Assembly: GCF_029674545.1 (NCBI RefSeq)
Contig: NZ_CP121354.1
Location: 4,721,001-4,785,000 of the forward strand
Length of the DNA stretch: 64,000 nucleotides
Source: Mesorhizobium sp. WSM4904
Lineage (GTDB): Bacteria > Pseudomonadota > Alphaproteobacteria > Rhizobiales > Rhizobiaceae
Direction of reading: 5' to 3'
Below, piece after piece: positions 1-64,000 of this stretch (its first letter is position 1; the number at the start of each line of letters is the position of its first letter). The notes under the pieces were generated by a model, which saw only the letters and a program-made list of their open reading frames with translations, had not been told where the DNA came from and searched no databases. Both the position numbers and the translations under genes were made by a program.

Positions 1-594
1 GTCCTTGTCGCCCTTGGCTTCCGGCGGCAGCGCGTGGGCGGCGAGGCAGGTCGTGCGGACCGTGACCGGGCGCTCACCGACCAAACGGCGGGCGGCGCGC
101 AGCGACTTCTTTTCATTGTCAGCATCGAGGCCGTAGCCTGATTTGACCTCGACAGTTGTCACGCCCTCGGCGATCAACGCATCGAGGCGCGGCAGCGTCT
201 CAGTGACGAGCTCGTCCTCGCTGGCGGCACGCAGCGACTTGACCGAGGAGACGATGCCGCCCCCAGCGCGAGCCACTTCTTCATAAGTGGCGCCGGCCAG
301 CCGCATTTCGAATTCGTTGGCGCGGTTGCCGGCATAGACGAGATGTGTGTGGCAGTCGATCAGGCCGGGCGTGATCCAGCGGCCCGCGCAATCGATGTTT
401 TCGGCGCCCTGCCCGAGCGCCACCGGCAAATCGGCCTCGGCGCCGGCGTAGACAATGAGCCCGTCGCGAGCGGCGACGGCACCTTTTTCGACGATGCCCA
501 GGCCTGCCGCGCCTTCGGCCATGGTCGCCAGGCGCGCGTTGCGCCACAGACGAAGGCCGCTCTTCCCGTTTTCTCCACCCATCGTCTTTTCCAT
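1..594 (-). CDS. hutI: Imidazolonepropionase (partial, C-terminus outside window)
   Basis: Third enzyme of histidine degradation: hydrolyses 4-imidazolone-5-propionate to N-formimidoyl-glutamate in the cytoplasm. The translated 198 residues carry the amidohydrolase metal motif CHTH at about 81-84, followed by the HutI-typical stretch [14 protein letters not shown]. The remaining half lies beyond base 1. The start could be ATG 594 or ATG 582; a GGAAAAG run sits just upstream of 582, so the shorter form is equally plausible. It is divergent from hutF across a region holding a HutC-type palindrome, which suggests histidine-inducible control. Confidence 0.95.
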
Positions 595-610
595 TTGAAA
601 GGATGGCAAT

Positions 611-624
611 TATGTATATACATA
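611..624. promoter_or_regulatory. Putative HutC operator between hutI and hutF
   Basis: A perfect 14-base palindrome TATGTATATACATA. Its core TGTATATACA matches the operator core known for HutC repressors of other proteobacteria. It lies 16 bases upstream of the hutI start and about 57 upstream of hutF, so one bound dimer could repress both directions. hutC itself is two genes downstream. Confidence 0.7.
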
Positions 625-681
625 TTGAAACGCGACGCAAGTGGTAATGTCGCTCGGACATTCAGATTCGGGAGTTGGGAC

Positions 682-2037
682 GTGACGGCGATCTTTGCGG
701 AACGGGCGCTGCTGCCTGAGGGCTGGCGAGGCAATGTGAGGATCGCTTTCACTGCCGGCCGCATCACCGCGGTCGGGGCCGGCGCCTCCCCGCAGGCCGG
801 CGACGAGCGGCACGCCATCCTGTTGCCCGGCATGCCCAATCTGCACAGCCACGCCTTCCAGCGCGGCATGGCGGGGCTGGCCGAACTGCGGGGGCCTTCC
901 GCCGACAGTTTCTGGAGCTGGCGCGAGGTGATGTACCGCTTCGCGTTGTCGATGACGCCGGACCAGGTCGAGGCGGTCGCCGCGCAGCTTTATGTCGAGA
1001 TGCTGGAGGCCGGTTTTTCGCGTGTCGGCGAGTTCCACTATCTCCACCACGACCGCGACGGAAAGCCTTATGCCAACATCGCCGAGATGGCCGAGCGCAT
1101 CGCGGCGGCAGCCGGAGAGACGGGTATCGGGCTGACGCTGCTGCCGGTCTTCTACGCCCATTCCGCTTTCGGCGGTGCCACGCCGAACCAAGGCCAGCGA
1201 CGATTCATCAATGATGTCGAGCGGTTCGGGAGCCTGCTTGAGAAAAGCCGCGAAAGCGCATCGCAGTTGGAACGGGCAGTCGTCGGCGTCGCGCCGCACA
1301 GCCTGCGCGCCGTGACGCCGAACGAGCTTACGGCGGTCGCGGCGATGGCGCCGAACGGCCCGATCCACATCCATGTCGCCGAACAGGTAAAGGAAGTGGA
1401 GGATTGCGTGGCCTGGTCGGGCAAACGGCCCGTCGAGTTCCTGCTGTCCAAGGCGGACGTGGACAAGCGCTGGTGCCTGATCCACGCCACGCATATGACC
1501 GAGGCCGAAACCTCCGCCATGGCGAAGAGCGGCGCGATTGCCGGGCTGTGCCCGATCACCGAGGCCAATCTCGGCGACGGCACCTTCGCCGCGCCGCTGT
1601 TCATCGAGCATGGCGGTCGCTTCGGCGTCGGCTCGGACTCCAACGTACTGATCGGCCTTCCGGACGAGCTCCGGCAGCTCGAATATTCGCAGCGCCTCGC
1701 CCACCGCGCCCGCAACGTGCTGGCACGCGCGGGCGGCTCCACGGCGCGCGCGCTATTCGATGCCGCGCTCGACGGCGGCAGCCAGGCGCTTGGAGCCGGC
1801 CCGTCGCGGATTGCCGTTGGCGGTCCGGCCGACTTCGTCTCGCTCGACGCCGGCCATCCCTCGCTTGCCGGCAAGACGGACGACGCGATCCTCGACGCCT
1901 GGATCTTCGCCAATGGCAGCAAGGTCGATTGCGTTTGGGTGCACGGGAAAAAGCAGGTCAGCGGCGGCAGGCATGCCAAACGCGAGGCCGTCGCCGAGCG
2001 GTTCCGCAAAGTGATGACGACGCTTTCCGAGGGCTGA
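682..2037 (+). CDS. hutF: Formimidoylglutamate deiminase
   Basis: Converts N-formimidoyl-L-glutamate to N-formyl-L-glutamate plus ammonia, the five-step branch of histidine degradation. The 451-residue product has the usual length for HutF. It shows the amidohydrolase metal motif HSH near residues 55-57, a central HIHVAEQ segment, a LIHATHM segment and a GSDSN segment near the C-terminus. The GTG start at 682 is preferred because GGGAG and GGGA purine runs precede it and upstream in-frame codons have no homology. hutC follows after four bases. The presence of HutF implies that the deformylation step uses HutG, not seen here. Confidence 0.95.
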   Translation: MTAIFAERALLPEGWRGNVRIAFTAGRITAVGAGASPQAGDERHAILLPGMPNLHSHAFQRGMAGLAELRGPSADSFWSWREVMYRFALSMTPDQVEAVAAQLYVEMLEAGFSRVGEFHYLHHDRDGKPYANIAEMAERIAAAAGETGIGLTLLPVFYAHSAFGGATPNQGQRRFINDVERFGSLLEKSRESASQLERAVVGVAPHSLRAVTPNELTAVAAMAPNGPIHIHVAEQVKEVEDCVAWSGKRPVEFLLSKADVDKRWCLIHATHMTEAETSAMAKSGAIAGLCPITEANLGDGTFAAPLFIEHGGRFGVGSDSNVLIGLPDELRQLEYSQRLAHRARNVLARAGGSTARALFDAALDGGSQALGAGPSRIAVGGPADFVSLDAGHPSLAGKTDDAILDAWIFANGSKVDCVWVHGKKQVSGGRHAKREAVAERFRKVMTTLSEG

Positions 2038-2041
2038 TCCG

Positions 2042-2788
2042 ATGAGCATGGCCGCAACGGCAGAGATGGAGGACGGCGAGACCCTTTCGCTGCATCAGCG
2101 CATCCTCTCCGACATCCGCGAAAAGATCCTGTCCGGCGCTTGGGCGCCCGGCCATCGCATCCCGTTCGAGCACGAGCTGACGGCGGAATACAAATGCTCG
2201 CGCATGACGGTGAACAAGGCGCTGTCACAGCTCGCCAAGGCTGGGCTGATCGAGCGCCGCCGCCGCTCCGGCAGCTTCGTGCGCCAACCGCAATCGCAGG
2301 CGGCGGTGCTGGAACTGCACGACATCAGGATCGAGGTCGAAGCGCTCGGCCTGCCCTATCGCTACGAGCGGCTGGAGCGCCTGAGGCGGCGCAGCAATGC
2401 CGAGGACCGCGCGTTGCTCGGGCTCTCCGGCCCAGGTCCGGTGCTTTGGCTGGAAAGCCTGCATTTTGCCGGCGAACGGCCGTTCGCGCTCGAGCAGCGG
2501 CTGATCAATCTTTCAGCCGTGACCGGGGCCGGCGAGGAAGAATTCCTGGAAATCGCGCCCGGCCCCTGGCTGATCGGCCGCGTGCCGTGGAGCGAGGCCG
2601 AGCACCGCATCCGCGCCATGGCCGCCGACGACACAATCGCCGATGCGCTCGACATCGATCCCGGCGCGCCCTGCCTGGTGGTCGAGCGACGAACATGGAG
2701 CGCGGAACACCCGGTCACGCATGTGCGCTTCATCTACCCGGCGGAAAGCCACACGCTGGTGGCAAGGTTTACCCCGTCGCAGGGGTAG
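2042..2788 (+). CDS. hutC: Histidine utilisation repressor, GntR/HutC family
   Basis: Transcriptional repressor of the hut genes; urocanate is the known family inducer. The 248-residue protein has an N-terminal winged-helix GntR domain (about 15-85, with LTAEYKCSRMTVNKALSQL as the helix-turn-helix) and a C-terminal UTRA ligand-binding domain (about 95-240, ending in HPVTHVRFIYP). It is probably co-transcribed with hutF, four bases apart. A second ATG two codons downstream is an alternative start. The palindrome at 611-624 is its likely target, giving autoregulation. Confidence 0.93.
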   Translation: MSMAATAEMEDGETLSLHQRILSDIREKILSGAWAPGHRIPFEHELTAEYKCSRMTVNKALSQLAKAGLIERRRRSGSFVRQPQSQAAVLELHDIRIEVEALGLPYRYERLERLRRRSNAEDRALLGLSGPGPVLWLESLHFAGERPFALEQRLINLSAVTGAGEEEFLEIAPGPWLIGRVPWSEAEHRIRAMAADDTIADALDIDPGAPCLVVERRTWSAEHPVTHVRFIYPAESHTLVARFTPSQG

Positions 2789-2797
2789 CGCCAACGC

Positions 2798-2992
2798 CCC
2801 TTCTCCCCTTGTGGGAGAAGGTGGATCGGCGCGCAGCGCCGAGACGGATGAGGGGTGCTGGAAGAAATGAGGCGTCGAAAGGTTGAATGATTACAGGCGC
2901 CTAGCTCGCCCGAACTCGCGATCCTTCCAACACCCCTCATCCGGCCGCTTCGCGGCCACCTTCTCCCACAAGGGGAGAAGGGAACGCCGCGC
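2798..2992. repeat. Inverted pair of intergenic palindromic repeats
   Basis: Between the convergent hutC and RidA genes. Left unit about 2798-2865 (CCCCTTCTCCCCTTGTGGGA ... GATGAGGGGTG) and right unit about 2927-2992 in opposite orientation (CACCCCTCATCC ... CCACAAGGGGAGAAGG), with about 60 bases between. Transcripts from either side would fold strongly, so it may also act as a terminator. Related units recur elsewhere in the window. Confidence 0.8.
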
Positions 2993-3336
2993 TAAATCGC
3001 CGCCGTAATAATGATCTCGACCAGATATTCCGGGCCGGCGAGCTTGGCTTCGCCGGTGGCGCGGGCGGGCGTGTGGCCCTTCGGCACCCACTTGTCCCAT
3101 TCGGAATTCATCTCGGCGAAGGTGCTCATATCGGCCAGCCAGATGATCGCCTGCACGATCTTGGTCTTGTCGGTGCCGGCCTTGGCCAGCAGTTCGTCGA
3201 TGGTCTTCAGGATGTCGCGGGTCTGCGAGGCGACGTTGCCGCTGGGCTCGCCGACCTGGCCAGCCAGATAGACGGTGTTGCCGTGGATGACGATCTGGCT
3301 CATGCGCGGGCCGACATCGATGCGACGAATGCTCAT
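2992..3336 (-). CDS. RidA family protein
   Basis: 114 residues, full length for the RidA/YjgF/YER057c family, whose archetype hydrolyses reactive enamine/imine intermediates of PLP enzymes. The conserved Arg of the active site is present at about residue 92 (in TPARATGEAKL) and the C-terminal YLVEIIITA strand is typical. It is monocistronic, convergent with hutC and divergent from the metal-transport operon. The exact substrate cannot be told; many alphaproteobacterial paralogues exist and this may not be orthologous to RidA itself. Confidence 0.88.
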   Translation of the reverse strand: MSIRRIDVGPRMSQIVIHGNTVYLAGQVGEPSGNVASQTRDILKTIDELLAKAGTDKTKIVQAIIWLADMSTFAEMNSEWDKWVPKGHTPARATGEAKLAGPEYLVEIIITAAI

Positions 3337-3505
3337 GGGAGGTTCCTTCCTTATGGGAGTCGTGCTTCTTTAGAGTCCGTGCCGGCTCCGGGCAAGGCCG
3401 CCGGACGCGAAACCAATTGAGCCAATTGTCCGACTTCCACCTCTCTCGGCTACACGGCGAGTTGACCGGCCGAGAGACGGTTCCGCCGATCTGTCTTGTT
3501 GACTA

Positions 3506-3517
3506 ATGTAATAACAT
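3506..3517. promoter_or_regulatory. Putative Zur box upstream of metal ABC operon
   Basis: ATGTAATAACAT, an imperfect palindrome 49 bases before the ATPase start, in an otherwise GC-rich intergenic region. It resembles the alphaproteobacterial Zur consensus, whose half-site is close to TATAACAT. Zinc-bound Zur would repress the operon. Confidence 0.5.
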
Positions 3518-3565
3518 CACATATCGACAAAGCCCCTAAGATTTGCGGCCCGACCCGGAAGCCTG

Positions 3566-4396
3566 ATGACCAATGCCTGCCTGACCTTCAGCGACCTGAC
3601 GCTCGGCTACAACAGCCATCCGGCCATTCACCACCTCAACGGCATCGTCCGCAAAGGTTCGCTGACCGCCGTTGTCGGCGCCAACGGCTCGGGCAAGTCG
3701 ACCCTGATGAAGGGCATCGTCGGCGTGCTGAAGCCGATGGAAGGCAAAGTGGCGCGCGCGCCCGGCATGCGCACCGCCTATCTGCCGCAGCAGTCGGAGC
3801 TCGACCGCAGCTTTCCCGCGCGGGTCGTCGACCTGGTGTCGCTCGGCCTGTGGCCCAAGCGCGGCATGCTCGGCCGCTACACCAAAGAGGATCGCGAGTC
3901 CGTCAGCAAGGCGCTGATGGCTGTCGGCCTCGGCGGCTTCGAGAAGCGGCCGATCGACACGCTGTCCGGCGGCCAGCTGCAGCGCACGCTGTTTGCCCGC
4001 GTGCTGTTGCAGGACGCCGATTTGATCCTGCTCGACGAGCCGTTCAACGCGGTCGACCACAAGACCGTAGGCGACCTCATCCAGCTGATAAAGCGCTGGC
4101 ATGGCGAGGAGCGCACGATCATGGTCGTCGTGCACGACCTCGAACTCGTCCGGCAGAATTTTCCGGAGACCCTGCTGCTTGCCCGCCAGCCCGTCGCCTG
4201 GGGCGACACGAAAGAAACGCTGCGGCCGGAGAACCTGCTCAAGGCACGGCGCTTCCACGAGGCCTGGGAAGAGAATGCGCCCTGGTGCGAGCCCTCCGAA
4301 CACGATCATGGCCACGACCACGCGCATGGCGACCATGCCCATGCGCACGATCACCATCATGACCATCAGCACGGTACCGGACCGAGGGCGGCGTGA
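3566..4396 (+). CDS. Zinc/manganese-type ABC transporter ATP-binding protein with His-rich tail
   Basis: ATPase of a high-affinity metal importer (Znu/Azt-type cluster). 276 residues. Walker A GANGSGKST at 38-46, signature LSGGQ at 133-137, Walker B DLILLDEP at 152-159. The tail after about residue 248 is packed with His and Asp (HDHGHDHAHGDHAHAHDHHH), a probable metal-binding extension as seen in some ZnuC/AztA proteins. The permease start overlaps the stop codon, and the binding protein follows, giving a complete importer. Zinc is inferred from the family, the His tail and the Zur-like box; manganese cannot be excluded. Confidence 0.9.
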   Translation: MTNACLTFSDLTLGYNSHPAIHHLNGIVRKGSLTAVVGANGSGKSTLMKGIVGVLKPMEGKVARAPGMRTAYLPQQSELDRSFPARVVDLVSLGLWPKRGMLGRYTKEDRESVSKALMAVGLGGFEKRPIDTLSGGQLQRTLFARVLLQDADLILLDEPFNAVDHKTVGDLIQLIKRWHGEERTIMVVVHDLELVRQNFPETLLLARQPVAWGDTKETLRPENLLKARRFHEAWEENAPWCEPSEHDHGHDHAHGDHAHAHDHHHDHQHGTGPRAA

Positions 4397-5271
4397 TGGA
4401 TTTCCTATACGGCCTGTTCATCGCGCCTTTTGCCGATTTCGCCTTCATGCAACGGGCGCTGTTCGGCTCGCTGATGCTGTCGCTCGGCGCCTGTCCGGTC
4501 GGCGTCTTCCTGATGCTGCGGCGCATGAGCCTTTCGGGCGACGCGATGGCGCATGCCATCCTGCCGGGTGCGGCCGCCGGCTTCCTGCTCTATGGCCTCG
4601 AGATCCTGCCGATGACTGTCGGCGGCCTGATCGCCGGCATCATCGTGGCGCTCGGCGCCGGCGCCGTCTCGCGCTTCACCATCCAGCGCGAGGACGCCTC
4701 GATGGCGGCCTTCTATCTCATTTCGCTCGCCGTCGGCGTGCTGATGGTGTCGATCCGCGGCTCCAGCGTCGACCTGATGCATGTGCTGTTCGGCACCGTG
4801 CTGGCGCTCAACAATGAGGCGCTGGCGCTGATCGGCGGCATCGTGGTGGTGACGCTCGCCAGCCTCGCCATCTTCTGGCGCGCGCTGGTCGCCGAATGCC
4901 TCGATCCGCTGTTCCTGCGCTCGGTGAGCCGCATGGGCAGCCCGGTGCATTTCGTATTCCTCGGCCTCGTCGTGCTCAACCTCGTCGGCGGCTTCCAGGC
5001 GTTGGGCACGCTGCTGTCGGTTGGGCTGATGATGCTGCCGGCCGCCGCCGCGCGCTTCTGGACGGTGCGCGTCGAGCCGATGTGCGGGCTGGCGGTGCTG
5101 ATCGGCTTTGCTTCCTGCATCGCCGGGTTGCTGCTCTCCTATCACGCATCGCTGCCCTCCGGCCCGGCGATCATCCTTTCGGCCGGCGTCGTCTATTTCT
5201 TCTCGATCGTGTTCGGCTCGCGCGGCGCGTTGCGCGCCCGCATCGTGCATCACCGCCACCGGACCGCCTGA
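4396..5271 (+). CDS. Zinc/manganese-type ABC transporter permease
   Basis: ABC-3 family inner-membrane permease of 291 residues with about eight hydrophobic segments, the usual layout for ZnuB/AztB/MntB-type subunits. The conserved segment LSGDAMAHAILPGAAAGFL (about 40-58) includes the family's SHA-like coupling region, here in the form MAHAILPG. The ATG overlaps the ATPase stop by one base (TGATG), implying translational coupling. A GTG one codon upstream is an alternative start. The C-terminus ends in a basic His-containing tail. Confidence 0.9.
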   Translation: MDFLYGLFIAPFADFAFMQRALFGSLMLSLGACPVGVFLMLRRMSLSGDAMAHAILPGAAAGFLLYGLEILPMTVGGLIAGIIVALGAGAVSRFTIQREDASMAAFYLISLAVGVLMVSIRGSSVDLMHVLFGTVLALNNEALALIGGIVVVTLASLAIFWRALVAECLDPLFLRSVSRMGSPVHFVFLGLVVLNLVGGFQALGTLLSVGLMMLPAAAARFWTVRVEPMCGLAVLIGFASCIAGLLLSYHASLPSGPAIILSAGVVYFFSIVFGSRGALRARIVHHRHRTA

Positions 5272-5300
5272 GCTCAAACCCAAGCAAGGAGACCTTCACA

Positions 5301-6242
5301 ATGCTGAAATCCGTCCGCGCCGTCCTAGCGATGAGCGTTATAACATTAAGCACCTTCGCAAGCGCGTCGGCCTTCGCGGCACCGCTGAAGGTGGTGGCGA
5401 GCTTCACGGTGATTGCCGACTTCGCCAAAAATGTCGGAGGCGACCGCGTCGACATCACCACCATTGTCGGGCCGGACGGCGACGCGCATGTCTACGAGCC
5501 GAGCCCGGCCGATGCAGTGGCGATGGCGAAGGCCGATGTCGTGCTGGTCAACGGCCTGCATTTCGAAGGTTTCCTGCAGCGGCTGGTCGACGCCAGCGCC
5601 ACCAAGGCTTCGATCGTCACCTTGACCAAGGGTATCACGCCGATCGACTTCAAGCCGGAATTCGCCGATGCGGACGCTGCCGAAGGAGCCGGCACCGGCG
5701 GCGGCAAGACGGTTACCGACCCGCACGCCTTCCAGTCGATCGACAATGCCAAGATCTATGTGAAGAATATCGCCGATGCCTTTTGCACAGCGGATAGCGA
5801 GGGTTGCGACAGCTACAAGGCCAATGCGGCCGGCTATACCACCAAGCTCGATGCCCTGGAGGCCGAAGTGAAGGCGGCGATCCAGTCGATCCCGGAAGCG
5901 AAGCGCGTGGTCATCACCTCGCACGACGCCTTCGGCTATTTCGAGCACGAATATGGCCTGACCTTCCTGGCGCCGCAGGGAATCTCGACCGATTCCGAAC
6001 CGTCGGCCGCCGACGTCGCCAAGCTGGTCGAGCAGATCAAGCAGGACAAGGCGGCGGCAATCTTCATCGAGAACATCACCAATCCGCGGCTGATCGAGCA
6101 GATCGCCGGCGAGACCGGCATCAAGGTCGGCGGCACGCTCTATTCCGACGCGCTGTCGCAGCCCAACGGCCCGGCAGCGACCTATATCGACATGATGCAC
6201 AACAACATTACACAGATCAAAGGCGCCATCCTCGGCAGCTGA
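5301..6242 (+). CDS. Zinc/manganese-type ABC transporter substrate-binding protein
   Basis: Periplasmic metal-binding protein (cluster 9/A-I), 313 residues. A Sec signal peptide occupies about 1-28 (cleavage after ASAFA). Likely metal ligands are His in GDAHVYEP, His in TDPHAFQS, His in TSHDAFGYF and Asp in LYSDALS. It lacks the long central His-rich loop of classical ZnuA and in this respect looks more like AztC. The start is fixed by AAGGAG ten bases upstream and the signal peptide. Three consecutive rare AT-rich codons near codon 14 coincide with a Zur-like palindrome. Confidence 0.9.
   Translation: MLKSVRAVLAMSVITLSTFASASAFAAPLKVVASFTVIADFAKNVGGDRVDITTIVGPDGDAHVYEPSPADAVAMAKADVVLVNGLHFEGFLQRLVDASATKASIVTLTKGITPIDFKPEFADADAAEGAGTGGGKTVTDPHAFQSIDNAKIYVKNIADAFCTADSEGCDSYKANAAGYTTKLDALEAEVKAAIQSIPEAKRVVITSHDAFGYFEHEYGLTFLAPQGISTDSEPSAADVAKLVEQIKQDKAAAIFIENITNPRLIEQIAGETGIKVGGTLYSDALSQPNGPAATYIDMMHNNITQIKGAILGS
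5337..5346. promoter_or_regulatory. Candidate internal Zur half-box in the binding-protein gene
   Basis: GTTATAACAT contains the perfect 8-base palindrome GTTATAAC and the TATAACAT half-site also found in the operon promoter box. It is encoded by GTT ATA ACA TTA, codons very unusual in this GC-rich genome, within the signal peptide. This suggests selection for the DNA sequence, but the site is only a partial consensus match. Confidence 0.35.
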
Positions 6243-6252
6243 GCTGTCTAGG

Positions 6253-6288
6253 ATCCAACCGGGCCGGGAGCGGCCTGGTTGGATTTTC
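6253..6288 (+). terminator. Rho-independent terminator of the metal ABC operon
   Basis: Stem ATCCAACC (6253-6260) pairs with GGTTGGAT (6277-6284), extended by GGCCG/CGGCC around a GGAG loop, and is followed by TTTT. It begins 11 bases after the binding-protein stop codon. Confidence 0.8.
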
Positions 6289-6388
6289 CGGCTCGCACTC
6301 TCTATTTGGCAGAGAAATCCGCTGGCACGGATTGCCGCCCTTGTCCCAGGGTGGCATGACTGCGGCCAAAGATTGCGAGGACAAGACG

Positions 6389-6727
6389 ATGGAATACCGC
6401 CAGATCAGTGACGACTATTCGGTCTCCGGCCAGATCCAGCCCGAGGATATCGCCGCCATCAAGGACGCCGGCTTCAGAAGCGTGATCTGCAACCGGCCGG
6501 ACAACGAGCAGCCGGGCCAGCCTTCGGCCGACAGCATCAAGGCGGCGGCTGAAGCCGCCGGCCTTGCCTTCCGCTACATCCCCGTCATCAGCGGCCAGAT
6601 CACCATCGACAATGTCGAGGATCAGGCCGAGGCGCTCGACGAGCTCGAAGGCCCCGTGTTTGCCTATTGCCGTTCAGGCGCGCGCTGCACCAACCTCTAT
6701 GGGCTGATCCAGCAGCAGCGGGGTTGA
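6389..6727 (+). CDS. TIGR01244/DUF442 family phosphatase-like protein
   Basis: 112-residue protein of the dual-specificity-phosphatase-like DUF442 family, often labelled TIGR01244 sulfur transferase and known as the N-terminal half of beta-lactamase-hydrolase-like (Blh) proteins. The active-site loop CRSGARC starts at about residue 94 and fits the C-x5-R pattern of tyrosine phosphatases. A Ser precedes the Gly as usual. The stand-alone form with a metallo-beta-lactamase partner elsewhere is typical of rhizobia. Activity in persulfide or phosphate chemistry is not established. A weak GAGG purine run lies 9 bases upstream of the ATG. Confidence 0.82.
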   Translation: MEYRQISDDYSVSGQIQPEDIAAIKDAGFRSVICNRPDNEQPGQPSADSIKAAAEAAGLAFRYIPVISGQITIDNVEDQAEALDELEGPVFAYCRSGARCTNLYGLIQQQRG

Positions 6728-6769
6728 AGGCTTCCCGATAAGCCAATTCCGCAGGTTGGCGATCCTTCG

Positions 6770-6928
6770 CGCCCTCCCTCTGGCCTGGCGGCCATCTCCC
6801 CCGCTTGGGGGGAGATCGGCAACTCCGGCGCCTCGCTCGCCCTGCACCGTCTGAGATTGGCGAAAGCCAGCGTGACGTCTGATCTCCCCGTTGTGGGGGA
6901 GATGTCCGGCAGGACAGAGGGGGCGCTG
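6770..6928. repeat. Intergenic mosaic palindromic repeat (approx. 160 bp)
   Basis: Outer arms GCGCCCTCCCTCTGGCCTGGC and its inverted counterpart near 6905-6928, and inner arms CATCTCCCCC / GGGGGAGATG. The same composite recurs at about 14373, 15636 and 24063. The layout matches the rhizobial intergenic mosaic elements (RIME-like). It separates two convergent genes. Confidence 0.8.
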
Positions 6929-6959
6929 TCCCGCCGACGTATCCATAAATCAGCGAAAA

Positions 6960-7427
6960 CTAAATCGGCAGCGCGCCGGTCTCCTTCAGCGTCTCCAGCA
7001 CGATCGCCGTCTTCACATGCTGCACCGATTCATGCGGCAGCAGCACACCGTTGACGAACTCCGACAGTGATTTGAGATCGGGCGTCACCACCTTCAAAAT
7101 GTAGTCCATCTCGCCGGTCAGCGCATGCGCCTCCTGCACCTCGGGCAGCCGCGCCACCAACTCACCGAAGCGGCGGGCATTATCGCGGTTATGGGTGGCC
7201 AGGGTCACCGAGATCACATTGACCAGCGAAAAGCCGAGACGATCGCGGTCGAGCACGGCGCGGTAACCTCTGATGTAGCCATCCTCCTCCAGCCGCTGGC
7301 GGCGGCGCGAGCATTGCGAGGCCGACAGGTTCACGCGCTCCGACAGGTCGTTGTTGGTGAGCCGTGCATCGCCCTGCAGAAGCGCCAGTATCTTGCGGTC
7401 AAACTGATCAAGACGCGCGTCATCCAT
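6960..7427 (-). CDS. Lrp/AsnC family transcriptional regulator
   Basis: 155 residues. N-terminal winged helix (about 5-65, with LSERVNLSASQCSRRRQRLEE) and a C-terminal RAM/AsnC ligand-binding domain (about 75-145, with GEMDYILKV). The start at 7427 is chosen because TAGGAAAA lies just upstream; longer extension has no homology. It is divergent from hppD over 138 bases, so it most likely controls tyrosine or phenylalanine degradation in response to an amino acid. That target is inferred from position. Confidence 0.9.
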   Translation of the reverse strand: MDDARLDQFDRKILALLQGDARLTNNDLSERVNLSASQCSRRRQRLEEDGYIRGYRAVLDRDRLGFSLVNVISVTLATHNRDNARRFGELVARLPEVQEAHALTGEMDYILKVVTPDLKSLSEFVNGVLLPHESVQHVKTAIVLETLKETGALPI

Positions 7428-7565
7428 GGATTTTCCTAAAAATGTGCATGACTTGCGCATAATTCGAGCATTTCAAGCGGTTGAATGCAAGCACTGTGCG
7501 ACCGCTTCGCGCTAAAATGGATGAGGATGAAAATTGGTCGGCCGCAACAGCCTTGGAGAATTGCC

Positions 7566-8681
7566 ATGGGTCCCTTCCCGCATGACGCACCGCCCGCCAA
7601 GATCAGCAAGCAAAATCCCGCCGGCACCGACGGCTTCGAGTTCGTCGAGTTCGCGCATCCGGAGCCGGCAAAACTCGCCGAGCTCTTCACCCGCATGGGC
7701 TATGTCGCGGTGGCCAAGCACCGCACCAAGGACATCACCGTCTGGCGCCAGGGCGACATCAATTATGTCGTCAATGCCGAGCCCGGCTCGCATGCGATGA
7801 AGTTCGTCGATAAGCACGGCCCCTGCGCCGCCTCGATGGCCTGGCGCGTGGTCGATGCCAAGCACGCCTTCGACCATGCCGTGTCGAAAGGCGCGACACC
7901 TTACGAGGGCACCGACAAGGCGCTCGACGTGCCGGCCATCGTCGGCATCGGCGGTTCGCTGCTCTATTTCATCGAGGCTTATGGCGAGAAGGGCTCGGCC
8001 TATGACGCCGAGTTCGAGTGGCTTGGCGAGCGCGACCCGAAGCCCGAAGGCGTCGGCTTCTATTATCTCGACCACCTCACCCACAATGTCTATCGCGGCA
8101 ACATGGACAAGTGGTGGGACTTCTACCGCGACCTGTTCGGCTTCAAGCAGATCCACTTCTTCGACATCGACGGCCGGATCACCGGGCTGGTCAGCCGCGC
8201 CATCACCTCGCCCTGCGGCAAGATCCGCATTCCGCTCAACGAATCCAAGGACGAGACCAGCCAGATCGCCGAATACCTGAAGAAGTACAATGGCGAAGGT
8301 ATTCAGCATATCGCCGTCGGCACCGATGCGATCTACAATGCCACCGACAAGCTCGCCGCCAATGGGCTGAAATTCATGCCCGGCCCGCCCGACACCTATT
8401 ACGAGATGTCGCACGAGCGCGTGCACGGCCATGACGAGCCGATCGAACGGATGAAGAAGCACGGCATCCTGATCGACGGCGAAGGCGTCGTCGACGGCGG
8501 CATGACCAAGATCCTGCTGCAGATCTTCTCCAAAACCGTGATCGGCCCGATCTTCTTCGAGTTCATCCAGAGGAAGGGCGACGAAGGCTTTGGCGAAGGC
8601 AATTTCCGGGCGCTGTTCGAGTCGATCGAGCAGGACCAGATCAAGCGCGGTGTGATCAAGCTGGACGGCAAGGCGGCGTAG
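7566..8681 (+). CDS. hppD: 4-hydroxyphenylpyruvate dioxygenase
   Basis: Converts 4-hydroxyphenylpyruvate to homogentisate, the second step of tyrosine degradation, using Fe(II) and oxygen. 371 residues, normal length. Two vicinal-oxygen-chelate domains; the iron ligands are visible as His173 (DHLTHNV), His248 (GIQHIA) and Glu332 (FFEFIQR). TTGGAGA precedes the ATG. The downstream enzymes HmgA and fumarylacetoacetase are encoded about 3 kb away on the other strand, beyond two toxin-antitoxin modules. Confidence 0.97.
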   Translation: MGPFPHDAPPAKISKQNPAGTDGFEFVEFAHPEPAKLAELFTRMGYVAVAKHRTKDITVWRQGDINYVVNAEPGSHAMKFVDKHGPCAASMAWRVVDAKHAFDHAVSKGATPYEGTDKALDVPAIVGIGGSLLYFIEAYGEKGSAYDAEFEWLGERDPKPEGVGFYYLDHLTHNVYRGNMDKWWDFYRDLFGFKQIHFFDIDGRITGLVSRAITSPCGKIRIPLNESKDETSQIAEYLKKYNGEGIQHIAVGTDAIYNATDKLAANGLKFMPGPPDTYYEMSHERVHGHDEPIERMKKHGILIDGEGVVDGGMTKILLQIFSKTVIGPIFFEFIQRKGDEGFGEGNFRALFESIEQDQIKRGVIKLDGKAA

Positions 8682-8703
8682 CCAGCCGATCTGGATATCT
8701 TGC

Positions 8704-8749
8704 GGCTCGATCAATTATGACCTAAATTATGGTCATAAAGGATCGAGCC
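8704..8749. promoter_or_regulatory. Large inverted repeat overlapping antitoxin ribosome-binding site
   Basis: Nested arms: GGCTCGATC (8704-8712) with GATCGAGCC (8741-8749), and TTATGACC (8715-8722) with GGTCATAA (8731-8738), around an 8-base AT-rich centre. Only two of nineteen arm positions mismatch. The right arm contains AAAGGA, the likely ribosome-binding site of the antitoxin gene at 8751. It could be the Phd-type operator, an RNA hairpin, or a terminator for hppD. Confidence 0.6.
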
Positions 8750-8750
8750 C

Positions 8751-8975
8751 ATGAATGTTTCCATTGCCGAGGCCAAGGCCAAATTGTCGGAACTTGTAAG
8801 CCGCGCGGAAGCCGGTGAAGAGATCGTGCTTACGCGCCATGGGAAGGTTGCCGCGCGTATCGTACCTCCGGCAGTGGTGGAACCACTGCCACGTATCGGA
8901 GCCTTAAAGGGCAAGATCTGGATCGCGGACGATTTTGACGAACTCGGTCCTGGATGGGACCAGTACGTGAAATGA
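8751..8975 (+). CDS. Phd/YefM family antitoxin
   Basis: 74 residues. The N-terminal half (NVSIAEAKAKLSELVSRAEAGEEIVLTR) is the classic Phd/YefM DNA-binding fold. The C-terminal half is the toxin-neutralising tail, with FDELGPGWD close to the end. Antitoxins of this class bind their own promoter; the inverted repeat immediately upstream is the likely operator. Its stop codon overlaps the toxin start (ATGA), the normal arrangement of a Phd/VapC module. Confidence 0.9.
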   Translation: MNVSIAEAKAKLSELVSRAEAGEEIVLTRHGKVAARIVPPAVVEPLPRIGALKGKIWIADDFDELGPGWDQYVK

Positions 8976-9349
8976 CGACCGGCCCGTTTCTCGCCGACAC
9001 CCACATTATTCTCTGGTCGATTTCGGATGATCGACGTCTCAGCGATCACCACCGCGCAATCTTGGAATCGGACGCGGTGGTTTTCGCGAGCGCGGCAAGT
9101 GTTTGGGAAATTTCGATCAAACGATCAATCCGAAAGCTTCATGCGCCAGACGATCTGCCAGCATTGCTTCCAAGAATGCGATTTCAGCCGCTCACCGTGA
9201 CTCTTCAGCACGCCCACGCGGTCGGCGATCTGCCTCCTCACCATGGCGATCCGTTCGACCGGTTGCTGATCGCGCAGGCGCAAATAGAAAACCTGACTAT
9301 CCTGACATCAGACCCGCATTTTGCCCGATATGAGGTCGCGCTGGCCTGA
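8972..9349 (+). CDS. PIN-domain toxin, VapC type
   Basis: 125-residue PIN-domain ribonuclease toxin. Acidic metal-binding residues are intact: Asp9 (LADTHIILW), Glu46 (SVWEISIK), Asp93/Asp96 (HGDPFDRLLIAQA) and Asp114 (LTSDPHF). Family members cleave tRNA or rRNA; the target here is unknown. It is translationally coupled to the antitoxin by a four-base overlap. It is convergent with the BrnA gene, 11 bases apart, so two toxin-antitoxin modules lie tail to tail. Confidence 0.9.
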   Translation: MTTGPFLADTHIILWSISDDRRLSDHHRAILESDAVVFASAASVWEISIKRSIRKLHAPDDLPALLPRMRFQPLTVTLQHAHAVGDLPPHHGDPFDRLLIAQAQIENLTILTSDPHFARYEVALA

Positions 9350-9360
9350 CCGCCATGCGA

Positions 9361-9681
9361 TCAAAGGCCGGCGGCTTTCCGCAAAATGTCGTTGATGCGG
9401 CTCTGCCAGCCGGGTCCGCCGGCGCGGAAGCGGGCGATGACGTCGCTATCGAGACGCAGCGTCACTTGTTTCTTCGGATTGTCGAGCGCCGGCCGGCCGC
9501 GCGAACGGCGAATGCTGTCGGCAAGATCCGGAAACACCTCGGCGAAGGGACGAGCATTCCGAAAGTCCTCCTCGGTCCATTCGGGATTGTCTGAAACCGC
9601 ATCCCAGTCTTCCCTGGTGAAGCCCTTGCCTGACTCGAATTCCTTGTCGGGCTTCTTGATGCGTAGCTTAGACTTTGCCAT
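9361..9681 (-). CDS. BrnA family antitoxin
   Basis: 106 residues with a Lys-rich N-terminus and a C-terminal ribbon-helix-helix-like segment (KKQVTLRLDSDVIARFRAGGPGWQSRIND in family terms, about residues 72-100). BrnA proteins neutralise the ribonuclease BrnT and repress their own operon. The order toxin then antitoxin, with a 14-base overlap, is typical for brnTA. The ATG at 9681 is preceded by GGAGATTG. Confidence 0.85.
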   Translation of the reverse strand: MAKSKLRIKKPDKEFESGKGFTREDWDAVSDNPEWTEEDFRNARPFAEVFPDLADSIRRSRGRPALDNPKKQVTLRLDSDVIARFRAGGPGWQSRINDILRKAAGL

Positions 9682-9925
9682 CGAACAATCTCCTTTCCGC
9701 CTGGTTGGCCGGCCGCATCGAAATGATCGAAATGCCCTCGGAGCCAAGTCGGGCAAAGACCACTGCAACAACGCCGCCGACTATCCAACCAATCGCCATG
9801 AACCGACCGGCCTTGGCCGCCCGGATCGTCGACGCAAGGAAAAACTCCTCGTCCAACGCCGCGAAATCCAAGCCGTGTTTGTCGATGTTAGCCAACCGTT
9901 TCGGTTCATCCCAAACGATCTTCAT
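9668..9925 (-). CDS. BrnT family toxin (DUF497)
   Basis: 85 residues, full length for BrnT, a small RelE-like ribonuclease toxin. Family signatures are WDEPKRLANIDKHGLDF at the N-terminus and ISIISMRPANQAERR near the C-terminus. The first gene of the toxin-antitoxin pair. Its promoter region carries two similar 20-base sites that are good candidates for BrnA or BrnTA binding. Confidence 0.88.
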   Translation of the reverse strand: MKIVWDEPKRLANIDKHGLDFAALDEEFFLASTIRAAKAGRFMAIGWIVGGVVAVVFARLGSEGISIISMRPANQAERRLFDGKV

Positions 9926-9928
9926 CGG

Positions 9929-9978
9929 AATTTATGTACCTACAATAATTAAGTCAACAATTTTCGTAACTACGATAA
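9929..9978 (-). promoter_or_regulatory. Paired operator-like repeats in the brnTA promoter
   Basis: AATTTATGTACCTACAATAA (9929-9948) and AATTTTCGTAACTACGATAA (9959-9978) match at 16 of 20 positions and are exactly 30 bases apart. The second contains TCGTA-AC-TACGA, a perfect dyad. Read on the minus strand, TTGACT lies between them as a possible -35 box, so bound repressor would block transcription. Confidence 0.55.
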
Positions 9979-10001
9979 TTCTCGAGGGCATACTCGCTCG
10001 T

Positions 10002-10538
10002 TCACAACCCCAGCCGTTCGACCTCGTCCTTCCTCAGCTTGATGTCGTAATCGAGCAGGAATTCATCCAATTGCGGCGGCGCCACCGAGGTGCCCGAAAG
10101 CATGGCATGCACCTGGCCGCGATGGTGGATGTCGTGCAGGAAGACATGGGCGAGGATGTCGCCGATCCTTTCCGGGATCATGCCGTCCTCGCGCCTGTCG
10201 GTGATGACGCGGCGGTCGAGATCGGCTTCGGACAGACGATCGCAGAAGGCAATCAGCTTGCGGTCGAAATCAGCCTGTGCCGCCGCCAGGCTCGCCACAT
10301 CGTCGAACGGCACGAAGGTGTCGTAGGCCGCGGCGCCGAGGCCGCCATCGGTCAGGAAATCGAGATAGAGACGATCGACCGCGATGATGTGGTTGAGCGT
10401 CTCCTTGATCGACGGGAAGAAGCTGGTGCGCCTGGCCTCGAACTCGCCGGGCTGGAGCGCCAGCACGGCGCGGTAGAGCCGGTCGTTCGACCACAGATTG
10501 TTGCGCGCCATGCGGCGCAGGTGCTCGATCAGGGTCAC
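10002..10538 (-). CDS. DinB-fold metal-dependent protein
   Basis: 178-residue four-helix-bundle protein of the DinB/MDMPI superfamily. Likely metal ligands are a His in LNHIIAVDRLY (about residue 50) and two His in HVFLHDIHHRGQ (about 130-141). It is the last gene of the operon hmgA - metallo-hydrolase - fumarylacetoacetase, starting five bases after the previous stop. Superfamily members include thiol-dependent isomerases and transferases, and the operon has no recognisable maleylacetoacetate isomerase, so a role in that step is an attractive but unproven idea. Confidence 0.85.
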   Translation of the reverse strand: MTLIEHLRRMARNNLWSNDRLYRAVLALQPGEFEARRTSFFPSIKETLNHIIAVDRLYLDFLTDGGLGAAAYDTFVPFDDVASLAAAQADFDRKLIAFCDRLSEADLDRRVITDRREDGMIPERIGDILAHVFLHDIHHRGQVHAMLSGTSVAPPQLDEFLLDYDIKLRKDEVERLGL

Positions 10539-10542
10539 CTTT

Positions 10543-11568
10543 TCAGGTTCCTTTCTCCCCCTCGTATTTCTCGACCTTCTGTTCGATCGCGCCGAAGATC
10601 GAATGGCCGGCCCTGTCCTTCATCTCGATGCGCACCGTGTCGCCGAAATGCAGGAAGGGCGTCTTCGGTTCGCCGCTCTCGACGGTCTCGATCATGCGCA
10701 GCTCGGCAATGCAGGAATAGCCGGCGCCGCCGGCCGAAACAGGCTTGCCCGGCCCGCCATCCAGTTTGTTGGAAACGGTGCCCGAACCGATTATGGTGCC
10801 GGCGGCAAGCGGCCGCGTCTTTGCCGCATGCGAGATAAGCGCCGGGAAGTCGAAGGTCATGTCGATGCCGGCATTGGCGCGGCCGAACGGCTTGCCGTTG
10901 AGGTCGACCAGCAGCGCGAGGTTGACCTTGCCGCCGTCCCAGGCGTCGCCCAGCTCATCCGGTGTGACCGCGACCGGCGAGAAGGCAGAAGACGGTTTCG
11001 ACTGGAAGAAGCCGAAGCCTTTCGCGAGCTCCGGCCCGGTGATGGCGCGCAGCGTCACGTCGTTGACCAGCATGACGAGGCGGATCGCGTCCCTCGCCTC
11101 GGCCAGCCCGGCGCCCATCGGCACGTCGTCGACGACGACGGCGACCTCCGCCTCCATGTCGATGCCGAAGGCCTCGTCCGCCATGCGGATCGGATCGCGC
11201 GGCGCAATGAAGGAATCGGACCCGCCCTGGTAGATCAGCGGATCGGTCCAGAAGCTCGCCGGCATCTCGGCGCCGCGCGCCTTCCGCACCAGCTCGACAT
11301 GGTTCACATAGGCCGAGCCGTCCGCCCACTGATAGGCGCGCGGCAGCGGCGAATGCGCGTCATGCTCGTGGAAGCGCGCCGAGGGCACCGCGTTGGTCTC
11401 CAGCGATTCCGCCATGGCCGCCAGATGCGGCGCAATCCGCCGCCAGTCGTCGAGCGCCGCCTGCAGCGTCGGCACCAGGAAGGAAGCGTCGGTGAACCGC
11501 GTCAGGTCGCGCGAGACCACGACCAGCTTTCCGTCGCGCGTCCCGTTCTTCAATGTGGCAAGCTTCAT
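10543..11568 (-). CDS. Fumarylacetoacetate hydrolase
   Basis: Last step of tyrosine/homogentisate degradation: splits fumarylacetoacetate into fumarate and acetoacetate. 341 residues, the length of the shorter bacterial type (as opposed to about 420 in animals). Metal-binding acidic residues appear in GIDMEAEVAVVVDD and in MLVNDVTLR; GTIIGSGTVSN is the conserved FAH loop. Its ATG overlaps the stop of the metallo-hydrolase gene (ATGA), so the operon is coupled. Confidence 0.93.
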   Translation of the reverse strand: MKLATLKNGTRDGKLVVVSRDLTRFTDASFLVPTLQAALDDWRRIAPHLAAMAESLETNAVPSARFHEHDAHSPLPRAYQWADGSAYVNHVELVRKARGAEMPASFWTDPLIYQGGSDSFIAPRDPIRMADEAFGIDMEAEVAVVVDDVPMGAGLAEARDAIRLVMLVNDVTLRAITGPELAKGFGFFQSKPSSAFSPVAVTPDELGDAWDGGKVNLALLVDLNGKPFGRANAGIDMTFDFPALISHAAKTRPLAAGTIIGSGTVSNKLDGGPGKPVSAGGAGYSCIAELRMIETVESGEPKTPFLHFGDTVRIEMKDRAGHSIFGAIEQKVEKYEGEKGT

Positions 11569-12467
11569 GCGGTTTCCTCTCTTGGCGCGGCCTGGTCGCC
11601 GCTTAGCCGTACAACAAGGCCGTCGCGGGCGATCGTCAAGTCACCGGCCCATGTTTTCCTAACAGCAGCGGTCCAGTCGGCTTCGCCGATCAGAGGATCG
11701 TCGGCTGGAATGAGATGGTTGAGTACCAGCTGCTTCACGCCGGCATCAGTGGCGATGCTTCCTGCCTCTTCGGCTAAGCTGTGGCTGGCGAAGAGATGCT
11801 CGCGCAGCCGCGCGCCGTTGCTGGTCCTGGCGACCAGCCTCTCGACGCCCGCTTCCAGCATGGCTTCATGGACGAGAATGTCGGCGTCGCGCGCAAACTC
11901 GGCCAGCGGTGGGAAGAACGCCGTGTCGGCCGAGAACACGACGCTTCTGCCGCCATGCTCAAAGCGCAGCGCAAAGCAGTCGGTCACCGGCGGATGGTCT
12001 ACGCGCAGCGCCGCCACCATCAGACCACGCTCCTCCAGCACCAGCCCTTCGCCGAACTCCTCGACCGAGACCAGTTCGCGGATGTCCGGCCGGCCTTCGT
12101 CGACGATGCGGATTTCGATGTCGAACTCCATCGCCTGGCAGAAATGCCGCCAGCAATTGGCGGTGCCCGGCGGCCCGTAGACAATCACCGGCGTTGCCAG
12201 CCCAGCCGTCCAGGCGGTGTGGATCAACGGCCCGAGTTCCAGCACGTGATCGGAATGGAGATGCGTGATGAAGACCAGGTCGAGTGTCTTCAGGCTGACG
12301 CCTGCATCGGTCAAGGCGCGCGTGACGCCCAGCCCGCAGTCGACGACGATTACTCGCCCGCCGATCTCGATCAATGATGAGCTCGGCCAGGGCCCGCCCG
12401 GCCGCAAGGCCGGGCCGCCCTTGGAGCCGAGAAGGACGAGGCGCTCCGACGTCTCCCCGGCGCTCAA
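11565..12467 (-). CDS. MBL-fold metallo-hydrolase in homogentisate operon
   Basis: 300 residues of the metallo-beta-lactamase fold, closest in layout to RNase Z-like/arylsulfatase-type hydrolases. The metal motif is HLHSDH (about 69-74), followed by Asp in FSADTAF and His in LNHLIP. It overlaps hmgA upstream and fumarylacetoacetase downstream by four bases each, so it is clearly part of the pathway operon. The substrate is unknown; candidates are a lactone or thioester formed from homogentisate or maleylacetoacetate, or repair of a by-product. Confidence 0.88.
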
Positions 12468-13777
12468 GACCAGTCGCCCTCGGGCGTGCCGTTGAAACGC
12501 TTCTTCAGCTCGGCCCAGCAGTCGATGTAGTTCTCCTGCAAGGTGTCGAGCTCGGCGGCATAGCGGGTCAGCATCTGCGGAAAGCGGGTCTCGAACATGA
12601 AGGCCATGGTGTTGTCGAGCTTGACGGGCTTGAGGTCGGCACGTGTCGCCTTCTCGAAGCCGGAGGCGTCCGGCCCATGCGCCAGCATCTGGTTGTGCAG
12701 GCTGATGCCGCCGGGCACGAAACCTTCCTCCTTGGCATCGTACTGGCCGTGGATCAGCCCCATGAACTCGCTCATGATGTTGCGGTGGTACCAGGGTGGC
12801 CGAAAAGTGTTTTCTGCCACCAGCCAGCGCGGCGGGAAGATGACGAAATCGACATTGGCCGTGCCCTCCTCGCCGCTCGGCGCCGTCAGCACGGTGAAGA
12901 TCGACGGATCGGGATGATCGAACAGGATGGCGCCGACCGGCGAAAAGGTTGCGAGATCATATTTATAGGGCGCGTAGTTGCCATGCCAGGCGACCACGTC
13001 GAGCGGCGAGTGGCCGAGTTCCGTAACATGGAACGCGCCGCACCATTTGACGATCAGCCGGCAGGGCGTCTCCTTCTCTTCGAACCAGGCGCAGGGCGTC
13101 TTGAAGTCGCGCGGATTGGCGAGGCAATTGGCGCCGATCGGGCCGCGGTCGGGCATGGTGAATTTCGCGCCGTAGTTCTCGCAGACATAGCCGCGCGCCT
13201 CCTTGTCGGCGAGCTCGACCTTGAAGACGAGGCCGCGCGGCAGCACGGCGATCTCCCCAGGGCGAAGCTCGATCACGCCCATCTCGGTGACGAAGCGCAG
13301 CGCGCCGACCTGCGGCACGATCATGAGCTCGCCGTCGGCGTTGAAGAAATGGTCGTCGACCATCGAGCGGTTGGCGACATAGACATGCGCCGCCATGCCG
13401 GACTGGCCGACCGCGTCGCCTGCCGTGGTCATGGTGCGCATGCCTGAGATGAAATCGGTCGGCTCGGCGGGCATCGGCACCGGGTTCCAGCGATACTGGC
13501 CGAGCGCCAGCTCATGGTCGCCGATGTTGGGCGCGGTCTTCCATAGAGGGAAGCTCATCCCCTTGAAGCGACCGGTGTGCCGGACGCTCGGGCGGATGCG
13601 ATAGAGCCAGGAGCGCTCGTTGGTGCCGCGCGGCGCCGTGAAGGGCGAGCCCGAAAGCTGCTCGGCATAGAGGCCGTAGGCCGGCCGCTGCGGAGAGTTG
13701 CGCCCCTGCGGCAGCGAGCCTAGCAGCGTCTCGGTCTCGAAATCGTTGCCGAAACCCGGCATGTAGGAAAAGGTCAT
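12464..13777 (-). CDS. hmgA: Homogentisate 1,2-dioxygenase
   Basis: Opens the ring of homogentisate to give maleylacetoacetate, using Fe(II). 437 residues. The N-terminus [12 protein letters not shown] and the segments [27 protein letters not shown] and [11 protein letters not shown] are characteristic, the last two carrying iron-ligand Glu/His positions of the family. The start at 13777 is set by GGGAGGAT upstream; the longer frame has no homology. First gene of a four-gene coupled operon and divergent from a MarR regulator. Confidence 0.97.
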
Positions 13778-13898
13778 CCGATCCTCCCTGGTCCCGGGCT
13801 CTCCACCTCCTGAAGCGGCGGTTTTCCCGGGGATGTTGACCAAACTGGTTTCATTTGTAACCATTGAAAATGTAACTATCAACGCCGAGGCCGCATCG

Positions 13899-14357
13899 AT
13901 GGTGGTTTTGATGGAACCGGAAGTCCTTGAGCTCGAAAGCTTCCTGCCGTACCGGCTCTACCGGCTGGCCGACACCGTCAGCCGGGAATTCTCGCGCGTC
14001 TACAAGGAGCGCCACGGCCTGACGCGGCCGGAATGGCGCACGCTGTCAGGCCTCGGCCAGCGCGGCACGATGACGGCGACGGAACTCGGAGAACAGTCGG
14101 CGATGCACAAAACTAAGGTGTCGAGGGCAGTGGCCGAGCTCGAACGGCGGCGATGGTTGACGCGCGCGCCGGACGAAAACGACCGCCGCGTGGAGCACCT
14201 GACGCTGACCAACGCGGGGCTCGCCGCCTATCGCGAGATGGTGCCGCTGGCGAAGGCGTTCGAACAGGAGTTGCTGGCGAGGCTGAGCGAGGAAGAGCGA
14301 GCGGCGATTGTCAGCGGGGTGGCGGCCCTGGAGAGGACGTTGGCAGAAAAGAACTGA
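13899..14357 (+). CDS. MarR family transcriptional regulator, probable homogentisate-operon regulator
   Basis: About 152 residues with a central winged-helix domain ([22 protein letters not shown] as the first helices, then [19 protein letters not shown] for recognition and [13 protein letters not shown] for the wing). Divergent from hmgA across about 120 bases, as HmgR/MarR-type repressors of this pathway usually are. Direct repeats ATTTGTAAC (13853-13861) and AAATGTAAC (13868-13876) lie in the gap and could be its sites. The start is uncertain: ATG 13899, 13911 or 13833. Confidence 0.85.
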
Positions 14358-14372
14358 GAGGCTGGCGGGACA

Positions 14373-14532
14373 GCGCCCCCCTCTGTCCTGCCGGACATCT
14401 CCCCCACTTGGGGGGAGATCAGATGTCACGCCGGCTTTCGCCAATCGCCAACGTTGCAGGATGAGAGCCGGCGCCGAAGCAGCCAATCTCCCCCCTTGTG
14501 GGGGAGATGTCCGGCAGGACAGAGGGGGGCGC
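14373..14532. repeat. Intergenic mosaic palindromic repeat (approx. 160 bp)
   Basis: Same composite as at 6770: outer arms GCGCCCCCCTCTGTCCTGCC and the inverted GGCAGGACAGAGGGGGGCGC, inner arms CATCTCCCCC / GGGGGAGATG with a 60-70 base centre. It lies between the MarR and tdh convergent genes. Confidence 0.82.
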
Positions 14533-14563
14533 GAAGGAACTCAATGTCTCCGTCGACGCGCCC

Positions 14564-15598
14564 CTACCAATCCATCACCACCTTGCCGGAACTGCCGCTC
14601 CGCATCGCGTCGAAGCCGGCCTGGAAATCATCGATGCCGATGCGGTGGGTGATCAGGCCCGAAACGTCGAGCGGCCCCTGCACCAGCGCGATCATCTTGT
14701 ACCAGGTCTCGAACATCTCGCGGCCGTAGATGCCCTTGAGATGCAGCATCTTGAAGATGACCTTGTTCCAGTCGATCTCGAAGCCGGTCGGCGCGATGCC
14801 CAAAATGGCGATCTTGCCGCCGTTGTTCATGGTGTCGATCATGTCGCGGAAGGCCGGTGCGGCACCCGACATTTCCAGCCCGACATCGAAACCCTCGGTC
14901 ATGCCGATCGAAGGCATGACGTCGCGCAGCTTCTCCTTCGAGGCGTCGACGACATGCTGGACGCCGAGCTTGCGGGCCAGATCCAGACGAACCGGATTGA
15001 TGTCGGTGATGACGACTTTTCGCGCGCCGACGCATTGCGCCACCAGCGCGCCCATGATGCCGATCGGGCCGGCGCCGGTGACCAGAACGTCCTCTCCGAC
15101 CAGATCGAAGGACAACGCCGTGTGGACGGCATTGCCTAATGGATCGAAGATGGCGGCGATCTCGTCGGGCACGTCGTCGGGGATCGGCACGACATTGTGC
15201 TGCGGGATCACCATGTACTCGCCGAAGGCGCCGGGCCGGTTGACGCCGACGCCAAGCGTGTTGCGGCAGAGATGCCCTCGCCCGGCGCGGCAGTTGCGGC
15301 AGTGGCCGCAGACGATGTGGCCCTCGCCGGAGACGCGCTGGCCGACCTTGTACTCGGTGACCGCCGCGCCGTAATCGGCGACCGTGCCGACGAATTCGTG
15401 GCCGGTAACCATCGGCACCGGCACGGTTTTCTGCGCCCACTGGTCCCAATTGTAGATGTGGACGTCGGTGCCGCAGATCGCGGTCTTTTTCACCTTGATC
15501 AGCACGTCGTTCGGGCCGACCTCCGGCACCGGCACTTGTTCCATCCAGATGCCCGGCTCGGCCTTGGCCTTCACCAGCGCCTTCATCATGTTGGACAT
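14564..15598 (-). CDS. tdh: L-threonine 3-dehydrogenase
   Basis: Oxidises L-threonine to 2-amino-3-ketobutyrate with NAD. 344-residue zinc-containing medium-chain dehydrogenase. Catalytic zinc residues Cys42 (AICGTD) and His67-Glu68 (GHEF) are present, with structural zinc cysteines at 97, 100, 103 and 111, and the nucleotide loop GAGPIG. GGGAGAACCTG precedes the start. It follows kbl on the same strand about 220 bases downstream, with a mosaic repeat between them; the two enzymes together convert threonine to glycine and acetyl-CoA. Confidence 0.96.
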
Positions 15599-15635
15599 CA
15601 GGTTCTCCCAGTGTTTCGGAGGCTTGCGTTCTGTC

Positions 15636-15795
15636 GCGCCCCCCTCTGTCCTGCCGGACATCTCCCCCACAAGGGCGGAGATCGATCATCGCGTTTGCCT
15701 TCGCCAATCGCTAACGTCGCAAGATAGACGCCGCGCCGAAACTGCCAATCTCCCCCCAAGTGGGGGAGATGTCCGGCAGGACAGAGGGGGGCGCC
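15636..15795. repeat. Intergenic mosaic palindromic repeat between kbl and tdh
   Basis: Same composite as at 14373, with arms GCGCCCCCCTCTGTCCTGCC and its inverse. Here it sits inside a two-gene same-strand unit, so it may form a strong mRNA structure that uncouples or stabilises parts of the kbl-tdh transcript. Confidence 0.82.
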
Positions 15796-15816
15796 GTAGA
15801 GCATGAACATTCGCGA

Positions 15817-17004
15817 TTATTTAACTATGCCGAGCTCGCGCCCGACCTCGCCGAACGCCTCGACCGCCCGATCGATATCGGCGCTGGAGTGGGCTGCCGA
15901 CATCTGCGTGCGGATACGCGCCTGGCCCTTGGGCACCACCGGGAAGGAGAAGCCGATGACATAGATGCCGCGCTTCAGCATGCGCTGCGCCATCTCCTGC
16001 GCAAGTGCGGCGTCGCCCAGCATCACCGGGATGATCGGGTGATCCGCCCCGGCAAGTGTAAAGCCGTGCTTACCCATTTGAGAGCGGAAGCGTTGCGCAT
16101 TGGCATATAGGCGCTCGCGCAGCGCACCGCCATTGCGGATCAGCTCGAAGACTTTCAGCGAGGCGCCGGCGATTGCCGGCATCAGCGTGTTGGAGAAGAG
16201 GTAGGGCCGCGAGCGCTGGCGCAGCCAGTCGACCACTTGGCTTTTTCCCGACGTGTAGCCACCCGACGCGCCGCCGAGCGCCTTGCCGAGCGTGCCGGTG
16301 ATGATGTCCACCCTGCCCTCGACACCGCAATGCTCGGCCGAGCCGCGGCCGTTCTTGCCGACGAAGCCGACCGCATGGCTGTCGTCGACCATGACCATGG
16401 CATCGTATTTCTCGGCGAGATCGCACACCCCCTGGAGGTTGGCGATAATGCCGTCCATCGAGAAGACGCCGTCGGTGGCGATCAGGCGGAACCGGCAGTC
16501 CTTCGCCTCCTTCAGCCGCGCCTCGAGATCGGCCATGTCGTTGTTGGCGTAGCGGAAGCGCTTTGCCTTGGAGAGCCGGACGCCATCGATAATGGAGGCG
16601 TGGTTCAGCGCGTCCGAGATGACGGCGTCCTCCTCGCCGAGCAGCGTCTCGAACAGGCCGCCATTGGCGTCGAAGCAGGAGCCGTAGAGGATGGTGTCCT
16701 CCATGCCGAGGAAGGACGAGATCGTTGCTTCGAGCTGCTTGTGCTCTTCCTGCGTGCCGCAGATGAAGCGCACCGAGGCCATGCCGTAGCCGTAGCGGTC
16801 GAGCGCCTGTTTCGCGGCCTCGCGCAATTCGGGGCTGTCGGCGAGGCCCAGATAATTGTTGGCGCAGAAATTCAGCACCTTCTGGCCGGCTACCTCGATC
16901 TCGGCCGACTGCATCGAGGAGATGACCCGCTCGGACTTGTAGAGTCCGGCCGATTTCAGGCCCTGAAGCTCGTTGTCGATGTGGGAGAGGAACGCTGCGC
17001 TCAT
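15817..17004 (-). CDS. kbl: Glycine C-acetyltransferase (2-amino-3-ketobutyrate CoA ligase)
   Basis: PLP enzyme that cleaves 2-amino-3-ketobutyrate with CoA to glycine and acetyl-CoA. 395 residues, normal length. The PLP lysine is about Lys241 in [18 protein letters not shown] (about 207-214) and [10 protein letters not shown] (47-56) are family hallmarks. The start at 17004 gives [10 protein letters not shown], as in orthologues; the longer open frame upstream is not conserved. First gene of the kbl-tdh pair. Confidence 0.96.
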
Positions 17005-17303
17005 TGTCTGGCCCTGTTCGTTTGACGCGGACTGTCGCGCCGCGGGCAAGAAAAATCCATCGCAAAAACGACCGCTTCGGTGGCGCTGCGAAAGACGCGC
17101 CGCAATCCCCTCACCGCATCGGAACGAGGATGCATTCAAATGTCGGCGATGCCCGAAAGGACGTGATAACCATTTTGCGAGCTTTGTCGCGCGGCCGGGC
17201 CCGGCGCCGCGCCCGCTTGCCAAGCTGTTAACCCTTTCAGGTCAAGGGTCTTCCCGCCACGAATCCATGGCAGGAATCCGTCGACCGGAGGGGTCACCGA
17301 GTT
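17005..17303. other. Intergenic region, kbl / GGDEF-EAL divergent promoters
   Basis: About 300 bases separating two divergent genes. I see no convincing small gene, palindrome or RNA; promoters for both genes must lie here. An A-run with GGCAAGAAAAATCC (about 17044) is the only AT-rich patch. Confidence 0.5.
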
Positions 17304-19373
17304 ATGTCGCAGCAGCCAGTGCAGAGCGTTTCGCGCAAGCTGATTCTGCTCATCAAGACCGGTTACTGGCTGGCGCTCACCATCATTGCCGCCATGGTGA
17401 TGGCCTCCTTCATTCTCCTGCAGCAGCTGATGGCACAGCAGCGGCACAATGATGCGCTGCTCGATATCGTTTCCACGCAGAAGGCGCTGTCGCAGCGCAT
17501 CGTCTTCCTGGCCAGCGCCACCGGCGCCGCCTCGCGCGACAAGCAGCCGGCGCTGGTCACGGCGCTCAAGCAGGCAACGGGCGAGTTCGAGACCAACTAC
17601 GACCGGCTGCTCAAGGAGACCGGCGCCGATCCGCTGTCGCCGGCCCGCAACGATCCGAAATCGATCGAATACGTGCTGTTCAGCAAGCCGTTCCACCTCG
17701 ATTATTTCTCGGTCGGCCTCGTCGCCAACGGCGACAGGCTGGTATCGTCCTTCGAATCCCAGCTCGGCATGAAAAGCGACGGCTACAAGGCCGGCGGCGA
17801 ACGCGCCGGCCTCGATGCCTCGGTCGCCAATGCGACACTGTCCGGCTATGCTGCGCTCGGCCAGCGTATCAGCGCCTTTGCCGACGAGCGGTCGGGCAAC
17901 ATGCTCGACCTGCACCGCACGCTGTTCTTCGCCACCATCGGCGTCATCGTGCTGGTGGCGCTGTTCATCTTCCGGCCGATGTCGAAGGCCATCCTGCGCA
18001 AGACGCATGAGCTGGTCGATGCCCGCAATTCCATGGCCTTCATCGCCGTGCATGACGGCTTGACCGGCCTGCACAACCGCACCTTTCTCACCGATCATTT
18101 CGACACGCTGATCAAGGGAGCGCACCGGCGCCGCGAGCGGCTGGCGGTGATCCAGTTCGACCTCGACCGCTTCAAGCAGATCAACGACACGCTGGGGCAC
18201 GCAGCCGGCGACTATGTGCTTGTCGTCACCGCCCAGCGCATGCGCGATTCCTGCCGCGCGTCGGATCTTTGCGCCCGCCTTGGCGGCGACGAGTTCGTGA
18301 TGATCCTCAACGGCGCCGGCTCCACAGAGGACATCCACGCGCTGGCCAAGCGCATCCTCGGCGAAATCAACGAGCCGATCACCTTCCAGGGCACGACCAT
18401 CATGCCCGGCGCCAGTGCCGGCATCGCCGTCTATCCGGTCGACGCCGACAGCGCGCAGGATCTGCTCGTCCATGCCGATCTCGCGCTCTATTCGGCCAAG
18501 AAGCTCGGCGGCGGAAGCTTCTCCTTCTTCTCCGAGGAGCTTCGGCGCGAACTCGACTACCGCAAGCAGCTCGAACAGGACATCCGCATCGCGATCGCGG
18601 AAAAGACCTTCGAGGTCTATTTCCAGCCGCAGGTGTCGCTCACCAGCGGCAAGATCAGCGGCATCGAGGCGCTGGTGCGCTGGAAGCACGCCACGCGCGG
18701 CATGATTTCGCCCGGCGAATTCATTCCCGTGGCGGAGAAATGCGGCTTCATGCCGGACATCGGCCGCATCGTCATCACCAAGGCGATCAACGAGGCGGCC
18801 GAATGGGACCGCGCCGGCATCGATTTCGGGCGCATCGCCGTCAATGTCTCGGGCACCGAGCTGCGCGAGACGGATTTCGACACGTTCCTGTTCTCGACGC
18901 TGGAGCGGGCCGGGCTCGCGCCGCAGAAGCTGTCGCTGGAAATCGTCGAATCCGTCATCCTCGACGACGAGAAGACAGGCATCGCCGCCAAGCTCAGGCA
19001 CATCCGCGCCGCCGGCGTCCACCTCGAGCTCGACGATTTCGGCACCGGCTACGCATCGCTCAGCCACGTCAATCCGAACGAGATCGATCGGCTGAAGATC
19101 GACCGCCGCTTCGTACAGAACATCAACGAGAACGGCGACAACACCAAGATCGTACGCGCCATCACCGAGCTTGCCCGCGGGCTCGGCATCTCGATCGTCG
19201 CCGAGGGCGCGGAAACCGAGGCCGAGCTCGACTCGCTGATGGCGATCGGCTGCGACCAGGTGCAGGGCTATTCGATCGCCTTCCCGATGCCGCAGGACAA
19301 GGCGCGCGAATGGCTGACGGCGCGCAGCCCCAAGAAGGCGAAACTGAAGGTGCTGCGGGGCAGCCTCGCATAG
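17304..19373 (+). CDS. Membrane-bound GGDEF-EAL cyclic-di-GMP protein
   Basis: 689 residues. One transmembrane helix at about 15-42, a periplasmic helical sensor region resembling the PilJ/NIT-type N-terminal domain (about 43-205), a second helix at about 210-228, then GGDEF and EAL domains. The cyclase signature GGDEF (about 329) is canonical. The phosphodiesterase domain keeps EAL (about 455) and the metal and catalytic residues seen as NVSGTEL, LEIVES, LDDFGTGYASL, KIDRRFV and VAEGAE. Both activities are therefore possible and the net direction cannot be predicted. Confidence 0.93.
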   Translation: MSQQPVQSVSRKLILLIKTGYWLALTIIAAMVMASFILLQQLMAQQRHNDALLDIVSTQKALSQRIVFLASATGAASRDKQPALVTALKQATGEFETNYDRLLKETGADPLSPARNDPKSIEYVLFSKPFHLDYFSVGLVANGDRLVSSFESQLGMKSDGYKAGGERAGLDASVANATLSGYAALGQRISAFADERSGNMLDLHRTLFFATIGVIVLVALFIFRPMSKAILRKTHELVDARNSMAFIAVHDGLTGLHNRTFLTDHFDTLIKGAHRRRERLAVIQFDLDRFKQINDTLGHAAGDYVLVVTAQRMRDSCRASDLCARLGGDEFVMILNGAGSTEDIHALAKRILGEINEPITFQGTTIMPGASAGIAVYPVDADSAQDLLVHADLALYSAKKLGGGSFSFFSEELRRELDYRKQLEQDIRIAIAEKTFEVYFQPQVSLTSGKISGIEALVRWKHATRGMISPGEFIPVAEKCGFMPDIGRIVITKAINEAAEWDRAGIDFGRIAVNVSGTELRETDFDTFLFSTLERAGLAPQKLSLEIVESVILDDEKTGIAAKLRHIRAAGVHLELDDFGTGYASLSHVNPNEIDRLKIDRRFVQNINENGDNTKIVRAITELARGLGISIVAEGAETEAELDSLMAIGCDQVQGYSIAFPMPQDKAREWLTARSPKKAKLKVLRGSLA

Positions 19374-19446
19374 CGCGATCGACCGGCAAGCTTGACAAGC
19401 GCGGACAGGCATGGCGGCCTGTCGCGATTGCAACCGGAACTTGCGG

Positions 19447-20184
19447 ATGCCGCTGCTTCGACTCCTTGTACAGACGCTGTTGCTCATGGCGTCTCCAGCG
19501 CTTGCCGCCGACCGGACCATCTATCTCACCTTCGACGACGGTCCGCTCGCCGGCACAGCCAATATCCTCGACGTGCTGCAGGCCGAGCAGGTGCCCGCAA
19601 CATTGTTCATGGTCGGCATGCATGCCGAGGCCAATGCGGCCAACCGGGCGCTGCTGCAGCGGGCGAAGTCGATGCCGTTGGTGACGATCGGCAATCACAG
19701 CTACAGCCATGCCTACAACCACTACCGGCATTTCTACGGCGACACCGAGGGCGTGGTCGCGGACATGCTGAAGGCCAATGCCGTGCTTGGCCTGAGGCCT
19801 GCCGTGCACGCGCGGCTGCCGGGGCGCGACGTGTTCCGGCTGCCGTCGATGTCGAAGGACGACAACTCGCTTGGGCTGGCGCAGGCCGGCCGCGAGGACC
19901 CGGACTACGAGTTCGTCGCCGCGTCGGGATTCTGGCTCTACGGCTGGGATCATGAATGGGTGCATGAGGACAGCGGCAAGCCGGTGCAGAGCGTCGACCT
20001 TCTGGTGAGCGAGATCGACCATCTGTTCGGCTACGGCCATTTCGCCAAGCCGGGCAGGCTGATCCTTCTGATGCATGACGAGATGTTCCAGGACGCCTTC
20101 GACGGCAAGGCGAAGCTCACGGCACTGATTGCGGCGCTCAAGCTGCGCCGCTACGCCTTTGGCGCCATTCCCACCTACGATTGA
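19447..20184 (+). CDS. Exported polysaccharide deacetylase family protein
   Basis: 245 residues; signal peptide about 1-20 (cleavage after ALA). NodB-homology domain with motif 1 TFDDGP (28-33) and motif 2 NHSYSH (83-88), giving the Asp-His-His metal triad. Motif 3 is less clear, and the middle of the protein (PSMSKDDN, YGWDHEW) departs from chitin deacetylases, so the substrate is uncertain; peptidoglycan or another N-acetylated envelope glycan is possible. Start chosen for the signal peptide; the ribosome-binding site is weak. Confidence 0.85.
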   Translation: MPLLRLLVQTLLLMASPALAADRTIYLTFDDGPLAGTANILDVLQAEQVPATLFMVGMHAEANAANRALLQRAKSMPLVTIGNHSYSHAYNHYRHFYGDTEGVVADMLKANAVLGLRPAVHARLPGRDVFRLPSMSKDDNSLGLAQAGREDPDYEFVAASGFWLYGWDHEWVHEDSGKPVQSVDLLVSEIDHLFGYGHFAKPGRLILLMHDEMFQDAFDGKAKLTALIAALKLRRYAFGAIPTYD

Positions 20185-20189
20185 GCCGG

Positions 20190-20618
20190 TTAACCACCGG
20201 CATTGGCCCGCAGCGCCGCAAGCACCTGCGCGAACTCGGCCAGCCGTTCGTCCGGTAATCCGGTCCGCAGCCGCTTGTCGAAGTCAAGCGCGGCCTTGCG
20301 CAGCCTTTCGAACATCGCCTCGCCGGCTTCGGTCAGCGCCACCTGATGCACCCTGCGGTTTCCCGGATCTCGGCGGCGCGTCAGCAGCCCTTGCGCCTCC
20401 ATGGCGTTGAGGTGATGGGTCAGCGTCGCGCCCTGGATGCCGATCATGCCGGCAAGCTCGCGCTGGTTGGCAAGTTCCTTCGACTTGACCGAGAGCAAGG
20501 TCAGCCAGACCGGCAGCGTGCCGCCGGCCTCCACCAGGGCAGCGTCGAAGGCTTGCGCGACCACCTTGGCGGTGCGGGCGAGGTTCATGCCGACTGGCGG
20601 GCGATCAAACGGCGTCAT
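20190..20618 (-). CDS. MarR family transcriptional regulator
   Basis: 142 residues with a MarR winged-helix core (ANQRELAGMIGIQGATLTHHL as the recognition region, then RRRDPGNRRVHQVALT as the wing). It is divergent from a small membrane protein gene, and the shared region contains two overlapping palindromes built from GTTAGA half-sites directly over the promoter of that gene. It is convergent with the deacetylase, five bases apart. Confidence 0.88.
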   Translation of the reverse strand: MTPFDRPPVGMNLARTAKVVAQAFDAALVEAGGTLPVWLTLLSVKSKELANQRELAGMIGIQGATLTHHLNAMEAQGLLTRRRDPGNRRVHQVALTEAGEAMFERLRKAALDFDKRLRTGLPDERLAEFAQVLAALRANAGG

Positions 20619-20667
20619 GGCCGGACACTAGAACAAGCAGTTGCTGGACGAAACAATATGCCATGCA

Positions 20668-20696
20668 TTGACATCTAACCGTTAGATATCTAACTT
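20668..20696 (+). promoter_or_regulatory. Promoter with overlapping MarR-type operators
   Basis: TTGACA (20668-20673), 17-base spacer, TAACTT (20691-20696). Inside it are two perfect palindromes sharing a half-site: TCTAACCGTTAGA (20674-20686) and GTTAGATATCTAAC (20681-20694). A dimer bound at either would cover the promoter of the gene at 20763 and sit 50-70 bases upstream of the MarR gene. Confidence 0.75.
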
Positions 20697-20762
20697 TGTC
20701 TTATTGATGACGTCGCATCATGCTGCGACGCGCGGCGGCGGGCGGAAGAGAGGAATGCGGTC

Positions 20763-21170
20763 ATGCAATATGTCTACATCGTCGTGATCGGCCTGCATGT
20801 CATGGCCGGCGTCTTCTGGGCCGGCACGACCATCGCGGTTGCGCGCGATCCGGAGATCAAGGCGGAGCACTTCATCCGGCCACAACTCGGCGCTTCCGGC
20901 CTGGTGTTTCTGACCGGCCTGCTGCTTTGGTATTTCTTTCATCAGGGTGCTTTCGGCTCGATGGAGATGGTGCTTGCCTTAGGCATTGCGACGGCGCTGA
21001 TCGCAGCGGGCGTGCAGGGCGCCGTCGTGGCGTCCGCCAGCAGGCAATTGGCCGGCGCCGATGGGGCAACGCAAACCCAACTGCGCGCGAAGATGACGAG
21101 GGGCGAGCGCATCGCCGGCGGGCTGCTGGTCATCACCGTGCTCTGCATGGCGACCGCCAGGATGTTTTGA
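20763..21170 (+). CDS. Small integral membrane protein, MarR-controlled
   Basis: 135 residues with four predicted membrane segments (about 1-22, 45-62, 66-90 and 115-133). His12 within the first helix (GLHVMAGVFWAGT) is reminiscent of haem- or copper-binding membrane families such as CopD-like proteins, but I cannot assign a family. Expression is probably released when the divergent MarR protein leaves the operator. Function unknown; export of or resistance to a small molecule would fit MarR control. Confidence 0.75.
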   Translation: MQYVYIVVIGLHVMAGVFWAGTTIAVARDPEIKAEHFIRPQLGASGLVFLTGLLLWYFFHQGAFGSMEMVLALGIATALIAAGVQGAVVASASRQLAGADGATQTQLRAKMTRGERIAGGLLVITVLCMATARMF

Positions 21171-21292
21171 GAAATCGCACGTCGCCGGCACCAGGCCGGC
21201 GCCATGCGCGGCGCGCAACCGATCGAAGCGGCAGGTGGCTCTCCTTGCTAAGGCCGGTTGCGCGCCACCGATGGAGCTCCATCTTTTTGTTT

Positions 21293-21379
21293 GATCATGA
21301 TCTTTTCCGCACCAAAGGTCAGCGCAGCAAAAACCGGTTTCCACTTTTGCTTCGCTGATCTTCGGTTCGGGATCATGCT
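21293..21379. repeat. GATCATG-flanked palindromic repeat
   Basis: Imperfect dyad beginning GATCATGATCTTTTCCG and ending GGGATCATG, with a central AAAACCGGTTTCC. A shorter relative is at 37647-37692. It fills most of the space between the membrane protein gene and the oxidoreductase gene and may act as a convergent terminator. Confidence 0.55.
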
Positions 21380-21386
21380 CCACGCT

Positions 21387-23432
21387 TCAGATCCGGATCC
21401 CGAACCTGATGCCGTCATAGATGGCGGCGTGAATGTTGCGCGAGGCGACCGCGTCGCCGATGCGGAACAGGACGAAGCCGCCCTCCGGATTGCGCGCCGG
21501 AAAGATGTCGCCGCCGCTCACCAGCCGCTCGTAGTCGACGGCGCCGCCATTCTTCGACAGCGGCTTCAGCGCAAGGTAAAGATCGTCGAGCGGCGCCGTG
21601 CCGTGCTCGACCACCACCTGGTCGACGCGCCGCTCGCCGCGCCAGCCATCGGCGAAGTCCGACGCCAGCTCGGCGATGAGCTGATTGCCCTCGCGCCGCA
21701 CCGAGCGCAGGCGGGTATTGATGGTGACGGTGACGCCTTTCTCGTGGAAGGCGCGCATATAGGGCACGTGGTTCAGACCACCCATTTCCGGCGCGAAGAA
21801 GCGTTCGGGCGAAACCAGCTCCAGTTTGGAGCCGCTGTTGGCAATGAGTTCCGCCGCGCCCATGCCCTGATGGCCGCCATTGTCGTCATAGAGCAGAACA
21901 TTCTCGGCCGGCTTGACGCTGCCGGCCATGATGTCCCAGCTCGAGGTGACGAGATCGCCGCCTGCGGTCAGCGGCGGGTTCTGCGGCAGACCGCCCGTGG
22001 CGACGATCACCACATCCGGCGACAGCGCCAGAACATCGCCCTTCTCGGCCCAGGTATCGTAGCGGATTTCGACGCCGAGCCGGTCGAGCTCGGCCAGCCG
22101 CCAGTCGATGATGCCGATCAACTCCTTGCGGCGTGGGTTCTGCGTCGCGAGCCGCACTTGGCCGCCTGCCTGGCTCGACGCTTCGAGCACCGTCACCCGA
22201 TGGCCGCGTTCGGCCGCGACGCGCGCGGCTTCCAGGCCACCGGCGCCTGCGCCTACAACGACCACGCGCTTGCTCGGCCCGTCGCTCTTTTGGATGACGT
22301 GCGGGATATCAGCCTCGCGGCCCGTCGCGGCATTGTGGACGCAGAGCGCCTCGCCGCCCTCATAGATGCGGTCGAGGCAATAGGTTGCACCGACGCAAGG
22401 GCGGATCTCATGCTCGCGCCCTTCCATCACCTTCTTGACGATGTAGGGATCGGCGATATGGGCGCGCGTCATGCCGACCATGTCGAGCTTGCCGGTGGCG
22501 ATCGCATGGCGTGCGGTAGCGACATCGGAAATGCGTGCCGCATGGAAAGTCGGGAACTTCGTCGCCGCCCTCACCTCGCCGGCGAAGTCGAGATGCGGCG
22601 ACGAGCGCATGCCGGTCACAGGGATGACCTTGGTCAGCGCCGCATCGGTTTCGATCGAGCCGCGGATGATATTGAGGAAATCGACTTTGCCGGAATTGGC
22701 CAAGCGCCTGGCGATCTCGACGCCCTCCTCCTTCGACAGGCCCTTTTCGAAATCCTCGTCGGCGACCATGCGGATACCGACGACGAATTTTTCCCCGACC
22801 GCCGCGCGAACCGCGTCCAGCACCATGTGGGTGAAGCGCAGCCGGTTGTCGAGCGAGCCGCCGAAATCGTCGTCGCGCTGGTTGGTGGCGGGCGACCAGA
22901 ATCCGTCCATCAGATGGCCGTAGGATTCGAACTCGATGCCGTCGAGGCCGGCGGCCTGGCAGCGCTGCGCGGCGGAAGCATAGTCGGCGACGATGCGCTC
23001 GATGTCCCAATCCTCGATGGTCTTGGGGAAGGCGCGATGCGCCGGCTCGCGCACCGGCGAGGCCGAAAGCACCGGAAGCCAGTCGGCCTTGTTCCAGCCC
23101 GTGCGGCGGCCGAGGTGGGTGATCTGGATCATCACCTTGCAATCGTGCTCATGACAGGCGTCCGCCAGCTCTGCCAGCCACGGCACGATGCGGTCGTCAT
23201 AGACGTGCAGGTTGCCGAAGGCGGCCGGGCTGTCGCGCGACACGACCGCCGAGCCCGCCGTCATGGTCAGCGCCATGCCGCCCTTGGCTTTCTCGGCATG
23301 GTAAAGCCGGTAGCGCTCCTTCGGCATGCCGTCCTCGGAATAGGCCGGCTCATGACTGGTCGACATCACCCGGTTCTTCAGCGTCAGATGCTTGAGCTGG
23401 TAAGGTTGGAGAAGCGGGTCGTTGCTGGTCAT
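21387..23432 (-). CDS. OYE-type NADH:flavin oxidoreductase, probable N-methyl amine demethylase
   Basis: 681 residues. N-terminal FMN-binding TIM barrel of the old-yellow-enzyme family (about 1-365), a Cys-containing segment for a 4Fe-4S cluster ([19 protein letters not shown], about 360-380), then a FAD/NAD(P)-binding domain with [17 protein letters not shown] (about 398). This is the layout of trimethylamine dehydrogenase, dimethylglycine demethylase (DgcA) and N-methylproline demethylases of rhizobia. The likely role is oxidative demethylation of a small methylated amine such as N-methylproline or dimethylglycine. An MttB homologue is encoded 3.7 kb away on the same strand. Confidence 0.85.
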
Positions 23433-23573
23433 CGTCTTCCTGCCGTTTCAAATTGTGCTAATGAGCGGTCAAACGCGCTGCGCCCGAGAGGACCGCAACG
23501 CTTCTTTCAACCTTCGTTTCGCGCCCGCCGCCGTTGAACTGCGCTTCCAGCGGCTGGGAGCAAGGAGTCGCCC

Positions 23574-24035
23574 ATGACCGATGCAAGAAACCTCACCCAG
23601 CTCGGCAAGCACGTCGAGACGCCACAGAGCCCGGAACAGGCGGTCCTGGAGACCGTGCCGTTCAATCGCGGCGACGGACCGCCGGCGATCGTGCGCTTCA
23701 CCTGCCCGGAATTCACCTCGCTCTGTCCGATCACCGGCCAGCCCGACTTCGCCCACATCGTCATCGATTACGCGCCGGACAAGACGCTGGTGGAATCGAA
23801 GTCGCTGAAACTGTTCATGACCTCGTTCCGCAATCACGGCGCCTTCCACGAGGAATGCACCGTCATGATCGGCCGCCGCATCGTCGAGGCGACCAAGCCG
23901 CTGTGGCTGCGCGTCGGCGGCTACTGGTTCCCTCGCGGCGGCATCCCGATCGACGTCTTCTGGCAGACAGGAGCACCACCGAAGGACGCCTGGCTGCCCG
24001 ATACCGGCGTGGCGCCCTATCGCGGGCGCGGTTGA
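23574..24035 (+). CDS. queF: NADPH-dependent 7-cyano-7-deazaguanine reductase
   Basis: Reduces preQ0 to preQ1 in queuosine biosynthesis. 153 residues, the short single-domain QueF type. Catalytic Cys51 in [10 protein letters not shown] with Asp58, the QueF motif ESKSLK at 74-79 and the His/Glu pair in AFHEECT are all present. GGAG lies a few bases upstream of the ATG (in GGAGCAAGGAGTC). Divergent from the oxidoreductase; no preQ1 riboswitch-like structure was recognised in the 140-base gap. Confidence 0.95.
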
Positions 24036-24062
24036 AATCTGTTGCGAAAGGCTGGCGGGACA

Positions 24063-24221
24063 GCTCCCCCCTCTGGCCTGCCGGCCATCTCCCCCACAAG
24101 GGGGGAGATTGGCAGCTTCGGCGCCCCACTTATCCTGCAACGTCGGAGATTGGCGAAAGCCGGCGTGACATCTGATCTCCCCCCAAGTGGGGGAGATGGC
24201 CGGCAGGCCAGAGGGGGGCGC
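24063..24221. repeat. Intergenic mosaic palindromic repeat (approx. 160 bp)
   Basis: Arms GCTCCCCCCTCTGGCCTGCC and the inverted GGCAGGCCAGAGGGGGGCGC, inner CATCTCCCCC / GGGGGAGATG. Fourth copy of the composite found at 6770, 14373 and 15636. It lies between convergent queF and the exported protein gene. Confidence 0.82.
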
Positions 24222-24253
24222 GAAGGATCGCCGACGCTGATCTTTAGTCACTT

Positions 24254-24835
24254 TCACTCGCACTGGTACTGGCTTAGCGCCCATTCGCCGGTGACCGACA
24301 GAAAGTCGGAGATCTTCCAGTCGCCGCCGACCTTCTTCAGCTTCCATTCCAGCCGATGCTGGTGGCCTTCGACGACGAAGGCCACCACCACCTTGGCATC
24401 GTCGCCATTGACGGCCTCGATGGTGCGCAGGCTCTTGTCGATGGCGAGCTTGTCGTAATCGGCATTGTCGAGCGCCATGTTGGGATCGAGGCACTCGCCC
24501 TGGCCCGAGGCGCGCAGCGCATCGCTCTTGTCGAGCACGCTCTTCGCGGGATCGATGAAGTTCTTGCGCTGAGCCGGATCCAATTCCAGCCCGAGATGCT
24601 CATAGAAGGGCCTTACCACCGCCGTTGGCGATCCGGGTAGGATGGGAGCGGCGGGCGGCGGTTCGGCCGGTTCCGGCGTTTTGGCCGACGGCGACTTGTC
24701 GTCCGCCGGCGCATTGTCTCCTGAGGACGCCTTAGGCGGCGGCGCACCGAAGAGCCCCTGGGCGCAAGCGCCGCCGTTCAGCCCCGCGGCCAACATCGAC
24801 AGGCTCGACAGCGCGAGGACGAGGCGGCGCAGCAC
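24254..24835 (-). CDS. Exported hypothetical protein with Pro-rich linker
   Basis: 193 residues. Signal peptide about 1-25 (cleavage near CAQG), then a Pro/Ala/Lys-rich linker (about 30-70) and a globular domain with LRTIEAVNGDDAKVVV and KKVGGDWKISDF. The domain is paralogous to that of the gene immediately upstream and resembles the DUF3828-type secreted fold, a tentative family call. Two Cys (in GECLDPN and the C-terminal QYQCE) could form a disulfide in the periplasm. The two genes form an operon, four bases apart. Confidence 0.75.
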   Translation of the reverse strand: MLRRLVLALSSLSMLAAGLNGGACAQGLFGAPPPKASSGDNAPADDKSPSAKTPEPAEPPPAAPILPGSPTAVVRPFYEHLGLELDPAQRKNFIDPAKSVLDKSDALRASGQGECLDPNMALDNADYDKLAIDKSLRTIEAVNGDDAKVVVAFVVEGHQHRLEWKLKKVGGDWKISDFLSVTGEWALSQYQCE

Positions 24836-24839
24836 GGCA

Positions 24840-25313
24840 TCACTCCGTCGAGGCGCCGCATCCCAGCGCGCTGAGCGTCCAGCTGCTGGTCTTGGAGGTG
24901 ATGTCGGCTATCTTCCACTTGCCGTCCACTTTCTTCAGCGACCACACCATTTCACGTTTGGAGTCATCGCCTTCCGAGAAAAGATTGAAGTTTGCCGTCA
25001 CCTCGGCGGTGTCGCCATTGACGGCCTCGGTGAGCTTCAGTGTTTTCGACACGGTCTTCTGATCGAAATCCTGGGCGTCGAGGCCCGGGTCGAAATCGAT
25101 GCAGGATACCTCGTCGGGCTTCTCCTTCTGCGCCTTGTCGTTGGCCTCGAAGAGCTTGGTGACCGGCTCGGTGAAGCGGTCGCGGTATTTCGCGTCCGCC
25201 TCGAACTTCACTTCAGGCACATAGAAGAACTTCACGGCCTTGGACGCCGGCCCGGCAAGTGCCGAGGCGGGCAAGGCGATCGACATGGCGGCGGCCAGCA
25301 CTATCGGTCTCAT
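24840..25313 (-). CDS. Exported hypothetical protein, paralogue of downstream gene
   Basis: 157 residues. Signal peptide about 1-21 (cleavage after ALA). The mature domain shares with its neighbour the pattern CxDP ... LKLTEAVNGDTAEV ... KKVDGKWKIADI and a C-terminal Cys. GGAGATCCTGC before ATG 25313 supports the start. Tandem duplication is likely. Function unknown; periplasmic. Confidence 0.78.
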   Translation of the reverse strand: MRPIVLAAAMSIALPASALAGPASKAVKFFYVPEVKFEADAKYRDRFTEPVTKLFEANDKAQKEKPDEVSCIDFDPGLDAQDFDQKTVSKTLKLTEAVNGDTAEVTANFNLFSEGDDSKREMVWSLKKVDGKWKIADITSKTSSWTLSALGCGASTE

Positions 25314-25412
25314 GCAGGATCTCCGGATGTTCGGCGGCGTGGTGGCAGGATCACCACCACGCATCCTGCATATCGGCTTTTTCGCGGCGCATGAAGTCCT
25401 TGCGCCGCCGTC

Positions 25413-27062
25413 TCAGGCTTCAAGCCAGACGTTCTGGAAGTCCATTTCGTAGGTCTGATGCATGGCGTAGTTCTTCACCTTCTTGTTCATGTGGCAGTAG
25501 AGCTTCTGCCAGAACGGCTGGATGATGACGCCTGAGTCCTGCAGGATCTGCTCGACGTCCTTCATCACCTCCTTGCGCTTGGCGACGTCGATCTGCGACA
25601 ACGCCTCCTTGAGCTTGGCGTCGAAATCCGGGTTGGAATAAGCCGTCTCATTCCAGGCCTCGCCGGTGCGGTAGCCCAGCGCCAGGACCTGGACGCCGAG
25701 CGGGCGCATGTACCAGATGGTCATGGAATAAGGGTATTTCGTCCAGTCGTTCCAGAAGGTCGAGCCCGGCAGCACCGTGCGCTTCACCTTGATGCCGGCA
25801 TCGCGCAACTGGCCGGCGATCGCGTCGCCTGTGTTCTTCTGCCACTCGTCCTCGACGGTGATCAGCTCGTGCTCGAAGTCGGCCTGGCCGGCTTCGGCCA
25901 TCAGCTTCTTGGCGCCGGCCGCGTCCCGCTGCTTCTTGGGCAGCGGATAGTATTCGGGATGGATCGGGCTGACATGATGGTTCTCGCCGACCGTGCCGCG
26001 GCCATTATAGCCGAGTTGCATGACCTGGTTGTTGTCGACGGCCATCTGCAGCGCGTTGCGCACCCGTTTGTCGTCATAGGGCTTGTGCGTGATGTTGGTG
26101 CGGGCGACGAGCGTGGTCGCCGTTGCGACTTCCGATTTCACCAGATCCATCTTGTCGAGCGGGTCGATGAAGTCGGCCGGCGTTTCGAAATCGAGGTCGA
26201 TCTCGCCGGAATCGAAGGCATTCAGCGTGGCGTTGAAGTCGGTGCCGTAATCGATGAACTCGACCCCGTCGAGCGGCGCTTCGCCACCCCACCACTTGCC
26301 GTTCTCGCGGCGCTTGACGACCGCCTTCTGGCCGACCGCGTAGGAGACCAGCTCGAAAGCTCCGGTACCGATCGGCTTCTTGATCGGGTCGGCGCCATCC
26401 TTGTCGAAGTCGCGATGCACGATCAGCGCCGGATAGTCGGTGAAGCCCGGTATGATCGCGATATCGGCTTCGGAAAGCGTCAGCTTGACCGTATGGTCGT
26501 CGACCTTGGTGATGGCGCCGTCCTTCGCCTTGCCGGTCTTGGCATCGACCAGCGCGCCGACGCGCGCCGCCATGGAATTGCCGGAAGCCCCCTTCTCGCA
26601 CCAGCGGTTCAGGTTGAAGACCACGTCATCGGCGTTGAAGGCATCACCATTGTTCCAGGTGACGCCTTTGCGCAGATGCAGCGTGTATTCGGTGGCATCG
26701 TCGTTGACGTCCCAGCTTTCGAGCAGGACCGGCTCGAAAGTGAACTGATGCGTGTAGCGCACGAGCGGCTCCAGCCAGGTGCGGGTGACGTTTGCCATCT
26801 CCGTCCAGTCATAGGTGCGCGGATCCTTCTGCGCCTTGACGGACATTGCGACATGCAGCGTTCCGCCTTTCTTCGGCTCGTCTGCCAGGGCTTTTGTCGG
26901 CGCGGCAAGGCCGATCATGCCATAGGCGAAAGCCGTCGATGCGCCGAAGGCGCTTGCCAGAGCCAGGAATTCGCGCCGGTCGACACGACCCGCCCGGGCC
27001 TCCTCCGCCATCGCCTCGATAGCGGCCGGGACCCGGTCGCCATTGCTTCTGAAAAGTGTCAT
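25413..27062 (-). CDS. ABC transporter substrate-binding protein, family 5 (peptide/opine type)
   Basis: 549-residue periplasmic binding protein of the oligopeptide/dipeptide/nickel class (SBP_bac_5). The N-terminus has a twin-arginine motif DRREFLAL followed by a hydrophobic stretch and ALA, so export by Tat is likely. GGGAGAACGAG precedes ATG 27062. No permease or ATPase genes are adjacent. It lies 64 bases downstream of the MttB homologue on the same strand, suggesting co-transcription and a role in importing the substrate of that enzyme, possibly a methylated amine or betaine. Confidence 0.9.
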
Positions 27063-27126
27063 TCTCGTTCTCCCATTGATTTCTTCAGGTCTTCGCCCGG
27101 TTGGTTTCAACTGTCGTTGATATGCA

Positions 27127-28677
27127 TCAACTAATGCTGTCCGGCAGCTTTTCCTCACGCCGCGCGATCAAATCCGCGAGACCCTCGGCGATGCTCTCGT
27201 CGAGTTTCGGCTCCTGGTAGTCGGCGAGCATGGCGCGCGCCTTTTCCCGGCCGCGCGTGTCGTGATCCTTGGCGCCTTCGGCGCTCCACTGCTCGAAGGA
27301 ATTGAAGTCCATGATGTTTGGCATAAAGAAGGCGCGCTCGAAGTGCTCGAGCGTGTGCTGAGTGCCGAGGAAATGCCCTTGCGGACCGACCTCGCGGATC
27401 GCGGCCATGGCGTCCTTGAAATCGTCGAAAGGAACGCCGCCGGCATATTTGTACCAGCCGACGAGCTGCTCGCAATCAGTGGCGAATTTCGAATAGCCGC
27501 AGGTGAGGCCTGCCTCGAGCCAGCCGGCGGAGTGCCAGATATAGTTGGCGCCGGCGAGGATCGCGGCATGCATGAGCATGTTCGCCTCGTAGCCGGCCTG
27601 GGCGTCGTTGAGCTTGGAGCCGACATGGAAGCCGGAGGTGCGCCAAGGCAGCTTGTACTTCCTGGCCAGCGCGCCCATCAGATACATCATCTGGGCGGCC
27701 TCCGGCGTGCCGCCCATCGGGGCGCCGGTCTTCATGTCGACCGTCACCATGAACTGGCCGTATATCTGCGGCGAGCCGGGACGGATGAGCTGGGTGAAGG
27801 CAACGCCCGCAAGCGCCTCGGCGTTGACCTGCGCGACCGCGCCGACGGCGGAGGCGGACGTCGAGGCGCCGCAGAGCGCGAAGGGCGCCAGGATCAGCGG
27901 CTGGTTGTGGCGGGCATAGACCCGCATGGCGTCGAGCATGGTGGCGTCCCACACCAGCGGCGAATTGCAGTTGGTGATCGCCACCAGCACCGGATTGTCG
28001 CGCACGAACTCCTCGCCGAAGACGATCGCAGCCATCGCCATCGTGTCCTCGGCCCTCTCCTTCGACGTCACGATGCCCATGAACGGCTTGTCGGAGTGCT
28101 TGAGCGCCGAATGGATGATGTGAAGATGCCGCTTCGGCACCGGGATCTCCATCGGCTCGCAGATGATCGAGCTCGACGAATGCAGCGCCGGCGCCATGTA
28201 GGCGAGCTTGTGGAAATTGTTGAGGTCGGCGAGCGTGCCGTAGCGCCGCTTGTTGTCGAGGTCGCGCACATAGGGCGCGCCATACATCGGCACGAAGATC
28301 GAGTTCTTGCCGCCGACGCGGACCGTGCGCTCGGGATTGCGCGCGTTGAGCGTGAATTCCGGCGGAACCTTCGAGACGAGCTCCATCAGCAGCGCGCGGT
28401 CGATGCGCACACGCGTTTCCCTGACGTCGGCGCCCGCCGCTTTCCAAAGCGCGATCGCCTCGTCGTCACGGAATTCGCAGCCCACTTCCTCGAGGATCTT
28501 GAGCGACTCTTCGTGGATCAGTTCCACCGCCTCGTCGGGCACGATCTCGTAGACGGGGATCTGCCGGACCAGCGTCGGAAAGGACGCAACCGGGGCGCTT
28601 CTCAGCGCCTTGCGCCCAAGGCGGCCGCCACCGCGACGATGGGTCGGTTCAGTCAATTCAGCGGCCAGTGCGTTCAT
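27127..28677 (-). CDS. Trimethylamine methyltransferase family protein (non-pyrrolysine MttB homologue)
   Basis: 516 residues of the MttB superfamily. The frame has no internal amber codon, so it is the non-pyrrolysine type (as in glycine-betaine methyltransferase MtgB and relatives), which move a methyl group from a quaternary amine to a corrinoid protein. No corrinoid protein or methyltransferase activator gene is nearby. GGAGG seven bases before the ATG fixes the start. Divergent from a LysR regulator and upstream of a solute-binding protein, forming a probable uptake and demethylation unit; the substrate is unknown. Confidence 0.88.
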
Positions 28678-28753
28678 GGAGCCTCCTTCTTCCCGCCTGC
28701 CCAAGTTAGCGAGACGAAATATGGATGTGACGCTGGAAAATCCTGATCTCTTG

Positions 28754-28759
28754 TATAAG
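28754..28759 (+). promoter_or_regulatory. Putative -10 box, possibly leaderless LysR mRNA
   Basis: TATAAG lies only eight bases before ATG 28768, and no Shine-Dalgarno sequence is visible. Transcription would start at about 28766, giving a leaderless transcript if this box is used. Confidence 0.35.
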
Positions 28760-28767
28760 CTGCACTT

Positions 28768-29670
28768 ATGCGAAGTCTACGCCACCTCCTCCCTTCCGCC
28801 GGCAGCCTCGTCGTCTTCGAGGCGGCGGGCCGGCTGTCCAGCTTCACTGCGGCCGGGCGCGAGCTCGGCATGACGCAGGCGGCCGTCTCCTATGCGGTGC
28901 GCGGGCTGGAGGAACAGCTCGGCGCAAAGCTCTTCCAGCGCCGCCATCGCCAGGTGCTGCTGACGGAGGCCGGCGAGCGCTTCCACGCCGACGTCTCGCT
29001 CGGCCTGTCGCATATCCGCAAATCGGCCGAGGATCTTCGGATGCAGGCGACCGGCGGGCACGTGACTTTAGCCGCCTCGACTGCCTTCGGCTCGTTCTGG
29101 ATGATGCCGCGGCTGCAGCAGTTCCGCGACGAGCTGCCGGGCGTCGACCTGCGCATCCAGACCGCCGACCGCGACCTCGACATCATCGCCGAGGGCATTC
29201 CGCTCGGGGTGCGCGGAGGGATGCCCCGCGACTGGCCGGACTATCATTCCCTGTCGCTCTCCGACGAAGAGATTTTCCCGGTCGCCGGGCCTAGCTATCT
29301 CGCCAAATTCGGCATGCCGAAGACCGTCGCGGAACTGGCAACGCACAGGCTCATCCATCTCGAGGAGCCCTATCGCGAAGCCCCGAACTGGGACGAATGG
29401 TTCGCGTCCGCCGGAACCAGCCTGCGCAATGCCGAGCGCGGGTTGCGCATCAACGACTATGCGTTGGTGATCCAGGCGGTGATGGAGGGGCAAGGCATCT
29501 CGCTCGGCTGGCGGCATCTGGTCGAGCGGCTGGTGGCATCGGGCCTGCTCGTGCCGGTGACCGACCATGTGATGCGGACCGGCATCGGCTTCCACGTCAT
29601 CTGGCCGAAGAACCGCGAGCTCAGCGACAACGCACGCAAAGTGAGGGACTGGCTGGTGGCGCAGGCGTGA
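28768..29670 (+). CDS. LysR family transcriptional regulator (GcvA-like)
   Basis: 300 residues. N-terminal winged helix with LSSFTAAGRELGMTQAAVSY (about 24-43), then a periplasmic-binding-like effector domain. The overall sequence is of the GcvA subgroup (LRIQTADRDLDIIAEGIPLGVR). Divergent from the MttB homologue with 90 bases between, so it most likely regulates that gene and the solute-binding protein gene. The start codon has no clear ribosome-binding site. Confidence 0.9.
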   Translation: MRSLRHLLPSAGSLVVFEAAGRLSSFTAAGRELGMTQAAVSYAVRGLEEQLGAKLFQRRHRQVLLTEAGERFHADVSLGLSHIRKSAEDLRMQATGGHVTLAASTAFGSFWMMPRLQQFRDELPGVDLRIQTADRDLDIIAEGIPLGVRGGMPRDWPDYHSLSLSDEEIFPVAGPSYLAKFGMPKTVAELATHRLIHLEEPYREAPNWDEWFASAGTSLRNAERGLRINDYALVIQAVMEGQGISLGWRHLVERLVASGLLVPVTDHVMRTGIGFHVIWPKNRELSDNARKVRDWLVAQA

Positions 29671-29743
29671 AGGAACCGACATTGTTCGGGAATAGAATAG
29701 CGCCGACCGGCGACGTACAAAACGTCACCGGGAGACTAAAGCC

Positions 29744-31075
29744 TTACGCCCAAGGGATGTTCATATTGACCAGGTGAACGCCCTTTTTGACCAAAACTCG
29801 ATCTTTCTCCCACCAAACTGCGCTAATTGGACCGTCCTGCGACACCACCAAAATCCGACAATCATAATCTCGACTCGCTAGTTTTACTGCGGATCGGTGG
29901 CGCATGCCAAACTGCTCGATGTCACATCTCTTGTACTTCCGACGAAACTCGTCGTTAACTTCAAAAATATTTATATCCTGGCGTATTTCCGCTCTAATTT
30001 CTGCTCCAAATCCTAACAATCTCAAGTCGTCAGAGATTACGATAGATCCATCGCAACCAGACAAACCGGCAACAAATCGAGTTGCTTCCACCAACGATTC
30101 GTAGGAGTCCTTCATCTCGCCCACCGCTTTGTACAATGCTCCCTCGGGGACTAAATGACCGTCCTCATCCAACGACTCATAATCCCCGAGAACGTTTCTT
30201 CTATTCATAAAATCGATAAATGATGCCCTCAGCGTACCCGCATCTGTCTCGTACTTTATCTTAATAATTCCTGGGTCAATCTTCGTGTCACCCGCTTTGA
30301 TTATGAGCATTCCTCCATGGCCTGCTAAACTAATGGCATTTGCGATGGCCGCATAGGTATTCCACATCGCGATAAATTCGAAATCTCTGTACTCTCTCGG
30401 ATGCTCATATTCAGGATAGTCAATCTCTTCGCTCATTCTTCCTAAACCGGCGTTGGCTGGTTCATGAAGAAAGACATTATAATCCATGCGGCCAGTCTCA
30501 ATAACTCCGTCCGTAAGCGTAGCCACGAGGAAGCCACCTTGGTATACGCGCAAGCGTCCGGGGCGGTCGACCTGAACAAAGAGGCCACGCGGGTCTCGAT
30601 AACGGTACTCCAAGCCAGTGCGGGCTCGGTGCCAAGACGTACCAAGGTCAATCAACCCAGCGATCGACCACTCTTGCTCGTTCCAAAAGGCCAATATCGC
30701 TGATTTCTTCGAATCGGTGGCGGGAGCTAGGCGACGAAGTTCCCCAACGCTGAGAGGACGCGATGATGCAAACTCATACACAGGCCCCACCGGTGACGGT
30801 GTTTTCGTAGAATTTTCCGCAAGAGCAACAATGTTGAAGGATGGATATCGCGCCTCTTCTGGAGCGCTGGCCGTAAGATAGGAAACGTCCAATAACTGCT
30901 CGAGCAACTGTAGAGGGGGACATGGGGGAGTTACATAGTCTCCGCCGACCATGTGAGGCCACCGTTTAAACACGACATCCGCTAAATCCTTCGGGAACGC
31001 TGCCACGGAAATCTCCAATTTGTTGCACGAATGCTGCAACGGCGGCGAGCGCTGGTTGTCATTCGGCGAATCCAT
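29744..31075 (-). CDS. DAC (diadenylate cyclase) domain protein with N-terminal sensor-like domain
   Basis: 443 residues, AT-richer than its neighbours. The C-terminal third matches the DAC/DisA_N domain: CDGSIVISDD (about 339) for the DGA motif, GMRHRSAVKLAS (about 391) for the GTRHRAA motif, and RILVVSQDGPISAVWW for the closing strand. Known DAC domains make c-di-AMP from two ATP. The DGA alanine is Ser here. The N-terminal about 230 residues resemble the sensor domain (DACNV-type) known in front of some DAC domains in conflict-linked nucleotide systems; that match is from memory. ATG 31075 is used; ATG 31090 overlaps the mutL start on the other strand. Confidence 0.78.
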   Translation of the reverse strand: MDSPNDNQRSPPLQHSCNKLEISVAAFPKDLADVVFKRWPHMVGGDYVTPPCPPLQLLEQLLDVSYLTASAPEEARYPSFNIVALAENSTKTPSPVGPVYEFASSRPLSVGELRRLAPATDSKKSAILAFWNEQEWSIAGLIDLGTSWHRARTGLEYRYRDPRGLFVQVDRPGRLRVYQGGFLVATLTDGVIETGRMDYNVFLHEPANAGLGRMSEEIDYPEYEHPREYRDFEFIAMWNTYAAIANAISLAGHGGMLIIKAGDTKIDPGIIKIKYETDAGTLRASFIDFMNRRNVLGDYESLDEDGHLVPEGALYKAVGEMKDSYESLVEATRFVAGLSGCDGSIVISDDLRLLGFGAEIRAEIRQDINIFEVNDEFRRKYKRCDIEQFGMRHRSAVKLASRDYDCRILVVSQDGPISAVWWEKDRVLVKKGVHLVNMNIPWA

Positions 31076-31088
31076 GTAAGATAAAGCC

Positions 31089-32963
31089 ATGCCCATTCGC
31101 CAGCTTTCAGAAACAATGATCAACCAGATCGCCGCCGGCGAGGTGATCGAGCGCCCGGCGAGCGTGGTGAAGGAACTGGTCGAGAACGCGCTCGACGCCG
31201 ACGCGAGCAGGGTCGAGATCGTCACCGGCGGCGGCGGGCTTTCTCTCATCCGGGTCACCGACGACGGCTCGGGCATTCCCGAAAAGGAACTGTCATTGGC
31301 GGTCGCCCGGCATTGCACCTCGAAGCTCTCCAACGACATCCACGACATCCGTTCATTGGGTTTTCGCGGCGAGGCGCTGCCCTCGATCGGCTCGGTGGCC
31401 AGGCTTTCGATCCGCTCGCGCACGGCAAGCGGCGACGCCGCGGCCGAGATCGGCATCGACGGCGGCCGGGTTTCAGCCGTCAAGCCGGCGGCCGCAAACC
31501 GCGGCACGACCGTCGAGGTGCGCGACCTCTTCTTCGCCACGCCGGCACGGCTCAAATTCATGAAGGGCGAGCGCGCCGAAAGTTCGGCCATCAGCGATGT
31601 GGTGAGGCGGATCGCGATAGCCTTCCCGGCCGTGCGCTTCACCCTTGCCGGCTCCGACCGTTCGACGCTCGAATTGCCGGCGACCAGCGACACGCCGGAG
31701 GGCCGGCTTGCTCGCGTCGCGCAGGTGATGGGCAAGGATTTCCCCGACAATGCCATTGCCATCGATGCCATGCGCGACGGGGTGCATCTTGCCGGCCACG
31801 TCTCGATCCCTTCCTACACGCGAGCCAACGCGTTGCAGCAATATGCCTATGTCAACGGCAGGCCGGTGCGCGACAAGCTGATTGCCGGCGCGATCCGCGG
31901 CGCCTTCGCCGACGTCCTGCCGCGCGACCGGCATGCGGTCACGGTACTGTTCCTGACGCTCGATCCGGCGACCGTCGACGTCAACGTCCATCCGGCCAAG
32001 GCCGATGTGCGCTTCCGCGGCCCGGGCCTGGTGCGCGGGCTGATCGTCGGCGCCATCCGCGAGGCTTTGGCCGGCGCCGGCATCCGGGCGGCAACCACGG
32101 GCGCCGCCGGCATGATGGCGGCGTTCCGGCCGGGCGCGGCGCCATACGCGCATCCAGGCCCGACCAGCGGCCACCGCAGCTACGAGGCCGCCTACCATGC
32201 CTCAGGCTCCAGCGGTTTCGACCCCTCGCGCTCGCCGCACCGACCGCTCGATATGGGCCATGGCGGGGCGTGGCCGCCGCGAAACGGCTTCGCCGAGAAC
32301 GAGCAAGCCGCTTTCGACACCGGACCGCTTGCCAGCGCCGACGCGCGGGCGGGTACTGCCGAACCGACTGAGGCGTTGCTCGGCATGGCGCTGGGCGCGG
32401 CGCGGGCGCAGGTGCACGAGAACTACATCGTCGCCCAGACCAGGGATTCGCTCATCATCGTCGACCAGCATGCCGCGCATGAGCGGCTGGTCTACGAGGC
32501 GCTGAAGAACGCGCTGCATTCGCGCGCGGTGCCGTCACAGATGCTGCTCTTGCCTGAAATCGTCGACCTGCCCGAGGAGGACGCCGAGCGGCTGGCGATG
32601 CATTCTGAGACGCTCGCCAAATTTGGCCTCGGCCTTGAGCGCTTCGGCCCCGGCGCGGTGGCGGTGCGCGAGACGCCGTCGATGCTCGGCGAGACCAATG
32701 TGCAGCAATTGGTGCGCGACCTTGCCGACGAGATCGCCGACAACGATACGGTCGAGACGCTGAAGGAGCGGCTGGACAAAATCGCCGCGACCATGGCCTG
32801 TCACGGCTCGGTGCGCTCGGGCCGACTGCTCAAGGCCGAGGAGATGAACGCGCTGCTGCGCCAGATGGAGGCGACGCCTGGCTCCGGCACCTGCAACCAC
32901 GGCCGCCCGACCTATATCGAATTGAAGCTCGCTGACATCGAAAGGCTATTCGGGCGACGGTGA
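31089..32963 (+). CDS. mutL: DNA mismatch repair protein MutL
   Basis: 624 residues. N-terminal GHKL ATPase ([38 protein letters not shown]), a variable Gly/Pro/Ser-rich linker (about 335-425), and a C-terminal dimerisation domain. The endonuclease motif [12 protein letters not shown] and the closing CNHGRP metal motif are intact, so this is the nicking MutL type expected where MutH is absent. MPIRQL matches the usual N-terminus, yet no Shine-Dalgarno precedes it; TAAGAT at 31077-31082 suggests a leaderless mRNA. Confidence 0.97.
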
Positions 32964-32982
32964 ATAATCGCATAGGGCGCAG

Positions 32983-33093
32983 ACCCCCACCCCGCCGCTT
33001 CGCGGCGACCCTCCCCACAAGGGGGAGGGTAAGGGCGCGGCGCCCTACCTCCCGCTTGTGGGGAGGTCGGACCGAAGGTCCGGGTGGGGGGCC
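32983..33093. repeat. Intergenic palindromic repeat, variant family
   Basis: Arms around CCCCCACCCCGCCGCTTCGC and GACCGAAGGTCCGGGTGGGGG, with inner CCCTCCCCACAAGGGGG / CCGCTTGTGGGGAGG. It differs in sequence from the 6770-type unit but has the same mosaic style. Located after mutL, before a strong terminator. Confidence 0.7.
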
Positions 33094-33126
33094 AAGAAAA
33101 GAGCCGCTCGAAGCGGCTCTTTTCTT
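33094..33126. terminator. Bidirectional rho-independent terminator
   Basis: Perfect dyad AAGAAAAGAGCCGCT (33094-33108), loop CGA, AGCGGCTCTTTTCTT (33112-33126). Each strand ends in a T-rich run, so it can stop both mutL and the convergent permease transcript. Confidence 0.92.
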
Positions 33127-33155
33127 GAGTCGGGAAACGGCTTCAACCCTCTGAC

Positions 33156-34049
33156 TTACCGCTTCAAATTCACCACGATGACGCCGCCAAGAGCCAGCGC
33201 GCCGCCGAGGATGCCGAGCAGGCTCGGCACTTCGCCCAGCCAGAAGAAGCCGATCAAGGCGGAGGTCGGCGAGACGAGATAAAGGAAGTTCGAGGCGCGC
33301 GCGGCCGGCAGGCGGGAGAGCGCTGTCGCCCAGGCGGCGTAGGCTATCATCGAGGGCACGATGCCGAGATAGATGACGGCGCCGAGGCCGGCGGAGTCGG
33401 CGACCGCGGCCTGCGAAAACGCTTCCGGCAGGAAGGGCGATAGGCAAAGCGCGCCGAGCACCATGTTGGAAGCGGCGATCGTCAGCGGATGATGGTGGGC
33501 AAAGAGCGGCTTCTGGACGATGGTGTTGACGGCCGAGCAAAGTGCCGAGCCCAGCACCAGGAGCGCGCCGGCGTTGAAATGCAGGCCGTGCCCGTCCGCC
33601 ACCGCGATGATGCCGATGCCGGTGAACGAGATCACGGTGCCGAGCCATGCCAGGCCGGAAAAGCGCTCGCCGAGCAGCGCCATGGCCATGATCGCCGTGA
33701 AGATCGGGCTGACATTGATGATGAAGCCGGCGGCGCCCGCAGAGACGGTCAGCTCGCCGAAATTGAGCATTGCGGTGTAGAGCGCCACGAAGATGGCGCC
33801 GCCGAAGCCGAAGCGCCAGAGCTCGTCGACCTGGGGCAGAGCCGGGCGCCTGACGGCGAGGAAGATGGCCGCCGGCACGGCAGCGATGGCAAAGCGCAGC
33901 GCCCCCAACTCCAGCGGCTGGAAGGCGGCAAGGCCGGCGCGGATCGCCGGGAAGGCCGAAGCCCAGCCGGCCACGGTCAGCGCCACCGCTATGGCAGCGG
34001 TGGTGTCCATGCGCTGTGTCTCATTCAACGTGCCGATGTAAGCGCTCAT
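33156..34049 (-). CDS. DMT superfamily permease (EamA family)
   Basis: 297 residues with ten predicted membrane helices in two EamA repeats (about 12-140 and 155-292). Such carriers export amino acids or other metabolites; the substrate cannot be told. It is divergent from a LysR gene, which is the usual arrangement for an inducible exporter. Start at 34049 (GAGGAC upstream) is preferred over 34094; 34010 is another possibility. Confidence 0.87.
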   Translation of the reverse strand: MSAYIGTLNETQRMDTTAAIAVALTVAGWASAFPAIRAGLAAFQPLELGALRFAIAAVPAAIFLAVRRPALPQVDELWRFGFGGAIFVALYTAMLNFGELTVSAGAAGFIINVSPIFTAIMAMALLGERFSGLAWLGTVISFTGIGIIAVADGHGLHFNAGALLVLGSALCSAVNTIVQKPLFAHHHPLTIAASNMVLGALCLSPFLPEAFSQAAVADSAGLGAVIYLGIVPSMIAYAAWATALSRLPAARASNFLYLVSPTSALIGFFWLGEVPSLLGILGGALALGGVIVVNLKR

Positions 34050-34139
34050 CGCCGTGTCCTCGTCTTCCAGTGCCATGGGATGAGAAAACCCCATTGCCGA
34101 CCGATTGACAAACGAGCAATTCGAGGGTCAGCTGTGAGC

Positions 34140-35066
34140 ATGGATCACAGCTCGAACCAGATGCTACCGCTCGAAACCTTGCGCGCCTTCGACGCGGCGG
34201 CGCGCACCGGAAGCTTCTCGGCGGCGGCCGAAAAGCTCAACCTCACCCATGGCGCGGTGAGCCGCCAGATCGCCAAGCTGGAGGACTGGCTTGGCCTCAA
34301 GGTGTTCGAGCGCAACGCGCGCGGCGTGACGCTGACCAACGAAGGCAACCGGCTGCACCTTAGAACCACCGAAGCCTTCGCTCTGATCTCGGTCAACTCC
34401 GACCGCTGGGTCGAGCCGCGCGGCACCGCGGTAGTGCGGCTGGCCTCGATCCCTTCGGTCAGCGGTCTCTGGCTGATGCCGCGCATGGCGGCGCTGGAAA
34501 ACAACCCGACGCGGCTGCGCATCGTGCTCGATGTCGACAACCGCCAGGCCGACCTTGCCGACGAAGGCATCGACCTTTCGGTGCGCTGCGGGCGCGGCCG
34601 CATTCCGGGCCGCGTCTCGGTGCAGCTTTTCGAGGAGCACATTTTTCCGATCGCATCGCCGGAACTGGCTAAGGAGGTCGGGCAGGGCGACCCTGCCCGG
34701 CTGCTCAAATTCCCGCTGATCAACGATTCAGACGCCTCCGGCTGGCGCGCCTGGTTCGCGGCGCAGGACGTGGACTATCGCCCTCGCCCGCAGGACCGGC
34801 GCTTCGAGGACTACAATCTGGTGCTCGACGCGGCGGCGTACGGGCTGGGCATTGCGCTGGCGCGGCCGCCGCTGACGCAGGATCAGTTGAAGTCAGGCCG
34901 GATCGTCGCCGTCGAAGAGCGCGTCGCGCTCAATCCGGTGTCCTACTGGCTGGATAGGCCGGTGGGCCGGCCGCGCGCCGCCGCCGCCGATCTTGCCCGG
35001 CGCATCGGCCAACAGGCCGGGCTGGCGCCGGCGAAGCTCCAAGCCTTCCTGCAGGACGACAACTAA
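34140..35066 (+). CDS. LysR family transcriptional regulator (GcvA subgroup)
   Basis: 308 residues. HTH with FSAAAEKLNLTHGAVSRQIAKLE (about 25-47), then the LysR substrate domain (VVRLASIPSVSGLWLMPRM, GIDLSVRCGRGR). GcvA-like by sequence. Divergent from the DMT permease gene over 90 bases, which is its probable target. The longer upstream frame is the antisense of the permease gene and is not coding. Confidence 0.9.
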   Translation: MDHSSNQMLPLETLRAFDAAARTGSFSAAAEKLNLTHGAVSRQIAKLEDWLGLKVFERNARGVTLTNEGNRLHLRTTEAFALISVNSDRWVEPRGTAVVRLASIPSVSGLWLMPRMAALENNPTRLRIVLDVDNRQADLADEGIDLSVRCGRGRIPGRVSVQLFEEHIFPIASPELAKEVGQGDPARLLKFPLINDSDASGWRAWFAAQDVDYRPRPQDRRFEDYNLVLDAAAYGLGIALARPPLTQDQLKSGRIVAVEERVALNPVSYWLDRPVGRPRAAAADLARRIGQQAGLAPAKLQAFLQDDN

Positions 35067-35137
35067 GCCGTGAACTCATAAATGCGGAATGACCGGTACG
35101 GGTGGAAAGCTTACCACGAAGTTGTTATCCTCCAACC

Positions 35138-35584
35138 ATGAAGCATGAACGCCTTTGCGCAATCGCTCACAACTTCGCCGACTCAATGGCGAGTGGCTTG
35201 GGCTTTGTTGTCGGCTACTGCCCTACTGACGTGTTTGAAGAGGCTGCGACCAGTCCTGGCGGAGTAATCGAGATCGACTTCCTAAGTGGGAGTATTATTG
35301 GGGGCCGCCCTTCCCACCAATTGAAAGGTGCTGCAGCCATATTCGGGCAAGCCTTTCCTATCTTCTGCAAAAAGAACGGTGCAGAGGCGACTGACTTCCA
35401 GAGCTTCCTAGCTGCGTTTGATGCCAAAGGAGGCAGGCGTCGCGCAATGCTGACCGTTGTAGACCGCAACGGCCGGCGATCTTGTACGGAGTATGATGGC
35501 GTCCCGCTGAAGCGCTTGAGAGTTCTGGACACTTTGGGCCGCATCCGCCGAAAAGCGAGGCAGATCGAAAAGGCAGGCCAATAA
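35138..35584 (+). CDS. Hypothetical protein
   Basis: 148 residues, no signal peptide or membrane segment. Family not recognised. Base composition is more AT-rich than neighbours, with codons rare in this genome, which suggests recent acquisition. The C-terminus is basic (RLRVLDTLGRIRRKARQIEKAG). Start at ATG 35138 gives MKHERL; a GTG at 35102 is less likely. Cytoplasmic; role unknown. Confidence 0.6.
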   Translation: MKHERLCAIAHNFADSMASGLGFVVGYCPTDVFEEAATSPGGVIEIDFLSGSIIGGRPSHQLKGAAAIFGQAFPIFCKKNGAEATDFQSFLAAFDAKGGRRRAMLTVVDRNGRRSCTEYDGVPLKRLRVLDTLGRIRRKARQIEKAGQ

Positions 35585-35637
35585 GCAAGGCTCGCAATCT
35601 GCATCTTGGTCACGCGATAACGAGTCACGTCCTTCAA

Positions 35638-36228
35638 TCAGCGAAGCAGCAACAGCACGATCGTGGTTGTCGCGGCCGAGACGATGGCCGTCACGATGGA
35701 TATCGTCCACAGCGACGTCTGGCCGGGTTGGGATCGCGGAGCATGACCCGCCGGGCGGACAGCCGCGCCACGTGCTTGCGGCGCGTTGGCGTTGGCCGCA
35801 ACCAGCACCGCTGAAGCGAGAGCCGGCGAGAACGAAGACGGTGGCGCTGGCGCGGCCCTCGCTGCGCTGTCTTCGGCCGGCGGCTGCGCCCGGGTCACCG
35901 ATGGCTGGTCGGCGTCGGCCGCCGGCCTGCGCGCCTGAGCCCTTGCCGAAGCATCATCCGTGCCGGCGTCCGGCTCCATGACGGCTCTGTAGGCACTTTC
36001 GATCTCGGCCGAGGACAGACGCTGCGATGCTTGCGCGGGCGGCTTGGCCAGGGAACCGTTCAGCGCCTGCGCGGCGAACTGAGCCGACTGCACCGTTTCG
36101 GGCGCCGGCGGCTGGACCAACGCCTTGACCAGCGCTGCAGTCGCCGAGTCAGGCCCGGCCGACGGCACCGGCTGCGGGGCGAGCGCCTCCCTCAGCAGAG
36201 ACGCCTTGCTGGCATTGGTGATGTCCAT
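35638..36228 (-). CDS. Hypothetical tail-anchored Ala/Pro-rich protein
   Basis: 196 residues. A low-complexity Ala/Pro/Gln-rich body (about 15-165) ends in a single hydrophobic segment (WTISIVTAIVSAATTTIVLLLL) at the extreme C-terminus, with only one Arg after it. This is a tail-anchored layout, with the body probably in the cytoplasm. ASQRLSSAEIESAYRAVMEP (about 67-86) is the only ordered-looking stretch. No family recognised. Confidence 0.65.
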   Translation of the reverse strand: MDITNASKASLLREALAPQPVPSAGPDSATAALVKALVQPPAPETVQSAQFAAQALNGSLAKPPAQASQRLSSAEIESAYRAVMEPDAGTDDASARAQARRPAADADQPSVTRAQPPAEDSAARAAPAPPSSFSPALASAVLVAANANAPQARGAAVRPAGHAPRSQPGQTSLWTISIVTAIVSAATTTIVLLLLR

Positions 36229-36342
36229 GGCGCTTCCTGTCTACCATTGTGCCATGCAGCAATATTACATGAGCGTTGCGCCAAGCTTGACCTTGCCCGC
36301 GATTTGTGGCGATTGAACCCATATGAACCCAAGCGTCATTTC

Positions 36343-36576
36343 ATGATGAACCGTTTTGAGGGCCCCGGCGGCAAGGAAGCGCGCATCCGCTATCTCGACG
36401 GCGACTTCCAAGTGACCAGCCCCGGCGCGTTCGTGCGCTGCGCGGTGACCGGCGAGAGCATTCCGCTGGACGAGCTCAAATATTGGAGCGTCGCCAGGCA
36501 GGAGCCTTATGTGAGCGCCGCCGCGTCGCTGCGGCGTGAGATCGAGATGCATCCGGAGATGAGAAGCCGGCGGTAG
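36343..36576 (+). CDS. DUF2093 domain-containing protein
   Basis: 77 residues; NRFEGPGGKEARIRYLDGDF and GAFVRCAVTGESIPLDELKYWSV are diagnostic of DUF2093, a small alphaproteobacterial family usually found next to lpxK, as here (convergent, 13 bases apart). The Cys and the TGESI segment suggest a small beta-rich domain. Function unknown. ATG 36343 or 36346 may be used. Confidence 0.85.
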   Translation: MMNRFEGPGGKEARIRYLDGDFQVTSPGAFVRCAVTGESIPLDELKYWSVARQEPYVSAAASLRREIEMHPEMRSRR

Positions 36577-36589
36577 GCCCTCACCTTCG

Positions 36590-37618
36590 TCATCCCCTCA
36601 ACTTCCGCTGCCGCCACGCATCCAGCGTCTCGCCGACGATGCGCTCCGGCACGTGCTCGATCTCGAACACCGCATCGATCTCCAGCACGTCGAGCTGATC
36701 GAGGAAGCCGGCGGGTGCGGCGCCGTGGCGGAGCCGCGCGGCGTCCTTGGCGGTGGTGACGAGGCGCAGCCTTTCGCGTTTGGCAAGCGCAGCAAGGTCG
36801 GCGAGCTCGTCCGCGGCGTAGAAATGATGGTCGGGGAAGGCGCGCGACAGCGCCACCTCGCCGCCGACACCGCGCAGCGTGTCGAAGAATTTCTCGGGAT
36901 GGCCGATGCCGGCAAAGGCAAGAAAGCGGCCGCCGGCAAAGCGCGCCGGGTTCGCCGGCTCGACATGCGCCAGGAAGATCGGACGGCCGGCGCGCGCCGC
37001 CTGGCGCACCACCGTATCGGCGCCACTCCCCTCGCCCATCTTCAGCAGGCCGCTGGTGAAGACCAGCTGGTCGACGACCTTGGCCCTGAGCGGCCCGCCG
37101 GGAATGACGCGGCCATTGCCGATGCCGAAGCGCGCGTCGACCACGACCAGCGCGTAGTCGATATGAATGCGCGCCGACTGGAAGCCGTCATCCATGATCA
37201 GGAAGTCGCAGCCATGCTCTTCCAGCAGCAGCCTGGCGCCGGCGGCGCGGTTGGCCGTCACCGCCACCGGCGCATGTTCGGCAAGCAACAGCGGCTCGTC
37301 GCCGACATGCTTGGCGGCGTCGTGATGCGCGTCGACGACATGCGGCTTGGCGAAGGAGCCGCCATGGCCGCGCGACAGGAAGCCCGGCGTGAGCTGCATG
37401 CGCCTGGCCTGTTTGGCAAGAGCGATGGCGACCGGCGTCTTGCCGCTGCCGCCGACGGTGAGATTGCCGACGCAGAGCACGGGCGCTGCGACCTTCTCGC
37501 GCGGCGCGTGCCGCATGCGACGGCCAGCCACCATTCCGTAGACAGCCGACGCCGGCGACAATGCCAGCACCCGCCAGTCCGGCTTTTCCCACCAGAAGGG
37601 GGGCGCTTCGCTGGTCAT
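36590..37618 (-). CDS. lpxK: Tetraacyldisaccharide 4'-kinase
   Basis: Phosphorylates the 4' position of the lipid A disaccharide precursor at the inner membrane. 342 residues. N-terminal membrane-associated helix, Walker A VGGSGKTP at about 55-62, and DDGFQ near the middle (MDDGFQSARI). Last gene of the operon that includes waaA. Start at 37618 (MTSEAPPFWW) matches orthologues; the 75-base gap from waaA holds a palindromic repeat. Confidence 0.95.
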   Translation of the reverse strand: MTSEAPPFWWEKPDWRVLALSPASAVYGMVAGRRMRHAPREKVAAPVLCVGNLTVGGSGKTPVAIALAKQARRMQLTPGFLSRGHGGSFAKPHVVDAHHDAAKHVGDEPLLLAEHAPVAVTANRAAGARLLLEEHGCDFLIMDDGFQSARIHIDYALVVVDARFGIGNGRVIPGGPLRAKVVDQLVFTSGLLKMGEGSGADTVVRQAARAGRPIFLAHVEPANPARFAGGRFLAFAGIGHPEKFFDTLRGVGGEVALSRAFPDHHFYAADELADLAALAKRERLRLVTTAKDAARLRHGAAPAGFLDQLDVLEIDAVFEIEHVPERIVGETLDAWRQRKLRG

Positions 37619-37646
37619 GGCGCCTGCCCCACGCGCCGTATTCCTG

Positions 37647-37692
37647 CGCATGATCCTTGCCAAAAATCGGGTCCGATTTTTGGGTTCATGCG
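37647..37692. repeat. Long palindrome between waaA and lpxK
   Basis: GCGCATGA... CCAAAAATCGG (37660-37670), GT, CCGATTTTTGG (37673-37683) ...CATGCGC. The central 24 bases are a perfect dyad and the outer arms pair as well. Relative of the element at 21293. It could form a hairpin in the operon mRNA between two essential genes. Confidence 0.7.
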
Positions 37693-39009
37693 CTAACGCC
37701 CGTTGGCGCCTTTCAGGCGCGCCTTGACGACCAGCGGCTGGATGTAGGGCTCGAGCGATTTCAGCGTGCGGGCGAGCGCGCCGCGCATCTCGTCGACGGT
37801 CGCGGCGCCCGCCGCCATCATCTCGTGGCGTGCGGCTTCATTGGTCAAAAGGAAATTGACGGCTCCGGCCAGCATGTCGCGGTCGCGCACCAGCTTGGCG
37901 CCGCCGCGGTCGAGCAGGCGTTGATAGGTTTCGCGAAAGTTCTGCACGTTGCGGCCGGCAAGCACCGCTGTGTCGAGCATCGCCGGCTCCAGCGGATTCT
38001 GGCCGCCTTGCGAGGTCAGCGAGCGGCCGACGAAGGCGATCTCGGTCAGCCTGAGATAGAGCCCCATCTCACCGATGGTGTCGCCGAGCAGGATATCGGT
38101 GTCCGGTGAGATGCGGTCGCCCTTGCTGCGCCTCGCCACCGTCAGTCCTATGCCGGAAATCTGCGCGGCAAGCGCGTCGGCGCGGTCGGGATGGCGCGGC
38201 ACGACGATGGTCAAGAGGCCATGATGGCGCTTGTGCAAGGTCGCATGAACTTCCGCCGCGACGACCTCCTCGCCGTCATGGGTCGAGATCGCCGCCCAGG
38301 TCGGCCGCCCGCCGATCTGGCGCTGCAGCGTCGCCAGCGCCCGCTCGTCGACCGGCGGCGGGTTGGTGTCCACCTTGAGATTGCCGGAGACGGTGACGGG
38401 ACGGGCGCCCAGCGCCCGGAAACGCTCGCCGTCGACATCGGACTGGGCAACGACATGGGCAAGGTTCTCGAACAGCGCCTCGGCGACGCTGGAACGCTTC
38501 TTCCACGACCGGAAGGAGCGGTCCGACAGCCGGCCATTGACCAGAACCTGCGGCACGTTGCGCGCGCCAAGCTCGAGGATGGTCATCGGCCAGATCTCCG
38601 ATTCGGCGATGATGGCCAGTTCCGGCTGCCAGTGATCGAGGAAGCGGCTGACCGCGGGCTTGAGGTCGAGCGGCACATATTGGTGGATGATGCGGCTGCC
38701 GAGCCGCTCGTCGGCGACCTTCGCCGAGGTCACGGTGCCGGTCGTCAGCACGACGTTGACGCCATAGTCGAGGATGCACTCGACCAGCGGCACGACGGCG
38801 ATCGTCTCGCCGACGCTCGCGGCATGGATCCAGATCACCGGGCCTTCCGGGCGCGGACGGCCGGCGACGCCGTAGCGCTCGCGGCGGCGGACGCGGTCTT
38901 CCTTGCCGCGCGAGGCGCGCCAGGCGACATAGGGCCCGATCAGAGGATAGGCGACGGCCCCCGCGTAGCGGTAGGCGGTCAGGGCAGCGCGCGCCCAGCG
39001 CTCGCTCAT
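37693..39009 (-). CDS. waaA: 3-deoxy-D-manno-octulosonic acid (KDO) transferase
   Basis: Inner-membrane-attached glycosyltransferase adding KDO to the lipid A precursor. 438 residues, N-terminal membrane anchor, GT30 domain with catalytic Glu68 in HAASVGE, AESEIWPM, and the C-terminal GGQNPLEPA sugar-nucleotide loop. Overlaps the acyltransferase gene upstream by four bases and precedes lpxK, so the operon is dedicated to outer-membrane lipid synthesis. Confidence 0.95.
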   Translation of the reverse strand: MSERWARAALTAYRYAGAVAYPLIGPYVAWRASRGKEDRVRRRERYGVAGRPRPEGPVIWIHAASVGETIAVVPLVECILDYGVNVVLTTGTVTSAKVADERLGSRIIHQYVPLDLKPAVSRFLDHWQPELAIIAESEIWPMTILELGARNVPQVLVNGRLSDRSFRSWKKRSSVAEALFENLAHVVAQSDVDGERFRALGARPVTVSGNLKVDTNPPPVDERALATLQRQIGGRPTWAAISTHDGEEVVAAEVHATLHKRHHGLLTIVVPRHPDRADALAAQISGIGLTVARRSKGDRISPDTDILLGDTIGEMGLYLRLTEIAFVGRSLTSQGGQNPLEPAMLDTAVLAGRNVQNFRETYQRLLDRGGAKLVRDRDMLAGAVNFLLTNEAARHEMMAAGAATVDEMRGALARTLKSLEPYIQPLVVKARLKGANGR

Positions 39010-39782
39010 TTGGCGCCGTCCACGAGACGGTAGGCCTCGGCGGTCGCCGCATTGAGCGAGGCGGTGACCTCCTGGCGCTTGCGCTCCATCTCGGCGTCGT
39101 CGGCGTCGGCCGGCACGAAGACGGGTGTTCCGACGATGACCGCGGAGCGGCCGAAAGGCAGGTTGATGGTTGTCTTGTCCCAGCTTTTTTCCAGCACCTT
39201 GCGGCGGCTGGTGGCGATTGCCGAAGGCAGGATCGGGCGACCGGACAGCCTGGCCAGCAGCACGATGCCCAGCCCGGCGTCGCGCGGCGTGCCATGCGGG
39301 ATGTCGGCGATCATGGCGACATTCTTGCCGGCGACCAGCGATTTCTTGAGCGCGATCAAGGCTTTGGCGCCGCCTTTGTCAAGATGCCTCGAACTGTCGC
39401 GGCCGCCCGAGCCGCGCACCGCCTCGATGCCGAATTTCTCGATCATCAGCGCGTTGAGCTCGGCATCGGCGCTGCGCGAGACCATGGCGACCAGCGGCCG
39501 GCCCTTGGGATAGTAAGCGGGCGTCAGCAGATGCTGGCCATGCCACAGCGCGATGATGCCGGGCTCGAGATGCGCATAGGCACCGCCGGCAACCTGCGTC
39601 GATCCCTTGACCAGCGGGCTGGTGATGCGAATCAGGCGCACGAACCAGGCGAACAGGCTGGCGATGAAATTCTTGACGAATCGCGACTGGGCGAGCGGCT
39701 CGCGGATGCGGCGCCACAACGTGCGCGTCCCGCCTCGCCTGGCGGCGCGCCCGGCCGCCCCTTTCACCGCTTCATGCTCCAT
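39006..39782 (-). CDS. Lysophospholipid acyltransferase family protein (DUF374)
   Basis: 258 residues of the DUF374/LPLAT family. The N-terminal hydrophobic segment (FIASLFAWFVRLIRI) anchors it to the membrane; ALWHGQHLLTP provides the catalytic His region, and DIPHGTPRDAGLGIVLLA the second block. In rhizobia the gene sits upstream of waaA, as here, and may transfer a long or secondary acyl chain to a lipid A precursor. The exact acceptor is unproven. ATG 39782 is chosen over the 36-codon upstream extension, which lies over the DUF4170 gene. Confidence 0.87.
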   Translation of the reverse strand: MEHEAVKGAAGRAARRGGTRTLWRRIREPLAQSRFVKNFIASLFAWFVRLIRITSPLVKGSTQVAGGAYAHLEPGIIALWHGQHLLTPAYYPKGRPLVAMVSRSADAELNALMIEKFGIEAVRGSGGRDSSRHLDKGGAKALIALKKSLVAGKNVAMIADIPHGTPRDAGLGIVLLARLSGRPILPSAIATSRRKVLEKSWDKTTINLPFGRSAVIVGTPVFVPADADDAEMERKRQEVTASLNAATAEAYRLVDGAK

Positions 39783-39787
39783 AGATG

Positions 39788-40033
39788 TCAACCGGTTGCC
39801 TTCGTCTCTGGGTCGAGCAACCGATGCAGGTGAACGACGAAATAACGCATATGGGCATTGTCGACGCTGGCCTGCGCCTTCGCCTTCCATGCGGCGTGCG
39901 CGGATTGATAGTCGGGGTAGATGCCGACGATGTCGAGCGCATCCAGGTCACGAAACTCGGTTCCACCCAGCTTTTTCAGCTCGCCGCCGAACACCAGGTG
40001 CAAAAGCTGCTTCTTTCCGTCTTCTACGGCCAT
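39788..40033 (-). CDS. DUF4170 domain-containing protein
   Basis: 81 residues (from ATG 40033; 88 from 40054). Core LLHLVFGGELKKLGGTEFRDLDALDIVGIYPDY, then an alpha-helical segment and MRYFVVHLHRLLDPE, typical of DUF4170. Members are small soluble proteins found in the lipid A operon of Rhizobiales. No catalytic residues are obvious. Five bases before the acyltransferase gene, so co-expressed. Confidence 0.82.
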   Translation of the reverse strand: MAVEDGKKQLLHLVFGGELKKLGGTEFRDLDALDIVGIYPDYQSAHAAWKAKAQASVDNAHMRYFVVHLHRLLDPETKATG

Positions 40034-40108
40034 GCCGATCCTTCGCAGATTCATGAGTTTTGTGAAACGTTTAGACCAAAGCGGTCGATTTTGGAACTGT
40101 GGGCCGAC

Positions 40109-40918
40109 TCACCCTTCGTCAGCTCCGGCGATGACGCCGGCAAGGACGTCCAGCAGTTCGCCGCTGCCGGCGGCGAGCGCGCCGTGGTTGATCACCTTGC
40201 CGGCGTAACGCGGCGGCTGTCCGCCGCGGTCGAGCAAGGCGCCGCCCGCCTCGGCGAGGATGAGGTCGGCGGCGGCGATATCCCAATCATGCGCATTGGG
40301 CTTGACGAAGGTCGCGTCGATCTTGCCGTTGGCGATCATCGCCAGCCGGTAGGCGAGAGAAGGGATATAGGCTATGCGGCGCATCCGGCCCTGCCAGGCC
40401 TCCGGCATGCGGTCGACCAGCGGCTTGGGCCCGCCGATATCGACGGTCTCGCCCGGCGCGCGCACATGGATGCGCTTGCCGTTGAGGAAAGCGCCCTCGC
40501 CCGGCAGCGCCCAGTAGGTTTCGTCCTTGGCCGGGCATTCGAGCACGCCGGCCAGCGAGCGGCCGTCCTCGACCACGGCGACGCTGACGCACCAGGAATG
40601 CAGGCCGTCGAGAAAGCCCCGCGTGCCATCGATCGGGTCGACGACGAAGGTGCGGCGGGCCGAAAGCCTGGCATGATCGTCGGCGGTCTCCTCCGACAGC
40701 CAGCCGTAATCCGGCCGCGCTTTGAGCAGGGTCTCGCGCAGATAGGCGTCGGCGGCATGGTCGGCCTCGCTGACCGGCGAGGTGCCGCCCTTCATCCACA
40801 CCTGCGGGTTGTTGCCGAAATAGCGCATCGCGATCGCCCCGGCCTCGCGGGCGGCGTCGCGCAGCAATGCAAGGTCGTCGCGCGCCTCGCTCAAGGCAAG
40901 CTGGTCAAGCACCGGCAA
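40109..40918 (-). CDS. Inositol monophosphatase family protein (CysQ/PAP-phosphatase-like)
   Basis: 269 residues of the lithium-sensitive phosphatase superfamily. Motifs: SEET (about 75-78), DPIDGT (94-99) and WDIAAADLILAEAGG (about 212) provide the metal-binding acidic residues. The closest functional guess is 3'(2'),5'-bisphosphate nucleotidase (CysQ), but inositol or histidinol phosphate cannot be excluded from motifs alone. Overlaps the PmbA gene by 14 bases; part of the long lipid A operon. Confidence 0.87.
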   Translation of the reverse strand: MPVLDQLALSEARDDLALLRDAAREAGAIAMRYFGNNPQVWMKGGTSPVSEADHAADAYLRETLLKARPDYGWLSEETADDHARLSARRTFVVDPIDGTRGFLDGLHSWCVSVAVVEDGRSLAGVLECPAKDETYWALPGEGAFLNGKRIHVRAPGETVDIGGPKPLVDRMPEAWQGRMRRIAYIPSLAYRLAMIANGKIDATFVKPNAHDWDIAAADLILAEAGGALLDRGGQPPRYAGKVINHGALAAGSGELLDVLAGVIAGADEG

Positions 40919-42248
40919 GGGTCATCCCCTCGATCAGAAGTGTCGGCGCCGCAGTGCCGAAATTGCGATCGAGGTCGCTTGCCGGCACCATGTTGAGGAA
41001 CATGGTCTTCAGGTTCGAAGCGATCGTCACCTCGGCCACCGGATAGGCGAGCGCGCCGTTCTCGATCCAGAAGCCGGAGGCGCCGCGGCTGTACTCGCCG
41101 GTCACCATGTCGACACCCTGGCCGAACACCTCGGTGACATAGAAGCCGCGCTTCAGCGAGGCGATCAGCTCCTCCGGCGTGCGCTCGCCGGGCTCGATGG
41201 CGAGATTGGTCGAGGACGGCGAGACCGAAGAGCCACTGCGCGAGCCGCGACCGTTGGTGACAAGGCCGAGCTCGCGCGCGGCCGACGTCGACAGGAACCA
41301 GTGGTTGAGCACGCCCTTGTCGACCATCAAAAGCTTCTCGCCCTCGACGCCTTCGCCATCGAAGGGGCGCGAGGCCTGGCCGCGACGCCGCAACGGCTCG
41401 TCGGTGACGGTGATCGCGGCGGCGGCTACCTGCTTTCCCATCATGTCGCGCAGGAAGCTGGTCTTGCGCGCCACTGCGGCGCCGTTGATGGCGCCGGCGA
41501 GATGGCCGGCAATGCCGCGCGCCACGCGCGGATCGAACACGACATCGACCGGGCCGGTCGCCGCCTTGCGGGCGCCGAGGCGGCGCACCGTGCGTTCACC
41601 GGCCTTGCGACCGATGTCTTCCGGCGCGTCGAGATCGGCGAAATGCTGGCGGGAGGAAAATTCATAGTCGCGCTCCATCGCCGTGCCCTCGCCGGCAATG
41701 ACGCTGGTCGATCGCGAGAAGCGCGAGGCGACATACTGGCCGAGGAAGCCATGCGAGGTGGCGAGCACCAGGCCGCCGAGCCCGGCGCTGGCGCCGCTGC
41801 CGGCGGAATTGGTGACGCCCTTGACGGCAAGGGCCGCCGCCTCCGCCGCAAGCGCCGCTTCCTTCAACTGATCGGCCGACACCTCGGTCGGATCGAAGAG
41901 GTCGAGATCGCGCAAGTCGCGGGCAAGCAGCGCCGGATCGGCGAGGCCTTGGTAAGGATCCTCGGGCGAGACTTTCGCCATGGCGACGGCGCGCTCGGCG
42001 AGCGCCTTCGGGTCGGAGGCAGCGGTGGCGGAAACGCTCGCCACGCGCTGGCCGACGAAGACGCGCAGCGAGACATCCTCGCTTTCCGACGATTCGGTGC
42101 CTTCGACCTTGCCCAGCCGCACCGACACGCCGGCCGAACGGCCGCGCACCGCGACCGCGTCGGCGGCGTCCGCTCCGGCGCGTTTGGCCGCCTCGACCAG
42201 CGCCGCGACGCGGTCGGTCAGTTTCGCTGCGTCGAGCGTGTCGGTCAT
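40905..42248 (-). CDS. pmbA: Metallopeptidase subunit PmbA/TldE
   Basis: 447 residues; TldE/PmbA, the non-zinc partner of the TldD protease complex that processes microcin and CcdA-type peptides in Escherichia coli. Segments VDVVFDPRVARGIAGHL, RPFDGEGVEGEKLLMVDKGVL and GASGFWIENGALAYPVAEVTI are typical. It has no HExxxH motif, as expected for PmbA; TldD is not in the window. First gene of the cysQ-like/DUF4170/acyltransferase/waaA/lpxK operon. Confidence 0.92.
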   Translation of the reverse strand: MTDTLDAAKLTDRVAALVEAAKRAGADAADAVAVRGRSAGVSVRLGKVEGTESSESEDVSLRVFVGQRVASVSATAASDPKALAERAVAMAKVSPEDPYQGLADPALLARDLRDLDLFDPTEVSADQLKEAALAAEAAALAVKGVTNSAGSGASAGLGGLVLATSHGFLGQYVASRFSRSTSVIAGEGTAMERDYEFSSRQHFADLDAPEDIGRKAGERTVRRLGARKAATGPVDVVFDPRVARGIAGHLAGAINGAAVARKTSFLRDMMGKQVAAAAITVTDEPLRRRGQASRPFDGEGVEGEKLLMVDKGVLNHWFLSTSAARELGLVTNGRGSRSGSSVSPSSTNLAIEPGERTPEELIASLKRGFYVTEVFGQGVDMVTGEYSRGASGFWIENGALAYPVAEVTIASNLKTMFLNMVPASDLDRNFGTAAPTLLIEGMTLAGA

Positions 42249-42356
42249 GCGGTTGGTCCTGTCTGTTCAAGCTGTCCTGGAGGGCAGACGCTGCAGCACT
42301 GTCTGGGTGCTGACGTGCCAATTGGATGCTGATGCACCATCTATTGTTCCATGCTC

Positions 42357-42386
42357 GCTTGTGCAATGGGCGCTTGTGCAATGGGC
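42357..42386. repeat. Two tandem 15-base repeats
   Basis: GCTTGTGCAATGGGC occurs twice back to back in the gap between divergent pmbA and the VOC gene. It could be a regulatory pair or slippage product; nothing else supports a function. Confidence 0.5.
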
Positions 42387-42473
42387 GAAGGCCAATCAGG
42401 ATGCCGCGACCAAATCGCCCCAAAGCCGCAGACACAGCCGCCCGCGGCACCCTTGCCTGTCCGGAGTTCTCGC

Positions 42474-42890
42474 ATGACGCCTTTCCACCTCGCCTTCCCG
42501 GTCCGTGATCTCGACGAAACCCGCGCTTTCTATGGCGAGGTGCTAGGCTGCGCGATCGGCCGCTCGTCCGCGACCTGGGTCGATTTCGACCTCTATGGCC
42601 ACCAGATGTCGGCGCATTTGCGGCCGCAGGCGACCGAAGCGGCCCGCGACGGCAAGGTCGACGGCGTGGCCGTGCCGATCCCGCATTTCGGCGCGGTGCT
42701 TCTGATGGACGAATGGGAGCGGCTTGCCGCACGGCTAGAGGCCCGCTCCGACATAGACTGGCTGGAACGGCCGATGGTGCGCTTCAAGGGCGAGCCCGGC
42801 GAGCAGGCGACGCTGTTCATCCGCGATCCATCTGGCAACGCGCTCGAATTCAAAGGTTTCCGCTCGCTGGAGCAGGTGTTCGCGCATTGA
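42474..42890 (+). CDS. VOC family protein (glyoxalase-like)
   Basis: 138 residues of the vicinal-oxygen-chelate fold. N-terminal FHLAFPVRDLDETRAFYGEVLG with metal-ligand His, and the C-terminal FIRDPSGNALEFKGF providing Glu. Substrate unknown; could be dioxygenase-, glyoxalase- or resistance-type. Divergent from the lipid A operon. Start at 42474 chosen for homology; 42351 gives an unconserved extension made from the tandem repeat. Confidence 0.83.
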   Translation: MTPFHLAFPVRDLDETRAFYGEVLGCAIGRSSATWVDFDLYGHQMSAHLRPQATEAARDGKVDGVAVPIPHFGAVLLMDEWERLAARLEARSDIDWLERPMVRFKGEPGEQATLFIRDPSGNALEFKGFRSLEQVFAH

Positions 42891-42905
42891 GCAGATCGCC
42901 AACGT

Positions 42906-43036
42906 CGGCGCTGCCCCTCACCCTTACCCTCTCCCCGTGAAGGACGGGGAAGGGGGGCCACCAGCGCTGGAGCACATCCCTTCTCCCCGTTCTTCACGGG
43001 GAGAAGGTGCCGGCAGGCGGATGAGGGGCAGCGCCG
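42906..43036. repeat. Intergenic palindromic repeat with perfect outer arms
   Basis: CGGCGCTGCCCCTCA (42906-42920) pairs perfectly with TGAGGGGCAGCGCCG (43022-43036); inner CTCTCCCCGTGAAGGACGG and inverse CCCCGTTCTTCACGGGGAGA. Variant of the intergenic mosaic elements; lies between convergent genes. Confidence 0.78.
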
Positions 43037-43048
43037 GCATTTGCCGGT

Positions 43049-44092
43049 TCACGACGCCACCGGCGCCCAGATCACATCCTCGATTTTCTGCGCTCCCGTC
43101 GCCAGCATCACCAGCCGGTCGAAGCCGAGGGCCGAGCCGCTCGCCTGCGGCATGATGGCAAGGGCGGCGAGGAAATCCTCGTCGAGCGGATAGCGCTCGC
43201 CATAGACGCGCTCCTTCTCGTCCATCTCGGCGACGAAGCGGCGGCGTTGCTCGGCCGGGTCGGTGAGCTCGCCGAAGGCGTTGGCGAGCTCGACGCCGCA
43301 GCAATAAAGCTCGAAGCGCTCCGCGACACGCGGATCCTCCGCGCTCGGCCGGGCAAGCGCGGCCTCCGATACCGGATAGCCGTAGAGGATGGTCGCGCAG
43401 CCCTGCCCCAGCGCCGGCTCGACCTTTTCCACCATCACCCGGCTGAACAGGTCGGCCCAATTGTCGTCGGGCGCCGTGCGCAGACCGGCGCGGACCAGCG
43501 CCGCGTGGAGCGCGTCGCGATCGGTGCTGCCGTCTGCCGCGACGGTCGCCAGCAGGTCGATGCCGGCATACGCCAGGAAGGCTTCGGCCACGCTCAGCCG
43601 CTCCGGCTCGGCGAAAGGATCGGCCTCGCGGCCGCGAAAGCGGAAGCTTTTGGCGCCGGCCTTTTCGGCGGCGAGCGCCAGGAATTCGGCGCAGTCGGCC
43701 ATCAGGCTCTCAACTGTATCGCCGACGCGGTACCATTCGAGCATGGTGAATTCGGGATGGTGCAGCGGGCCGCGCTCGCGGTTGCGCCAGACCGCGCCGA
43801 GGCTGAAGATGCGCTTCTCGCCGGCGGCAAGCAGCTTCTTGCACGCGAATTCCGGCGAGGTGTGGAGATAGAGCCGCTGGCGCGACGCGTCGGGCGCGAC
43901 CGCCTCGGTGGCGAAGGCCGCAAGATGCGCCTCGTTGCCGGGCGAGACCTGCAGTGCGGCCGTCGTCACCTCGACGAAATCGCGCGCCGCGAACCAGCCG
44001 CGCAGGGCATTCGCAATGGCGTTGCGCGCCATCAGCCTTGGCCGGCGATCGGCATGAATATGCGGCATCCACCAGGGCGAAGCGGCGGTCAT
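43049..44092 (-). CDS. epmA: EF-P lysine lysyltransferase (EpmA/GenX/PoxA-type)
   Basis: 347-residue class II aminoacyl-tRNA-synthetase-like enzyme that attaches (R)-beta-lysine to the conserved Lys of EF-P. Lysyl-tRNA synthetase core motifs are present ([54 protein letters not shown]), without the tRNA anticodon-binding domain. Divergent from efp with 129 bases between, a strong functional link. EpmB, which makes beta-lysine, is not in the window. Confidence 0.95.
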
Positions 44093-44221
44093 GGGCAGGA
44101 AAATCGCGTGGAAGGCTGGCGGTTCGGCGCAAGATGCGCTAGGGCGCACGCGATGGCCGCCGTCGCCGCCTCATGGCAATCGACGCTTGCAGGCCGAAAA
44201 ACTCGAATGGGATCGAATACC

Positions 44222-44791
44222 GTGGTCAAGGTCATCGCCAGTTCCTTACGCAAAGGCAACGTCGTCGATAAGGACGGCAAGCTCTATGTCATCCTCTTTG
44301 CCGAAAACATCCACCCTGGCAAGGGCACGCCGGTAACGCAGCTCGACATGCGCCGCATCGGCGACGGGGTGAAGGTTTCGGAGCGCTACCGCACGACCGA
44401 GATGGTCGAGCGCGCCTATGTCGAGGAGCGCGAGCACACTTTCCTCTATTCCGACGGCGAGGGCTTCCATTTCATGAATCCGGAAAGCTACGACCAGGTC
44501 GTGGCCTCCGAAAGCGTGGTCGGCGACATGGCTCCCTACCTGCAGGAAGGCATGGCCGTGCAACTGGCGCAGTTCAACGGCGTGCCGATCTCGCTGACGC
44601 TGCCGCAGCGCGCCGTCTTCGAGGTCGTCGACACCGAGCCGGTCACCAAGGGTCAGACGGCGTCTTCGTCCTACAAGCCGGCCGTGCTTTCCAACGGCGT
44701 GCGCACGGCCGTGCCGCCGCACATCACCGCCGGCACCCGCGTGGTTGTGATGACCGCCGACGGCTCCTACGTCGAGCGCGCGAAAGACTGA
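44222..44791 (+). CDS. efp: Elongation factor P
   Basis: Relieves ribosome stalling at polyproline. 189 residues with three beta-barrel domains. The modification site is Lys34 in HPGKGTP, matching the EpmA enzyme encoded divergently. GTG at 44222 is taken as start because the orthologous N-terminus is MVKVIASS and TGGGA lies nine bases before; ATG 44207 would add five residues. Near-identical to rhizobial EF-P in recollection. Confidence 0.95.
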
Positions 44792-45056
44792 GGCTGTCAT
44801 AGCAGCCTAGCAACCAGCGGCTCGCCTGCGACCAGGCGGGTCCGCCATTAGGCGACAGGCACGGATTGTTCGCCGTCTGGATGGCAGGTTCTAGCTTAGG
44901 CGGATTTTGCGTTGCCACGACGTGAGCAGATCTGCGCCTCATGTCCGCCATTGACTTAATGTGTGTGCGCCCGAGAGCGGAAGTCTGAGGCAGCATACTG
45001 TTACGAAAGCTGTCCGCCCCAAGCATCAAGCTCGCATTCTGACTGGTGTGTTGGCA
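44792..45056. other. Gene-free junction between efp and AT-rich island
   Basis: About 265 bases with no credible reading frame. AGGCTG (44791-44796) and CAGCCT (44803-44808) could form a short hairpin after efp, but no T-run follows. No tRNA or clear attachment-site repeat was recognised, so how the neighbouring island was acquired is not evident. Confidence 0.5.
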
Positions 45057-47003
45057 TTAAACGCCAAATCCCTGGCCCTTGTCGAGTGCAGGCTGAACTG
45101 GCAACGGCATGACACGCCTCAACCGGTGTTCCAATGTCGTGACGAAAAAGCGCATCGCCGCATAGATAAGAAAAGCGAATATCAGCATCTGGCCAACCAT
45201 GTATGCCGGCTGACGCACATAGCCTTGATCCGTCAACAAGATCAATGCGTGTAGCCCAGCAGGTAGAATACAAGCAAGCAGACAAATCTGGTTGAAGTAT
45301 CGTCTATTCTGTTTGATGCCACGATGCACATTCTGCGCCGCCTGCGTGGAGACAATGTCTGTCACTATGCACAAGCAGACTGACGCCGAAGCCAAGGCGA
45401 AAGCTATCCCAACATTTATCTGCATGACGTGGATCAGATTGTCGCGATCCGGCAACTCCTGAGACCTCGCATAGAATACGATCCACTGGAGCATCAGCGC
45501 CGGCAAGGCCATTATCCAGCTGATTAAAAACAACCCAAAGTAGGATGACACCGGGATCGTTGGCAAATCATAAAACGGCAGCCATTCCTCATTTCGAATT
45601 CGTGACGACCTCATGAACAGAGCGATCGACGCGGAGAGTAAGAATGCCAGGGCAAGAAATCCAACGTCTGACGCCGAGCTTGCTATTGAGTTACTTATGA
45701 GACTGTCTAACGTCTGGGGCTTAAGCTTCTTCAGATTTTCGACCGGAAGGACATATTTCCGAATGACGTCGTTATCGGTCGCCAGTCGATATAAAATGCA
45801 GAAAAGATATGCGAATCCAGAACCCACCAACGTTGCGAGCAAGATACTGTTGAACCATGGTTCAGCGGCTATGTTGTTACTTCGTAGAAGTTGTGCAAAG
45901 AAGCGCAGACCAGGGTCTGCGTAACGCTTGTCAAGCACACCAGGTCCGTTGATTTTGGGGTTTTTCGCATTCTCCGGGCGCACGAGCTCACGCATCGTAC
46001 GACGGTCGTTTCGAACAACTATTGAAAAGAGAGCGATCAGCCGTTTAGCATCAATTTCGCACGCCTTAATATGCTCTGACCATTCCTGACGCGCGAACTT
46101 CAGATCTTCTAAAAGCGGAATCTGATTAGGGATCACGCCCTTCTTCTTGCCTTGAGTTAGCAGCTTCTCTGCCTCGATCCGAAGGGCTTGCGCCGAGCCC
46201 GGATCGATCCGACCGCCAAGTAGCACAGTTGGGTTGCTAGCCAGAACGCTCTTCACGAAAGGGTTAGATTCCGTCTCAAAAACTAAATCTTCAGTCTTCG
46301 CTCGGAGCGAGAGATACTGAGGCTTCAGCATAGCAACGACATCATTGTAACGCTGATATTCCGCTTGGGACCAGATGTCTGGCCGTTCCAACGTCCACTC
46401 GCCAAACAATCGCAAGGATACACATCTGCGCGATCCGCGCACGGCGTCATCGTACTCGATGCCGAGTATCGACAGGAGAGCAATCAGCGTCCAGAAGGTC
46501 TCAACATCACTTTCGTAGTCTGGCGCTCCTACGACGACCGTCTCTATCTCTTGGGCAGAAAGCGCGGTTACACGATTGTAGAACTCGTCTGGAATGTTGG
46601 CGATCGCGTGCGCAAACCTACGAAGCGAGTGTTCGATCTGGGCTACAACAGGAGTAGCGGGGAGAACGCCAACCACGAGAAGAGCTGCGAAAAGTGGCCA
46701 CGAAGCACCCTGGAATTTGATCGTTGTTTTTCCGCCTATAATATCCACCAGAGGCTGAAAAATACAGAGGACAAAATAGAAATATAACAGGAGGAAAACG
46801 TAAAAAATGTATGCTCGATTATATGTATCTCTGCCCACAAGCAGAGGAAGAGTCAGCATGCTAGTGAAATCGTATTCTGCGCCCTTGGGTGGTGTAATCA
46901 ACTCGCCCAGTCGCTTCCCGGCATAGAGAGCAATGACTAAAGTGCCAAAGAGGAAAGAAAGACCAAAAGACTTCTCTCCCAAGCGAGAAAGAAGTTCTAC
47001 CAA
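45057..47003 (-). CDS. Large multi-spanning membrane protein of unknown function
   Basis: Up to 648 residues, clearly AT-richer than the flanks. Predicted membrane segments: three at the N-terminus (about 13-31, 64-90, 98-122), a soluble region of about 260 residues (about 125-390, charged, with RNDRRTMRELVRPENAKNPK), then five to seven segments to about 632. I recognise no family. The reading frame opens at TTG 47003, and no ATG is near; TTG 46982 is an alternative, so the N-terminus is uncertain. It follows a tiny exported-peptide gene on the same strand, 51 bases away, probably from one promoter. Confidence 0.7.
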   Translation of the reverse strand: MVELLSRLGEKSFGLSFLFGTLVIALYAGKRLGELITPPKGAEYDFTSMLTLPLLVGRDTYNRAYIFYVFLLLYFYFVLCIFQPLVDIIGGKTTIKFQGASWPLFAALLVVGVLPATPVVAQIEHSLRRFAHAIANIPDEFYNRVTALSAQEIETVVVGAPDYESDVETFWTLIALLSILGIEYDDAVRGSRRCVSLRLFGEWTLERPDIWSQAEYQRYNDVVAMLKPQYLSLRAKTEDLVFETESNPFVKSVLASNPTVLLGGRIDPGSAQALRIEAEKLLTQGKKKGVIPNQIPLLEDLKFARQEWSEHIKACEIDAKRLIALFSIVVRNDRRTMRELVRPENAKNPKINGPGVLDKRYADPGLRFFAQLLRSNNIAAEPWFNSILLATLVGSGFAYLFCILYRLATDNDVIRKYVLPVENLKKLKPQTLDSLISNSIASSASDVGFLALAFLLSASIALFMRSSRIRNEEWLPFYDLPTIPVSSYFGLFLISWIMALPALMLQWIVFYARSQELPDRDNLIHVMQINVGIAFALASASVCLCIVTDIVSTQAAQNVHRGIKQNRRYFNQICLLACILPAGLHALILLTDQGYVRQPAYMVGQMLIFAFLIYAAMRFFVTTLEHRLRRVMPLPVQPALDKGQGFGV

Positions 47004-47054
47004 CGAACCCCAATTTGATCCGGGGCTGGAGCCTGCTCAATTGGCTCCGGCACG

Positions 47055-47180
47055 TTAACAAGTCGATACGTTTGGGTTGCAACCTGCCGCAGAACTCGTC
47101 GTGGGCATTGCGGCAATAAACGCCGTGCAGATGAAGAGAGCCGCTATTAGCAAAGCTATACTCTTAAGCGCCTTGCGCAT
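47055..47180 (-). CDS. Tiny exported peptide with two cysteines
   Basis: 41 codons. A textbook Sec signal: MRKALKS, then a hydrophobic core (IALLIAALFICTAFIAAM) and small residues TTSSAA. Cleavage near there would release a peptide of about ten residues, AGCNPNVSTC, with Cys near both ends that could form a disulfide ring. GGAGA seven bases before the ATG and a good promoter support expression. No lipobox in the strict sense, although AAGC is close. Probably co-transcribed with the membrane protein gene downstream. Could be a signal peptide, bacteriocin-like product or accessory subunit; unknown. Confidence 0.65.
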   Translation of the reverse strand: MRKALKSIALLIAALFICTAFIAAMPTTSSAAGCNPNVSTC

Positions 47181-47208
47181 TACGTGTCTCCATATATACA
47201 TGCTAGCT

Positions 47209-47237
47209 ACATTAATACACGCTTCAAAAGCCGTCAA
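47209..47237 (-). promoter_or_regulatory. Sigma-70-like promoter of the peptide/membrane protein pair
   Basis: On the minus strand TTGACG (47237-47232), a 17-base spacer, then TAATGT (47214-47209). The predicted transcript starts about 22 bases before the peptide ATG and includes the GGAGA ribosome-binding site. Confidence 0.6.
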
Positions 47238-47311
47238 TCTGGTATGGGTGCTGATTGCTCGAAACTGGGCATCGGCGACTAGTTGCTGAGGGGCCCTGAG
47301 CTGCCGCCTGC

Positions 47312-47500
47312 CCAACGCCCGTCCTGGCCATCTAGGGTGAGAAGGATCCGTTCTTCATTCCGACTGGCGCCGAGGCGTTCAAGCGGGACGTGCCATCGGC
47401 CGATGTTCGTTTCGTCGACAGCGGTCACTTCGCGCTGGAGACCCACGCCCGCGAGATCGGGGCAGCCATGCGCGAGTTTCTCGCCAAGCACCTCGGCTGA
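47312..47500 (+). pseudogene. C-terminal remnant of an alpha/beta hydrolase gene
   Basis: In one frame the sequence reads PTPVLAI, stop, GEKDPFFIPTGAEAFKRDVP and on through DSGHFALETHAREIGAAMREFL to TGA at 47500. This is the end of an alpha/beta-fold hydrolase, with the catalytic Asp loop (WGEKDPFF in intact relatives) and the catalytic His (SGHFALE). The usual Trp codon TGG is TAG at 47333-47335. The rest of the gene is missing at the edge of the AT-rich island, consistent with truncation by insertion or deletion. Confidence 0.7.
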
Positions 47501-47721
47501 TGCGGTGGTCCGGGCGCCGCGTGCGGCCGGACTTCTCCCGTTTCACTGGTGACCGCCCCCCTTGCACGCAGTTGGACCCGCGCGAAGGACTGAGGGGGCC
47601 GGAGTTTCAGCAGCCACACCACCGGGACACTGCGCTGTACTCAACGCTTCGGCCGGCAAAGGCCGGAAGCGCAGGGAAACCGTCGTTTGCAGGCCGGCCT
47701 CAACCGAATATCAACGGGGCC
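47501..47721. other. Gene-free region after hydrolase remnant
   Basis: About 220 bases, GC-rich again. No start-stop frame with protein-like composition, no clear palindrome other than GGCCGG-rich runs (CTTCGGCCGGCAAAGGCCGGAAG at about 47650). It is probably decayed sequence. Confidence 0.45.
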
Positions 47722-48171
47722 CTAGTCGACCCACTTGGCCGGTCCACGGAACTCGATCCCATAGCGGCCTGCAAGTTCCGCCACTTCCGCTATCTGGTCG
47801 GGAATGCGCAGTTCGCGTGCGGCCGCCTCCACGAAGAATTCCTCCAGCCCGCCGGGCGTCAGGATCGTAAGGTTGCGGCCCGGCCCGGCACTCGCGACGC
47901 GGAACGTGTGCGGCACGCCGCGGGGTAGGAAGATCGACGCGCCTGGCCGCACCGCCATGACCTGACCATCGAGCCAGAATTCGTATTCCCCTTCGATCAC
48001 ATGGATCACCTCGTCCTCATTGTGGTGCACGTGAACCGGCGGGCCGCCCCGCGAAGGCACGGTCGATTCGAAGACACCGACGATGCCGCCGCTCTGGTAT
48101 CTGCCGACATTGATCCTGTAGACCGTGTCCATCCATTTGACGGCGCGCGCCGAGCCTGTGGCGATGTTCAT
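47722..48171 (-). CDS. Cupin domain protein
   Basis: 149 residues. Cupin motif 1 PPVHVHHNEDEVIHVIEGEYEF with metal-ligand His/His/Glu and motif 2 PRGVPHTFRV with His. Belongs to the small cupins common next to LysR genes. May be a quercetinase-like or sugar-isomerase-like enzyme, or a binding protein; substrate unknown. Divergent from a LysR regulator gene over 116 bases. Confidence 0.85.
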   Translation of the reverse strand: MNIATGSARAVKWMDTVYRINVGRYQSGGIVGVFESTVPSRGGPPVHVHHNEDEVIHVIEGEYEFWLDGQVMAVRPGASIFLPRGVPHTFRVASAGPGRNLTILTPGGLEEFFVEAAARELRIPDQIAEVAELAGRYGIEFRGPAKWVD

Positions 48172-48287
48172 CGCGTTTCCCTTTCCATGTTCGGTCAGTT
48201 AGGTTCGGTGCTGCAGCGCCGTTTGCATCGTTAGGGCAATGATCCGACTGGCGGAAATCGAATGATAGTATTCGGGATATTGGCGCC

Positions 48288-49217
48288 GTGAATTTGGCCG
48301 CGTTCGATCTCAACCTGCTGCGCGTATTCGATGCCATGATGCTGGAGCTGAGCACGGTACGTGCCGGCGAACGGGTCGGCCTGTCGCAGCCGGCGGTCAG
48401 CTCGGCGCTCGGGCGCCTGCGCGCCATCCTCGGCGACGAGCTTTTCGTGCGCGACGGCAACCGCATGATGCCGACACCGCGCGCGCTCCAGCTGAAGGAA
48501 CCGGTGCGCCAGGCGCTGGTGCAGATCGAGGAGGCCCTTGCGGCAAGCGCTGCCTTTGACCCTCAGACGTCGACGCGATCCTTCATGCTGATTGGCTCGG
48601 ACTATTTCTCGACATTGCTGATGCCGAAACTGGCGGCGAGGGTCACGCCGATCGCGCCTTCGATCGTCCTCCAGATGATGGACTACCCATCGGCCGACGT
48701 TTTCGGCCTGCTGAGCGACGGTAAGGCCGACATCGTCCTGGACAGGGCGTTGGAGACCCCGGAGTGGATCGCCAGCCGGAGGCTGTTCCGTTCATGGCTT
48801 GTCTGCATCGCCCGCCGCGGGCACCCCTTGATCAGCGCAACGGAGATCCGGCCAGGGGAGGCCCTTCCAGCCGACGTCTTCTGCGCCATCCCGCAGGTGT
48901 TGCGCTCGGCCGACGGGAGCAGGTCCGGTACCATCGATCCGGCGCTCCAGAAGCTCGGCCTGTCGCGCAAGGTCGCCATCACCGTTCCGCATTTCCAGGC
49001 CGTTGCGCTTGCCGTGGCGAACAGCGACCTGCTCGGCAGCATCCCGGTTCACTTCGCGCGCCTGGCGGCCGAACACCTCGAACTGGATATTTTCATGCCG
49101 CCGATGGAATCGCCGGCGATGGACGTCACAATGTACTGGCATCGCCGATTGGATCGCGACGCTGGCAACGCCTGGCTGCGCGAGCAGCTTGGGGCGGTCG
49201 CTTCGTTCGAGCCGTAG
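48288..49217 (+). CDS. LysR family transcriptional regulator (NodD/PcpR-like)
   Basis: 309 residues starting at GTG. N-terminus FDLNLLRVFDAMMLELSTVRAGERVGLSQPAVSSALGRLR is of the NahR/NodD-like subgroup (long first helix, DLNLL). Effector domain with PHFQAVALAVANSDLLGSIPVHFA. Divergent from the cupin gene, its likely target. A GGGAT run (48275-48279) lies eight bases before the start. Confidence 0.9.
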   Translation: MNLAAFDLNLLRVFDAMMLELSTVRAGERVGLSQPAVSSALGRLRAILGDELFVRDGNRMMPTPRALQLKEPVRQALVQIEEALAASAAFDPQTSTRSFMLIGSDYFSTLLMPKLAARVTPIAPSIVLQMMDYPSADVFGLLSDGKADIVLDRALETPEWIASRRLFRSWLVCIARRGHPLISATEIRPGEALPADVFCAIPQVLRSADGSRSGTIDPALQKLGLSRKVAITVPHFQAVALAVANSDLLGSIPVHFARLAAEHLELDIFMPPMESPAMDVTMYWHRRLDRDAGNAWLREQLGAVASFEP

Positions 49218-49330
49218 GCGCACGCGATCGAGCGAGCAAGGATGACGGTTTGGCGGGCTACGTCGCGAACACCCCGTCGACTTCCGCAAGGGTGTGCTGG
49301 TAGGCGCTCTCAGCGGGAAGGTCAGCCAAG

Positions 49331-50053
49331 CTACTCTCCGGAGAGCGACGATATCAGCACATATCCGCGGGTCCTGTTCTGGTTGTCGCTGTCGACCGTG
49401 TTCATCGCCCCGAACAGGTCGACCGTTTTCACCCACACCGGCGGGTATTTGTAACGAGCGACATCGAGGATCAGGAACCTGTCCGCCTTCTCGTCGTAAG
49501 CGGCCAGCGGGGATATATGACCGCCCTTCTCCTGGCCTATCGCCTTGCGCAGATAGTTGACGATGACGAAGTGTCCGGGTTTGGAAAGGAATGAACTGGC
49601 CTGGGTCCGGAACTGCTCGGGGCTGGCGTCCGAAGCATGGCGGACTTCGGCCTTGATCGGCTGCGTGGAAAGAATGGCCCCGATCTGGTCGAGCGTCATT
49701 CCCTGCTTGTCCAGGACCTGGCGAGGAAGAATGGCCTCTGTGCGCTCATTGAGGACATTGTCCTGCGTGAACGTCCTGTAGGGTTCGTATTCCGGCACAG
49801 AAGGTGCGGGAAGGTTGAGTGCATTCAGCACCATGACGATGCTTGCCACACCACAATAGGCCTGCGTCTTTTGCGTAAGAAAGTTGCTCGCGAGAGGGAA
49901 ATAGGCTTCCTTCGCTGTGCTCTCGACCAGAAAGCCCTCTCCGGATGGGGAACTGAATCCGGTCAGGTTGTCCGGAAGCTTCAGCGTCTCCGAGAAGGCG
50001 CCGGATGCAGCCAAAAGAAATATCAGCAAGAGCGAATACAAACGCGCAGACAT
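49331..50053 (-). CDS. Exported phytochelatin-synthase family protein
   Basis: 240 residues. Signal peptide about 1-21. Papain-like phytochelatin synthase fold with the triad Cys67 (TQAYCGVAS), His179 (GGHISPLAAYDE) and Asp197 (LILDVARYKYPP). Bacterial one-domain relatives such as cyanobacterial Alr0975 mainly hydrolyse glutathione to gamma-Glu-Cys; plant enzymes make phytochelatins. A periplasmic location would suit glutathione turnover or metal protection. Probably in an operon with the DUF1127 gene and a short gene upstream. Confidence 0.87.
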   Translation of the reverse strand: MSARLYSLLLIFLLAASGAFSETLKLPDNLTGFSSPSGEGFLVESTAKEAYFPLASNFLTQKTQAYCGVASIVMVLNALNLPAPSVPEYEPYRTFTQDNVLNERTEAILPRQVLDKQGMTLDQIGAILSTQPIKAEVRHASDASPEQFRTQASSFLSKPGHFVIVNYLRKAIGQEKGGHISPLAAYDEKADRFLILDVARYKYPPVWVKTVDLFGAMNTVDSDNQNRTRGYVLISSLSGE

Positions 50054-50190
50054 GGTGGTCCTCCGCCCGGTTAAAGAAAGCGTCGAGGAATATACCAGCT
50101 TGTCGATACGGTGGCACGTTCGAGTTCGATGCTGCCGGCACGCCGCCACAAGCCACGCAATCCACTCCCGACGCTGATGCCGGCGTCGGG

Positions 50191-50421
50191 TCAAGTCCGC
50201 AAGAGGCTGCGCAGGCGAAGCCGCAGCCGGGGGCGATCGACTGGCGGTTCGGCACCCGTCTCATTGGATGTCTGCTCGCTGGGTGGCAGCAGGTAGAGCC
50301 AGGCCAGCATCTCATTGGCCTCGCCACAGCAAGGCCCCGCAATGCCGGCCGAAAGGAGGCTCAGCGCTTCCCCCCGCGAAAGTGTCGTGGGTGCAATCGA
50401 CGTGCCGGTCCTCGCATGCAT
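50191..50421 (-). CDS. Small hypothetical protein
   Basis: 76 residues. Supported mainly by a strong ribosome-binding site (TATGGAGG, about six bases before ATG) and position between DUF1127 and phytochelatin-synthase-like genes on one strand. Contains AGPCCGEANEMLAWLYLLPP, then a low-complexity basic C-terminus (RPRLRLRLRSLLRT). The Cys-Cys pair might bind metal. No family known to me. Confidence 0.5.
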   Translation of the reverse strand: MHARTGTSIAPTTLSRGEALSLLSAGIAGPCCGEANEMLAWLYLLPPSEQTSNETGAEPPVDRPRLRLRLRSLLRT

Positions 50422-50492
50422 GATTAGCCTCCATAATTGGCGGTGGCAGCGACACGCAGGTTTTTCGAGCGACGCGAGACAGGTGGCGAACC

Positions 50493-50741
50493 TCATCTCA
50501 TGGACATCAGGTCCGTCATGAGGCCGACCCCTACCCTGACGACGAACTTCGGCGCGAGGGGCTCCAGACAGCCGATATCCTTCAGCTGATCGGGCGTCAG
50601 GTCTGCCAACGCCCTGCGTCCTGCAACGGCCCGCCGCCAGGCCGTGAAGGCAGCGAGCGCTGCCGCCACGCTTTTCGACATTGCACCGAGCAGCCGCTGT
50701 TTCGGTGCGCGGGTCTTCGCGTGAGTTTCCGTGTGAGCCAT
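50493..50741 (-). CDS. DUF1127 domain-containing protein
   Basis: 82 residues. The C-terminal half carries the DUF1127 pattern: AAFTAWRRAVAGRRALADLT followed by DQLKDIGCLEP. Small DUF1127 proteins of rhizobia bind RNA or affect phosphate and stress gene expression in some cases, but here no role can be fixed. GGGAGAGCG precedes the ATG. It heads a run of three same-strand genes and is divergent from the SARP regulator. Confidence 0.82.
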   Translation of the reverse strand: MAHTETHAKTRAPKQRLLGAMSKSVAAALAAFTAWRRAVAGRRALADLTPDQLKDIGCLEPLAPKFVVRVGVGLMTDLMSMR

Positions 50742-50911
50742 TTCGCTCTCCCGTTCCAGACTGATGCCGGAGCGTGTCACGGAGGCGATTTGCGCTTGTT
50801 CAGCCAAGCGTGAACCGTTGAGGAAAGGCCATCGGATCGCCGTTAAATCCGCGTTAAATCGACCAGCGAAGATGTTATTGTGCCGGTGCGTTCGAAATTC
50901 GGAGGGCAGTC

Positions 50912-52897
50912 GTGCGCATCCGGTTGCTTGGCGGTCTCGAGGTGACTTCCGCGGATGGCCAGCCCGTCCGCTTCGCGACGCGCAAATCCGGGCTTCTCTT
51001 TGCCGCTCTCGTCCTGTCGGGGCGCCGCGGCCACCATCGCGAACGGCTTGCCGAAGGGTTTTGGCCGGGACGAGGCGACGCGCAGTCGCGCAACAGCCTG
51101 CGCCAGGCTCTTGCGGATATCCGGCGATGGTTTCCTGCCGCCGGCAGTGCGGCCATTTCCGTCGAGGGAGATCAGGAAGCGGTAGCGCTGACGGCCGGCC
51201 CGGACGAAGCGGATATCTGGCTCTTCGAACGCAAGCTCGCCGAAGGCGGCGCGGCGGACCTCGCCTTCGCCGCCGAGCTCTATCGTGGTGACGTGCTTGC
51301 GGGCGAAGCCATTCCGGACGGTCTGGATGAATGGTTCGGTCCGCATCAGGTCCGGTACCGGCAGAAAGCGCTGCAACTGGTGGAACGCCTGAGCCTCGCG
51401 CTGCCTGAAGCCGGAACCGAGGATGACACGGCCTGCGAGCGGCTCGCCGAAAGGCTGCTCGCCTCGGATCCGACCGCGGAGGCGGCACATCGGGCATTGA
51501 TGCGGGTCCACGCCGCCAGGGGCCACGAAAACGCGGCCCTGCGCCAGTTTGAATCCTGCCGCGCGCTGCTGAGGAAGTACCTGGACGTCGAACCCGAGGC
51601 ACAGACCAACGCATTGGCGGCGGCGCTGCAAACACGCGGTGGAAATCGGCTGTCCTCGTCGGCGCACGAGCCGCATCAGCCTATCTCCACGGCGGCGAGG
51701 TCGCACGACCAGCCCTCGGTGGCGGTGATGGCCTTCGACAATCTCGGCGGGGCGGACGACGAGTATTTCGCCGACGGCGTCGTCGAGGAGATCACCGCCG
51801 CGCTTTCGCGAATCCGGGACTTCTTCGTCATCGCGCGCCAGTCCGCCTTCACCTACAAGGGACGCTTCGTCGACGTGCGCGAGGTCGGCAGGGAACTCGG
51901 CGTCAACTATGTGGTCGAAGGCACGGTTCGGCGGGGCGGCGACCGGCTGCGCATTTCCGTGCAGCTGGTCGATGCCGAGACGCGGGCGCAGCTATGGTCC
52001 GAGCGCTACGAGGGCGCGATCGAAGACGTTTTCGAGTTCCAGGACAGGATCGCGGCGCAGGTAGCGGGCGCCATCCATCCGGCCATCCGTGGTGCCGAGA
52101 TCGAGCTGGCCAAGCGCAAGCCGCCGACCAGCCTGCGGGCCTATGATTTCGTCATGCGCGCCTATCCGAACATTTGGGGCCGCCGCAAGGACACCAACGA
52201 CCAGGCCATAGAGCTGCTGAAGAAAGCGATCGCAGTCGATCCGGCCTATGGCCGCGCCCATGCGCTCCTGGCTTGGTGCCACGCCTCGAATGCCGCATAT
52301 CTGTGGGCCGAGCACCCGGAAAGCGAGTTGGAAAGGGCGCGCGCGGCGGTCGAGGCCGCGGGCTCGATCGGCGACGATCCTACCGCCCTGGCCGCCGCCG
52401 GCTCGGCATCGAGCATGTGCGGCGACCAGGAGCGCGCCGCCACTTTCATCGAAAAGGCGCTCAAGCTCGATCCGAACAATGCTTGGGCATGGGCACGCCA
52501 TGGCTGGATCGCGATCTACAAGGACGACGCAGCCCACGCGCCGGAACGGTTCCAGCGAGCGATGATGCTGAGCCCGACGGATCCTTTCGCATTCAACATG
52601 AGACTGGGAATGGCCACCGCCATGGCCAAGACAGGTTCTCTCACCCAGGCTGTCGCGATCGCCCGCGAGGTGATCGCCGCCCATCCCGACATAATCATGT
52701 CCTATCGGTACCTCACCGCCTGGGCAGCGATGAGCGGCGACATGGAGACCGCCCGCTGGGCCGCGCAGAAGCTGCTCGCCGCCCAGCCGGACTTCACGAT
52801 CGAGCGATACCGGTCGCTGCCTATCTTCCGCAACACCCCGGAATGGGCGGACCGGGTGGTCGAAGCCTTGAAGCAGGCGGGGCTTCCCGAGCGCTGA
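50912..52897 (+). CDS. SARP/BTAD-type regulator with FlgO-like and TPR domains
   Basis: 661 residues. N-terminal OmpR-type winged helix (about 1-85: MRIRLLGGLEVTSADG ... RNSLRQALADIRRW), bacterial transcriptional activation domain (about 95-235), then a FlgO/TolB-N-like segment often fused to adenylate-cyclase-type proteins (VAVMAFDNLGG ... VVEGTVRRGGDRLRISVQL, about 270-385), and C-terminal TPR repeats (AIELLKKAIAVDPAYGRA, FIEKALKLDPNNAWAW). No cyclase domain. GTG start with GGAGG six bases upstream. Divergent from the DUF1127 group. Activating signal and targets unknown. Confidence 0.87.
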   Translation: MRIRLLGGLEVTSADGQPVRFATRKSGLLFAALVLSGRRGHHRERLAEGFWPGRGDAQSRNSLRQALADIRRWFPAAGSAAISVEGDQEAVALTAGPDEADIWLFERKLAEGGAADLAFAAELYRGDVLAGEAIPDGLDEWFGPHQVRYRQKALQLVERLSLALPEAGTEDDTACERLAERLLASDPTAEAAHRALMRVHAARGHENAALRQFESCRALLRKYLDVEPEAQTNALAAALQTRGGNRLSSSAHEPHQPISTAARSHDQPSVAVMAFDNLGGADDEYFADGVVEEITAALSRIRDFFVIARQSAFTYKGRFVDVREVGRELGVNYVVEGTVRRGGDRLRISVQLVDAETRAQLWSERYEGAIEDVFEFQDRIAAQVAGAIHPAIRGAEIELAKRKPPTSLRAYDFVMRAYPNIWGRRKDTNDQAIELLKKAIAVDPAYGRAHALLAWCHASNAAYLWAEHPESELERARAAVEAAGSIGDDPTALAAAGSASSMCGDQERAATFIEKALKLDPNNAWAWARHGWIAIYKDDAAHAPERFQRAMMLSPTDPFAFNMRLGMATAMAKTGSLTQAVAIAREVIAAHPDIIMSYRYLTAWAAMSGDMETARWAAQKLLAAQPDFTIERYRSLPIFRNTPEWADRVVEALKQAGLPER

Positions 52898-53563
52898 TCA
52901 GGCGGCCATTTCCACCGGCAGGCCGGCGGCCTTCCACTCCGGCATGCCGTCCTCGAGACGACGCGCGGAATGGCCGAGCGAGCGCAGCGCGGCCACTGCC
53001 TCGAACGACATCACGCACCAGGGACCGCGGCAGTAGGCGACGATCTCCCGGTTCGTATCGCCGCTTTGGGACCAGGCTTTGATTTCGCCGAGTGGGACAT
53101 TGATCGCACCGGGCACATGGCCGAGTGCGAACTCGTCCGGCGGGCGGACATCGATCAGCGTCACCAGCCCATCGCGCATCAGCGCCTGGAGTTCCTCGCG
53201 CCCGACGGGCCGCATGCCGTCTCGCGCCTCGAAATAGCCGCGCACGATGCGGTCGACTTCAGCGAGATGCCGCTCGGCAACGGCGCGCACAGACGCGAAG
53301 GCGGAAAGCACGCTCTCATCCGCAAGCGCATAGCGGACGAACTTGCCGTCGCGTACGGCCGAGACGATGCCGGCTCGACGCAGTGCCTGCAGATGCTGGG
53401 AGACGTTGGCTATCGGCTGGCCGAGCTTTGCGGCAAGCGCTTCGACGCTGCGCGCGCCTTGCGCTAGATGCTCGATCATTTCCAGGCGCAGCGGGTGGCC
53501 GAGCGCCTTGGCGACGATCGCGAACTGCTCGTAGAGCGCCTGTTTCGGATTGCGGATTGACAT
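52898..53563 (-). CDS. ArsR-type repressor fused to rhodanese domain
   Basis: 221 residues. N-terminal ArsR winged helix (about 10-95, with PIANVSQHLQALRRAGIVSAVRDGKFVRY) and C-terminal rhodanese domain (about 120-215) with Cys178 and Cys183 in AYCRGPWC, the sulfur-accepting site. Such fusions sense persulfide or thiosulfate-type sulfur. Divergent from a metallo-beta-lactamase/MFS pair, with a perfect palindrome between. Its stop codon abuts that of the regulator gene on the opposite strand. Confidence 0.9.
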   Translation of the reverse strand: MSIRNPKQALYEQFAIVAKALGHPLRLEMIEHLAQGARSVEALAAKLGQPIANVSQHLQALRRAGIVSAVRDGKFVRYALADESVLSAFASVRAVAERHLAEVDRIVRGYFEARDGMRPVGREELQALMRDGLVTLIDVRPPDEFALGHVPGAINVPLGEIKAWSQSGDTNREIVAYCRGPWCVMSFEAVAALRSLGHSARRLEDGMPEWKAAGLPVEMAA

Positions 53564-53583
53564 CGTCCTTTCAGCGACGCATC

Positions 53584-53609
53584 GTCATTCAATAAAATAA
53601 TTGAATGAC
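53584..53609. promoter_or_regulatory. Operator for the ArsR-rhodanese repressor
   Basis: GTCATTCAA (53584-53592), eight-base AT spacer, TTGAATGAC (53601-53609): a perfect 9-base dyad. It lies 20 bases before the repressor start and about 65 before the divergent metallo-beta-lactamase gene, so it could regulate both. The style (ATTCAA-type arms with an AT-rich centre) resembles that of BigR/SqrR-type repressors. Confidence 0.75.
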
Positions 53610-53675
53610 GCTTTCGACCATTGCTGTCAAGCCGGACAGTCCACCCGGAGCAGTCGGCCGTTCGGAGGAAAAGCG

Positions 53676-54407
53676 ATGATTCTCAGGCAGTTCCTGCATA
53701 CCGACCCGGTTGCCGCCTCCTATCTGTTCGGCTGCGGCGGCAAGGCTTCGGCGGCCGTCGTCGATCCGGTCGGCGACATTGCGCCTTATGTCGAGGCGGC
53801 ACGCGCGACCGGCATGCGCATCCTCTATGTCGTCGACACGCATATTCATGCCGACCACATCTCGGCCGGACGGACGCTCGCCGAGGCGACCGGCGCCGAA
53901 TACGTGCTGTTCGAAGGCGCCGAGGCAGGCTTCCCGTTCCGCCGCGTGAAGGACGGCGAGGTGCTCGAGCTTGGCAACGTCACGGCGACCGTCATGCATA
54001 CGCCGGGCCACACGCCGGAGCATCTAAGCCTTTTGGTCACCGACCGGACCCGGTCGGCCGAGCCCTGGTTCGTGCTCACCGGACACACGCTGATGGTCGG
54101 CGATCTCGGCCGCACCGAACTTGCATCCAGCGCCGAGGACGGGGCACGCGCGCTCTATGCCAGCGTGCGCCGGCTGAAGGAATTACCCGACCACATCGAA
54201 GTGCTGCCGGGCGCCTATTCCGGCTCGGTCTGCGGCCGCTCGCTGAGCGGCAAGCCGACATCGACCATCGGCTTCGAGCGGCGTTTCAACAAGGCCTTCC
54301 GCATCGAGGACGAAGGCGAGTTCGTCGCCGCCATGACTGGCGACATCCCTCCCCCGCCGCCGGACGCCGCCCGCACAAGGGCCGCGAATGCCGGGGCGAA
54401 ACCTTGA
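53676..54407 (+). CDS. MBL-fold protein, persulfide dioxygenase-like
   Basis: 243 residues. Metal motif THIHADH (55-61), His in MHTPGHTPEHLS and Asp in VGDLGR: the ETHE1/persulfide dioxygenase/Blh type, which oxidises glutathione persulfide to sulfite. GGAGGAAAAGCG fixes the start. Its control by an ArsR-rhodanese repressor supports a role in sulfide or persulfide removal. It has a Pro-rich C-terminal tail and overlaps the MFS gene by four bases. Confidence 0.87.
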   Translation: MILRQFLHTDPVAASYLFGCGGKASAAVVDPVGDIAPYVEAARATGMRILYVVDTHIHADHISAGRTLAEATGAEYVLFEGAEAGFPFRRVKDGEVLELGNVTATVMHTPGHTPEHLSLLVTDRTRSAEPWFVLTGHTLMVGDLGRTELASSAEDGARALYASVRRLKELPDHIEVLPGAYSGSVCGRSLSGKPTSTIGFERRFNKAFRIEDEGEFVAAMTGDIPPPPPDAARTRAANAGAKP

Positions 54408-55636
54408 GCGCAGCGGCGCCGGCCGTCGCGCTCGGCCTCAAGGCCAACTGGAAACAGTTCGCGCTCCTGGTGCTGATCAACGCCTTCGTCGGCGGCATGG
54501 TCGGCATCGAGCGGACCGTGGTGCCGCTGATAGGAGCGGAGGAATTCGGCGTCGCTTCCACCACGCTGGTTACCTCCTTCATCGTCAGCTTCGGTGTGGT
54601 CAAGGCCTGCGCCAACCTCGTCTCCGGACAGCTTGCCGACAGATGGGGCCGCAAGCGGGTGCTGATCCTCGGCTGGCTGTTCGGCCTGCCGGTGCCCTTC
54701 ATCATCATCTGGGCACCGAGCTGGGGCTGGATCGTCGCCGCCAATGCGCTGCTCGGCATCAACCAGGGGCTCGCCTGGTCGATGACCGTCATCATGAAGG
54801 TCGACCTCGTGGGGCCGAAGTCGCGCGGGCTTGCGGTCGGCCTCAACGAGTTCGCAGGCTACCTGGCCGTCGGGGTCACCGCCTTCCTCACCGGCTATCT
54901 GGCGAGCCGCTACGGGCTGCGCCCGGTGCCGATCTATCTCGGCGTCGGCTATGCGATCCTGGGCGCCGCGCTGTCGATCGTTTTGGTGCGCGACACGCGC
55001 GAGCATGTGCGGCTGGAACTGGCCAACCATCCGAAAGCCGCTTCGCCGCTCGGCTTCCGCGAGATCTTCATGCTGACCTCGTTTGGCGACCGCAACCTCT
55101 TCGCGGCCTCGCAGGCCGGCCTGGTCAACAATCTGAACGACGGCATGAGCTGGGGGCTGTTCCCGCTCTTCTTCGTCGCGAACGGGCTCGGCGTCGAGCG
55201 GATCGGCATCCTCAAGGCGGTCTATCCGGCGGTCTGGGGCGTCCTCCAGGTCGCAACCGGACCATTGAGCGACCGCTGGGGCCGCAAGGGCCTGATCGTC
55301 GCCGGCATGTGGCTGCAGGCGGTGGGGCTCCTGCTTACCGCCATGACGCGCGATTTCGGCTGGTGGCTGCTGGCGAGCCTGCTGCTCGGCCTCGGCACGG
55401 CGATGGTCTATCCGAGCCTGATCGCGGCGGTGTCGGACGCCTCGCATCCGTCCTGGCGGGCGCGCTCGCTCAGCGTCTACCGCTTCTGGCGCGACCTCGG
55501 CTACGCAATCGGAGCGCTGTCGGCGGGCCTCATCGCCGACTTCTTCGGTTTCGCCGCGGCGATCGCGGCGATCGCGGCGCTGACATTTCTCTCGGGCGCG
55601 ATCGTGGCCGTGGCGATGCGGGAGACGGCGCGCTGA
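54404..55636 (+). CDS. MFS transporter
   Basis: 410 residues starting at TTG within the stop of the previous gene (TTGA), hence translationally coupled. Twelve predicted helices. The A-loop motif is GQLADRWGRKRV after helix 2, and a similar GPLSDRWGRKG follows in the second half. Given the partner gene, export of sulfite, sulfide-derived compounds or a related sulfur species is plausible but unproved. Confidence 0.85.
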   Translation: MSAAAPAVALGLKANWKQFALLVLINAFVGGMVGIERTVVPLIGAEEFGVASTTLVTSFIVSFGVVKACANLVSGQLADRWGRKRVLILGWLFGLPVPFIIIWAPSWGWIVAANALLGINQGLAWSMTVIMKVDLVGPKSRGLAVGLNEFAGYLAVGVTAFLTGYLASRYGLRPVPIYLGVGYAILGAALSIVLVRDTREHVRLELANHPKAASPLGFREIFMLTSFGDRNLFAASQAGLVNNLNDGMSWGLFPLFFVANGLGVERIGILKAVYPAVWGVLQVATGPLSDRWGRKGLIVAGMWLQAVGLLLTAMTRDFGWWLLASLLLGLGTAMVYPSLIAAVSDASHPSWRARSLSVYRFWRDLGYAIGALSAGLIADFFGFAAAIAAIAALTFLSGAIVAVAMRETAR

Positions 55637-55749
55637 CCCGGAGCGAGGCGACTGGTCGGCAGCGTCGCGTTTACGATATCCGAAGCTTCGTGCTGCCAGG
55701 GACGCGCCTGTCCGGTACTATGGCGCCGGGTGCCTTCTCGGGGTCGTTC

Positions 55750-56838
55750 ATGAACAACTCGACGCGCATGCCGTGGGTCGACACGGCAAAAGGTCTTTCG
55801 ATCATCCTAGTGGTGATGATGTATTCCGCCTACAATACCGGTGAATATACCGGCGGCGTCGGCTTCCTGCATTATGTCATCGGCTTCGCGACACCCTTCC
55901 GGATGCCCGAGTTTTTCCTGATTTCCGGGCTGTTCCTGTCGCAGGTGATCGAGCGGCCGTGGCGGCGCTATATCGACCGGCGCGTCGTCCATTATCTCTA
56001 TTTCTACGTGCTGTGGGCGATCATCTCGATCGGGCTGAAGATCGGCATCTTCAGCCGCGATCCGGCCGGCATGCTGCATGACCTCGCAATGGCCGTCGTC
56101 CAGCCCTATGGCGTGCTGTGGTTCATCTACATGCTGGCGATGTTCGGCCTCGTCGCGCGCATCCTGCGCGAACTCGGCGCGCCGCACTGGATCGTCATTG
56201 CGGCCGCCGCGGTGCTGCAGATTTGGGCGCCGCATTCGGAGAGCTACGCGCTTACGCAATTCGCCGCCTATTTCGTGTTCTTCTATCTCGGCTTCGTCAT
56301 GGCGCCGCTGGTGTTCCGGCTGGTCGCGTGGACGCAAGCGCGGCCGGCGATCACCGTCGCGGGCCTGGCCGCATGGGCGGTCGTCAACGGCCTGCTCGTC
56401 TATTCGCCGGGTTATGCCGTTCAGCCGGTCGGCATGCAGATGGGCCTGGCGGCATGGCCGCCGCTGCATCTTGCGCTCGCCGTCGCCGGCGCGGTGGCGC
56501 TCTGCGTCGCCGGCGGCTTCCTGTCGAAATTCGCCGCGATGGAATGGCTGCGCTGGCTCGGCGAGCATTCGCTGGTCGTCTATGTCGCCTTCACCATCCC
56601 GATGTCGATCTTCCGCGGCGCGGCGCTTGCGAGCGGCCTTCTGACCGACACCGGCTGGCTCAGCCTCGCGGTGCTGCTCGTTTCAGTGATCAGCCCGGTC
56701 ATTCTCTATTTCATCGTCAAGCGCACCGGCTTCGGAAACTTCCTCTTCGAGCGGCCGGCCTGGGCGCATATCGACAGGCCGGTTGCCGGCCATATCTCGA
56801 ACAAGGGGGTTGCGCGGCCGGCGCGCGAGGCGACCTGA
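55750..56838 (+). CDS. Acyltransferase-3 family membrane protein with altered active-site region
   Basis: 362 residues with about ten membrane helices. N-terminus WVDTAKGLSIILVVMMYSAYNTGEYTG aligns with related rhizobial acyltransferase-3 proteins that read VVMMHS at the same spot, as I recall; the His is Tyr here. RMPEFFLISGLFLS is typical. If that His is the catalytic one, activity may be lost or changed. ATG 55750 is used; ATG 55720 is an alternative. It follows the MFS gene by about 110 bases but need not be in that operon. Confidence 0.8.
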   Translation: MNNSTRMPWVDTAKGLSIILVVMMYSAYNTGEYTGGVGFLHYVIGFATPFRMPEFFLISGLFLSQVIERPWRRYIDRRVVHYLYFYVLWAIISIGLKIGIFSRDPAGMLHDLAMAVVQPYGVLWFIYMLAMFGLVARILRELGAPHWIVIAAAAVLQIWAPHSESYALTQFAAYFVFFYLGFVMAPLVFRLVAWTQARPAITVAGLAAWAVVNGLLVYSPGYAVQPVGMQMGLAAWPPLHLALAVAGAVALCVAGGFLSKFAAMEWLRWLGEHSLVVYVAFTIPMSIFRGAALASGLLTDTGWLSLAVLLVSVISPVILYFIVKRTGFGNFLFERPAWAHIDRPVAGHISNKGVARPAREAT

Positions 56839-56875
56839 CGCCAGTTGGTTCGTCGGCAAGCCGCAGTCCTGCCGG

Positions 56876-57514
56876 CTATTTGCCGACAGTCGAGGGACGG
56901 CGCACGGCCTTGATCTTGCCGCTGCTGCCGCCACCGCAGAAGAAGCAGTCGCCACCGTCGGATTCCAACCCCGACACGCCGGAGGGCATCGCCACCTCCT
57001 GCAGCACGTCGCCCGTCTCGGGATCGATGCGCAAGAGGTCGCCCTCCTCGCCTTCCCAGGTGGCATGCCAGAGCTCGCCGTCGACCCAGGTGACGCCGGT
57101 GACGACGCGCTTCGATTCGATGGTGCGGATCACCTTGCCCGTCTCTGGATCGATCTGATGGATCTTGTGCGCCCTGTATTCGCCGACCCAGAGCGAACCT
57201 TCGGCCCAGGCCATGCCCGAGTCACCACCATTGCCGGGGGCCGGAATGGTGGCGACGACCTCGCCGGTTTTCGGGTCGACCTTGTGGATGCGGTCCTCGC
57301 CGATCTGGTAGAGGTGCTCGCCGTCGAAGGCGGTTCCCGCATGCGAGGCGACGTCGATCGATCGCACGATCGTGCCGCTGTCCGGATCAAGCGCCTTCAG
57401 CTTGTCGCCGGTGGCGAACCAGACATTCTTGCCGTCATAGGTGACGCCGTTGATGCGCTCGGCGTCCGGGAAGGGTCCATATTCCCGCAGGATCTCGGCG
57501 GCGGCTCGTTTCAT
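56876..57514 (-). CDS. Beta-propeller protein (glutamine cyclotransferase/Vgb-like)
   Basis: 212 residues with repeated beta-blades (NGVTYDGKNVWFATGD, GTAFDGEHLYQIGEDR, GMAWAEGSLWVGEYR, GVTWVDGELWHATWEG), each starting with a turn and ending with a Trp/Tyr-rich strand, plus a Cys pair near the C-terminus (DCFFCGGG). It resembles glutaminyl cyclotransferase or SMP-30/Vgb-type propellers. No signal peptide. Only 31 bases downstream of the HTH gene; function unknown. Confidence 0.78.
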   Translation of the reverse strand: MKRAAAEILREYGPFPDAERINGVTYDGKNVWFATGDKLKALDPDSGTIVRSIDVASHAGTAFDGEHLYQIGEDRIHKVDPKTGEVVATIPAPGNGGDSGMAWAEGSLWVGEYRAHKIHQIDPETGKVIRTIESKRVVTGVTWVDGELWHATWEGEEGDLLRIDPETGDVLQEVAMPSGVSGLESDGGDCFFCGGGSSGKIKAVRRPSTVGK

Positions 57515-57545
57515 TTTCGATCTCCATCTGAACAATGGCCGCAGA

Positions 57546-58766
57546 CTAGTCGCTCGGCAGCGGACCCGGGAGTAACAAGACAGTCGGGAATCCGGTCATC
57601 GGCGGCGTCATCCAGCGGCGCGCCCTGCCGCGCCCGACCGCTCGCACCTTGTCCTGCGTGGAAAGCGCCTCCAGCGCGCGCTGCACGGTGCGCGGGCTGG
57701 CGCCAAGCGCGATCGCCAGCGCCGAGCTCGACCACGACTCGCCGTCGGCCAGGAAGGCGAGCACTGCCCCATGCTCCTCCTCGACAGGCGGAGCGAGCAC
57801 CACGACTTCGCTGGCACTCATCGGCGTGAGCGTAAAACCGGCCGCCGTCGCGTTGATTTCAGCCAGCGCGCTGAGTTCAGCGCGCAGCCGTCCCATCTCG
57901 ACCCGGAGCCGAGCGCGATGCGATTCGTCCGCGTGCCTGGCCCTGAAGGCGCGCCTCAGCAGCACCTCCCGCGGCGCATCTGCGGGCCACGCTTCGGCAA
58001 GCGTGCGCGCCAATGCAAACAGCACCGGCCGCGTCGCCAGCGGGACCGCCGTACCAGCCTGGCGCACGACATTGCGGCAGGCGTCGATGACGAGCGCGCC
58101 GGATGCGAGCAGCGCTTCGACCTCGTCGAGTTGGAGCGGCTTTTCCAAGCCCTTCGATATGAGCCGCGCGACGGGCGTGTTCAGCACCAGCGATGCGGTT
58201 TCGACCTCCGCCCTCAGCGCCGGGATGTTGGCTTCGTAGGCCGCAAGCGCCGCCCGGCCGAGCGCCGCGCGCGCAGCTTTCGTCCGCAAACGCCTGACCG
58301 CGATGCCCGCGGCCGCGAGCTCATGCGCGACGCGCGCGACCGGTGGCAGCGGCGCCGGATCGAAGCCGGCAAGCAGGCGCTCGGCCTCGTCGATACGGCC
58401 GATCAGGATCAGCCGACGCGCCTCGAGGCTTCCTGCATAGGCCGCATTCACGCGATCGCCATGCGATGCAAGCGTCGTCCTTGCGGTTCGCAACGCCTTC
58501 TCCGGCCAGCCGAGATCGCGCGAGACGAGCGCGATCTCGGCTTCGGCGACGACACAGCGGGCCCGCGCCACTGCCTCCTTCGGGCTGAAGGCGCGGGCCG
58601 CGCTCTTCAGCAGCGCCTTGGCCTTGGCGAAGTCGCCGAGTTGCGCCATCGCGATGCCGCGCAGCGCCAGCGCCGGCGCGTCGTCGCGCAGCGCGACGCG
58701 CTTCAAGGCGCCGAGCGGGTCACCCGCGGCAAGCGCGCGGCCGGCGGCATTGATCAGCGAGTCCAT
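57546..58766 (-). CDS. Helical-repeat protein with C-terminal helix-turn-helix
   Basis: 406 residues. N-terminal two thirds are Ala-rich helical repeats in TPR style (DAPALALRGIAMAQLGDFAKAKALL). The C-terminal region (about 320-395) has EEHGAVLAFLADGESWSSSALAIALGASPRTVQRALEAL, a winged-helix DNA-binding motif. Probably a transcription regulator for the propeller gene that follows. No ligand domain recognised. Confidence 0.8.
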   Translation of the reverse strand: MDSLINAAGRALAAGDPLGALKRVALRDDAPALALRGIAMAQLGDFAKAKALLKSAARAFSPKEAVARARCVVAEAEIALVSRDLGWPEKALRTARTTLASHGDRVNAAYAGSLEARRLILIGRIDEAERLLAGFDPAPLPPVARVAHELAAAGIAVRRLRTKAARAALGRAALAAYEANIPALRAEVETASLVLNTPVARLISKGLEKPLQLDEVEALLASGALVIDACRNVVRQAGTAVPLATRPVLFALARTLAEAWPADAPREVLLRRAFRARHADESHRARLRVEMGRLRAELSALAEINATAAGFTLTPMSASEVVVLAPPVEEEHGAVLAFLADGESWSSSALAIALGASPRTVQRALEALSTQDKVRAVGRGRARRWMTPPMTGFPTVLLLPGPLPSD

Positions 58767-58884
58767 GCAATGCCCGTCTTAGGGTCCGCCGGATCAAATC
58801 GCGCCACACTTGTAACTCTCACCATCGCGCCGTCCGGCCCTATGTCTGTCCGCGTCACCCTCAACCAAACCGAAAGAATGAGCA

Positions 58885-59634
58885 ATGACCCAGCAAATGC
58901 ACACACCACCGGTCGTTTCGCCAGAGGCCTGGGAAGGCGCGTATGACGAGATGCTGGTGAAGGAAAAAGCCCTTACCCGCGCCCGCGACGCTTTAGCCGC
59001 CGAGCGCCGCCGCATGCCGTGGATGCTCGTCGTGAAGGATTATGTGTTCGAAGGCCCGAACGGCAAGGCAAGCCTGCTCGATCTTTTCGAAGGCCGCCGG
59101 CAGCTGATCATCTACCGCGCCTTCTTCGAGCCGGGCGTCTATGGCTGGCCGGAGCATGCCTGCCGCGGCTGCTCGCTCGGCGCCGACCAGGTCGGCAACC
59201 TTGCCCATCTCAACGCCCGCGACACCACGCTTGCCTATGCCTCGCGCGCGCCGCAGGCCGACATTCAGCGGCTGAAGCAGCGGATGGATTGGAAGATGCC
59301 CTGGTACACCATCACCGACAGCTGGGATAAGGATTTCGGCGTCGACGAATGGCACGGCCACAACGTCTTCATCCACGACGGCGACCGCATCTTCCGCACC
59401 TACTTCGTCAACAACCGCGGCGACGAGGCGTTCGGCACGGTGTGGAGCTATCTCGACGTCACCCCGCTCGGCCGCCAGGAGGTGTGGGAGGATTCGCCCA
59501 AGGGCTATCCGCAGACCCAGACCTACAAATGGTGGAACTGGCACGACAACTACGAAGCGGGCGCCGCCCCCGACCAGAGATGGGTCGAGGTGTCGGATGC
59601 CGGCGAAGCGGCGTTCCGCAATAAGGACGCCTGA
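58885..59634 (+). CDS. DUF899 family thioredoxin-like protein
   Basis: 249 residues of DUF899, a large alphaproteobacterial family with a thioredoxin-like fold: WMLVVKDYVFEGPNGKASLLDLFEGRRQL, YGWPEHACRGCSLGADQVGN with a CxxC motif, and WHGHNVFIHDGDRIFRTYF. Cytosolic. Redox chemistry is likely from the fold; no substrate known. AAAGAATG upstream of the ATG is a weak ribosome-binding site. Confidence 0.88.
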   Translation: MTQQMHTPPVVSPEAWEGAYDEMLVKEKALTRARDALAAERRRMPWMLVVKDYVFEGPNGKASLLDLFEGRRQLIIYRAFFEPGVYGWPEHACRGCSLGADQVGNLAHLNARDTTLAYASRAPQADIQRLKQRMDWKMPWYTITDSWDKDFGVDEWHGHNVFIHDGDRIFRTYFVNNRGDEAFGTVWSYLDVTPLGRQEVWEDSPKGYPQTQTYKWWNWHDNYEAGAAPDQRWVEVSDAGEAAFRNKDA

Positions 59635-59732
59635 ACGTGACACGACTTCGGCGGCGCGAACCGCGCCGCCGAAGCCGATCCCCGCATCTCTCCGAATTTT
59701 GAAATCCCGACCGCTTCGGGAAGGTGAATATC

Positions 59733-59981
59733 ATGAGCATCGACAATTCCGCCCCTCGCCCAACCGGCTTGAGCAGCTTCGGCCTTGCCGACTGGCTTTG
59801 CCTCGCCGCCGCGCCGACCTTCGCCATGATGGCGCTGCTGACCGCCGGCTATGACGGCCACGACATGATGTGCATGTCAGGCTCAGGCGCCTCGATCCTT
59901 AGCGGCATGGCGCCGATGTATCTGCTGATGGCCGGCTTCCATCTGACGCCATGGTTGAGGCTGATGGCAAGGCGCGGGTGA
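59733..59981 (+). CDS. Small membrane protein downstream of DUF899
   Basis: 82 residues. Two hydrophobic segments: about 17-40 (LADWLCLAAAPTFAMMALLTAG) and about 53-75 (SILSGMAPMYLLMAGFHLTPWL), joined by YDGHDMMCMSG. GGAAGGTG nine bases upstream supports ATG 59733. The same-strand spacing of 98 bases hints at a joint unit with the DUF899 gene, in which small Met/His-rich membrane proteins are not rare; a metal role is possible. Confidence 0.75.
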   Translation: MSIDNSAPRPTGLSSFGLADWLCLAAAPTFAMMALLTAGYDGHDMMCMSGSGASILSGMAPMYLLMAGFHLTPWLRLMARRG

Positions 59982-60005
59982 GATCTCCACTGAGCGCCAC
60001 CTGGA

Positions 60006-60150
60006 TTGCGCAGGCTGCGATATCAGGCGCTCGCCGGCTCATGGGACCTCGTCGCCATGTTCGACGTGCTCGAGCACGTTCCGAGCCTTCCTTTCCTTTC
60101 CCGCCTTCAGACCAGTCATCTGGCCGTCGCCGTCCCAATGGCGGACTACT
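60006..60150 (+). pseudogene. Possible methyltransferase gene fragment
   Basis: In frame the sequence reads SWDLVAMFDVLEHVPSLP followed by LAVAVPMAD. FDVLEHVP is the motif II/III signature of class I SAM-dependent methyltransferases. No motif I or start is found upstream, and the AraC gene ends just after. Most likely a decayed remnant; chance similarity is possible. Confidence 0.4.
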
Positions 60151-61078
60151 CCGCCCAGGCGAGCTCGCCCAGATGGCGACGGACCAAGTTCATCTCTTCA
60201 GAAGCCGTGCGCCCAAAATGCCGCTTGAAGTCGCGGCTGAACTGAGCCGCGCTCGCATAGCCGACCGAAGCCGCGACATGAGCGATCCTGCCCGTGCGCG
60301 CGATCACCAGCCTTGCCTCATGCAGCCGCATCGCTTTCACGTACTGCATGGGGCTGCTTCCGGTCATCTCCTTGAAATGGACGTGGTAGGAAGGCACGCT
60401 CATGCCCGCTTCTCTCGCCAGATCGGCGACCGAGATTTCGCAGCTGTAGTTTTCCCGCAGCCATGCGAGGCTCCGCACGATCCTTCCCGACCGGCCCCTC
60501 TGCTGCAGGGCCGCGATCATTGCGCCGCCTTGCGGGCCAATAAGCACCCGGTAATGCAGCTCGCGCAGCAGGCTTGATCCAAGAACGGCGGTCTCGGCAG
60601 GGCTGCGAAGCGCCTTCAGCAGGCGCAGCAAGACGTCCTCGATGTCGGTGCCCATCCTGCTTGATACGAGACTTCGCGGCTTACCGCTTGCGGGAACGGA
60701 ATGCGTCTCCAGCTGCGCTGCAATCTCGGCCGCCAGCCGCATGTCGAACTCGACATAGACCGCAAGCAACGGACGATCGGGGCTGGCCATCGACTCCATT
60801 CGAAACGGAACCGGCACCGACACCGCCAAATAGTGTTCTTCGTCATAGAGGTAGACCTCCTGTTCGAGGATGCCTCGCTTGCTTCCCTGCAGGACGAACA
60901 CCGCGCCGGGTTCATAAAGCACCGGGACGTCATGAAGCACAGCCTCCGTCCGGAGCACCCGCACGCTCTCGAGTGCGGTGGCGTTGTATCCAATGCGTTC
61001 GGCGAGAGCTCCAGCCAGGTCGACCAGTTGCCGTCTTCGTCCGGCGTCCGTTCCAATAGGATTTGGCAAGTTATTCAT
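60146..61078 (-). CDS. AraC family transcriptional regulator
   Basis: 310 residues. N-terminal AraC_N-type effector domain (about 30-180, with EPGAVFVLQGSKRGILEQEVYLYDEE) and C-terminal double HTH (ISVADLAREAGMSVPSYHVHFKEMT, then AASVGYASAAQFSRDFKRHFG). Regulators of this subgroup commonly sit divergent from a short-chain dehydrogenase gene, as here. Start at MNNLPNP (61078) preferred; 61108 possible. No clear ribosome-binding site. Confidence 0.9.
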   Translation of the reverse strand: MNNLPNPIGTDAGRRRQLVDLAGALAERIGYNATALESVRVLRTEAVLHDVPVLYEPGAVFVLQGSKRGILEQEVYLYDEEHYLAVSVPVPFRMESMASPDRPLLAVYVEFDMRLAAEIAAQLETHSVPASGKPRSLVSSRMGTDIEDVLLRLLKALRSPAETAVLGSSLLRELHYRVLIGPQGGAMIAALQQRGRSGRIVRSLAWLRENYSCEISVADLAREAGMSVPSYHVHFKEMTGSSPMQYVKAMRLHEARLVIARTGRIAHVAASVGYASAAQFSRDFKRHFGRTASEEMNLVRRHLGELAWAE

Positions 61079-61153
61079 AGGGATCGCGATCGAAGACACC
61101 ATCGCCAAATACTATTTGCCAAGGCGCACTCCATCAACAAAGGACCGCAGACC

Positions 61154-61981
61154 ATGGCGAAAAAGACCTTCTTCATCACCGGCGCCAATTCCGGCTTTGG
61201 CCTCGCCATCGCTTCCGCCGCCATCCAAACAGGCCATACGGTCATTGGCACCGTACGGTCCGAGACGTCGCGCGCGGCACTCGGCAGATCCCTGCCCGCG
61301 ATCCGAACGGTCATGTGCGATGTCACGGAGTTCGACCGCGTGCCGGGCGTCGTCGCGCAGGCGGAGGAAGAGCACGGGCCCGTCGATGTCCTGATCAACA
61401 ATGCCGGCTATGGCCATGAGGGGGTGCTTGAGGAGTCGCCGCTCGAAGAGATGCGGCGTCAGTTCGACGTGAACGTCTTCGGCGCCGTGGCGGTCGCCAA
61501 GGCGTTTCTTCGGAGGTTCCGCGAGCGGCGCCAGGGCTTCATCGTCAATGTCACCTCGATGGGCGGCATGATCACGATGCCGGGCATTGCTTACTATTGC
61601 GGCAGCAAGTTCGCGCTCCAGGGCATATCGGAAGTGATGCGTTCGGAAATGGCCCCGTTCGGCATACACGTTACGGCGGTCTGCCCCGGCTCCTTCCGGA
61701 CGGACTGGGCCGGGCGCTCCATGGTCCGGACCGAAAGGTCCATCGCGGATTACGATGCGCTGTTCGATCCGATCCGGGAAGCTCGGCAGGCGAAAAGCGG
61801 CAGGCAGCTTGGCGACCCCGGCAAGCTTGCCAAGGCCGTGTTGGCTTTGGTGGAATCCGAAGCTCCGCCGCCGCAGCTCCTGCTTGGCAGCGACGCTCTC
61901 AAGCTCGTGTCCGAGCGTATCGAGCGCCTCCAGCAAGAGATCGAAACCTGGAGGGCTGTGACCATCTCGACCGATGGCTGA
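61154..61981 (+). CDS. Short-chain dehydrogenase/reductase
   Basis: 275 residues, classical SDR. Cofactor loop TGANSGFG (9-16), NNAG (82-85), and the catalytic Ser135-Tyr148-Lys152 triad with the YxxxK arrangement. An Arg at 35 after the second strand favours NADP. Divergent from the AraC gene over 75 bases and likely induced by it in response to an aldehyde or ketone; the substrate is unknown. Confidence 0.9.
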   Translation: MAKKTFFITGANSGFGLAIASAAIQTGHTVIGTVRSETSRAALGRSLPAIRTVMCDVTEFDRVPGVVAQAEEEHGPVDVLINNAGYGHEGVLEESPLEEMRRQFDVNVFGAVAVAKAFLRRFRERRQGFIVNVTSMGGMITMPGIAYYCGSKFALQGISEVMRSEMAPFGIHVTAVCPGSFRTDWAGRSMVRTERSIADYDALFDPIREARQAKSGRQLGDPGKLAKAVLALVESEAPPPQLLLGSDALKLVSERIERLQQEIETWRAVTISTDG

Positions 61982-62042
61982 ATGAGCGCGGGAATAGCCT
62001 CACTGCATTGCCTTCCGCGCCGGCCCGAACAATAGTCGGGCG

Positions 62043-63503
62043 ATGTTCGAGGCGATAGCGAGTCACTGGTCTACGCTTATTCTTCTCCTGTCGTTGGCTA
62101 TGGCGGCCGTCGGCATCGTCCATGCCATCATGACGAAGGAGGACGTGCGCGCCGCCACCGGTTGGGTCGGCGTGATGCTTTTGTCGCCTTTCCTCGGCGC
62201 CATCATCTATGCCATCGCCGGCATCAACCGCATCCGCCGCGCGACAATCAGCGCCCTGCGGCCCGTCACCGGCGAGGCCGCCGAGGCCAGGCACGACCGC
62301 GACGTGGCTGTGGAAGCGCTGATCGAAGCTCAGTACGGCCAGCGCTTCATCGGGTTGAAGACGCTCGGCGACAGGGTGGCGCGGCGGCCGCTGACTTCGG
62401 GAAACGCGATCGCCGTGCTCGAGACCGGCGACGAGGCCTATGCGGCGATGTGCAAGGCCATCGACGGCGCGCAAAAGAGCGTGCTGCTCGAGACCTATAT
62501 TTTCGACAACGACGCCGTCGGGCAGATGTTCGTCCATTCGCTGGCCGGCGCCGTCAAACGCGGCGTCGCGGTGCGGGTGCTGATCGACGCCGTCGGCGTG
62601 CGCTATTCCGTGCCGAGCATTCTCCACCAGCTCAAGGAAGCCGACGTCGCCGTCGACCTCTTCAACGGCAAGATCGTCATGGGCTTGAGACTTCCCTATG
62701 CCAATCTCAGGACCCACAGGAAGATCCTGGTCGTCGACGGCACGGTGGCGTTCACTGGAGGCATGAACATCCGCAAGGGATTCTCGGCCGAATTCGCTGG
62801 CTCCGACAGCTCCAGGGACACGCATTTCGAGGTCACCGGGCCGGTGGTGGCCGACCTGTTCTCGGTCGCCGCCGAGGACTGGCGCTTCGCCGGCAATGAG
62901 GCGCTGAAGGGCGATATCTGGCCAGTCGAACGCGGCGCGCCGCCGCCCGGCCAGCCGATGCTGGTCAGGGCCGTGGCGACAGGCCCGGATGCCTCGAACG
63001 AAACCAACCACAAATTGCTGATGGGAGCGTTTTCGGTCGCGCGCAAATCGATCCGCATCATGTCGCCCTATTTCCTGCCGGACCGCGAGCTGATCAGCGC
63101 GCTGACCACGGCCGGCCGTCGCGGCGTCGAAATCGACATCGTGGTGCCGGCGGTGAACAACCTTTTCCTGGTCGATCATGCGATGACGGCGCAGTTCGAC
63201 CAAGTGCTGAAGCATTATTGCCGCGTCTGGCGCCACGAAGGCCCGTTCGACCATTCCAAGCTGATGGCCATCGACGGCGTGTGGGCGTATGTCGGCTCGT
63301 CAAACCTCGACGCCCGCTCGCTGAGGCTGAATTTCGAGATCGACATGGAGATCCTGGACGCCAATTTCGCCGCCGAGATCGATGCCCGCATCGGCGCCGC
63401 GATCGCGTCCGCGCAAGAGGTGACACTGCAGACGCTGAAGGCGCGGCCGTTCGTCATTCGCGTTTTCGACCGATTGCTGTGGCTGGGATCGCCCTATCTA
63501 TAG
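62043..63503 (+). CDS. Cardiolipin synthase-type phospholipase D family protein
   Basis: 486 residues. Two N-terminal membrane helices (about 8-30 and 40-60), then two PLD domains with intact HKD motifs: THRKILVVDG (His about 224) and FDHSKLMAIDG (His about 404). The layout is that of bacterial cardiolipin synthase, which condenses two phosphatidylglycerols. A downstream EEP-family gene follows after 24 bases, which is common for this pair in rhizobia. GTCGGGCG before the ATG is a modest ribosome-binding site. Confidence 0.9.
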   Translation: MFEAIASHWSTLILLLSLAMAAVGIVHAIMTKEDVRAATGWVGVMLLSPFLGAIIYAIAGINRIRRATISALRPVTGEAAEARHDRDVAVEALIEAQYGQRFIGLKTLGDRVARRPLTSGNAIAVLETGDEAYAAMCKAIDGAQKSVLLETYIFDNDAVGQMFVHSLAGAVKRGVAVRVLIDAVGVRYSVPSILHQLKEADVAVDLFNGKIVMGLRLPYANLRTHRKILVVDGTVAFTGGMNIRKGFSAEFAGSDSSRDTHFEVTGPVVADLFSVAAEDWRFAGNEALKGDIWPVERGAPPPGQPMLVRAVATGPDASNETNHKLLMGAFSVARKSIRIMSPYFLPDRELISALTTAGRRGVEIDIVVPAVNNLFLVDHAMTAQFDQVLKHYCRVWRHEGPFDHSKLMAIDGVWAYVGSSNLDARSLRLNFEIDMEILDANFAAEIDARIGAAIASAQEVTLQTLKARPFVIRVFDRLLWLGSPYL

Positions 63504-63527
63504 ACGAGGAAGACAAGCAGCAGGCCC

Positions 63528-64000
63528 ATGGAGAGAAACGGACGCAGCCTTCCGGAGACCGTGCTCCTGTCGATCCGCGGCAGAAAGATGCGCAAGGCGA
63601 TGTCGACGCCGCGCAAGCGGATAGAGGGCGCCGAGATGGTGGTCGCCTCCTACAACGTCCATAAATGCATCGGCACCGACCGCAAATTCGACCCCGAACG
63701 GACCGCGCGCGTCATCCGCGAGATCAGTCCTGACGTGATCGCGCTGCAGGAGGCCGACAACCGGTTCGGCGATCGCGCCGGTCTGCTCGACCTCAACCGT
63801 CTCGAAATCGAAACGGGACTGGTGCCGGTGCCGATCAGCGGAAACGGCAAGGCGCATGGCTGGCGCGGCAACGTGCTTCTGTTCAAGCGCGGCACCGTGC
63901 GCGACGTTCACCAGATCAAGCTGCCGGGCCTGGAGCCGCGCGGGGCGCTGATCGCCGAGATCGATCTCGACGAGAACCGGACGCTTCGCGTGATCGCCGC
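63528..64000 (+). CDS. Endonuclease/exonuclease/phosphatase family protein (partial, cut by window end)
   Basis: The 157 complete codons include the EEP signatures VASYNVHKCIG and VIALQEADNR (Asn and Glu metal residues) and WRGNVLLFKRG. Members hydrolyse phosphodiester or phosphomonoester bonds in nucleic acids or lipids. It starts 24 bases after the cardiolipin synthase gene, so a phospholipid-related role is possible. ATG 63528 is used, though MRKAMS 21 codons later is also possible. Confidence 0.87.
   Translation, partial: MERNGRSLPETVLLSIRGRKMRKAMSTPRKRIEGAEMVVASYNVHKCIGTDRKFDPERTARVIREISPDVIALQEADNRFGDRAGLLDLNRLEIETGLVPVPISGNGKAHGWRGNVLLFKRGTVRDVHQIKLPGLEPRGALIAEIDLDENRTLRVIA

What the first reader, a model, noticed from the sequence alone, without database searches (positions are those of the whole stretch)
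29744..31075. DAC-domain (c-di-AMP synthase-like) protein in an alphaproteobacterium
The C-terminus shows CDGSIVISDD, GMRHRSAVK and VVSQDGPISA in the order of DAC/DisA_N catalytic motifs, behind a long sensor-like N-terminal region. c-di-AMP is mostly a Gram-positive and cyanobacterial signal and is not standard in Rhizobiales. The gene is AT-richer than its flanks, so likely acquired. DGA to DGS could alter activity. No obvious effector gene is adjacent, so this may be a stand-alone defence or signalling gene.
Basis: partly seen in the sequence, partly recalled or inferred. Interest (0 to 1): 0.75.

Follow-up and report, generated by a model that had tools for sequence, protein, structure and literature searches.

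The report
Tandem diadenylate-cyclase-like gene in Mesorhizobium
A Mesorhizobium genome carries a probably recently acquired single gene for a likely cyclic-dinucleotide-making enzyme in which a worn-out copy of the catalytic fold seems to sit in front of an apparently intact one, a rare and untested design.

Summary

The gene is probably a recent gain: a same-species genome has an empty site, 2 of 146 genus genomes carry it, both in one LysR|mutL slot, 61% identical. It is the genome's only DAC gene found.

Defence is possible, unproven: a GmrSD-HNH slot-mate, and relatives near CBASS, Shango and PD-Lambda-5-like genes; the other neighbours assigned look generic.

The parts
29744..31006 (-).
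   Evidence: GGAG at 31016-31013
30491..30919 (-). N-terminal half (residues about 30-172): DACNV, by predicted structure a degenerate DAC fold without DGA/RHR/SEE residues
29771..30400 (-). C-terminal catalytic DAC domain (residues about 203-412)
30302..30313 (-). GALI-motif equivalent GMLI (residues 232-235; Ala is commonest at 233 in the family)
   Evidence: motif definition in PMC7288161
30044..30052 (-). DGS in place of DGA (D319-G320-S321)
   Evidence: D and G 198/198; position 321 A 178, S 14, G 6
29894..29902 (-). RHR (369-371) of GMRHRSA
   Evidence: R369 196, H370 196, R371 197 of 198
29834..29842 (-). SQD (389-391) in place of SEE; D391 stands where CdaA Glu124 binds metal
   Evidence: S 195, Q 193, D 195 of 198
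29671..31066 (.). extra stretch between the LysR stop codon and the CGAATCC box upstream of mutL; the same-species empty site has about 23 nt here
31067..31088 (+). stretch before mutL that begins with CGAATCC, a box kept in empty and filled alleles (19 of 19 short intervals, 20 of 20 longer locus intervals, two genomes counted twice)
28768..29670 (+). LysR-type regulator gene, left border of the slot
   Evidence: Pfam LysR_substrate and HTH_1
31089..32963 (+). mutL, right border of the slot, divergent from the DACNV-DAC gene (82 nt between starts)
   Evidence: Pfam MutL_C and DNA_mis_repair

Best explanation
This is a tandem pseudo-DAC/DAC enzyme: a nucleotidyl cyclase that most likely joins two ATP into c-di-AMP or a close relative. 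The C-terminal DAC keeps the ATP site. The N-terminal DACNV half has the same fold by prediction but lacks the catalytic residues, and acts as a built-in regulatory or scaffolding partner that controls how two catalytic DAC domains meet face to face. Relatives fuse extra sensors (GAF, REC-PAS) in front of this two-domain core; the Mesorhizobium form is the bare core. It entered this strain as single-gene cargo in a variable LysR|mutL slot. Shown: predicted fold of both halves, conservation of the site, sporadic presence, empty site, slot. Inferred: activity, product, regulation by the first half, gain rather than loss. Unknown: trigger and target.
Confidence: 0.6

Rival explanations
1. Single-gene anti-phage module: phage infection switches on the cyclase; the nucleotide, or ATP loss, stops the cell, or acts on a host effector encoded elsewhere. 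In Herpetosiphon a CBASS-type phospholipase directly upstream on the same strand could be the effector.
For: Sporadic, low-GC cargo with an empty site in the same species. Proteins 61% identical in one slot while flanking proteins are 95% identical. One of the four low-GC cargos over 1 kb in the slot is GmrSD_N+HNH. Herpetosiphon: CBASS phospholipase model 535 bits 38 nt upstream and a CBASS-type cyclase next door. Hymenobacter plasmid: SngA/B/C of Shango, SngC about 2.4 kb away. Rhodospirillaceae L037: a full-length PD-Lambda-5_A match (234 bits) one gene away, with a weak HEPN match between.
Against: PADLOC has no hit for the protein itself. In 103 neighbour ORFs of 14 loci no PADLOC family recurs, and the other matches assigned fit broad enzyme classes: kinase, primase-like, ABC ATPase, helicase, Pycsar-cyclase model. 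Several alphaproteobacterial relatives sit among genes that read as housekeeping. No relative in viral contigs or phages. The only match to the CBASS phospholipase model in the own genome is weak (23 bits). REC-PAS and GAF fusions point to ordinary signalling. The Herpetosiphon phospholipase may serve the CD-NTase instead.
Confidence: 0.35
2. Ordinary signalling enzyme: a horizontally spread environmental-response gene (osmotic, redox or nutrient) whose product acts on host proteins.
For: REC-PAS and GAF fusions in relatives. Stand-alone loci next to genes that read as housekeeping. Most large cargos of the slot are native-GC (10 of 14 over 1 kb). Glutathione peroxidase genes near four divergent relatives.
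Against: No match in the genome to one phosphodiesterase and one receptor family of c-di-AMP. Very patchy distribution within one genus (2 of 146).
Confidence: 0.3
3. The DAC domain is not an enzyme but a receptor that binds ATP or cyclic dinucleotides.
For: SEE replaced by SQD, Thr by Met, DGA by DGS; below Pfam cut-off.
Against: Asp, RHR, Ser and an acidic residue at the metal position are kept in nearly all 198 family proteins; no other DAC found in the genome to supply a ligand.
Confidence: 0.15

Closest known systems
DACNV-containing DAC proteins (Pfam PF21751; NCBI 'putative sensor domain DACNV-containing protein')
   Same: Same domain pair, similar length and motifs; named relatives in Mesorhizobium, Bradyrhizobium, Ruegeria, Sphingomonas and other phyla.
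   Different: Nothing fundamental: this is a member. What is added here is that DACNV itself looks like a degenerate DAC fold and that this copy is slot cargo. Pfam's label calls it a probable sensor.
CdaA (DacA) diadenylate cyclases
   Different: A second, degenerate DAC in place of CdaA's N-terminal transmembrane domain (abstract of PMC8573169 in the listing); 45 more residues between GALI and DGA and 18 more between DGA and RHR than in the Listeria CdaA numbering.
DisA
   Different: The DAC domain is at the C-terminus, with no DNA-binding part after it; NCBIfam DisA 10.7 bits vs cut-off 201.
CBASS
   Same: Works-like analogy only: cyclase plus possible effector; the Herpetosiphon relative lies inside a CBASS-type locus.
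   Different: No CD-NTase and no effector beside the window gene; a review states that DAC, SMODS and GGDEF domains share no structural similarity (PMC7288161, passages).

Membership tests
DACNV-DAC proteins (PF21751) | PF21751 above its curated cut-off | tested here: met
   56.8 vs 27 bits; own-genome scan 60.4 bits
DACNV-DAC proteins (PF21751) | DAC fold directly after DACNV | tested here: met
   by predicted model and conserved motifs
DAC (PF02457) | curated Pfam cut-off | tested here: not met
   21.6 vs 27 bits, partial; 22.9 bits in the genome scan
DAC (PF02457) | DAC fold | tested here: met
DAC (PF02457) | GxRHRxA motif | tested here: met
   GMRHRSA
DAC (PF02457) | DGA motif | tested here: inconclusive
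   DGS: Asp and Gly kept, Ala replaced by Ser
DAC (PF02457) | (V/I)SEE motif | tested here: not met
   VSQD; family-wide
DAC (PF02457) | diadenylate cyclase activity | not testable with these tools
   needs an assay
DisA | NCBIfam DisA equivalog cut-off and a C-terminal DNA-binding part | tested here: not met
   10.7 vs 201 bits; the DAC domain ends at about residue 412 of 420
CBASS | CD-NTase with adjacent effector | tested here: not met
   no PADLOC hit for the protein; the insert holds one gene
anti-phage defence gene | protection against phage | not testable with these tools
   no assay; context mixed

The most novel reading that the evidence does not exclude
A distinct class of diadenylate-cyclase-type enzymes built as a degenerate DAC fused to a catalytic DAC, with its own SQD metal-site signature, serves as the core of modular signalling proteins and, as the bare core, as a mobile single-gene immune or stress module in Proteobacteria that otherwise lack c-di-AMP.
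Probability: 0.25. Interest if true: 0.8.

Novelty: new variant of a known kind. Interest (0 to 1): 0.52.

Why it matters
A review names three classes of c-di-AMP enzymes, DisA, CdaA and CdaS (PMC7288161, passages). If confirmed, this gives another architecture with an internal pseudoenzyme half, explains what the DACNV 'sensor' domain is, and brings a c-di-AMP-type signal into alphaproteobacteria as mobile cargo. It yields direct tests: product, role of the dead half, and phage phenotype.

Tried and rejected
Sequence evidence for an internal duplication: hhalign of N-half against C-half gave probability 0.2% with 105 rows (reversed controls 0.7-0.9%, no worse than the real pair) and 0.5-0.6% with 87 more diverse rows (reversed controls 0.1%). 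The best stretch pairs about residues 129-158 with 371-400, the register the fold predicts, but it is not significant (P about 0.1; reversed 0.59-0.73). A PDB sequence search with the N-half profile gave no DAC. Foldseek on the N-half gave no significant match and no DAC in the 50 rows shown.

Defence island as a general rule: not found. 103 of the 179 neighbour ORFs listed, from 14 loci, were scanned; 71 PADLOC families matched at 1e-12, and the list, ordered by number of members, begins with families matched by one ORF each (25 shown). Assigned afterwards by rescanning 30 ORFs and by the first row: a Ser/Thr-kinase-like ORF in L045 (32 of the families), a primase-like ORF in L035 (RT_UG29), an ABC ATPase in L037 (mad3), a helicase in L049, a weak mad2 match in L037 (80 bits), a Pycsar-cyclase model in L035 (81 bits), and the one full-length specific match, PD-Lambda-5_A in L037 (234 bits). 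The MzaA match (2e-76) was not assigned.

Patatin partner as a general rule: rejected. The Hymenobacter patatin is fused to Omp85, so it is probably an outer-membrane protein; the Herpetosiphon one matches the CBASS model. The eight other genomes searched of that family lack the gene.

Mobile-element borders: no tRNA in the window; no direct repeat links the two ends of the insert; inverted repeats near the ends are short. Glutathione peroxidase linkage was noted but not pursued; in two of the four cases (L043, L044) a gene on the other strand lies between.

Literature: 'DACNV' in 0 papers; DACNG/DACNH/DACNK/DACND give one unrelated paper; degenerate, tandem or pseudo-DAC give one unrelated paper. 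Searches on diadenylate cyclase with Proteobacteria, anti-phage, patatin, SMODS or CBASS terms (listings only, capped) showed no paper that I recognised as being about DACNV. Of three papers I saw more: PMC7288161 (passages; section 2.3 in full), PMC12657218 (12 passages), PMC7159879 (one passage). The 2015 comparative-genomics paper that I recall as a likely source of such domain names is not held, so an earlier description there cannot be excluded.

Full report
CHECK OF THE OBSERVATION. The minus-strand ORF and its three motifs are present. The open frame runs further upstream (675 aa), overlapping mutL on the other strand. The start that fits best is GTG 31006: GGAG lies 6 nt upstream, the close relatives P0002 and P0003 begin at the matching residue, and 62 of the 120 listed proteins are 415-427 aa. 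GC is about 0.50 in the gene and 0.61-0.70 on both sides. Pfam DACNV scores 56.8 bits (cut-off 27), Pfam DAC 21.6 (cut-off 27) over a short stretch. The DAC scan of the whole genome finds only this gene, again below the cut-off (22.9 bits; the control rang in 11 of 14 well-known genomes).

ACTIVE SITE. In PMC7288161 (section 2.3 read in full) the CdaA site is made of the GALI, DGA, GxRHRxA and SEE motifs, with side chains L31, D71, T102, R103, H104, S122 and E124 (metal) and main chain of L88, G101 and E123. By order and spacing the counterparts here are L234, D319, M368, R369, H370, S389, Q390 and D391. Among 198 proteins of 370-560 aa, out of 208 listed by the two searches and with this one included, D319 is kept in 198, R369 in 196, H370 in 196, R371 in 197, S389 in 195, Q390 in 193 and D391 in 195; position 321 is A in 178, S in 14, G in 6. 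Such conservation argues for an enzyme. The Asp for Glu at the metal position and the Met for Thr could shift metal preference or product. Some divergent members have RHL, RHA or RHI.

RELATIVES. 433 proteins were found with the window protein and 493 with the Herpetosiphon one, 120 listed each time. In GTDB species genomes the alignment found 17 loci, by record title in eight phyla, none in viral contigs; tblastn found none in phages and one plasmid. Density is low, the carriers used as centre included: 2 of 385 genomes of the class, 1 of 301 of the Herpetosiphon phylum, 1 of 61 relatives, 2 of 146 genomes of the genus. The second of these is Mesorhizobium sp. M1B.F.Ca.ET.045.04.1.1 (L034 and G485 have the same coordinates), which places the host in Mesorhizobium. 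In the tree of 32 rows the window protein groups with the two named Mesorhizobium proteins (98/95) inside an alphaproteobacterial clade (100/100). Three Magnetococcales proteins put GAF, or REC plus PAS, in front of DACNV and the DAC motifs (PF02457 was reported for two of the three, below cut-off). So DACNV behaves as part of the core rather than as the interchangeable sensor.

THE SLOT. I measured the LysR-mutL interval in 37 Mesorhizobium genomes: 36 of the 41 plus M1B. For three no LysR was found in the fetched stretch and two were not fetched (recount). Nineteen are 43-167 nt, four are 256-369 nt, fourteen exceed 1 kb. The same-species genome G061 (97% identical mutL DNA) has 45 nt. Four large cargos have low GC: the window gene (0.50), the M1B relative (0.47), a GmrSD_N+HNH gene (0.49) and an ORF without Pfam or PADLOC match (0.51). 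The other ten are 0.60-0.64. In M1B the flanking LysR, MttB-like and MutL (first 300 residues) proteins are 95% identical to those of the window, the DAC protein 61%. Both DAC-carrying alleles share CGAATCCATGTANGNTAAAGCC before mutL; CGAATCC itself is there in every measured interval. This fits exchange by recombination in the flanks; no direct repeat links the insert's ends. The rarity and low GC favour gain; loss in the sister genome is not strictly excluded.

NEIGHBOURS ELSEWHERE. Herpetosiphon giganteus (L040): a phospholipase matching the PADLOC CBASS effector at 535 bits lies 38 nt upstream on the same strand, and a CBASS-type oligonucleotide cyclase follows on the other strand. Hymenobacter monticola plasmid: SngC, SngB and SngA of Shango begin about 2.4 kb beyond the gene across the record start. 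Rhodospirillaceae L037: downstream come a weak HEPN match (24.9 bits, below cut-off) and, on the other strand, a full-length PD-Lambda-5_A match (234 bits). L039 has an integrase directly upstream. Several other alphaproteobacterial loci lie among genes that read as housekeeping (names read from sequence). A PADLOC survey of 103 neighbour ORFs showed no recurring family, and the other matches that I assigned fit broad enzyme classes; one (MzaA) stays unassigned. So a defence role is possible for some members and not shown for the window gene.

HOST PATHWAY. The own genome has no match to the PgpH transmembrane family or the DarA-type receptor (controls rang in 4 and 3 of 14) and a weak match to the CBASS phospholipase model (23 bits). 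GdpP and DHH-type phosphodiesterases and riboswitches were not searched.

VERDICT. A member of a named family for which the papers I could search gave no description. New here, as far as those searches go: the degenerate-DAC identity of DACNV, the sensor fusions, the empty site and variable slot, and the defence-gene contexts of some relatives. Activity, product and purpose remain to be tested.

Noticed in passing
window 29671-31088: The LysR|mutL interval is a variable slot across Mesorhizobium: 14 of 37 measured genomes hold over 1 kb there, with differing cargo, including a GmrSD_N+HNH gene (L054:7268-8659).
   Followed up: partly
L043:12730, L044:12655, L046:2704, L052:6774-7385: Glutathione peroxidase genes lie close to four divergent DACNV-DAC genes (directly upstream in L046); possible redox link or chance.
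   Followed up: partly
L094:6928-8727, L095:7277-9334, L097:7081-9171: One Magnetococcales genome carries three DACNV-DAC proteins with GAF or REC-PAS sensors in front; a REC-GGDEF gene (L050:7328-8260) is next to one of them.
   Followed up: partly
L037:11448-15468: Downstream of a Rhodospirillaceae DACNV-DAC gene: a HEPN-like ORF, a PD-Lambda-5_A-like gene without Pfam match, and an ABC ATPase gene; possible defence cluster.
   Followed up: partly
window 31022-31040: Short inverted repeat GTTGCA-7-TGCAAC between the divergent starts of the DACNV-DAC gene and mutL; possible operator, or chance.
   Followed up: no
L072:5047-5919: 291-aa ORF with hydrophobic N-terminal segments and no Pfam or PADLOC match, the main ORF in the same slot in another congener, GC 0.51.
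   Followed up: no
L034, right end of the slot: The M1B allele has a tandem duplication of a stretch of roughly 57 nt just upstream of mutL.
   Followed up: no
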